Virus record (IMG/VR): IMGVR_UViG_3300010413_000193 | Coordinates: 1-21,973 of that record | Origin: a virus | DNA length: 21,973 nt | Strand: one strand, 5' to 3' | Shown: piece by piece, positions 1 through 21,973 of the stretch | How the letters are laid out: each line of letters starts with the position of its first letter | Position numbering within the stretch: the first letter of the stretch is position 1 | Notes under the pieces: generated by a model | Told to the model about the DNA's origin: nothing | What the model saw: only the letters and a program-made list of their open reading frames with translations | Database searches by the model: none | Translations under genes and position numbers: made by a program

Positions 1-1
1 A

Positions 2-436
2 CGACCGCTTACTGAAGTTCAAGATATGATGTTGAAAGACTTAAATGAGACTTTCGATAAGTACTCTGTTCGTCCAAGAGTAGACTCTGGATTGGGGTAC
101 TTTGTGGATGGTGCTCGTACAGATAAAGAGAATTTTGAAGTGGGCAGGAAACACGGTTTGCCTCAAGTAGTTGACGCAGATAATGTTCCTCACAATGTAA
201 CCATCGCCGATTATGATACGATCCTTAACGCGATCGAACTTCACGGTATTAGTCTATGGCAAACAAAGCAGACAAAACGTGGTGAAATTCTTGCACTACC
301 TGATATTGCAGCTTGTGCTCTTTACGAGGCGACACCATACCAGGTTGACGAACCCGTGCTGGACCCGTTAACCGGAATACCAACGGGGGTTACTCAAACA
401 GTAACGAAATATAAAAATAATGTTAAGGAATGGTAA
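2..436 (+). CDS. Unknown phage protein, 5' end cut by the window
   Basis: The frame is open from base 2, so the gene probably begins outside the window. The first in-frame ATG (26) has no clear ribosome binding site, and the residues before it read naturally into the protein. The visible part is soluble, with no membrane segment or signal peptide. A stretch reading VTIADYDTILNAIELHGISL followed by WQTKQTKRGEI faintly resembles the short repeat found near the end of some phage tail-fibre and tail-fibre-assembly proteins (DUF4376-like); this is a weak impression. The stop overlaps the next ATG as TAATG, so the two genes are probably translationally coupled. The function is not known. Confidence 0.6.
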   Translation, partial: RPLTEVQDMMLKDLNETFDKYSVRPRVDSGLGYFVDGARTDKENFEVGRKHGLPQVVDADNVPHNVTIADYDTILNAIELHGISLWQTKQTKRGEILALPDIAACALYEATPYQVDEPVLDPLTGIPTGVTQTVTKYKNNVKEW

Positions 437-771
437 TGACCAAAGAAGAATTATTAAAGAATTTTACTGAAGATTTTAAAAACGTAAAAGGGGCTTTGAG
501 TGAAGTTCTTGAACACAACAGGCAAATAGATGCTACGCTGGTCCAGGACCTTATGGAAGGGGATTTCGCTAAGCTTGAAGAGCACACAGAAATCAGTAAG
601 CTGATAATGGACGGAGTTAAAGGGTTTAACGAGCTTTATAAAACTATACCCTCTACGCTGGAAAGTATCGAAAAGCTGTCAGGTGACGAGAACGGAAAGG
701 GAAAGGTTTCCCTTCAAGATATGATGAAGGAATTAGAGGAAAACACTATAGACGAACAAGCTGAAGATTAA
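436..771 (+). CDS. Small acidic helical protein, unknown
   Basis: This 111-residue, acidic, probably all-helical protein has no cysteine and no membrane segment. ATG at 436 is preferred over ATG 430 because AAGGA (425-429) lies six bases before it and because it gives a TAATG overlap with the upstream stop. Its size and position near the terminase make a small terminase subunit conceivable, but it is on the other strand and I see no convincing similarity to T4 gp16. It converges on the neck gene, and the two coding ends overlap by four bases, leaving no room for a terminator between them. Confidence 0.7.
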   Translation: MTKEELLKNFTEDFKNVKGALSEVLEHNRQIDATLVQDLMEGDFAKLEEHTEISKLIMDGVKGFNELYKTIPSTLESIEKLSGDENGKGKVSLQDMMKELEENTIDEQAED

Positions 772-1475
772 CCCAGGCTTCCGAATACGCTATCAGAATC
801 GCTAACAGGAACACCTTCGTTGTCCTGTTCGATTTTAGTATCCTCGAGCGCTTTAAAGTAGTCGTCGATACTTTCAAAACTCTCCTCATAATTATCAGAT
901 TCAGGCTGCGCGATAAAATCAACTTCAGGGCTATCTGTTACTTCCACGGGAACGTCTTTTTGGTCTGGATTGTATTCTAGGTTATCTTGCTGTCTATTAT
1001 AATATACCCTAGTAGATAACATATAAACACTATCAGAATCTTTATATGTAAACAGATTGTTTACTCCTTCTACGTTATCAGACACGTCAGTAACCTCAAG
1101 AAGCGTCCCGTTCGGCAGCGCAACTAATGAGTTTATGATATCAGGGTCTTTGTTGAATCCTGTTTTACCTGGGTACAATGACTTCAGAGTATTGACTGAG
1201 ACGTAGAAACTTACTGTCCTGTTATTAGTGGGGCCCCACATAGACCAAGTTAAATCGCCGCCCCATCCAGCAGTATCGTCGGGAAGAAGGTATACTTTTT
1301 TCGAATCTTTTTCGGCTAACCTTAAATGGGTGAAATCCTGCAGAATTTTATCCACATTCATCTTAGTAGTGAACAGATAATCGCATTCAACTCCATATAT
1401 ACTTATCATCTCATCAACCATTCTGGTCTTAAGCTCGTAGTCTGGATGCTGTGTTCTATTTAAATTAAATCCCAT
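768..1475 (-). CDS. Neck protein, T4 gp14-like (head closure)
   Basis: This 235-residue protein is close in length to T4 gp14 (256 residues). In T4, gp13 and gp14 form the neck that closes the filled head before the tail joins. The visible similarity is in the N-terminal third, with a conserved-looking helix ending in IYGVECDYLFTTKMNVDKIL (gp14 has MRGVECYYVPREYV at this place), followed by a beta-rich core with VSFYVSVNTLKSLYPG and a tapering acidic C-terminus (from about residue 185). Lying close to the terminase fits the T4 13-14-15-16-17 gene block. A hairpin stands just before the gene. The family call is by eye from a short motif plus context. Confidence 0.55.
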   Translation of the reverse strand: MGFNLNRTQHPDYELKTRMVDEMISIYGVECDYLFTTKMNVDKILQDFTHLRLAEKDSKKVYLLPDDTAGWGGDLTWSMWGPTNNRTVSFYVSVNTLKSLYPGKTGFNKDPDIINSLVALPNGTLLEVTDVSDNVEGVNNLFTYKDSDSVYMLSTRVYYNRQQDNLEYNPDQKDVPVEVTDSPEVDFIAQPESDNYEESFESIDDYFKALEDTKIEQDNEGVPVSDSDSVFGSLG

Positions 1476-1498
1476 CAGTACCTCTTTATATCTCTATT

Positions 1499-1517
1499 GA
1501 GAGCCCCACGGGCTCTC
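1499..1517 (-). terminator. Perfect 8-bp hairpin between two virion genes
   Basis: GAGAGCCC at 1499-1506 pairs fully with GGGCTCTC at 1510-1517 around a 3-base loop. It sits just after the Ig-like gene and about 23 bases before the neck gene. On the minus strand it is not followed by a U-run, so it may be a weak or factor-dependent terminator, or an mRNA-stability or processing hairpin. Confidence 0.4.
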
Positions 1518-1526
1518 TAAGAAACA

Positions 1527-1955
1527 TTATGTAAGTTGGTTAGTAATTACAATTGTTTCAGTAACGCTGAGTTCACCATAAGTAGCAGTAGTTGTTACTG
1601 TACCGTCACCACCTGTTAGCCCAGACGCAGTAACAGTACCTGTTTGGTCGATAGTCGCACCTGTTGTACCCGCATCGATTGTATATACGATGCCTTCAGT
1701 GATGCTTCCACCTCCCCATGTAGTTACTGTAGCTGAAACATCAGATGTTCCACCGTCAACAGTAATGTCTAGTGCAGTACCAGTTGTTGCGATTGAAACC
1801 GGTGCATTCAACTTTGCGTTGGCGTGCGCTAGTTCATATGGATCTGGGTGCGCGATGTTGTACTCACCTTTTGTCTTATCCCATCCTGTAAGGGTTGTGT
1901 CCCCTGTTTCGTGAAGGGCTTTAACACTTGTTACTTGAGCGACGTTTCCTGACAT
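1527..1955 (-). CDS. Ig-like domain virion protein
   Basis: This 142-residue protein has a short N-terminal part (1-50) and a C-terminal beta sandwich (about 52-140) that reads like a bacterial Ig-like group 2 domain: alternating Thr/Val strands, a VTASGLTGGDGTVTTTATYG turn-and-strand, and a final strand VTETIVITN. Such domains occur on decoration proteins, tail tubes and other virion surfaces, where they are thought to bind glycans or host surfaces weakly. A T4 late promoter (1983-1990) lies 27 bases before the ATG and an AAAAGGAC ribosome site follows it, which fits a structural protein. Whether it decorates head or tail cannot be told. Confidence 0.65.
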   Translation of the reverse strand: MSGNVAQVTSVKALHETGDTTLTGWDKTKGEYNIAHPDPYELAHANAKLNAPVSIATTGTALDITVDGGTSDVSATVTTWGGGSITEGIVYTIDAGTTGATIDQTGTVTASGLTGGDGTVTTTATYGELSVTETIVITNQLT

Positions 1956-1982
1956 GTTTTGTCCTTTTGATTGTATTTAATG

Positions 1983-1990
1983 TATTTATA
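1983..1990 (-). promoter_or_regulatory. T4-type late promoter TATAAATA
   Basis: An exact TATAAATA on the minus strand, 27 bases before the ATG of the Ig-like gene, followed by AAAAGGAC. This is the T4 late consensus read by the gp55 sigma factor with gp45 and gp33. Confidence 0.75.
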
Positions 1991-2002
1991 AGAATTAAAA
2001 TC

Positions 2003-2359
2003 TTACTTTTTACTGTCTCGAATTGCTTGGAGCTTTTCGCGTGCGTATCGAACGTCCGACGGGTTCTTTGGATCAAATCGAGAACCAGGGCCGAAACCAG
2101 GAAGATCTTTAATTGGGACCTCGTTCACTGGAACTTCCGGTTCTTCTTGTTTTTCGGTAACCTCGACAACTTCGGACTCCCCGAGCTCTTCGGTGGTAGT
2201 CCCATCAGTTTCTTCTTGTTCCTTTACCTCTGGTTCTTTTTTCGGTGATTTCTTTCTGGATTTTTTCGGTGACTTGGGCGCTTCAACGACCTCTTCAACG
2301 ACCTCTTCAACGACCTCTACCGTTTCTGATAGGTCAACTTCGGTTATTTCGATAGACAT
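2003..2359 (-). CDS. Low-complexity charged protein, unknown
   Basis: This 118-residue protein has three parts: an acidic Glu/Val-rich N-terminus with the repeated unit EEVV (encoded by a 12-bp tandem repeat), a short basic lysine/serine stretch (PKSPKKSRKKSPKKEP, about residues 28-43) resembling histone-H1-type tails, then another acidic stretch and a compact C-terminus with LPGFGPGSRFDPKNPSDVRY. The C-terminus looks like the conserved part. It lies between the terminase and the Ig-like virion gene, so a head or DNA-contacting structural role is possible but unproven. The start has a strong AAGGAGACAT site. Confidence 0.6.
   Translation of the reverse strand: MSIEITEVDLSETVEVVEEVVEEVVEAPKSPKKSRKKSPKKEPEVKEQEETDGTTTEELGESEVVEVTEKQEEPEVPVNEVPIKDLPGFGPGSRFDPKNPSDVRYAREKLQAIRDSKK
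2282..2317. repeat. 12-bp tandem repeat, 3 perfect copies
   Basis: The unit TTCAACGACCTC occurs three times head to tail inside the charged-protein gene. Its length keeps the frame and it encodes the repeated EEVV segment, so copy number can change without breaking the protein. Confidence 0.9.
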
Positions 2360-2379
2360 ATGTCTCCTTACTTTTTTAT

Positions 2380-2387
2380 TATTTATC
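2380..2387 (-). promoter_or_regulatory. Variant late promoter GATAAATA
   Basis: One mismatch from TATAAATA, 20 bases before the ATG of the charged-protein gene, overlapping the stop codon of the terminase nuclease frame. The position fits a late promoter; the mismatch lowers confidence. Confidence 0.4.
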
Positions 2388-3489
2388 AGAAGAATTCATT
2401 ATTGAATTTTCTAGCGGCATCAAACGAATCTTCTTCATCCCACGAGCTCATTCGATTTATCAGTGACTCCTTCGAGTTATCAACCTCACCGTTATCAAAC
2501 GACCCGATATCTAAAACACTCATAAAGTCCGCCGTTTGAATGGCATCGGCTTCATCTATATGCTCAACCCTAATAGCCTCCAAGAACAGGTGCAGGTCAT
2601 CGAATGCCTTGATATGCATAAACGGAGCCATTGCGATAGCAAGAGACATAACCATATCGTCGTGATATCCCTCCTCGGCAGCGTATTTCACACTAGTATT
2701 TTCCGATTTAATGAAGCTGAAGAATTCATCAATGGTACCCCTGTCGTTGACTATAAGCTTGCCTTCCTCTATGAAGATCTTCATCATATTAAGTATAAGA
2801 GGCCTAGTTTTTTTGGTGGTCCGGAAACCATAAAATCGTTTATATCCCTTATTCTGCTCGTCACGATCTCGATACATATTAGGATACTCATAAGAAAGAT
2901 ATAACATATCAGCAATACTTTGGCCAGCCCCTTCGTTATTTTCAATAACAATGAATGCCTCGTTATAATAAAGCCCAAGTGTTTCGAGATGCTCCGGCAT
3001 AACTAGATAGTCAACATCCAACTGTGCCGCGGCGACCTGCTTGAAAGGAAACGCGGTTACATCGATAACCTGAACAGAGAACTTATCAATTCCGTCCTTA
3101 GCAGGGTCAACACCCAGAATATAACTATGTTTTTCCTTCACCTTTTCATAAATCTTTATGCCACTGAAGATACTATCCAGAGAAACTGGGGCTTTTGGTT
3201 CCATTAATTTCAACGCCTCTGTGCTAATCAAAGTGGCCGCAGAGCCAAGGAACGCGCACTCTTCCGTTTGCGCAAAATACTGGGCGCCGTACTTAGCGAT
3301 AGTTTGCTTCTCGTAAACCTCAGGTGTAAGCAAGTTACCTTTTTTATCATAGTGAGGAACTTCTTTCCAGTCCGCCTCTACCAGGCGAGCACCAGACTTT
3401 GACTGGTATTCCCTGTAAATTACCGTATATGTTCCGTCTGGGTTCTTAATAACATCTTTAATATCGTTTATTGAGTCAAGATTGATCAC
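2386..3489 (-). CDS. terL: Terminase large subunit, nuclease (C-terminal) part
   Basis: This is the headful-packaging nuclease half of a T4 gp17-like large terminase. Counted from the chosen GTG, the RNase-H-fold acidic residues fit gp17 D401, E458 and D542: D128 (in YILGVDPAKDG), E183 (in FIVIENNEGAG) and D277/D278 (in EEGYHDDMVMSL). GTG 3489 is chosen because AAGGAG (3495-3500) precedes it by five bases; an upstream TTG at 3525 is the only other in-frame start. It overlaps the end of the ATPase frame by 14 bases and lies in the +1 frame relative to it. Either the terminase is truly split and translationally coupled, or one polypeptide is broken by a frameshift at 3510-3513. The identity as the terminase nuclease domain is sure; the exact start is not. 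Confidence 0.85.
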   Translation of the reverse strand: MINLDSINDIKDVIKNPDGTYTVIYREYQSKSGARLVEADWKEVPHYDKKGNLLTPEVYEKQTIAKYGAQYFAQTEECAFLGSAATLISTEALKLMEPKAPVSLDSIFSGIKIYEKVKEKHSYILGVDPAKDGIDKFSVQVIDVTAFPFKQVAAAQLDVDYLVMPEHLETLGLYYNEAFIVIENNEGAGQSIADMLYLSYEYPNMYRDRDEQNKGYKRFYGFRTTKKTRPLILNMMKIFIEEGKLIVNDRGTIDEFFSFIKSENTSVKYAAEEGYHDDMVMSLAIAMAPFMHIKAFDDLHLFLEAIRVEHIDEADAIQTADFMSVLDIGSFDNGEVDNSKESLINRMSSWDEEDSFDAARKFNNEFF

Positions 3490-4501
3490 TAGATCTCCTT
3501 CTCTTAACGTTTTGGAACGCGTCAAATAATTCTTCAGCAGTCAATTCGAAATCATGTCCAATGAAAACCGTCTCATCTTTTTCCATCTTAACCTCGGTAG
3601 GTGGCTCGAAATTCCGGTTTTTAGCCCCCTCGACCAAGTGGTAGAAGTGGTTCATACCATTGGCCGTCGACGTACTTATGACTTGCTTAAAAATCAATGA
3701 GTTCATGGTAGGCATAACAGAGTCGATGAATTCATCCCAGAGACTTTTCTTAATATAAGCTGCTTCATCGGTATAAATGATGTTACACGTATAACCACGA
3801 AATGAGTCTGAGGACGGGCTGTCCGTCATAATACGAGTCATATTTTCGTATTCAATCTCGGATTTATTCCATACCTCAATACCCGGCATCATCCAAATAG
3901 GCAATTCAGCAAAAATCTTTTTGATTTTATCCAAAACCTCTCTGGCAGTCTTTGGTTTATTCGCAACGATACCTATATTAATATTCATGGGATGGTAGAT
4001 GCTCAACCAGAGTAAATATGTAGCGGCGGTAACGGTTTTACCACTTTGACGAGGATATAGAATAACGAGGTCTTCAAGGCTTAGGAGCTCATCTTCAAGG
4101 TGCTCTTGGTACTCACGCGGGTCTGGACGAGCTAGGCCTTTTTTGGTTGTAATCAGACAATAGTGGGTTCTGAAGTATTTGAAGTCTTCCCTGCACTTTT
4201 TATTCTCGATGTCGTGAATGATGTTCTCAGGAAGCTCAGTCTTGGCTTTTTTTAGCGTTCTGATACCATTGTAAGATACGCGACCACCGTACTTATCCAT
4301 GTAGTAACCATTGCCATTTTTCGGGGGTTGCAACAACTTCTTAAGACCGTCGTGTTCGTCGTGGGTCCAATCCTTGGTCTTCGCAACGAACTTTATAAAA
4401 TCTTGGGATTCATATAGTTCATCGGCGAATTCATCGATGGTGTCTTTATCAAGATGTTTGAGCTTAGTTAAAAGCTGTCTGTATTTTAGTTCTATATTCA
4501 T
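3476..4501 (-). CDS. terL: Terminase large subunit, ATPase (N-terminal) part
   Basis: This is the packaging-motor ATPase half of a T4 gp17-like terminase, 341 residues. The Walker A is YPRQSGKT (149-156; SRQLGKT in T4), Walker B with the catalytic acid is IIYTDEAAY (D245, E246), and the coupling motif is STSTANG (276-282) followed by MNHFYH. After residue 295 the frame continues for 46 residues that do not match the short gp17 linker, then stops, and the nuclease half follows in another frame. An exact TATAAATA lies only four bases before the ATG and there is no Shine-Dalgarno sequence, so this message may be leaderless or the true late transcript may start translation otherwise. Confidence 0.85.
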   Translation of the reverse strand: MNIELKYRQLLTKLKHLDKDTIDEFADELYESQDFIKFVAKTKDWTHDEHDGLKKLLQPPKNGNGYYMDKYGGRVSYNGIRTLKKAKTELPENIIHDIENKKCREDFKYFRTHYCLITTKKGLARPDPREYQEHLEDELLSLEDLVILYPRQSGKTVTAATYLLWLSIYHPMNINIGIVANKPKTAREVLDKIKKIFAELPIWMMPGIEVWNKSEIEYENMTRIMTDSPSSDSFRGYTCNIIYTDEAAYIKKSLWDEFIDSVMPTMNSLIFKQVISTSTANGMNHFYHLVEGAKNRNFEPPTEVKMEKDETVFIGHDFELTAEELFDAFQNVKRRRSSDQS

Positions 4502-4505
4502 ATAT

Positions 4506-4513
4506 TATTTATA
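4506..4513 (-). promoter_or_regulatory. T4-type late promoter TATAAATA before terminase
   Basis: An exact TATAAATA on the minus strand whose last base is four bases before the terminase ATG (4501). A late start site normally lies several bases downstream of this box, which would fall at or inside the first codons. Confidence 0.55.
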
Positions 4514-4533
4514 TGAATCAGGCAGTATTGGCA

Positions 4534-4577
4534 GGAAATTATGCGGAAATTATGCGGAAATTATGCGGAAATTATGC
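4534..4577. repeat. 11-bp tandem repeat, 4 perfect copies
   Basis: The unit GGAAATTATGC occurs four times head to tail between the stop of the frameshifted small gene (4581) and the terminase promoter. The unit is not a multiple of three and it lies outside the likely coding region, so it is an intergenic expansion of one helical turn. Confidence 0.9.
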
Positions 4578-4580
4578 GGA

Positions 4581-4800
4581 TTATACGAAGTATTCGGCGA
4601 AATCCTCTTCTGTTCCTACGATATCTTGAAGATGTATGCTGACAATATTGTAGGTAGGTTTTCCAGTCTTTTATGCCCGGCTCGATACAACCTTCAGGTA
4701 TAACATCGAGATACTGGGTGTATTCATTGATTGATGAGGCAAGGACAATTCCGGAGTAAAGCCGGTTATCATCGTTGGTGTTTTTGTAGACGATTCTCAT
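4581..4800 (-). pseudogene. Small phage protein with a probable one-base frameshift
   Basis: From ATG 4800 (ATGA overlap with the BRCT gene) the protein reads well for about 44 residues, then the literal frame turns into an Arg-rich tail (to 4561). In the +1 frame the same DNA gives KTGKPTYNIVSIHLQDI then VGTEEDFAEYFV and a stop at 4581. That ending closely matches the end of the adjacent BRCT protein (VGTIEDMLEYFV), so the +1 frame is the ancestral one. Removing one A from the four-A run at 4669-4672 joins the two parts into a protein of about 72 residues. This may be a real mutation, a sequence error or programmed frameshifting. No function is recognised. Confidence 0.65.
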
Positions 4801-5048
4801 ACAAAGTACTCCAGCATATCTTCGATGGTACCGACGCGAACAATTTGTATCCCGCGCATTTTCGCTTCATGTTCTTTCTTAGAAACTGCGCTGAACCCCT
4901 GGGCCAAAAATCGTTCCTCACGGACCCCAACAACAACCAAGTCGGTATCCGCAGTAACGCGTTTCTCTAATTGATGCCCGAATCTTTCGACTTCAGCTTC
5001 AAGTTCTTTGCGAGTTTCTTTCAATTTTCCTGTGAATACGATATTCAT
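4797..5048 (-). CDS. Stand-alone BRCT domain protein
   Basis: The 83 residues are essentially one BRCT domain, as at the C-terminus of NAD-dependent DNA ligase LigA: first strand NIVFTGKL, helix KELEAEVERFG with a basic turn, TDLVVVGVRE in the third-strand position, SKKEHEAKMRGIQIVRVGTIEDMLE in the last helix and strand. BRCT domains bind DNA ends or phosphopeptides; here there is no catalytic domain attached, so it may be an adaptor to a DNA enzyme or mimic the ligase BRCT. Promoter TTCAG-N11-TATAATAT lies upstream and an AAGGGATATC site precedes the ATG. It ends in EYFV, as several neighbours do. Confidence 0.85.
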   Translation of the reverse strand: MNIVFTGKLKETRKELEAEVERFGHQLEKRVTADTDLVVVGVREERFLAQGFSAVSKKEHEAKMRGIQIVRVGTIEDMLEYFV

Positions 5049-5076
5049 GATATCCCTTCGTTCTAGATATTATATT

Positions 5077-5100
5077 ATATTATACTATATGTTGGCTGAA
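5077..5100 (-). promoter_or_regulatory. Phage promoter TTCAG-N11-TATAATAT (copy 1)
   Basis: TTCAG at 5096-5100, 11-base spacer, TATAATAT at 5077-5084 on the minus strand, upstream of the BRCT gene (ATG 5048). It is one of four exact copies of this arrangement in the window. The geometry is like a T4 middle promoter (box at -30 plus -10), but with a different box. Confidence 0.65.
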
Positions 5101-5107
5101 ATAAATG

Positions 5108-5287
5108 TTAAATTTTCATAGTGTCGCCGGCTGGTTTTACCGCGGGCGAAGTGTAGACGCGAGTCAATTCCCCTGAACATTTTTCACAGTATTCAGTTCT
5201 TGAGGACTCAGCCATGGGCTTGTCCACTTCGACGACTTCGTCATGCATTTCGCATTCAACGTTCTCACACTTGTATAAGTATGTCAT
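5108..5287 (-). CDS. Small zinc-ribbon protein (FmdB-like)
   Basis: This 59-residue protein starts MTYLYKCENVEC and carries two cysteine pairs: C7 and C12, then C34 and C37 in EYCEKCSGELTRVYTSP. Two Cys knuckles about 22 residues apart, the second followed by G-x-L-x-R-hydrophobic, is the layout of FmdB-type zinc ribbons (which start MPxYEYxCxxC). They are small nucleic-acid- or protein-binding modules often found in phages. ATG 5287 is preceded by AAAGGAACC. The target is unknown. Confidence 0.75.
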   Translation of the reverse strand: MTYLYKCENVECEMHDEVVEVDKPMAESSRTEYCEKCSGELTRVYTSPAVKPAGDTMKI

Positions 5288-5308
5288 TTGGTTCCTTTTT
5301 TAATTATT

Positions 5309-5596
5309 TTACACCACAAACTCTGGGTGAAATTCTCTAGCATATTCGCAGACCTCTTCGCAGTCAGCAAGTAGTTCAGTTAAAGTGAACTCCTTTTCCA
5401 TTACAGATATATTACCATCACTATTTTCTCCATGGAGAGTTATTGGCATATTCATAATGCGATGAGAGAACATTATCTGTAGTAGGCCTAGTTCGATGAA
5501 TTGGGTCTCTTGCAAAGAAGTCTTTGCAAAGACCTCCAGATAATAATTCACACCGTCGGCTTTACTTCTCGTCCCTATAAATTTACAGTTACTCAT
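5309..5596 (-). CDS. Small unknown protein, paralogue of upstream gene
   Basis: The 95-residue protein starts at ATG 5596 (MSNCKFIG); a longer reading from 5653 would run into the preceding gene and is rejected. It shares order and ending with the gene at 5599-5892: MS-x(4-5) start, hydrophobic strand, a charged turn, a long strand with an aliphatic core, then a helix with LxxxCxEVxxxA and the ending HPEFVV. Sequence identity is low outside the C-terminal helix, so this is an old tandem duplication. No domain of known function is recognised. Confidence 0.7.
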   Translation of the reverse strand: MSNCKFIGTRSKADGVNYYLEVFAKTSLQETQFIELGLLQIMFSHRIMNMPITLHGENSDGNISVMEKEFTLTELLADCEEVCEYAREFHPEFVV

Positions 5597-5598
5597 GA

Positions 5599-5892
5599 CT
5601 ACACCACGAATTCTGGATAGTGCTTGTTCGCAAATTCGCGAACCTCGGCACATTCATTAATGAGGACGTTCAGGTTATACCTCTCCTCGCGACATTTGCG
5701 ATAACCTTCATCATCAAAATAGAATAATGTCAGTTTTGTATTTGTGATATTATACCGGAAGCATAAATCCAGTTCCTCTATCGGAATAAAGCTAGTGGGT
5801 TTTAGCTCGGTGTGCTCAAACACCATCAAATGGATTGTCGTCCCATTTGTTTTTGAAAAACTTGAGTTATATTTTAATTCGACTTTACTCAT
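5599..5892 (-). CDS. Small unknown protein, first of a tandem pair
   Basis: This 97-residue protein is encoded just before its paralogue, with two bases between stop and next ATG. It looks like an alpha/beta fold of four or five strands followed by a C-terminal helix (LNVLINECAEVREFANKHYP) and the ending EFVV. ATG 5892 follows a strong GGAGAAAGG site, and the promoter at 5919-5942 lies immediately upstream, so this gene heads the small operon 5892 to 5108. The function is not recognised. Confidence 0.7.
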   Translation of the reverse strand: MSKVELKYNSSFSKTNGTTIHLMVFEHTELKPTSFIPIEELDLCFRYNITNTKLTLFYFDDEGYRKCREERYNLNVLINECAEVREFANKHYPEFVV

Positions 5893-5918
5893 TGTAACCT
5901 TTCTCCACTTTATATACT

Positions 5919-5942
5919 ATATTATATAATACAGAAGCTGAA
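5919..5942 (-). promoter_or_regulatory. Phage promoter TTCAG-N11-TATAATAT (copy 2)
   Basis: TTCAG at 5938-5942, 11-base spacer, TATAATAT at 5919-5926 on the minus strand, about 27 bases before ATG 5892. Confidence 0.65.
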
Positions 5943-5974
5943 AAAATAGTAAAAGATATTAAAATACCGGAAAG

Positions 5975-6211
5975 TTATACAGAATACTGTGGTTCTGCTT
6001 CTTTAATTATCCGAAACAGTTCAATTGCTTCCATTAATTCTGCGCCGGAGAAGGACTTATCCTCCACCGTTATAATTGTGTCATTCCTCAATGATATTAT
6101 TGGGTCATTTATGCTACTGGAAAAAATATCAGCATCATATATAGAGATGTTGCTGGCCGTCCCGGCTTGAATAGCTGGATTCTGTAACTGGGCATTATCT
6201 ATTATAGTCAT
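5975..6211 (-). CDS. Small unknown protein after nrdB
   Basis: The 78-residue protein starts in an ATGA overlap with the nrdB stop, so it is co-translated with nrdB. It is mostly polar, with a region rich in Ile/Asp/Ser (residues 12-50) and a C-terminal amphipathic helix (SFSGAELMEAIELFRIIKEA) before the ending PQYSV. The first half looks like part of a short beta domain. Its position suggests possible linkage to nucleotide metabolism, but nothing in the sequence proves it. Confidence 0.65.
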   Translation of the reverse strand: MTIIDNAQLQNPAIQAGTASNISIYDADIFSSSINDPIISLRNDTIITVEDKSFSGAELMEAIELFRIIKEAEPQYSV

Positions 6212-7302
6212 AGGTCCTCCCAGTCCTCGTCGCTCATGTCGTCTTCTAAGATTCCAATTGCATAATCCGTTACCTCTGTTTCCTGCGGCAATACTTCAGT
6301 TTTACCCGCGCCAAGCCAAGAGTTCATCCACGGCAGCGGGTTTGATGTGATATCGTCGAACATCTTAGGAAGGCCAATGGCTTTTGCCCGTTGATTCGTG
6401 ATAAACTTCATGTACCTTGTTAGTATTTCAGTGTTTAACCCAATAATACTACCGTCTTTAAACAAGTGTTCTGCCCATTCGGTTTCATCGGCACATGCCT
6501 GTCTATACATTTCAATGACTTCGTCTTCGCATGCATCAACTACTTCAATGAAACCTTCACTTTCACTACGGCGAAGTGCGTTGATTATGAATTGTGTTCC
6601 TGCAAGGTGGACATTTTCATCACGAGCAATTAACTTAAGTTCTTTTGCATTACCTTCCATTTTCTTGTTCTCTGCGAACGCAAACGTACACGCGAAGCTA
6701 ACGTAGAACCGGATACCCTCAAGAATATTCCAAGCAATAAGCGCCTTATAAATGGCACATTTAAAGTCGAACATCTGGTCTTCTGTCAACAGTCCCATGT
6801 CCCAGCGGTTAATCCAGGTGTTCAACTCCTCATAGTACTTGTTGGTGCCCTCCGTGTGTCTCTTAAGAATTTCGCCCTCAAGTATAGAGTCGAATATCTC
6901 CCCTGGGTTCGGGTAGACATTTCGTAAAATATGGCTGTACGTATCACTGTGGTTGGTTTCCTGGAACCCAAGGCGAGACAGGAAGTACTCAAGTTCTGGG
7001 ATAGTTGAAATACGACCAAATAGGATAATGGGACTATGACCCTGCATACTATCCCAAGTAATTTGACGTTTCAAGTTCTCCGTGAAGATATGCTCCTCGT
7101 GCCTTTCAAGATTTTTGAAATCTGCTGCGTCTCCGTCGAGGTTTACCTCATTCGGCTTCCAGAAGTTTCCATCCATTTTTTGACCGAACGTATACAACGT
7201 TGGATATTTCATAATATCGTATCGCTGAACATTACGCCCTTTCCCTAGGAACATGGGCTCCTTAGAAATGTCAGGCTTGTACGAACTATCAAATAATTTC
7301 AT
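6208..7302 (-). CDS. nrdB: Ribonucleotide reductase class Ia, small subunit
   Basis: The beta subunit houses the di-iron centre and the tyrosyl radical needed by NrdA to turn ribonucleoside diphosphates into deoxynucleotides. All expected residues are present and mostly share E. coli numbering: D84, E115, H118 and radical Tyr122 (ETNHSDTYSH), then E195, E229 and H232 (LEGIRFYVSF and RDENVH). The length, 364 residues, is normal, and the acidic C-terminus (DDMSDEDWEDL) is the tail that docks on NrdA. ATG 7302 follows AAGGAAGAAG and overlaps the preceding small gene by 14 bases. It supplies DNA precursors for a large phage genome in the cytoplasm. Confidence 0.97.
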   Translation of the reverse strand: MKLFDSSYKPDISKEPMFLGKGRNVQRYDIMKYPTLYTFGQKMDGNFWKPNEVNLDGDAADFKNLERHEEHIFTENLKRQITWDSMQGHSPIILFGRISTIPELEYFLSRLGFQETNHSDTYSHILRNVYPNPGEIFDSILEGEILKRHTEGTNKYYEELNTWINRWDMGLLTEDQMFDFKCAIYKALIAWNILEGIRFYVSFACTFAFAENKKMEGNAKELKLIARDENVHLAGTQFIINALRRSESEGFIEVVDACEDEVIEMYRQACADETEWAEHLFKDGSIIGLNTEILTRYMKFITNQRAKAIGLPKMFDDITSNPLPWMNSWLGAGKTEVLPQETEVTDYAIGILEDDMSDEDWEDL

Positions 7303-7546
7303 CTTCTTCCTTTACGCTTCTTAGAATATTGACACGATTTTCTAAGAATTTTTTAAGTTTTTCTTCATTGCGTTCTGCGAGTTCATCCGCGTATCGCCAT
7401 ATCATGTCATCGGCAACAAGAAGACAATCGGATGACCCTGTGTCGGGGTCCCACGAAAGGGAAATACCGAGAGGATGCAGGACCTCTTTGTTGATTTTGT
7501 AGATAAGTCCCCAGTCAGATAAATCTTTATAATTAATTTTTTTCAT
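7289..7546 (-). CDS. Small phage protein between nrdA and nrdB
   Basis: The 85-residue protein has a motif often seen in small phage proteins: LSDWGLIYKINKEVLHPLGI, then SWDPDTGSSDCLLVADDMIW, then a charged helix (about 50-78). That ordered block (DWGL..IN.EVLHPLG...DPDTG) recurs in many phages without known function. It is placed between nrdA and nrdB and overlaps nrdB by 14 bases, so it is translated with it. ATG 7546 follows AAAGGAA. Confidence 0.75.
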   Translation of the reverse strand: MKKINYKDLSDWGLIYKINKEVLHPLGISLSWDPDTGSSDCLLVADDMIWRYADELAERNEEKLKKFLENRVNILRSVKEEDEII

Positions 7547-7578
7547 TGATTTCCTTTACAAGATTATACGATTTATTT

Positions 7579-7609
7579 CTTAAAAGAGGCTGCGCTAAAC
7601 TTCGCAGCC
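7579..7609 (-). terminator. Rho-independent terminator of nrdA
   Basis: On the minus strand GGCTGCG (7603-7609) and CGCAGCC (7588-7594) form a perfect 7-bp stem with an 8-base loop, followed by TCTTTT. The upstream arm is inside the last codons of nrdA and the loop holds its stop codon, so termination is built into the gene end. Confidence 0.7.
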
Positions 7610-9799
7610 GCCACCTTCACAGACTTCTTTAGGTGCGCCGGAATCCTCACCCTCGAATGTACTGTAATAAATCGATTTCATACCCAACTTATGGGCATTT
7701 ACGATTACCGAAATAATCTTTTTGATACTCATTTTACCATTTTCGCCGAGGTCCTTCTGTGCCCAATACATATTTGTACTGATACTTTGATCCACGTAAA
7801 GTTGGAATCTGGCAATCATTTCGTGGTACTTTATGTTGTCCAGCTCGAACGCTAATGTGTAATAACTTGAACCTTTACTGAAGTTAGGAACGATTTGTTT
7901 AACTGGTCCCGCCTTAGACGTTTTAGTAACTAGGAAATCTCTAGGCATGTCAATACCAGAAGTACTTCCTGAAACATCTGAGCTTGTTCCCGCCGGCGGT
8001 ATGGCACTCAACGTGTTGTTACGTAAACCGTACTTTTTAATACTTGCCCGGAGCTCTTCCCAATCCTCTTTAGGAATAAAACGCCACTTGCCGTCATTTG
8101 GCAACCAACCGTCCGCGTATTTACTTCGGCCCCAGAACCAGTTGGCCGCACCGCGTTCTTTAGCAAGTTCGTTTGATGCTTTCAATAGGTAGAACTGGAG
8201 GTGTTCCATAAACTCTTCTGCAAGGTCAAGTGCCTCTACGGTATCATACCTAACTTTGTTCTTTGTGAGGTAGTGGGCCCAGTCGCTTACCCCAATACCC
8301 AGATATCTTGCATTAACCGTTGGATTCTCTGCCGCTGGCAATGGATACTCTTGTGCATCAATAAGATTATCAAGGCTACGGACCATTAAGTGTGCGGTTC
8401 TTTCGATATCCTTAACGTTCTTGATTCTGCCAGCATTAACATTGCTCAAAATACAGAGGGCAATCTCGCCATTAGGGTCGTACGTATGCTGTAGTGGTTT
8501 AACCGGTAGGAAGATTTCCGCACACAAGTTAGACATAACAAGTGCATCTTTCAAAGGGCCCCTATTTGCATTATCCAAGAATATGGGGTACAGACGACCC
8601 GTTTCGAAATATTCGGTGGCAAAAAGACGTAGAAGCTTACGTGCCTTGATGCGCTTTTTACGAATGCCTCTTTTATTTTCGAGTGCCTTGTAGGCTTCAA
8701 CCCATGTATCGTAATCATTCAATGTCGTATAAAGTTCTCTGGTTTCCTCCGAGCTGAACAGGGTGACCTTTTCATCTTTACGGGCTCTATCAAAGAACAG
8801 CTTGTTAAAGCCGATACCGTAGTCTAATTTACGGACTGAGTTTTCTGCTGTACTCTTGTTCGACTTCAGCGTCATTACTTTTTCAATTTCCCAGTTCCAG
8901 AACGCATGGTAGCTTGTTGCACCGCCTCCCCTAGAACCTTGGCTAAATGCCTTAACAGCGCTTTCATGCCACCTAAGGATCGGGGTGATTCCTGTGTGAA
9001 GGACCGTACCATTACTGACGGGAGCACCGATACCCCGGATATGTCCATTATGAAGACCAATGCCTGCCCTAATTGTTGTCATGACAACCGCAGCACCATT
9101 GGCTGCATTAAGAGTCTTGGTACTATCACCCGTATCAATCAGACAACAGCTGCTGTAACCTTTGACAGGAGTGCGGACGCCAGACATAATAGGGCTGGGC
9201 AAGCTGATTTCAAATGAACTTAATCTGTTATAGTAGTCGATAATCAACTTTGCGCGGTCTTCTTCACTTTTGAAAAGAATCATGCTAACCAGCATAAATA
9301 GCTGTTGAGGGGTCTCAAGAAGGATACTCTTAACCTTATCTTTGACGATGTATTTGTCGATTACTGTACGTAACCCGCTGTACGTGAAGTCAAAGTCCCT
9401 GTTATGGTTAATCTTACCATCGTAGTAATCAACTTCTTCTTCCGTAAAGTATTCGTGAATATTTTCATAGAACCCAAGGGCGACATTTTTCTTTATTGTA
9501 TCGTTCAGCGACATTGGCTCAAATTGTCCTGATACTTCTTTACGAAGTTCCATAAGAAGAAGTCGTGCCGCAAGGTATTGGTAGTTCGGTGTTCGGACGT
9601 CGATCAAGTCAGCTGCCGATTTAGTTGTTAATTTATGTAAGTCGGATGTTTTCATCCCGTCGTAGAATTGTAGGGATGCATTGAGCTCCACTTCGGAGAC
9701 ACTTACGTTCGCAAGTCCCTCTGCCGCCCACATATTCATCTGGTGATATTTCTCCAGATCCAACGGCTCTACACGGCCGTCTCTTTTTGTAACGTTCAT
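7595..9799 (-). CDS. nrdA: Ribonucleotide reductase class Ia, large subunit
   Basis: This is the catalytic alpha subunit for reduction of NDPs to dNDPs. The N-terminal 90 residues are an ATP-cone domain (VTKRDGRVEPLDLEKYHQ, YQYLAARL), the allosteric activity site. Catalytic residues are in place: C218 (YSSCCL) and C449 (IALCIL) as the redox pair, N424, C426 and E428 (SNLCAEI) in the active site, Y711 and Y712 for radical transfer, and C727 and C732 in the swinging C-terminal tail (CEGGGC). The length, 734 residues, is normal (E. coli 761, T4 754). ATG 9799 follows AAAGGATATGG. A TATAAT box lies upstream and a hairpin terminator at the end, so nrdA is separable from the nrdB unit. An extra Cys (C219) next to C218 is unusual. 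Confidence 0.97.
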   Translation of the reverse strand: MNVTKRDGRVEPLDLEKYHQMNMWAAEGLANVSVSEVELNASLQFYDGMKTSDLHKLTTKSAADLIDVRTPNYQYLAARLLLMELRKEVSGQFEPMSLNDTIKKNVALGFYENIHEYFTEEEVDYYDGKINHNRDFDFTYSGLRTVIDKYIVKDKVKSILLETPQQLFMLVSMILFKSEEDRAKLIIDYYNRLSSFEISLPSPIMSGVRTPVKGYSSCCLIDTGDSTKTLNAANGAAVVMTTIRAGIGLHNGHIRGIGAPVSNGTVLHTGITPILRWHESAVKAFSQGSRGGGATSYHAFWNWEIEKVMTLKSNKSTAENSVRKLDYGIGFNKLFFDRARKDEKVTLFSSEETRELYTTLNDYDTWVEAYKALENKRGIRKKRIKARKLLRLFATEYFETGRLYPIFLDNANRGPLKDALVMSNLCAEIFLPVKPLQHTYDPNGEIALCILSNVNAGRIKNVKDIERTAHLMVRSLDNLIDAQEYPLPAAENPTVNARYLGIGVSDWAHYLTKNKVRYDTVEALDLAEEFMEHLQFYLLKASNELAKERGAANWFWGRSKYADGWLPNDGKWRFIPKEDWEELRASIKKYGLRNNTLSAIPPAGTSSDVSGSTSGIDMPRDFLVTKTSKAGPVKQIVPNFSKGSSYYTLAFELDNIKYHEMIARFQLYVDQSISTNMYWAQKDLGENGKMSIKKIISVIVNAHKLGMKSIYYSTFEGEDSGAPKEVCEGGGCEV

Positions 9800-9830
9800 C
9801 CATATCCTTTAATTGTTTAGTCATATACAC

Positions 9831-9836
9831 ATTATA
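9831..9836 (-). promoter_or_regulatory. Probable -10 box upstream of nrdA
   Basis: A perfect TATAAT on the minus strand, 31 bases before the nrdA ATG. No TTCAG box and no good -35 hexamer is seen at the expected distance. The 9846-9940 gap above it otherwise holds only a 4-bp inverted repeat (ACCC/GGGT). Confidence 0.4.
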
Positions 9837-9940
9837 ATATATCAACCTATTTTTTTCCTTAAATTGATAGATGCACTGTGTAATGTAGCGGGATTATTTA
9901 TTGGAGTTCGACCCGAGTGGGTAGGAAGGATTAGGAAATA

Positions 9941-10270
9941 TTATACAAAGTATTCTGTGTTTTCTCTGTAGAATTTGTCCCTTTCGTACTTTTGTATAAA
10001 GTAGATTGCTGTTGCCAGTGGAACCGCTATAGGCCAGATTAGTATGTTGAACTCGGCCAACACATCGAGAAGATAAATCTTAAATGACATTTTGTGTTCG
10101 CAGTATTTAATCTTTTCTTCAGGGACAAGATTATCTATTCTAATGTTGCCCCAAAAATTTATGTTTCGGTAGATCATCGGGCGGTATTCATCGCCCCAAA
10201 AGGAACTGCGATCCCATGCGATAGTGGGCCCCACCTGTTCGATATTAACTGCCTGTGGTTTTATTGACAT
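9941..10270 (-). CDS. Single-pass membrane protein, unknown
   Basis: The 109-residue protein has a polar N-terminal part with several Trp and Tyr (residues 15-45) and one membrane segment near the C-terminus (about 74-93, ILIWPIAVPLATAIYFIQ), then a short charged tail ending TEYFV. It overlaps the end of the upstream membrane gene by 26 bases and is last in the operon that starts at 11656. There is no signal peptide, so the likely topology is one anchor with a large N-terminal domain. The function is not recognised. Confidence 0.65.
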   Translation of the reverse strand: MSIKPQAVNIEQVGPTIAWDRSSFWGDEYRPMIYRNINFWGNIRIDNLVPEEKIKYCEHKMSFKIYLLDVLAEFNILIWPIAVPLATAIYFIQKYERDKFYRENTEYFV

Positions 10271-10769
10271 CTGCCGCCCTTACAATATTTTCAGTACGGC
10301 TGCCGTACTCATTCCACCAAGTTACCTCAGTGTATGTTTCTATTAGGAATTTATCTCCACCCGCCAAATCTAGTGCTTCGTCATTAGTTATCGTAAACGT
10401 TTTCAAGATCATCCTATTGTTCGAATCTATCAAGTGTAAGATAAGGTCCCTGTTCTCCTTGAGCAACGCATACTCCCCTATTTCCTGATACTTCTTTTCG
10501 CTCACGCTGGGCACAACTCGATCCATTTTGTACACATTCGCGATCAGGAAGAACGTCAACGAGGTATAAAACACCACACCAGCTGCGATTTTCGCAGCCG
10601 TCCCATCTGTGGTCCATAGTGTACTGACCAAGGTAAGCCCTAACAAAATACCCGAGATGACTATATTAAAGGGGATTAAAAGTACCACCGCGATGAAACT
10701 CAGTTGAAACCCGATTGCTACCGGGTGGTGTCGAAGCGCCATCAAGAACGCATTTGATCTCCATGTCAT
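10245..10769 (-). CDS. Multi-pass membrane protein, unknown
   Basis: This 174-residue protein has hydrophobic stretches at about 17-50 (long enough for two passes) and 60-80, then a soluble C-terminal domain (85-174) with a strand-rich segment MILKTFTITNDEALDLAGGD. The layout, N-terminal membrane hairpin plus cytoplasmic or periplasmic domain, does not match a known holin. ATG 10769 follows TTAAGGAAAATAA. It is the middle gene of a run of three membrane-protein genes, suggesting they act together. Confidence 0.65.
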   Translation of the reverse strand: MTWRSNAFLMALRHHPVAIGFQLSFIAVVLLIPFNIVISGILLGLTLVSTLWTTDGTAAKIAAGVVFYTSLTFFLIANVYKMDRVVPSVSEKKYQEIGEYALLKENRDLILHLIDSNNRMILKTFTITNDEALDLAGGDKFLIETYTEVTWWNEYGSRTENIVRAADVNKTTGS

Positions 10770-10778
10770 TTATTTTCC

Positions 10779-11036
10779 TTAACCAAGATTATCAGGATCA
10801 ATCTGTCCCGACTTCATATGAAATTTAACATGTAACCAGTTAAAAAACCTGCGTAGTAAGTAATTTCGGAAAAAACTGATAACAGTAAACCAAACAGCGA
10901 TAACTGTATTTTGAGTTACCCCGAAATCCACTCCGTAAATACCAAAGATGATTGGCTGAAAGATAAAGATACTGGTCACCAGCCCCACTACTATTCCAGC
11001 AGTTATTTCAATAAATGTCCATTTGTGACTCTGCAT
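10779..11036 (-). CDS. Two-pass membrane protein, DUF7220-like
   Basis: This 85-residue protein has two membrane segments (about 10-34 and 43-61) followed at once by a basic motif with the pattern FTVISFFRNYLLRRFFNWL. The sequence FTxxSxxRxYxxRRxFN after the second segment is characteristic of a small phage membrane family I associate with DUF7220, seen in many phages of Proteobacteria and without known function. The ATG overlaps the upstream stop as TAATG, so it is coupled to the gene at 11036-11335. Confidence 0.65.
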   Translation of the reverse strand: MQSHKWTFIEITAGIVVGLVTSIFIFQPIIFGIYGVDFGVTQNTVIAVWFTVISFFRNYLLRRFFNWLHVKFHMKSGQIDPDNLG

Positions 11037-11335
11037 TATCTTCCATCCAATTCGTCCAGTAGCTCTTGGTTGAACTTCTGTGCGTTTAGCGAGTCTGAAA
11101 TACGAGAAAGATTAACAAACGCGGGCGGCGCTTTCAGTAAACGTGTCACCAGCGCTTTACTCAGCTCAATCTTATATAAGAGTGCCTCTTTGTACCCCAT
11201 ATCAGCCAGAACCTTCAGGTCGGCTCCATACAAGTACAAACCACGAGGCAAGTTGTTTTTAGTCCAGTACGCCAGGTCGCCTACTGTGGTCATCACTTGA
11301 CCATTAATATCAAAATAAATAAGTTGTTCGTCCAT
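11036..11335 (-). CDS. Small soluble protein, unknown
   Basis: This 99-residue, soluble protein has a short beta start (LIYFDINGQVMTTVGDLAYW) followed by mostly helical sequence. There are no cysteines and no membrane segment. It is second in the operon driven by the promoter at 11681-11704 and is coupled by TAATG to the membrane gene downstream. ATG 11335 follows AAAGGAG. No family is recognised. Confidence 0.65.
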   Translation of the reverse strand: MDEQLIYFDINGQVMTTVGDLAYWTKNNLPRGLYLYGADLKVLADMGYKEALLYKIELSKALVTRLLKAPPAFVNLSRISDSLNAQKFNQELLDELDGR

Positions 11336-11344
11336 ATTTCTCCT

Positions 11345-11656
11345 TTATTTGACGAATGCCGAGATATCGATTCTACATGCCTGCTTGAAGTCATTATTAG
11401 ACTTCGCCGCGTCTCTTCTACGCTTTTCGAGCTGCTCTTTTTCGTACTTGAATTGTGCCTTTTCTTCGTCTATCTCCTGTGTCAGGGCACGATCTATAGA
11501 AAGGGATACGATTTCGTAGGCATCTTCTGCTGGTTTCCCCTCGGCTACTAACACCTGGAAATTTGATACAAGGTATCTGCCGAGTGATTTGTTTAAAAGC
11601 CATGACGCTGCATCATACAGGTCTTGTTTCATGTCGTCTGTTGTGCGTGGTTTCAT
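11345..11656 (-). CDS. Small helical protein, first gene of membrane operon
   Basis: This 103-residue, largely helical protein has a coiled-coil-like charged stretch (about 63-88, EEKAQFKYEKEQLEKRRRDA). It heads the operon 11656 to 9941 and has a strong GAAGAAGGAAAACG site and promoter TTCAG-N11-TATAATAT immediately upstream. Its role is not recognised. Confidence 0.65.
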   Translation of the reverse strand: MKPRTTDDMKQDLYDAASWLLNKSLGRYLVSNFQVLVAEGKPAEDAYEIVSLSIDRALTQEIDEEKAQFKYEKEQLEKRRRDAAKSNNDFKQACRIDISAFVK

Positions 11657-11680
11657 CGTTTTCCTTCTTCTTTATATAAT

Positions 11681-11704
11681 ATATTATACTATATTTTAAC
11701 TGAA
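11681..11704 (-). promoter_or_regulatory. Phage promoter TTCAG-N11-TATAATAT (copy 3)
   Basis: TTCAG at 11700-11704, 11-base spacer, TATAATAT at 11681-11688 on the minus strand, 24 bases before ATG 11656. The last eleven bases (TAGTATAATAT) are identical to copy 1. Confidence 0.65.
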
Positions 11705-11725
11705 GGAAACGTAAATAGAAGCGGT

Positions 11726-12520
11726 TTAAAAAGTTTTAGTGGAGAAGTTTCTAAAATCATCTTGAGATATATGGCCTAGGTACTTAAAGCCCATTTTCTC
11801 GATTTGGTATTGCGCCATGCTCTGGTCGTATTTGAACCTACCCGATTCGATAGAATATACACCGAGAATTTTAAATTGGTTCATAATGATCTCATCGTAT
11901 GTTCCTATCTTGCGGTAAGGATCGGCTAGAATTTCTTTTGTTATATTTGCATACATTGTATTTGTCATGAGGGAGGTAACGTTGTCAATGTATAGCTTAA
12001 TAACTTCTGATTTCTGTTTACCAGTTAATTCATTAAAAAGAGAAACGTATTTACTACTGTCAAACAGGTACTTCCGAAAATCCTGGTCTATTTTACCGGT
12101 CATTTCAAGCATCAAGTCGATAACCTTTTTATTCATTGCTTCTTGTAAAAAATTAGATTTCGTATGTCCTCTGGAATTGATCCACCGGCGTCCCTGGGGA
12201 TCGGGATGGGAAAAGATATCAAAATCAAAGTCAATGACACTGTTTCCCTCGAGCTTGACTACCACCTCGGGTAGCAAAGAAATAGATCCTATAAGACTCC
12301 CGAGCCCCCTAGTAAACGTCGAAATTTGCTTCTTTGACTTAGACAGTTTTTTCATGTTGCCCAGAAATTCCATATTGGTGGCGTGGAACGCACTGGTTTG
12401 TCGACCATATCCTAGAGTTTTGGTGATGCGGTCTGTAAGTGGTATGCGTGATGCTGCCATCATCAAAATTATGTCTTTGTGGTAGCTAGCCTGCTCTGTT
12501 ATGTAGTGTCTAAAACGCAT
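11726..12520 (-). CDS. Capsid-targeted protein A, possible ART-like enzyme
   Basis: This 264-residue protein begins MRFRHYITE, like the T4 internal-protein targeting peptide MKTYQEFIAE; the gp21 protease of T4 cuts after such a Glu (here E9). The core shares an order with the next gene: FHATNMEFL (45-53), KQISTFTRG (64-72), a VVVKLEG strand, DPQGRRWIN (107-115), and YDEIIMNQFKILGVY (208-222). The block H or R, then S-T-x-T, then [DE]-E before a strand is how ADP-ribosyltransferases such as T4 Alt are laid out, and Alt is itself packaged. That link is an inference. The QGRRWI block recurs in uncharacterised phage proteins. ATG 12520 follows GGAGG. Confidence 0.6.
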   Translation of the reverse strand: MRFRHYITEQASYHKDIILMMAASRIPLTDRITKTLGYGRQTSAFHATNMEFLGNMKKLSKSKKQISTFTRGLGSLIGSISLLPEVVVKLEGNSVIDFDFDIFSHPDPQGRRWINSRGHTKSNFLQEAMNKKVIDLMLEMTGKIDQDFRKYLFDSSKYVSLFNELTGKQKSEVIKLYIDNVTSLMTNTMYANITKEILADPYRKIGTYDEIIMNQFKILGVYSIESGRFKYDQSMAQYQIEKMGFKYLGHISQDDFRNFSTKTF

Positions 12521-12530
12521 AGTCTGCCTC

Positions 12531-13289
12531 CTACCCCATATTCATTTTGGTATACTTTTCAAGTTCTTTGAATAGCTCTTTGGAATCGCGCATTATTTCG
12601 ATGGATTGAAAGTCCAGGATATCCCCATACGGCCGTTCAACTTCTCTGGTTGTCATAAGTTTAACTATTTTAAAATCGTATCCGAGAACCTCGCTGTAAT
12701 TTGACGTAGTCTGGCTTGCCAGCGACAGGAGAGTACCCCTAGATCGAGATATGACTTTCCCTGCAACGTCTATATACTTTTGTATAATAGCGGCTTTATC
12801 TTTATTTGATATTTCCTCATAATCGTATACAGCCGACAATAAATCCCACAGTTCCGGATTTTCGGACTTAAACTTGCTTTGTATCTCCCCGGATATCTTA
12901 GTCAAAGAATTTTTAAGAGGTACGTTCGTGATTTCCATAATATTGATCCACCTCCGACCCTGCGAATCATAATATGAGTAATTGTCCTCAGGAGTCCGAA
13001 AAGCGACTTTACCCTTTAACACGGCAACAATCGGTATCTCGAGGTCGATGCCTTCGGCACCCCATAATATACTGTAACCATCCCATTGATCGAAACACGA
13101 AATTGTTTTACGAGTACCCTGCATCCTCTGCAGCGTATGTATCTTGAGGAGCTCGAGTGTATGGAAATAATATCGGGTTTTCGTTCCAAACACCCTCTCG
13201 AATGCTTTTGGCGAAATGGGGATGTGCCCCTGGTATATTTTGGATAGAATTTCACTACTTCCTTTTTCCGTGAGCAATTCCCTAAACAT
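12531..13289 (-). CDS. Capsid-targeted protein B, paralogue of A
   Basis: This 252-residue protein begins MFRELLTE, again a targeting-peptide form with a probable cut after E8. It matches protein A in order: FHTLELL (42-48), KTISCF (61-66), IVAVLKG, DSQGRRWIN (108-116), KYIDVAGKVI against LYIDNVTSLM, and YSEVLGYDFKIVKL (198-211). The pair has diverged strongly, so this is an old duplication with probably different targets. If the fold is ADP-ribosyltransferase-like, E200 would be the catalytic Glu. The start follows AAGGATATAA; the stop is 10 bases before gene A. Confidence 0.6.
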   Translation of the reverse strand: MFRELLTEKGSSEILSKIYQGHIPISPKAFERVFGTKTRYYFHTLELLKIHTLQRMQGTRKTISCFDQWDGYSILWGAEGIDLEIPIVAVLKGKVAFRTPEDNYSYYDSQGRRWINIMEITNVPLKNSLTKISGEIQSKFKSENPELWDLLSAVYDYEEISNKDKAAIIQKYIDVAGKVISRSRGTLLSLASQTTSNYSEVLGYDFKIVKLMTTREVERPYGDILDFQSIEIMRDSKELFKELEKYTKMNMG

Positions 13290-13306
13290 TTATATCCTTA
13301 TATCCA

Positions 13307-13609
13307 CTATACCCATTTAATGCCGGTAATTTCCCAGCCGTAGCCAATAGCCCATTCGATTATTTCTATAATAGAAACATATGAACCCGTGTACTTACGT
13401 TTAGGTTTGGTCCAAACCTGGTTATCGATATTATTATTGTCTCTGACCAGCTCGCTAAACATCCACGAGGATCTATTTTTTGTTGCCTTGTAGTGGAAAC
13501 GTTCTTTTCCGTTGACATAGATGATGGCCTCTTTTTCATTCCAGTGCTGCTCCCGGAACTTCTCATCCATCTTAAATTTCGCTTCGGTCAAGAACATTTC
13601 ACTGAACAT
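13307..13609 (-). CDS. Small capsid-targeted protein, unknown
   Basis: The 100-residue protein begins MFSEMFLTE, then AKFKMDEK; a hydrophobic-x-Glu site occurs at E9. The rest has strands (EAIIYVNGKERFHYKAT) and ends with WEITGIKWV, suggesting a small alpha/beta domain with many aromatics. ATG 13609 overlaps the upstream stop as TAATG. The body has no recognisable family. Confidence 0.65.
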   Translation of the reverse strand: MFSEMFLTEAKFKMDEKFREQHWNEKEAIIYVNGKERFHYKATKNRSSWMFSELVRDNNNIDNQVWTKPKRKYTGSYVSIIEIIEWAIGYGWEITGIKWV

Positions 13610-13905
13610 TATATGCGACCGCCAAGTTTAGAACTGTTGAAGAGCTTTTCTATTTTCTTGATAATTTCACGCTCTTTAGCCACATCAATCCACAGGCCTT
13701 TAACCTCTTCGTCCGTGAGGAGGTCTAGCTCATAGTACAGCTTGCGAGTATATGCCTTCATCGCATCGGCCATATCGTAATATGCGTCCTTCATGATTTT
13801 GAAGTCTGCGTGCTTAGATTCTTCTAAAGTCTCTTGTTCTGTGCTGAATAGCTCAGTAAATTTTTCCATTTTTTCCCTTTTTTCCATTTTTTCCATTTTT
13901 TCCAT
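13609..13905 (-). CDS. Small capsid-targeted protein with repeated start
   Basis: The 98-residue product from ATG 13905 begins with MEK repeats and then FTELFSTE, which matches the start of T4 Alt (MELITELFDE). The cleavage-like Glu is E23, or E8 if the last ATG (13869) is used. ATG 13905 is chosen because it forms TAATG with the upstream stop and follows GGAGG; a GTG at 13914 is also in frame. The rest is helical and charged (YYDMADAMKAYTRKLYYELDLL). It is coupled at both ends to neighbours with TAATG overlaps. The function is unknown. Confidence 0.65.
   Translation of the reverse strand: MEKMEKMEKREKMEKFTELFSTEQETLEESKHADFKIMKDAYYDMADAMKAYTRKLYYELDLLTDEEVKGLWIDVAKEREIIKKIEKLFNSSKLGGRI
13867..13905. 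repeat. 9-bp repeat ATGGAAAAA duplicating a start codon
   Basis: On the minus strand the first codons are ATG GAA AAA repeated five times (start positions 13905, 13896, 13887, 13878, 13869), with ATG changed to AGG in the fourth. Each copy keeps the frame and supplies a possible start before the targeting sequence. Confidence 0.9.
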
Positions 13906-14132
13906 TACCTCCACTCCAAATCATATACTGGTTGGTCCCAGTACGTGAGGTATAAGTTCACGATGATATCGTCGTTGTATTTGATTGATTCATCTGGGTT
14001 TTGATACTGGTCCGCATCTTCATTGTAGGTGGCTTTGATTTTTCTCTTTTTCTTAAGCCATTTGTATACTTCGACTTTATAATCGTCAAGTGTTTTTGAT
14101 TCAGTTATGATGTGCCTGAATGTGTTTCCCAT
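13905..14132 (-). CDS. Small capsid-targeted protein, unknown
   Basis: The 75-residue protein begins MGNTFRHIITE followed by SKTLDD, one of the clearest targeting-peptide forms here (compare MRFRHYITE of protein A), cut site after E11. The mature part is a short basic helix (VEVYKWLKKKRKIKATY) and a strand-rich end (IIVNLYLTYWDQPVYDLEW). A T4 late promoter stands 30 bases upstream, as expected for a protein made in time for head assembly. It is first of three TAATG-coupled genes. Confidence 0.7.
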   Translation of the reverse strand: MGNTFRHIITESKTLDDYKVEVYKWLKKKRKIKATYNEDADQYQNPDESIKYNDDIIVNLYLTYWDQPVYDLEWR

Positions 14133-14162
14133 GGGAAGACCCTTGTTTTATATTATTTAAAC

Positions 14163-14170
14163 TATTTATA
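14163..14170 (-). promoter_or_regulatory. T4-type late promoter TATAAATA
   Basis: An exact TATAAATA on the minus strand, 30 bases before ATG 14132; AAGGG lies between. Confidence 0.75.
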
Positions 14171-14198
14171 TTACAAGCCAAAGGGCCTGGTAGAAATA

Positions 14199-14756
14199 TT
14201 AATCGACAGTAAATTTGATTTTCATCAGCGATGAAAATGCGGCTGCAAACTTTTTGGCATTACCGTTAGATACAATCCAGGCTTGTACGCCCGCATCAGA
14301 CATATAATTTGCTTGGTCTTTGAATCCCCCTCTTGTGAGACCCACATCTGCCATCATCTGCCGCGTGACGGCGTAAGCAAGGTCTATATTCGCTATCATT
14401 ATACCCTTCTGGTTGTATGCGTGGCCCAATTCACCGTCAGCCCGGATAGGTAGATATTTTGTATTACCCATCGAATCTTTATGGACTAGCGTGAATAGTG
14501 TTTTTGATTCATTCAATGACTCAATGTGTTCCCTGTGTTCCCTGTGTTCCCTGTGTTCCCTCAACGCATTTTCAAAGTACTCTTTATATCCCTCGTTTAT
14601 ACCAGCCATATTCTTAAAGATACTGGTGATATACGCATAGTCTTCCGCGTGTCCTTCTTCTGCAGCAGCGGCTTTTGCCTCTTTCCACTTTTTCTCGAGC
14701 TCTGCAATGCTCTTACCTGTCTCTTTTGCTACTTTTTTAATATATGGTGTTGGCAT
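14199..14756 (-). CDS. Two-domain internal-type protein with REH repeats
   Basis: The 185-residue protein has three parts. Residues 1-52 are a phage module with the pattern MPTPYIKKVAKETGKSIAEL then a helix with W, AK and EEGHAEDYAYITSIFKNMAG; similar KETGKS-E-W-AK-AYITxIFKKM modules occur in many large phage proteins without known function. Residues 66-77 are four copies of REH, encoded by a perfect 9-bp repeat. Then comes IESLNE followed by SKTLFTLV, which looks like an internal targeting or cleavage motif, and a C-terminal domain (86-185) of about 100 residues. This may be a linker-fused pair of packaged proteins. ATG 14756 follows AGGATAAAAC. Confidence 0.65.
   Translation of the reverse strand: MPTPYIKKVAKETGKSIAELEKKWKEAKAAAAEEGHAEDYAYITSIFKNMAGINEGYKEYFENALREHREHREHREHIESLNESKTLFTLVHKDSMGNTKYLPIRADGELGHAYNQKGIMIANIDLAYAVTRQMMADVGLTRGGFKDQANYMSDAGVQAWIVSNGNAKKFAAAFSSLMKIKFTVD
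14525..14560. repeat. 9-bp tandem repeat, 4 perfect copies
   Basis: The unit TGTGTTCCC repeats four times head to tail and encodes Arg-Glu-His four times between the two domains of the gene at 14199-14756. Confidence 0.9.
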
Positions 14757-14759
14757 GTT

Positions 14760-14927
14760 TTATCCTATGTTAAGTTTGTTAATGAATTTTTGAACATCGC
14801 GGTTCGCCTTGATTTCTGCATCAGTTACACCAGCAAGCTCTCTGAGGTCCCCGCTTTCACCTTCACTGAATGTAGGATCGTGTCCATTACAAACAACGGC
14901 CGATTCAAATAATTCACAGAATTTTAT
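14760..14927 (-). pseudogene. 55-codon frame with targeting peptide but ATA start
   Basis: This otherwise empty gap holds a protein-like frame ending in TAA four bases before the next ATG. It reads IKFCELFES then a polar helical body with ELAGVTDAEIKANRDVQKFI. KFCELFE matches the targeting peptides around it (Alt MELITELFDE). There is no ATG, GTG or TTG in frame after the last stop; the only place for a start is ATA at 14925-14927, overlapping the upstream TAA as ATAA. One G-to-A change from the ATGA overlap used elsewhere here would give this. Alternatives are that it was the frameshifted C-terminus of the gene at 14924-15394, or that ATA is used at low efficiency. Confidence 0.6.
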
Positions 14928-15394
14928 AGTTTAGCCCCGATATCAGATTTAACAATTAGCTTCTTGATTTCAGAAAAAATCTTGATTTCGTTTTTGATAT
15001 TGATGCCGAGTTTCTTTGCATCTTGCGCCGGCATGGCCTTGAGCTGCTCGATGACGTCATCTGATGTCCAGGCCCCATCGGATACCTTGTAGTATAGTTT
15101 TCGTAGATCTTCTAGGTCGAACGCGGTAGCCTCTTCCATTGCCCCGATGTATCCTGTCAATACATCCTTAGCCCATTTATACGACATCCCTTTTTTCGCT
15201 GCTGCTTTATCGACTTTTACGAAAAATAATGCATTACTAATTAGAACGTTTTTCTCATCATCCGGAACATCATAAGCGTCAATCATCTTGAGCGCATCGC
15301 TCAAGGTCATTCCTTTTTTTGCCGCTCGCCTTAAGTCTTGGGTAAGGCCGTAGACGCTGTTGTCAGTAGACTCCGTAAAAATTTTATGAAACAT
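14924..15394 (-). CDS. Capsid-targeted helical protein, unknown
   Basis: The product is 156 residues from ATG 15394 (MFHKIFTE then STDN), chosen over an upstream TTG at 15400 because it gives the targeting form seen in neighbours and follows AAAGGG at a fair distance. The body is almost all helical, Ala/Lys/Asp-rich, with repeated-looking segments AAKKGMTLSDALKMIDAY and AAKKGMSYKWAKDVLTGY (two copies of an AAKKGM-x(4)-A unit). It resembles small basic DNA-associated internal proteins in composition only. An A insertion in the last codons would extend it into the 14760-14927 frame. Confidence 0.65.
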   Translation of the reverse strand: MFHKIFTESTDNSVYGLTQDLRRAAKKGMTLSDALKMIDAYDVPDDEKNVLISNALFFVKVDKAAAKKGMSYKWAKDVLTGYIGAMEEATAFDLEDLRKLYYKVSDGAWTSDDVIEQLKAMPAQDAKKLGINIKNEIKIFSEIKKLIVKSDIGAKL

Positions 15395-15406
15395 AGTCAA
15401 TTCCCT

Positions 15407-16915
15407 TTATTTCGAATACACTTTCACATATTCCTCGTAGAATGGCCAAACACACTTCGGTGTGTTTTCTTTGAAGTATTTATAGTCGTCGAGGTTTGCA
15501 ATAATTTTCGTTGCACTGATATCGTCATCCGTTCTCGGTGTTTCTACAACATGCATACCTCTGTTTTTCGATAACATTTTTGAATAACTTTCAACACGGT
15601 CGGACCCTGCCAGGACAAAGTTGATGTTGTTATGTGTTTTATTCATAATGGTAAACAGGTTCCCAGTGCTTGCGTTGATGATTTCAATACCAGGAAAACA
15701 GGCTTCTAAGATTTTGTTCCGGAGTTCCTTGGTACCCTTAGTTTCTTTGCTAGATACAAGAGCAACTGTCACTGTATCATATTTAACGGTAGCCTCTTTA
15801 ATAATATTGTAGTGTGCTTTTGTGAGAACCCGCATTTTACCTAGGAACAACGCGCCCTGATTACCCGGCATCGTTTTAGTCAGCACCATTCTTGCGGTTA
15901 GCTGGATATCCTCTTTTACTTGGTCTTCCGTTTTTTTGATATGTGTAAACGGGACGTTGTATGTTTTAAGTTTTCTTGCAACTTCTCGTAGTGCAGGCTG
16001 AAGGTCCCCTTCTTTAATGTCGGCGATAATCTCGTCCACTGATTTGTTTACCTTTTTCCAGTAGTCATCTTCGTACGACATATCACCACGATATTTATCT
16101 TTGATTGTGGCACGAGCAGCCTGGTCGACTTGATACTCTTGCTGGAATTTGATGATAACATCACCATACTTGATGACAACTCCTTCTTCTTTTCCCCCGT
16201 ACTTGGACTCTACGTCTAGGAACAGCTGGGAAATACCCTGGATAATGGCATCTTGGTCATCCCAATTTATATCGGATGAACGATACAAGCTGTTCAGTTC
16301 TTTATCAACAATACCCTGAGCAAAATCTTTCTTATTGCCAAGCACGCCTTTAAATAAAACTGCCGGCGTATCTAGGTTCATTTCCTTAGCATAAAGGTCT
16401 CGTTTTGAAGTATCGAACCCTTGGGGTTTCGTTATGAGTTTACCTTGTTTGGTGGACCACGTGGATTTTGTATGGCCGATTAAAACCATGCCGTGCTTCT
16501 TGGTGTAGGATGAAGATAATGTGGGCTTAGACATCAAGAATTCAACAAATAATTCAGTACCTACCGGTATATTATTTTTTCTTAATTTAAACAGGTGGTC
16601 CCACACAAACGAGAATTGTGCGTTATTGATAGAGTTTTTCTTGATAATGGCTTTCGGGATAAATGTATGTTCGTCACTAAACATCATGTTGCCCTTGTAG
16701 GCGACAATCCAGTCCTCTTCTGCCCTGCCGGTATTTGCTTGTTTTACTAACGTAAGTTTGGTTCCGTCAGTTTTATGCTCGACTACGACGTTGGATGTTA
16801 AGAAGGCACTCTTTTTCTCATCTGACGAAAGGTACTTGTTTCCATTTTGGATAGAAATATCCAGTTGCCCCTTTGATTCGCTGATGTACTGCTTGAATGA
16901 ACCTAGTTTGCCCAC
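15407..16915 (-). CDS. Capsid-targeted ligase-NMNAT-like fusion enzyme
   Basis: This 502-residue protein has three parts. Residues 1-13 (MGKLGSFKQYISE) are a targeting peptide. About 25-275 is a nucleotidyltransferase of the RNA/DNA-ligase superfamily: motif I EHKTDGTK with lysine 48 as probable AMP-accepting residue, motif III ELFVEF (E125), motif IV EEGVVIK (243-249), motif V VIIKFQ (K256). About 353-480 is a cytidylyltransferase/NMN-adenylyltransferase fold: GALFLGKMRVLTKAHYNII, where T-x-x-H (H368) stands for the usual HxGH, LAGSDR (435-440), and ISATKI (466-471) for ISxTxxR. The GTG start follows AAAGGGAAAATAA. Such cytidylyltransferase-like domains occur in T4-like cyanophages with similar N-termini. 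The substrate is not evident; RNA repair, NAD synthesis or RNA capping are possibilities. Confidence 0.7.
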   Translation of the reverse strand: MGKLGSFKQYISESKGQLDISIQNGNKYLSSDEKKSAFLTSNVVVEHKTDGTKLTLVKQANTGRAEEDWIVAYKGNMMFSDEHTFIPKAIIKKNSINNAQFSFVWDHLFKLRKNNIPVGTELFVEFLMSKPTLSSSYTKKHGMVLIGHTKSTWSTKQGKLITKPQGFDTSKRDLYAKEMNLDTPAVLFKGVLGNKKDFAQGIVDKELNSLYRSSDINWDDQDAIIQGISQLFLDVESKYGGKEEGVVIKYGDVIIKFQQEYQVDQAARATIKDKYRGDMSYEDDYWKKVNKSVDEIIADIKEGDLQPALREVARKLKTYNVPFTHIKKTEDQVKEDIQLTARMVLTKTMPGNQGALFLGKMRVLTKAHYNIIKEATVKYDTVTVALVSSKETKGTKELRNKILEACFPGIEIINASTGNLFTIMNKTHNNINFVLAGSDRVESYSKMLSKNRGMHVVETPRTDDDISATKIIANLDDYKYFKENTPKCVWPFYEEYVKVYSK

Positions 16916-16941
16916 TTATTTTCCCTTTGTATTTTTATGGT

Positions 16942-16965
16942 ATATTATAACCTGATTTTACTGAA
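16942..16965 (-). promoter_or_regulatory. Phage promoter TTCAG-N11-TATAATAT (copy 4)
   Basis: TTCAG at 16961-16965, 11-base spacer, TATAATAT at 16942-16949 on the minus strand, 26 bases before the GTG of the ligase-NMNAT-like gene. Confidence 0.65.
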
Positions 16966-16972
16966 TAAAACG

Positions 16973-17269
16973 TTAAAGTTCTTCGTCTTCATCTTCTGGA
17001 TGAGTAACAGGAGAAACCATGAAACCAACGACAGGTTGGTCCGTTCCGGCTGTATCGAATTTTCTAAGGTCTAGTCGGTATTCAGAATCTCCCACAGTGA
17101 TGTCATAAGTCTTGGTGACTTGACCCATGTCCATGTTTTCAATGTGTTTGAACGAATACATATCCCCGCCGTACTTGTTCTTTAACCATGTGGTGGCATC
17201 TTTGATTGCTTTTGCCACGTCGAACTCGCCCTCGTCGATACGAGAGCGGTATTGCTTAAATGATGTCAT
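16973..17269 (-). CDS. Small capsid-targeted protein, unknown
   Basis: The 98-residue protein begins MTSFKQYRSRIDE then GEFD; FKQY is shared with the ligase-fusion gene downstream and RIDE is a gp21-type site (E13). The mature part is alpha-beta: helix AIKDATTWLKNKYG, then strands TKTYDITVGDSEYRLDLRKF and VVGFMVSPVTH, and an acidic tail. A late promoter and AAGGATTATC lie upstream. No family is recognised. Confidence 0.65.
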   Translation of the reverse strand: MTSFKQYRSRIDEGEFDVAKAIKDATTWLKNKYGGDMYSFKHIENMDMGQVTKTYDITVGDSEYRLDLRKFDTAGTDQPVVGFMVSPVTHPEDEDEEL

Positions 17270-17293
17270 GATAATCCTTAGCAGATTTTTATT

Positions 17294-17301
17294 TATTTAT
17301 A
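17294..17301 (-). promoter_or_regulatory. T4-type late promoter TATAAATA
   Basis: An exact TATAAATA on the minus strand, 24 bases before ATG 17269. Confidence 0.75.
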
Positions 17302-17311
17302 ATGGTTCGGC

Positions 17312-18676
17312 TTAATACAGTTTAGCAAAAGGACCAAAAACAGCACCCTTCTTCTGAGATAAGAACAACATACTGGTGATAAGATCGGATATCTTATCAG
17401 GCGATAACGAGAACAACTGGCCCATAAAGTCTATCTGCATAAGCTTAGACATCGCGATCGTCGGGTCTCCATTAAACCCACTAACCATATTTTCGTAGAA
17501 CTCCGTCTTGTTAATTGACGTCTCAGCATGGGGTTCCATTCTGACATACTGGTCGTAGAACTTAGTCTTCTGCTTTTCGAAATCTGCCGTTGTCTTCGGG
17601 TACATTTTGTGGCTGTTGTTCAGTGATAATCCATAGTCATCCATCAGCGAGGAAAGCATGTCAAGGGGAACTTTACCCATCCTAGCCGCGCCCGCGCCCT
17701 TTGCAGTAGCTTCAAATTTCAAGTTAGAAATACCTTTGGTATTTTGGCGGACTTGCATTACAGCATAAATTGAGTTTTTATCCGAAATGGTTATAACAGT
17801 ATCGGTAGTTTTGAATTTACCCCCACTCACAGAGATGTGAGATTTAACTGCGCTAATATGATACTTGAAATCCGATTTAAACCCCTTTTCATTAAGGTTG
17901 ACCTCCTCCCATCTGGCAGTCTTACCTGACATTTTTTTGAGAGAGATTCCCACTACTTCGTTTCTCCAGTACATTTCACGCAATACGGCATTAAATTGAG
18001 AGATAGGCCCGTCTGCAGCGCTTATGAGGATTTTTTTGTTCTTCTCGAGATTATTGACTAGCCAGATATCAGCAGGATTCCACGAGTCTTTCTTCGATAT
18101 GCCATACTTGGCTTTCACCAGATCAGTGATAAAGTCCATGAATCCCCCGTCCCTGGAAAAGTGGGTAAACTTAACCCGACCTAATTCAGCACACGTCTTC
18201 TTCTGCTGCTCGAAGAATGTATCCATCCAGTCAGAATCAACCTTAGGATACAGGTTAACTATTTCATCAGTGCAATCTTTTAAGAATTTCTTTTTGTCTT
18301 TGTATCCGCCGACTTTCAGCCCCATCTCGATTGCGTAAAGAGAGCATCTCTCCTGCATTGCAGTTGTCTTGGCGTCAATCTGGCCCCCACCCATACCGGA
18401 ATAAGGAGACTTATCGATTTCGGACCATTTGTATAGGTTGCCCGTTTTGGAGTCCTCAAAAATAGGAGCGTACCCGCTTCCGAGTTTCAAGAGTTTTTCA
18501 ACACCATTCTGACTCCCCTTTTCTATCTCTTTGAGGAGTTTCTTCACTGGGTCGTTCTGCTTGATAACGATTTTCTTAGCGCCTATTTTAACAGGGTTTT
18601 TTGACATAATGTCTTTTGCTAAAAGATTAAGATATGGTTTACCGAATGAGTATTCGCTCTTTCCAAAATTAGCCAT
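17312..18676 (-). CDS. Large unknown protein, possible nuclease-like core
   Basis: This 454-residue soluble protein has no targeting peptide and is encoded directly after the NTase-fold gene (TAAATG spacing), so the two are made together. The central part has QERCSLYAIEMG (109-120), then WNPADIWLV (199-207), then a helix with ISQFNAVLREMY and VVGISLKKMSG (241-251). An acid helix, a PADI strand with D203 and an SLKK strand in that order recall PD-(D/E)xK nucleases such as some type II restriction enzymes, where the middle acid is often replaced. This is a by-eye resemblance. ATG 18676 follows AGGGGAATAA. Confidence 0.6.
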   Translation of the reverse strand: MANFGKSEYSFGKPYLNLLAKDIMSKNPVKIGAKKIVIKQNDPVKKLLKEIEKGSQNGVEKLLKLGSGYAPIFEDSKTGNLYKWSEIDKSPYSGMGGGQIDAKTTAMQERCSLYAIEMGLKVGGYKDKKKFLKDCTDEIVNLYPKVDSDWMDTFFEQQKKTCAELGRVKFTHFSRDGGFMDFITDLVKAKYGISKKDSWNPADIWLVNNLEKNKKILISAADGPISQFNAVLREMYWRNEVVGISLKKMSGKTARWEEVNLNEKGFKSDFKYHISAVKSHISVSGGKFKTTDTVITISDKNSIYAVMQVRQNTKGISNLKFEATAKGAGAARMGKVPLDMLSSLMDDYGLSLNNSHKMYPKTTADFEKQKTKFYDQYVRMEPHAETSINKTEFYENMVSGFNGDPTIAMSKLMQIDFMGQLFSLSPDKISDLITSMLFLSQKKGAVFGPFAKLY

Positions 18677-19897
18677 TTATTCCCCTGTGAATTTTCCTCG
18701 GAAACCAGTTGGAGTGGATTCTGATACTTTCATTTTACCATAACTTTTGTAATATTCATCTGCAATTGATGTATAATCGGGCAAATAGCTGAACCTTTTT
18801 CTCATAAGGTTCAACATCCCGGATTTAATCTCAAAGTCAAGAGCTGGGTTACCTCTTTCAAGGCCCTGTGCTCCTTTGCCGATGGTTCTTTCTATCATGC
18901 GATCATATGTGTTTTTGATCGATTTCTTATCCAGGTGCTTCTGCATAAGGTCTAATAAGCCGACAAAACTCCACATTTTCTTAATATCAGAACTCGTGTG
19001 TTTCGCATTAAAGAATACTTCAAAAATGGACTCTAGGCTTTGTGTATAGTTAGAGTCCTTTGTTTTCTTCTCAATGAACACATCTTTTCCGTCAATCTGC
19101 CAATCTTGCTTCTCAAAGGCAGTACGGAGTCCATGGTCGACGCTGAATTTCAGGTTAGTCAGTTTGGTGTATGGTTGGCCGCCTTTAATACGAATCTTGT
19201 AGTTACTTTCTGTGCTTTTATCGGATACGACGAAGATGTCCTCACGCATAGAAGCACCCCCGGCAATTGAGATCAATAAGTATTTGTGGGCGACACCTTT
19301 TTGACCGGCTTTCAAGTCCTCGAACGAGCTACTGTGTGCAAACTTAGCGAATTCGTCTGGCGCCCCTTCAGGAGAGACATTAAGCATCTCAAAGTCAACC
19401 TGAGCAGGAACCCTGTACCCATTTTTGAACGTCATCATGAAAACAGAGTTAATCTGATTTGCTAGTTTGTCGTAACTGCCACGGTTGTTACCCATGTACT
19501 CGACGCCAGGAACAATCTCTTTGCCCTCTACTGTCTTAAGAAGTCTCCAAAGATCTGCTGCCTTATTTTTGTCTATGATAACATCGATATCACCAGAGTG
19601 GGTCTTATGCGCCATGATTTCATCATCCGTGTAGTCGTCGCTGAAAATGAAACTGGTGGAACCATTAAACATAACGCCGTTATCCAATAGTTTTTCGTCG
19701 ACCCAAAGAAACTCGCCAAATTTAGACTTAAACATCTTATTCAGTTTCTTGAACATTTTAATCGAGTTTTCACGGAACTCTTTGCGAGTTGAACGAGTCA
19801 TATCAATCTTTTGGGCCTCTAACGGTTTTCCTCCAACATCGATAGTAAGGTTACCACCTTCGTTCATGTTTTTCTTTTTGAAATCTTTGAAACTCAC
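18677..19897 (-). CDS. Capsid-targeted nucleotidyltransferase-fold protein
   Basis: The 406-residue protein begins MSFKDFKKKNMNE then GGNL, a longer targeting peptide with a site after E13. Residues about 75-172 carry the polymerase-beta-type nucleotidyltransferase signature: MFNGSTSFIF with G79-S80, SGDIDVIID with metal-binding D103 and D105, and the third acid D168 in VPAQVDFEML. Enzymes of this fold move NMPs onto RNA, proteins or antibiotics. The C-terminal 200 residues are helical and may bind the substrate. A GTG start (19897) follows AAGG and overlaps the region of the preceding stop. The partner gene follows at once. The substrate is unknown. Confidence 0.65.
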   Translation of the reverse strand: MSFKDFKKKNMNEGGNLTIDVGGKPLEAQKIDMTRSTRKEFRENSIKMFKKLNKMFKSKFGEFLWVDEKLLDNGVMFNGSTSFIFSDDYTDDEIMAHKTHSGDIDVIIDKNKAADLWRLLKTVEGKEIVPGVEYMGNNRGSYDKLANQINSVFMMTFKNGYRVPAQVDFEMLNVSPEGAPDEFAKFAHSSSFEDLKAGQKGVAHKYLLISIAGGASMREDIFVVSDKSTESNYKIRIKGGQPYTKLTNLKFSVDHGLRTAFEKQDWQIDGKDVFIEKKTKDSNYTQSLESIFEVFFNAKHTSSDIKKMWSFVGLLDLMQKHLDKKSIKNTYDRMIERTIGKGAQGLERGNPALDFEIKSGMLNLMRKRFSYLPDYTSIADEYYKSYGKMKVSESTPTGFRGKFTGE

Positions 19898-19898
19898 A

Positions 19899-20111
19899 TT
19901 ATAACCTTGTATTCAGTATTTTTTCACGTTGTTTTTTAAGCGCATCAACTTGTGCCCAAAACATTTTTTCTTCGGATAGATCCGCGTCTGTTGGAATATT
20001 TTTCAGGAGCTTATCGATTTCTTTGTTGATTTTGCTGGCCGCTTTGAGTCGGGCTATATGGTTTTCATCAAGCGCATCGAAGAAGTACTGTTTTAATTCT
20101 GATTGGCTCAT
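19899..20111 (-). CDS. Small helical protein, unknown
   Basis: The product is 70 residues from ATG 20111 (MSQSELKQYFFD). An in-frame ATG at 20123 exists, but the GGGGGAT site four bases before 20111 and a late promoter 24 bases before it favour the shorter form; from 20123 the leader would be only a few bases. It is a helical, charged coiled-coil-like protein (about 15-66, ARLKAASKINKEIDKLLK). The SELKQYFFDALDE start slightly resembles a targeting peptide but lacks the clear pattern. It leads into the NTase gene. Confidence 0.6.
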   Translation of the reverse strand: MSQSELKQYFFDALDENHIARLKAASKINKEIDKLLKNIPTDADLSEEKMFWAQVDALKKQREKILNTRL

Positions 20112-20135
20112 AACATCCCCCATCTTTAAGTGTTA

Positions 20136-20143
20136 TATTTATA
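20136..20143 (-). promoter_or_regulatory. T4-type late promoter TATAAATA
   Basis: An exact TATAAATA on the minus strand overlapping the last codons of the PIG-L gene, 24 bases before ATG 20111. It would start the late transcript carrying the NTase and its partner. Confidence 0.7.
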
Positions 20144-20795
20144 ACCAGTTGAATGACCTCACAAGCTCAAATGCTTCGGCGCGGTTCATGCCGGTCTTCA
20201 TCCCGTGATACTCAGCCATCATTCGCAGGCCATGGGCGCTTCTGGGGTGTGGTGTTTTTCGAACCTCTGTCACATAACACCCAAGTGATTGTACTTTTTG
20301 TTCGATGGAATCACTTATCTCGAAAAATACATTGGGGCTGAATTTTATTGGATAATTCCACTCAGAGCTAGATGGTACCTCATATGCGTAGACATGTTTA
20401 ACATTGGATGCATATGGTCTAGTTGCTACCAGCGTTGCATCTGCAACGACCCGGTGGTCTAGGTTCAAATCATTGCCTGAATGGGTGAATACTATAGAAG
20501 GATTAACCCGGGACAGCACCTGCGATATCTCATCCGCGAACCAAGACCGCTCATACATATCAAATCGTTGGTCGTCGAAGTGCTTCATTGTGATATTTTT
20601 ACTTGGTATCCCAATTACTCCGGCCGCCTTGACCGCATAAGTTGGATTACTCCGGTTTCTTCCGCCGCTCAGTATCAGAACATGGGCTTCTGCCCCCTTT
20701 TTGATCATCTCTGATACAGTACCGTAACAAAACACTTCGTCATCTGGGTGTGCTGCTATGATTAATATAGATTCATTGCCATCGGATGGTTGCAT
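20139..20795 (-). CDS. PIG-L (LmbE-type) deacetylase
   Basis: This 218-residue zinc-dependent de-N-acetylase of the PIG-L/LmbE family removes acetyl groups from N-acetylglucosamine-type sugars. The zinc site motif AHPDDE (15-20) follows the first strand ILIIAAHPD, and the second metal motif is in THSGNDLNLDHRVVADAT (NLDH, with the HxxD-type histidine). The length is typical. There is no signal peptide, so it acts in the cytoplasm, perhaps on a sugar nucleotide, a modified base or host wall precursors. It overlaps the phosphoesterase gene by 34 bases, so the two are made together. Confidence 0.88.
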   Translation of the reverse strand: MQPSDGNESILIIAAHPDDEVFCYGTVSEMIKKGAEAHVLILSGGRNRSNPTYAVKAAGVIGIPSKNITMKHFDDQRFDMYERSWFADEISQVLSRVNPSIVFTHSGNDLNLDHRVVADATLVATRPYASNVKHVYAYEVPSSSEWNYPIKFSPNVFFEISDSIEQKVQSLGCYVTEVRKTPHPRSAHGLRMMAEYHGMKTGMNRAEAFELVRSFNWL

Positions 20796-21379
20796 ATTTG
20801 GACATCTCCGTTTTCAAATAATTCATGGATTTTATCGAAGTCGACAGGAGTAAATCCGTTCAAATCAGCGGATACATTGAATCTCCAGCCGCCCCGAGCA
20901 TCTACGTGTTGGTGACCGTGGATAAGCTTATTACATTTTGATTTCGCAAAAATAGAATCCAGTTCTCGTTCTGCAGGCTTAATCCAGTCCTCCTGGACGG
21001 TTAAATCCAGCGGATAGTGACAGATAAAATATGGACCAATCTCGAGATAATCGTACACCGCAGAAAATCCCATCTGAATATATGCCTTGTTTTTCAGGTG
21101 GTCATGATTCCCGCGGACTAAAATATGCGTCCCGTTTAGAGAATCGAATGTTTCTTTTAGCCACTCTTTGCGGCCTTTTATCCCAGCACTGAAATCACCG
21201 ACATGAATTACCAGATCGTCAGGTGAAACCACGTTGTTGTGATTTTCAACCATCGCATCCCGCATTTCGTATTCATCTTTGAAACCGCGTGCGCAGTACT
21301 TGATTATATTCTTATGTCCATAGTGTTCGTCAGATATAAACCAGACCTTTCTTGCGTTTTTAATTGTTGTCTCTAACAT
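20762..21379 (-). CDS. Calcineurin-like metallophosphoesterase
   Basis: This 205-residue protein has the ordered metal motifs of the family: SDEHYGHKNI (D-x-H form, about 16-25), VIHVGDFS, VRGNHDH, CHYPLD, and HGHQH. The extra H after DEHYGH is typical of phage and bacterial phosphoesterases that cut phosphodiesters or small nucleotides. The enzyme is cytoplasmic. The gene overlaps both neighbours (20 bases with the co-chaperonin, 34 with the PIG-L gene), so the three form one unit. The substrate is not evident. Confidence 0.88.
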   Translation of the reverse strand: MLETTIKNARKVWFISDEHYGHKNIIKYCARGFKDEYEMRDAMVENHNNVVSPDDLVIHVGDFSAGIKGRKEWLKETFDSLNGTHILVRGNHDHLKNKAYIQMGFSAVYDYLEIGPYFICHYPLDLTVQEDWIKPAERELDSIFAKSKCNKLIHGHQHVDARGGWRFNVSADLNGFTPVDFDKIHELFENGDVQICNHPMAMNLY

Positions 21380-21707
21380 CTTTTACCCGGATACCGTCGA
21401 TCCTGTTACTTGTGGTCATGAGGTATTTTTCTTCACCTTCTGTAATGATCATATTCATATCAAAAGCATTTTGGGGCGGAAAGAAAACCTGCATGCCGAC
21501 TTCGACTTCTTTCGCGTCTGGTCCCTTTGATACAATAACACCTGTTGATGGCCTGTCGGTTATCGGAGACATTGCCGCATCCGGGATGATAATGCCGGTA
21601 GCAGTTACCTTTTTAGTTTCGTCTGGGGTATACTTGATAACAATAACGTTTGATTGAGGAGCAAACTCGTACCATTGGATATACCCATTACTTGAATTTG
21701 ATAACAT
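21360..21707 (-). CDS. GroES-like co-chaperonin (T4 gp31-type)
   Basis: This 115-residue GroES-fold protein has NVIVIKYTPDETKKVTATGI (the first barrel strands), TGVIVSKGPDA, VEVGMQVFFPP and a final EGEEKYLMTTSNRIDGIRV. The middle has a mobile-loop-like segment at IPDAAMSPITDRPST. T4 gp31 replaces host GroES so that GroEL can fold the capsid protein; this one probably does the same. It is led by the variant promoter at 21731-21753 and an AAGGAAATAA site. It is first in the unit with the phosphoesterase and deacetylase. Confidence 0.85.
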   Translation of the reverse strand: MLSNSSNGYIQWYEFAPQSNVIVIKYTPDETKKVTATGIIIPDAAMSPITDRPSTGVIVSKGPDAKEVEVGMQVFFPPQNAFDMNMIITEGEEKYLMTTSNRIDGIRVKDVRDNN

Positions 21708-21730
21708 TTATTTCCTTATTTTGTAATATC

Positions 21731-21753
21731 ACATTATATAAAGGTAATCTGAA
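21731..21753 (-). promoter_or_regulatory. Phage promoter TTCAG-N10-TATAATGT (variant)
   Basis: TTCAG at 21749-21753, 10-base spacer, TATAATGT at 21731-21738 on the minus strand, 23 bases before ATG 21707. The spacer is one base shorter than in the four exact copies. Confidence 0.5.
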
Positions 21754-21761
21754 TACAGTCT

Positions 21762-21769
21762 TATAAATA
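21762..21769 (+). promoter_or_regulatory. T4-type late promoter TATAAATA, plus strand
   Basis: An exact TATAAATA 24 bases before ATG 21794, with GAGGAAAATAA between. It is back to back with the promoter of the co-chaperonin unit, in the divergent gap 21708-21793. Confidence 0.8.
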
Positions 21770-21793
21770 ATCAAAATATAACGAGGAAAATAA

Positions 21794-21973
21794 ATGGCAA
21801 GTTTTAAAATTAAAAGAGGTATTGAAAGCAGTGCCAATACATCTAACATTCTACCATACGAGCTAGGTTGGGCTACAGATAACGGGGGATACCTTCTTAT
21901 CAACAACAATGCAACTGTTATGCGTATTCGCGCAGGTTTCGCCGACTCAGCCACAAACGCCACAAACGCCACA
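21794..21973 (+). CDS. Tail-fibre-type protein, 3' end cut by the window
   Basis: The visible 60 residues begin MASFKIKRGIESSANTSN then LPYELGWATDNGGYLLINN. This is the start of many phage tail-fibre and receptor-binding proteins: a short IKRG strand, then ELGWATDxGxLyI, the N-terminal module that joins a fibre to its neighbour or trimerises. After that comes an Ala-Thr-Asn repeat encoded by a 9-bp unit. The late promoter and GAGGAAA site fit a structural gene. The remainder lies outside the window. Confidence 0.75.
   Translation, partial: MASFKIKRGIESSANTSNILPYELGWATDNGGYLLINNNATVMRIRAGFADSATNATNAT
21950..21973. repeat. 9-bp tandem repeat at the right edge
   Basis: The unit GCCACAAAC is present in two full copies plus six bases before the window ends, encoding Ala-Thr-Asn. 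More copies may follow outside the window. Confidence 0.7.

What the first reader, a model, noticed from the sequence alone, without database searches (positions are those of the whole stretch)
11726..19897. A block of genes whose products all look capsid-targeted
Seen: ten frames begin with short variants of one peptide: MRFRHYITE, MFRELLTE, MFSEMFLTE, MEKFTELFSTE, MGNTFRHIITE, (I)KFCELFE, MFHKIFTE, MGKLGSFKQYISE, MTSFKQYRSRIDE, MSFKDFKKKNMNE. Bodies are unrelated. Known: T4 internal proteins (MKTYQEFIAE) and Alt (MELITELFDE) carry such a peptide, which sends them into the prohead and is cut by gp21 after hydrophobic-x-Glu. Inference: this 8 kb is a cargo locus for proteins injected with the DNA, with enzymes as well as small unknowns.
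Basis: partly seen in the sequence, partly recalled or inferred. Interest (0 to 1): 0.88.

Follow-up and report, generated by a model that had tools for sequence, protein, structure and literature searches.

The report
Tagged protein cargo for phage heads
A T4-like phage carries a row of genes, most of whose proteins begin with a short, probably cut-off address label that sends them into the virus head, so that enzymes can be injected into the host together with the viral DNA.

Summary
The window is a 21,973-base fragment of a T4-like phage, far from any named one. Ten peptides of the kind described are there, but not on "all" genes: 9 of 12 block frames have a usual start plus a tag, one tagged frame has no ATG/GTG/TTG start, two genes (g_f, g_j) have no tag, and two tagged bodies are paralogues. 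A profile trained on relatives and T4, without window sequence, scores 6 of 12 block frames at 5 bits or more, against 0 of 22 other window genes and 4 of 2103 internal methionines. In relatives the tag comes and goes on the same enzyme. All 21 extended homologues of the ligase/nucleotidylyltransferase (28 compared) have hydrophobic-x-Glu 3-6 residues before the body; all 6 tagged Pol-X-like homologues (23 compared) put the Glu directly before GGN, where the 17 untagged ones start M-GGN. In three cyanophages, others found a cytidylyltransferase in virions; each starts with such a tag. In one of them the virion's Cas9-like, kinase and SAM-hydrolase proteins do too. Best reading: T4-type capsid-targeting, prohead-protease-cleaved tags on a late-expressed cargo island that includes enzymes. 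Cleavage, packaging and injection in this phage are inferred.

The parts
11726..12520 (-). g_a, 264 aa, tag MRFRHYITE (12494-12520), possibly ART-like fold
12531..13289 (-). g_b, 252 aa, paralogue of g_a, tag MFRELLTE (13266-13289)
13307..13609 (-). g_c, 100 aa orphan, tag MFSEMFLTE (13583-13609)
13609..13914 (-). g_d, orphan; tag MEKFTELFSTE from internal Met (13837-13869), preceded by 9-base repeats; weak tag (S-T-E)
13905..14132 (-). g_e, 75 aa orphan, tag MGNTFRHIITE (14100-14132)
14199..14756 (-). g_f, 185 aa, no tag; related to a 72-aa protein of Vibrio phage phiKT1024
14760..14927 (-). frame x, KFCELFE, no ATG/GTG/TTG start; doubtful gene
14924..15400 (-). g_g, orphan, tag MFHKIFTE from ATG at 15394 (15371-15394)
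15407..16915 (-). g_h, 502 aa, tag MGKLGSFKQYISE (16877-16915), RNA-ligase-like (KTDG) plus nucleotidylyltransferase
16973..17269 (-). g_i, 98 aa, tag MTSFKQYRSRIDE (17231-17269); homologue in L014 starts MIRFSTFKKRINE
17312..18676 (-). g_j, 454 aa, untagged here; homologues in L014, L016, L017, L033 have tag-like starts
18677..19897 (-). g_k, 406 aa, tag MSFKDFKKKNMNE (19859-19897), Pol X / beta nucleotidyltransferase-like fold
14163..14170 (-). TATAAATA, 38 nt upstream of g_e
15477..15484 (-). TATAAATA, about 84 nt upstream of the g_g ORF, inside the end of g_h
17294..17301 (-). TATAAATA, 32 nt upstream of g_i
20136..20143 (-). TATAAATA, 20 nt upstream of the small gene 19899-20123 that precedes g_k

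Best explanation
The 8 kb is a cargo island. Late in infection, partly from T4-type late promoters, the phage makes a set of mostly unrelated proteins that begin with an 8-13 residue capsid targeting peptide (typically aromatic-x-x-hydrophobic-(I/L)-x-Glu). The peptide binds the prohead core, so the proteins are enclosed when the head shell forms. The phage's gp21-type prohead protease then cuts after the Glu and frees the mature proteins, which are ejected with the DNA into the next cell. Shown here: the peptides, their statistics, their presence and absence on orthologous enzymes with the Glu held at the body boundary, and the late promoter motifs. Shown by others: virion detection of cyanophage proteins that I find to be tagged. 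Inferred: binding, cleavage, packaging and ejection in this phage. The likely purpose is to act before any phage gene is expressed: g_a and g_b perhaps as ADP-ribosyltransferase-fold modifiers, g_h (RNA-ligase/nucleotidylyltransferase) and g_k (Pol-X-like nucleotidyltransferase) as nucleic-acid repair or end-modifying enzymes, and the fast-changing small proteins as inhibitors of host defences, as T4 IPI-III are.
For: Profile without window sequence: 6/12 block frames vs 0/22 other genes, background 4/2103. g_h family: 21 of 28 rows extended, 21 of 21 with hydrophobic-x-Glu 3-6 residues before the body, background 0.157 per random 12-mer; by my count from that output 19 of 21 have I/L at -2 and 20 of 21 have A/S/G/T after the Glu. 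g_k family: 6 of 23 tagged, 6 of 6 with Glu directly before GGN, 17 of 17 untagged start M-GGN, 6 changes on the tree, 3 of them forced by starred branches. The tag is poorly ordered in both models: g_a 1-13, g_k 1-4 and 6-14 have pLDDT under 50. Relatives: L014 has FKKLFTE on three neighbouring short genes; L017 has MKTF/MKTY/MKSF-type tags on a run of different genes. Tag density falls with distance from g_h over 27 loci plus the window: 25/196, 14/177, 9/141, 6/149 ORFs per 2.5-kb bin, internal background 19/1876. T4 control: the plain pattern finds IPII, IPIII, Alt and gp24. Late promoter TATAAATA: 7 exact vs 1.77 expected, 0 of 200 shuffles reach 7, 5 of 7 lie 8-45 nt upstream of a start. 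Capsid proteins of three phages that share g_h and g_k have INE, LVNE and LVGE where T4 gp23 has its FLTE site. Virion mass spectrometry by others: in S-CREM2 the extended pattern is on 6 of 26 detected non-structural or unknown proteins, 9 of 167 undetected, 0 of 26 structural or lysis proteins (Fisher p 0.007); cytidylyltransferase reported in S-SM1, S-SZBM1 and S-CREM2 virions, all three tagged.
Against: No virion, cleavage or injection data for this phage; no gp21 or capsid gene is recognised in the fragment (the Peptidase_S77 search was empty but had no positive control; the same model does ring in 5 of 14 relatives' records). g_f and g_j in the block are untagged; g_d ends in STE and x has no usual start. 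The residue after Glu in g_a, g_b and g_d is Q or K, not the small residue usual in relatives. The g_h tag state is clustered on its tree (4 changes; 8 of 500 shuffles as low), so the 21 are not independent. One split g_h homologue left out of the count (L027, MNFREYLNKEKDQLDISI) does not fit at the boundary. The plain pattern misses T4 IPI and also hits T4 genes that are not head proteins (17 of 275 ORFs). With one mismatch TATAAATA is not enriched in the window (47 vs 41), and exact copies are not enriched in L014 (7 vs 10.2). On the stricter profile S-CREM2 gives only 2 of 26 against 1 of 166 (p 0.049); most unknown proteins in its virion are untagged. In CP220, whose g_k is tagged, none of 11 identified virion gel bands is, by number and mass, g_k, g_h or g_j, a low-sensitivity test. 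Cyanophage cytidylyltransferases resemble only g_h's nucleotidylyltransferase family, weakly (8.8 bits).
Confidence: 0.85

Rival explanations
1. The tags do lead these proteins into the prohead core, but the small ones are assembly helpers (like gp67, gp68 or, in part, IPIII) that stay in or leave the head, rather than injected effectors.
For: T4 core proteins are likewise taken into the prohead and cut by gp21; several small block proteins are orphans of unknown function.
Against: The conserved bodies look like enzymes, and five small frames (g_c, g_d, g_e, g_g, x) have no homologue in the loci searched, not even in the closest relative L014, which fits effectors better than assembly parts.
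Confidence: 0.15
2. The shared starts are chance or a general habit of late phage genes without targeting function.
For: Single hits occur elsewhere: 6 of 167 undetected S-CREM2 proteins match the plain pattern, and T4 has 17 hits in 275 ORFs, among them genes such as DNA ligase and RNase H.
Against: Profile test 6/12 vs 0/22; Glu position kept in 21/21 and 6/6 extended homologues; none of 26 structural or lysis proteins of the S-CREM2 virion matches.
Confidence: 0.03
3. g_a and g_b are not ADP-ribosyltransferase-fold proteins but belong to another family.
For: Foldseek best E is 0.14 in the PDB and 0.042 in BFVD, none at 0.001; best VIA-align Z is only 5.0, in a range that the tool calls common by chance; no credible Pfam or PDB profile match.
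Against: Ranks 1-4 of the structural re-alignment, and 20 of the 50 rows shown by my count, are ART-superfamily proteins (CteC, DarT, Tpt1/KptA, diphtheria toxin, TreTu, PARPs); the idea was noted before the fold; H46, S67 and E210 are invariant in 6 of 6 rows.
Confidence: 0.35

Closest known systems
T4 internal proteins IPI, IPII, IPIII and their capsid targeting sequence
   Same: N-terminal peptide: T4 MKTYQEFIAE against g_h SFKQYISE; IPI MKTFKEFTSTTTPVSTITE|A, with a long spacer, has the layout of g_i SFKQYRSRIDE and g_k SFKDFKKKNMNE. Ip1-3 share no homology beyond the leader (PMC12373910, passages).
   Different: Here ten frames lie in one 8-kb block, tags differ in sequence from gene to gene, and conserved enzymes carry them; T4 has three IP genes in two loci.
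T4 Alt, packaged ADP-ribosyltransferase (MELITELFDE)
   Same: A head-packaged protein with the same kind of start; g_a and g_b may be ART-fold too.
   Different: g_a and g_b are 252-264 aa, match no Pfam ART family, and their conserved H, S, E differ from the R-S-E set that I recall for Alt.
Cyanophage virion cytidylyltransferase (T4-GC190) and its locus
   Same: Tagged start (MKKFSAFLNE|A in S-SM1, MRFRQFIIE|A in S-SZBM1, MKNFSSFLTE|A in S-CREM2), virion detection by others, position upstream of primase and nrdA in S-ShM2, S-SM1 and S-CREM2, g_j homologue near it in S-ShM2.
   Different: No g_h-type ligase domain detected; only weak similarity to g_h.
SPN3US (giant phage) ejection-protein propeptides
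   Same: Prohead-protease-cut N-terminal propeptides on injected proteins (PMC5694885, passages).
   Different: Several of those propeptides are over 100 residues and only one is about 20; here the tags are 8-13.

Membership tests
T4-type capsid targeting sequence | Short N-terminal peptide ending in Glu (T4 IPs: 10-19 residues) | tested here: met
   9 of 12 frames with a usual start; Glu at residue 8-13, g_d counted from an internal Met
T4-type capsid targeting sequence | Hydrophobic residues at the T4 positions 4, 7 and 8 and Glu at 10 | tested here: met
   Exact spacing in g_a, g_b, g_e, g_g, g_h (5 of 12 frames); the other tags have a residue more or less or a longer spacer, as T4 IPI does
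T4-type capsid targeting sequence | gp21 site L/I-x-E | tested here: inconclusive
   I/L at -2 in 7 of 10 window tags (F, M, S in the others); 19 of 21 in the g_h family by count
T4-type capsid targeting sequence | Same leader on unrelated bodies | tested here: met
   g_c, g_d, g_e, g_g and x match only themselves in the ORF set (window and the loci held then, a few duplicates left out); g_a and g_b are paralogues
T4-type capsid targeting sequence | Cleavage by the cognate prohead protease | not testable with these tools
   No gp21 recognised in the fragment (no positive control); relatives' records have one
T4-type capsid targeting sequence | Tagged protein present in virions | not testable with these tools
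   No data for this phage; reported for tagged proteins of three cyanophages by published mass spectrometry
Pol X / DNA polymerase beta-like nucleotidyltransferase (g_k) | Fold | tested here: met
   Foldseek best E 6.2e-4, probability 1.00, to Pol lambda (TM-score 0.31 on the query); VIA Z 8.4, 197 residues, to Pol mu; covers about residues 1-312
Pol X / DNA polymerase beta-like nucleotidyltransferase (g_k) | GS, DxD and third Asp (motif recalled) | tested here: met
   G79, S80, D103, D105, D168 invariant in 23 rows
RNA ligase fused to nucleotidylyltransferase (g_h) | Motif I K-x-D-G (motif recalled) | tested here: met
   K48, D50, G51 invariant in 28 rows; PF09414 matches 6 of 28 members, best 1.2e-5
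RNA ligase fused to nucleotidylyltransferase (g_h) | Cytidylyltransferase-like domain | tested here: met
   PF01467 matches 25 of 28 members, best 1.7e-8; PDB profile hit PPAT 1.8e-6; the window row alone is below the cut-off (E 0.015)
ADP-ribosyltransferase superfamily (g_a, g_b) | Fold | tested here: inconclusive
   Best Z 5.0 to CteC; Foldseek best E 0.14
T4-type late promoter | TATAAATA shortly upstream of late genes | tested here: inconclusive
   Window: 7 exact vs 1.77 expected, 5 of 7 at 8-45 nt upstream of starts; not enriched with one mismatch nor in L014; 3 vs 0.73 in L017

The most novel reading that the evidence does not exclude
Capsid targeting peptides are an interchangeable part: the same enzyme (RNA-ligase/nucleotidylyltransferase, Pol-X nucleotidyltransferase, g_j, PNK-like kinase) is switched between 'made in the new cell' and 'preloaded in the virion' by adding or dropping about ten residues. 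The preloaded set amounts to an RNA-end repair and host-modification kit that works before the first phage transcript, and the peptide can be used to predict injected proteins across T4-like phages, including Cas9-like and SAM-hydrolase proteins of cyanophages.
Probability: 0.45. Interest if true: 0.87.

Novelty: new variant of a known kind. Interest (0 to 1): 0.74.

Why it matters
To my knowledge it is mostly unknown which phage proteins enter the cell with the DNA, outside T4 and a few giant phages. A short readable label that can be tested in sequence, that is seen present and absent on the same enzyme, and that marks enzymes already detected in cyanophage virions (where the authors of PMC10665884 could not exclude contamination) turns that question into a prediction for many genomes. 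It also suggests that nucleic-acid repair and perhaps ADP-ribosylation-type enzymes are delivered ready-made against host defence.

Tried and rejected
Near-DNA search of the window in phages: no match. tblastn of g_a, g_b and g_f in phages: none. Protein scans of viral contigs with g_k and g_a alone: none; the g_h alignment gave 36 loci, the g_k alignment only three Campylobacter phage contigs. Pfam for ten block proteins (g_k scanned later): nothing over a cut-off, only a CTP_transf_like trace in g_h. Profile search of the PDB with g_k, g_j and g_a: nothing credible. Considered and rejected: that the tags are recent DNA duplications (tag codons differ between genes of L017 and of the window; in L014 three tags are nearly the same DNA, so there it is not excluded); that the motif is merely a start-codon habit. 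In the gp23 alignment a fourth capsid protein (L063) could not be aligned clearly at the cut site and was not counted. Rows left out before counts: g_h 28 of 37 profile hits used (contig-end fragments, near-copies and the split L027 gene left out; one search did not list them one by one, so I cannot name every one); g_k 23 of 30 used (L018, L032, L035, L038, L045 and two L027 pieces left out). S-CREM2: one search used 218 and all 219 annotated genes. Papers: only passages, tables or single sections were read, as named; PMC9391042, which holds the words 'capsid targeting' once, was seen only in listings.
Full report
What the window is. G000 is a 21,973-base virus record. It has no DNA-level match among 50,697 phage records. 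Its nearest named relatives by protein are the Campylobacter CP220 group and the Vibrio phiKT1024/pv27/Va1 group: 44-46% identity for g_h and 33-35% for g_k, about 47% over 70% of the terminase piece. The closest environmental relative found is locus L014 (64% in g_h). Ribonucleotide reductase genes, a GroES-like gene and a split terminase flank the block (names of the flanking genes by recognition, the terminase by tblastn).

Observation. Searches confirm the ten peptides on the minus strand between 11726 and 19897. Nine frames have a usual start; frame x has none, g_f and g_j have no tag, and g_a and g_b are paralogues. To avoid judging the peptides by themselves, I built a position profile from 32 tags of relatives and T4 with no window sequence and scored every gene start. 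Six of 12 block frames reach 5 bits or more (g_h 12.4; g_b, g_c, g_e, g_i 7.1-7.9; g_a 5.3), none of 22 other genes does, and 4 of 2103 internal methionines in six-frame ORFs of three phage genomes do. In the 32 tags, position -2 from Glu is I 15, L 14, V 2, F 1, and the residue after Glu is A 11, S 9, G 8, T 2, N 1, D 1. g_d, g_g, g_k and x are not supported by this profile.

T4 control. The plain pattern finds IPII, IPIII, Alt and gp24 in T4, misses IPI, and also hits genes that are not head proteins; 17 of 275 ORFs in all, against 8 of 712 internal ATGs. The pattern alone is therefore a lead, not proof. The T4 literature assigns targeting to IPIII residues 4 and 7 and processing to 8 and 10, with gp21 cutting after L/I-x-E (PMC9026906, passages); the exact-spacing tags of g_a, g_b, g_e, g_g and g_h fill these positions. 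T4 IPI (MKTFKEFTSTTTPVSTITE|A) shows the long-spacer layout seen in g_i and g_k.

Comparative test, g_h. An alignment-based scan gave 36 viral loci. Of 28 aligned homologues, 7 start directly at the conserved body (for example phiKT1024 MSKQHLDISI, CP220 MQKDQIDISI) and 21 carry a tag of 9 to 43 residues, very variable in sequence, for example MKTFKQYITE|AKAMLDISI (L017), MNFVQYINE|GKEQLDISI (L044) and MGKLGSFKQYISE|SKGQLDISI (window). All 21 have hydrophobic-x-Glu 3-6 residues before the body, where 16% of random 12-mers from the bodies would. Tagged and untagged states need 4 changes on the tree, 3 of them forced by well-supported branches; the label is clustered (8 of 500 shuffles as low), so the 21 are not independent draws. 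The split L027 copy, not counted, does not fit.

Comparative test, g_k. Of 23 homologues, 17 begin M-GGN and 6 carry a tag whose Glu stands directly before GGN: window MNE, L014 INE, L016 LNE, L017 LQE, CP220 ILE, L042 LLE. Cutting there would give the same mature N-terminus that Met removal gives in the untagged proteins (Met removal before Gly is recalled knowledge). Six changes on the tree are needed, 3 of them forced. g_j shows tag-like starts in 4 of 10 rows (L014, L016, L017, L033) and not in the window, L024, S-ShM2 or CP220.

Neighbours in relatives. L014 has three successive short genes starting with FKKLFTE and different bodies; L017 has a run of genes starting with MKTF-, MKTY- or MKSF-type tags. 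Across 27 loci and the window itself the pattern occurs in 25 of 196 ORFs within 2.5 kb of g_h, 14 of 177, 9 of 141 and 6 of 149 in the next bins, internal background 19 of 1876. In L017 and in the window tag codons differ between neighbouring genes, so the peptide is kept at the protein level; in L014 the three FKKLFTE tags are nearly the same DNA. A P-loop family whose iterated search also draws in T4 polynucleotide kinase is tagged in L016, L017, L019 and L021.

Expression. TATAAATA, the T4 late promoter motif (recalled), occurs 7 times exactly in the window against 1.77 expected; no shuffle of 200 reached 7; five lie 8-45 nt upstream of starts, including g_e, g_i and the small gene before g_k, and a sixth abuts the terminase start. 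None lies within 45 nt upstream of nrdA or nrdB. Against this: one-mismatch copies are not enriched (47 vs 41), and exact copies are 7 vs 10.2 expected in L014 and 3 vs 0.73 in L017.

Protease and capsid. I recognise neither in the fragment. A relative's contig (G004, locus L028) has a Peptidase_S77 protein at E 2.5e-26 and gp23 at 2.2e-90. The likely capsid propeptide ends are INE|GTMSSDVAQ (L028), LVNE|GTLSGDVAQ (phiKT1024) and LVGE|SVISSDIAQ (CP220), next to T4 FLTE|AEIGG: hydrophobic-x-Glu again. The T4 cut site in gp23 is recalled; the others are read off the alignment.

Virion evidence from other laboratories. Sullivan and colleagues report a putative citidylyltransferase (T4-GC190) in purified S-SM1 virions (PMC3037559, passages); the S-SM1 gene labelled GC 190 starts MKKFSAFLNE|A. 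S-SZBM1's cytidylyltransferase, 362 aa, is in its virion list (PMC9146016, table); the 362-aa cytidyltransferase of the record (numbered otherwise there) starts MRFRQFIIE|A, close to g_a's MRFRHYITE. S-CREM2's is in its list (PMC10665884, section 18 and passages) and starts MKNFSSFLTE|A. In S-CREM2 the four detected enzymes that are neither structural nor lytic carry the pattern: cytidylyltransferase, APH/ChoK-like kinase (MKRFDAFLTE), SAM hydrolase (MKDFDSFLEE), and the Cas9-like protein (FASFMAE at residues 19-25, extended pattern only). Over the genome: 6 of 26 detected non-structural or unknown proteins, 9 of 167 undetected, 0 of 26 structural or lysis proteins (Fisher p 0.007; strict pattern 5 of 26 against 6 of 167, p 0.008). 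I chose the genome because of its cytidylyltransferase, so that gene is not an independent draw. The profile alone gives only 2 of 26 against 1 of 166 (p 0.049). Against: CP220's 11 identified gel bands include, by number and mass, none of the block homologues (PMC2853527, section 7). The S-CREM2 authors say such enzymes may be contaminants; the tag argues otherwise.

What the cargo may do. g_h: invariant KxDG motif and RNA_ligase and CTP_transf_like matches in family members. g_k: Pol X/beta-like fold with invariant GS and Asp residues. g_a/g_b: model of mean pLDDT 79; the top structural re-alignments are ART-superfamily proteins, but Z is at most 5.0 and Foldseek's best E is 0.14, so this is a lead. 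A review of viral NAD+/ADP-ribose systems proposes head-packaged ARTs and describes repair of cut tRNAs by ligases with nucleotidyltransferases (PMC9503650, passages); T4 Ip1-3 block type IV restriction enzymes (PMC12373910, passages). A preloaded repair and modification kit is thus plausible, not shown.

Novelty. The principle is known in T4: at least ten IPs have been reported in T-even phages, and the Black review suggests that the tag serves to load varied proteins. In my searches no listed title, and no passage that I read, describes such tags in cyanophages or in this clade, or their presence and absence on orthologous enzymes; only open-licence PMC papers were searched and few were read beyond passages. 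I rate it a new variant of a known kind.

Noticed in passing
window 2386-4501: The terminase large subunit is split: phiKT1024 gp17 residues 52-290 match one frame and 306-604 another; frameshift, sequencing error or remnant of an insertion is open.
   Followed up: partly
window 4534-4580, 13861-13906, 14525-14561: Short tandem repeats: 11-base units before the terminase, 9-base units inside g_d (KMEKMEK) and g_f (REHREH).
   Followed up: no
L050 18966-19130 and L052 26061-26885 (T4): T4 gp61.1 starts MKTFKEFIKE and gp2 starts MAIFQIINE, both like capsid targeting sequences; gp61.1 also drew in T4 gp23 in an iterated search.
   Followed up: no
L067-L071 (S-CREM2): Cas9-like nuclease, APH/ChoK-like kinase, SAM hydrolase and cytidylyltransferase detected in purified virions carry the tag, the Cas9-like one at residues 19-25.
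   Followed up: yes
L007 31766-31978, L016, L018, L019, L021, L023, L026, L031, L044: A tiny conserved protein, tag-like start then a segment such as ETTSGDIATVDTKLD and a Lys/Cys/His-rich end, in nine loci.
   Followed up: partly
L013 11172-11402 and 12287-12703 (Xanthomonas phage X1): Starts with FEDFLAE (after a 10-residue lead) and MIDFDTWLYE near a nucleotidyltransferase and a g_k homologue: the tag may reach this distant group.
   Followed up: no
L014 4252-8289: Three genes with CxxxCxxC starts like radical-SAM proteins near the cargo island of the closest relative (reading by eye).
   Followed up: no

Follow-up and report, generated by a model that had tools for sequence, protein, structure and literature searches.

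T4 RNA ligase 2 (Rnl2) and other Rnl2-type ligases (PF09414) carry motifs I, III, IV and V in that order, with a helical part after motif V. NMN adenylyltransferases (NMNATs) form a pyrophosphate link between AMP and a nucleoside 5'-phosphate, and the ligase and HIGH families both form 5'-5' pyrophosphate-linked adenylates. Bacterial Pnkp combines kinase, phosphatase and ligase for RNA repair, while polymerase beta, a ligase and PNKP serve single-strand break repair in animals. Among phage proteins, T4 Alt is packaged in the head and injected early. The internal proteins of T4 bear a propeptide of about 10 residues that is required for targeting and that the prohead protease cleaves off after a glutamate (PMC9026906, PMC5694885). 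Another phage protein, the Pol-beta-type transferase RlaP, accompanies a phage RNA ligase and is proposed to restore lost nucleotides before sealing (PMC7824862). Here we describe a ligase fused to a HIGH-type adenylyltransferase, a combination that is undescribed in the literature searched, namely passages of PMC9503650, PMC7824862, PMC5512222 and Campylobacter and cyanophage genome papers; this search was incomplete, and an earlier description is possible. A sequence-only reading of the locus had also known of no activity described for the combination, and our search yielded none.

The window, by which we mean the whole stretch of DNA analyzed, is a virus record of 21,973 bases that is T4-like by content read by eye (terminase, ribonucleotide reductase). 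On its minus strand, positions 15407..16915 encode the 502-residue ligase-HIGH protein, which has a GTG start with an AAGGG Shine-Dalgarno-like sequence close upstream, a good ribosome-binding sequence. The protein matches phrog_27149 along its length (E 4.6e-134), a family labelled "unknown function" in PHROG. Because many phages encode proteins that share 32-65% identity with most of it, the open reading frame is not a chance one and is a real gene. With this protein, tblastn retrieved 22 phage records, comprising 15 of Campylobacter (Firehammervirus-type), six of Vibrio and one of Xanthomonas phage X1, where the match was partial; many are near-identical or duplicate, so that they represent very few lineages. 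Scanning viral contigs contributed 36 further ligase-HIGH loci (32-65% identity), a few of them Campylobacter phages again. When bacterial and archaeal genomes were scanned with a pattern, 78 stretches matched, with no relative of the ligase-HIGH protein among them. Conservation was counted in an alignment of 32 homologous proteins, with invariance scored only where a residue was covered. In the family-profile search the 502-residue protein on its own fell below curated cut-offs, and the family matches given below come from individual homologues. Its AlphaFold model had a mean pLDDT of 89.5, with residues 1-19 disordered.

Residues 16-348 (15872..16870, minus strand) comprise the ligase-type nucleotidyltransferase domain and a helical C-terminal part. 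K48, D50 and G51 of motif I (K48-T-D-G; 16763-16774, minus strand) are invariant in all covering homologues, as are E125 in the motif III region (ELFVEF), E244-G245 of motif IV and K256 of motif V (n = 32). Seven of the 32 members matched Pfam RNA_ligase (PF09414), at best with E 1.2e-5 and with the scores shown below the curated 27 bits. Foldseek placed T4 Rnl2 first among solved structures (2hvr_A, E 5.7e-7, probability 1.00), ahead of phosphopantetheine and NMN adenylyltransferases; the TM-score of the Rnl2 match is low because the query held both domains together. Matches to predicted viral structures repeatedly include RNA ligases 2 from giant viruses and phages. After motif V the model is helical (residues 265-348) and shows no evident OB fold. 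By its motifs and predicted fold, the first half is a domain of the covalent nucleotidyltransferase (ligase) superfamily, and in the model it looks more like RNA ligases than DNA ligases. It resembles Rnl2 in motif order, predicted fold and the helical part after the catalytic domain but, unlike Rnl2, is fused to a HIGH domain and has a predicted head-packaging propeptide. Profile comparison of the ligase half with T4 Rnl2, a T4 Rnl1-like ligase and T4 DNA ligase gave nothing significant, so we claim no ligase subfamily; a PDB sequence search with this half had no match up to E 10.

The second half, residues 352-502 (15410..15862, minus strand), contains the motifs TKAH, AGSDR and ISATKI. Wherever covered in the 32-member alignment, G359, H368, G437, D439, R440 and S467 are invariant, and position 365 is T, S or H. 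CTP_transf_like (PF01467) matched 29 of the 32 members (best 1.7e-8, several above the cut-off) and the NCBIfam NMN adenylyltransferase PRK01153 matched 23 (best 1.3e-13). VIA-align gave Z scores of ~16 to phosphopantetheine adenylyltransferase (PPAT, over 145 residues) and 15.5 to NMNAT 1f9a. This same M. jannaschii NMNAT was the best sequence-profile match of the second half alone (E 1.7e-7, nearly full length). The two families thus fit the structure near-equally, and the sequence profile slightly favors NMNAT. Judged on the HxGH/TxxH and ISxT motifs and the Rossmann-like fold of the model, the second half is a HIGH-type (PF01467) adenylyltransferase. It shares with NMNAT and PPAT, including phage NadM and NadR, the fold, the second His of TxxH/HxGH, the ISxT motif and the GxD motif. 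Unlike those enzymes, it is fused to a ligase and has no NadV association, and the first His and final Arg are usually replaced in its family; canonical HxGH and ISxTxxR residues are changed in most fused members. Between two close relatives (L008 and L018), the ligase halves are 80% identical and the HIGH halves 49%, and the HIGH half has apparently been exchanged. The sequence-only reading had recognized a ligase-type domain (KTDG motif I, motifs III-V) and a nucleotidyltransferase in the second half, and both assignments hold up, in that the model reproduces T4 Rnl2 and PPAT/NMNAT folds for the respective halves. It had also named loss of motif residues in homologues as evidence to the contrary; none was seen at the catalytic residues wherever these were covered among the 32 homologues, with T365 of the TxxH motif variable as noted.

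Both this protein and a nearby partner appear to begin with head-targeting peptides. In the ligase-HIGH protein, the predicted propeptide comprises residues 1-13 (MGKLGSFKQYISE; 16877..16915, minus strand), with cleavage expected after E13 and before S. It is disordered in the model and fits the T4 propeptide pattern. Of 29 homologues with readable N-termini, 22 are extended before LDIS, the conserved start, and all 22 extensions contain [LIVM]xE, a triplet present in 28% of 15-residue N-termini of unrelated proteins at the same loci. The other seven, including the Campylobacter and Vibrio copies, begin directly at LDIS without a propeptide. The partner, a Pol-beta/PolX-type nucleotidyltransferase of 406 residues (phrog_19290; 18677..19897, minus strand), has the propeptide MSFKDFKKKNMNE directly before GGN. 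Its homologues begin with MGGN or a close variant of it, or else with an extension ending in [LIVM]xE directly before GGN. The latter arrangement was found in 33 of 33 distinct extended N-termini, always with E immediately before GGN, against a background of 2% for the exact position; the partner in Campylobacter phage CP220 (locus L086), for example, carries MKLSELMFILE before GGN. On this sequence pattern, the ligase-HIGH protein and its partner both bear the short N-terminal propeptide of T4-type head cargo, which bears out the packaging peptide that the sequence-only reading had proposed for the former. The likeness to T4 internal proteins and Alt lies in a short N-terminal propeptide ending in [LI]xE in T4-like phages; the cargo differs, and here packaging and cleavage are predicted.

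A relative in cyanophages provides further information on packaging. The citidylyltransferase T4-GC190 was detected by mass spectrometry in purified S-SM1 virions by Sullivan et al. 2010 (PMC3037559). In the S-SM1 record, T4-GC190 is SSM1_190, which starts with MKKFSAFLNEA and directly follows the KWDG gene T4-GC71. Its presence in virions supports the view that a cyanophage relative packages the HIGH part, as an analogy and not for the window's own protein. By sequence pattern and analogy, the linked enzyme set appears to be head cargo that is delivered to the cell along with the phage DNA.

The partner's assignment rests on its active site and predicted fold. The catalytic triad GS...GDxD...D (G79 S80, D103xD105, D168) is invariant in 23 homologues, and the top Foldseek matches of the model (pLDDT 85.3) were all family X polymerases (lambda, mu, beta, TdT), with modest but uniform scores (E 8e-4, Z 8.5). 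These features indicate a family X/Pol-beta transferase, albeit at a modest score. Like RlaP, it is a Pol-beta-type transferase accompanying a putative phage RNA ligase, but it belongs to another family, with a fold closest to family X polymerases. We also considered RlaP itself (PF10127) and rejected it by Pfam, because PF10127 matched in three of 15 records, in each case elsewhere than at the partner gene. Of 33 stretches, 26 hold a PolX-type gene close to the ligase-HIGH gene, in most cases a few genes upstream of it. Both genes co-occur in the same isolated phages, and in CP220 they are ~65 kb apart.

Several other window neighbors of the ligase-HIGH gene bear propeptide-like peptides. All lie on the minus strand. 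Between the ligase-HIGH and PolX-type genes, a 98-residue protein (16973..17269) starts with MTSFKQYRSRIDE before G, as read from its open reading frame. On the other side, a 158-residue protein (14924..15400), read in the same way, has MTMFHKIFTE before S and is possibly further head cargo, judging from this peptide. A protein of phrog_1462 with a possible PD-(D/E)XK-like ISLK motif, seen by eye, is encoded at 17312..18676. It is linked to ligase-HIGH genes in nine stretches, and its relative gp182 of cyanophage syn9 precedes ligase-like and HIGH genes. It is missing from the Campylobacter and Vibrio matches and is not a required member of the module. A calcineurin-like phosphoesterase (20762..21379; PF00149, E 6.1e-9) has counterparts in 12 of 33 stretches, and in relatives it is often directly upstream of the PolX-type gene.

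Additional features of the window were observed. Two adjoining related proteins of one cluster (11726-12520 and 12531-13289, minus strand) have the propeptide-like starts MRFRHYITE and MFRELLTE, and relatives of them occur near the ligase-HIGH gene in four other loci (L007, L008, L025, L037). In-frame short repeats are found at 13609-13914 (MEKMEKMEKREKMEK, at the propeptide-like N-terminus of one protein) and at ~14526-14560 (EHREHREHREH, inside another). Just upstream of the module are a PIG-L-type deacetylase (PF02585; 20139-20795, minus strand) and, by eye, a GroES/gp31-like protein (21360-21707, minus strand). A small protein at 4797-5048 (minus strand) resembles, by eye, a lone BRCT domain. 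The large terminase appears as two overlapping open reading frames in different frames (2386-3525 and 3476-4501, within 2386-4501, minus strand), reflecting a frameshift, a sequencing error or an interrupted gene.

The same parts recur elsewhere in both split and fused form. They are separate adjacent genes in Xanthomonas phage X1, Menderavirus and cyanophages. X1 and Stenotrophomonas phage Moby have, side by side, an MGGN Pol-beta-type gene, a gene for an SCK/SVK-motif protein, a KxDG ligase-like gene and a canonical HIGH transferase gene. The KxDG proteins of X1 and Moby are ligase-like by their motifs. In profile comparison, the split X1 protein matched weakly and over motifs IV-V only, and we identify it as a ligase from the ordered motifs KLDG, ECE, EGVVI and YKI and from its position. 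In PHROG, phrog_12709 covers Moby gp49 and gp50 as one protein, and phrog_455 covers syn9 gp183 and gp184. The K[WY]DG protein of cyanophages corresponds to Pfam DUF6267, which has relatives in 469 records and of which we found no mention in the literature searched; its gene usually precedes the HIGH gene in the genomes examined, with S-H38 an exception. The cyanophage pair (T4-GC71/DUF6267 and T4-GC190) resembles the window's fusion in that a K[WY]DG ligase-like gene sits beside a HIGH gene, next to head genes, but its genes are separate and strongly diverged, and the ligase assignment of DUF6267 is by motifs only.

When the partner served as query against viral contigs, 26 of the 80 stretches retrieved contained the ligase-HIGH fusion. 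Ten more stretches had a ligase whose HIGH half escaped the profile, and each of the three that were read contained [KP]xHxGH and an ISGT-type motif. The same contigs held 17 open reading frames of 681-1569 residues, some near-duplicates, in which a PolX-type domain is joined to a ligase domain; 16 of these also contain HxGH. Two all-in-one polypeptides (L103, L132) have further domains after HIGH (HD-like; GP88). Another protein (L076) combines polynucleotide-kinase-like, ligase and HIGH domains. The best solved relatives of the linked kinase were 4gp7/4jst (E 1.6e-5), deposited as metallophosphoesterase, which we take to be the Clostridium thermocellum Pnkp kinase; T4 polynucleotide kinase was among much weaker matches, together with adenylate kinases. 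The kinase-ligase fusion and the calcineurin-like phosphoesterase gene often nearby recall bacterial Pnkp, although the window-type set mostly comprises separate genes, has extra PolX and HIGH parts and is predicted to be packaged. The ligase-HIGH protein belongs to a wider module common to many T4-like phages. The sequence-only reading was right about the fusion but overlooked this larger unit, with its PolX-type transferase, its split and all-in-one forms and the neighbors' propeptides.

We propose, with about an even chance of being correct, that these are phage nucleic-acid end-repair enzymes that are packed in the head and injected with the DNA, and that RNA, such as cleaved tRNA, is their likeliest substrate. 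RNA is favored because the ligase looks like Rnl2 and because its C-terminal part is helical, with no OB fold apparent. An injected end-repair set is favored because the module appears to follow an RlaP-like logic with different parts, and because relatives add a kinase and often a phosphoesterase. On the T4 precedent, the propeptide would direct each enzyme into the prohead, where the prohead protease would remove it, and the enzyme would then enter the cell together with the DNA. The PolX-type partner, given its intact triad and fold, may add or fill in missing nucleotides at a broken end. The ligase, given its invariant motifs and fold, would self-adenylylate on K48, activate a 5'-phosphate and seal the break. 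Where present, the polynucleotide-kinase-like protein and the calcineurin-like phosphoesterase might prepare the ends. Our best guess for the HIGH domain is a second adenylyl transfer aiding ligation, for example by making App-ended strands from 5'-phosphate and ATP. Such a role on strand ends is conceivable because the NMNAT reaction, if a strand replaced NMN, is formally that by which ligases activate a 5'-phosphate strand. Stated most boldly, the HIGH transferase would act on nucleic-acid ends (App-ended or cofactor-capped) with the ligase and PolX, as a new end chemistry, injected and widespread in T4-like phages, and at work from the virion ahead of all phage gene expression; we regard this version as doubtful. 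The substrate of the HIGH domain is the novel part of the system.

Several points count against end repair. The ligase half gave no significant profile match to the T4 ligases compared, and the PolX match is modest. The Campylobacter and Vibrio copies without a propeptide are a point against a packaged role, we know of no repair role for a HIGH domain, and plain ligation would be redundant in several carriers because they also encode a T4 Rnl1-type ligase (eight of the 15 records with a ligase-HIGH gene). The main rival is that the same set repairs DNA in the incoming phage genome through PolX gap filling and ligation, with help from the kinase and phosphoesterase, much as in animal single-strand break repair. 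The partner does have the fold of a gap-filling DNA polymerase, its kinase and phosphoesterase neighbors would suit end cleaning, and injection with the genome would put the enzymes on DNA. We nevertheless consider DNA repair unlikely in that the ligase half resembles RNA rather than DNA ligases, with no OB fold evident after motif V, and several relatives have a distinct DNA ligase gene close by (CP220 annotation; cluster 9). RNA repair, which the sequence-only reading had raised, remains a leading possibility on the motifs and models.

Less probable still is that RNA 5' ends receive a nucleotide cofactor or an adenylyl group from the HIGH domain (an NAD-like or AMP cap), with the ligase as a capping or transfer enzyme that protects or marks RNA; the sequence-only reading had suggested attachment of a nucleotide cofactor to RNA or protein. 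Both active sites belong to families making 5'-5' pyrophosphate-linked adenylates, NMNAT is the nearest profile match of the HIGH half and the motifs are intact even in split genes; however, no cap-binding or RNA-binding domain was recognized, and capping leaves the PolX partner and the kinase fusion unexplained. Head packaging and early injection, as in T4 Alt, would also be accounted for by an injected effector with no part in repair, one that takes over the host by adenylylating or otherwise altering one of its proteins or RNAs, but the full ligase motif set and the kinase and PolX fusions point to nucleic-acid ends, and we judge this reading quite improbable. That Pol-beta transferases occur among injected effectors (PMC5512222) speaks in its favor. 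The least probable alternative, also put forward by the sequence-only reading, has the HIGH domain making NAD from NMN against an NAD-depleting defense, with the ligase as an accessory. Besides the profile similarity to NMNAT, phages with NadV-NMNAT salvage are known (PMC9503650), yet NadV/NAMPT is missing from 12 of 15 carrier records, including the complete CP220 (177 kb) and Va1 (195 kb), some others being fragments, and from contigs of 154-158 kb with a ligase-HIGH gene. The three records with NadV (G004, G005 and phage X1) hold another adenylyltransferase gene beside or near it. We set NAD salvage aside on these 15 records; it also leaves the strict linkage to ligase and PolX unexplained and sits poorly with the altered HxGH and ISxTxxR residues of most fused members.

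The proposal of injected end repair can be addressed directly because Syn9, S-SM1, CP220 and Moby are isolated phages. If it is true, virions come equipped with repair enzymes, and a tRNA-cutting (or DNA-cutting) defense would be reversible from the first moment of infection. It would also provide a function for phrog_27149, phrog_19290, phrog_12709, phrog_455 and probably DUF6267, families that span hundreds of cyanophage records as well as phages of Campylobacter, Vibrio, Xanthomonas and Stenotrophomonas, and it would pose the question of what role a HIGH transferase has in strand repair.
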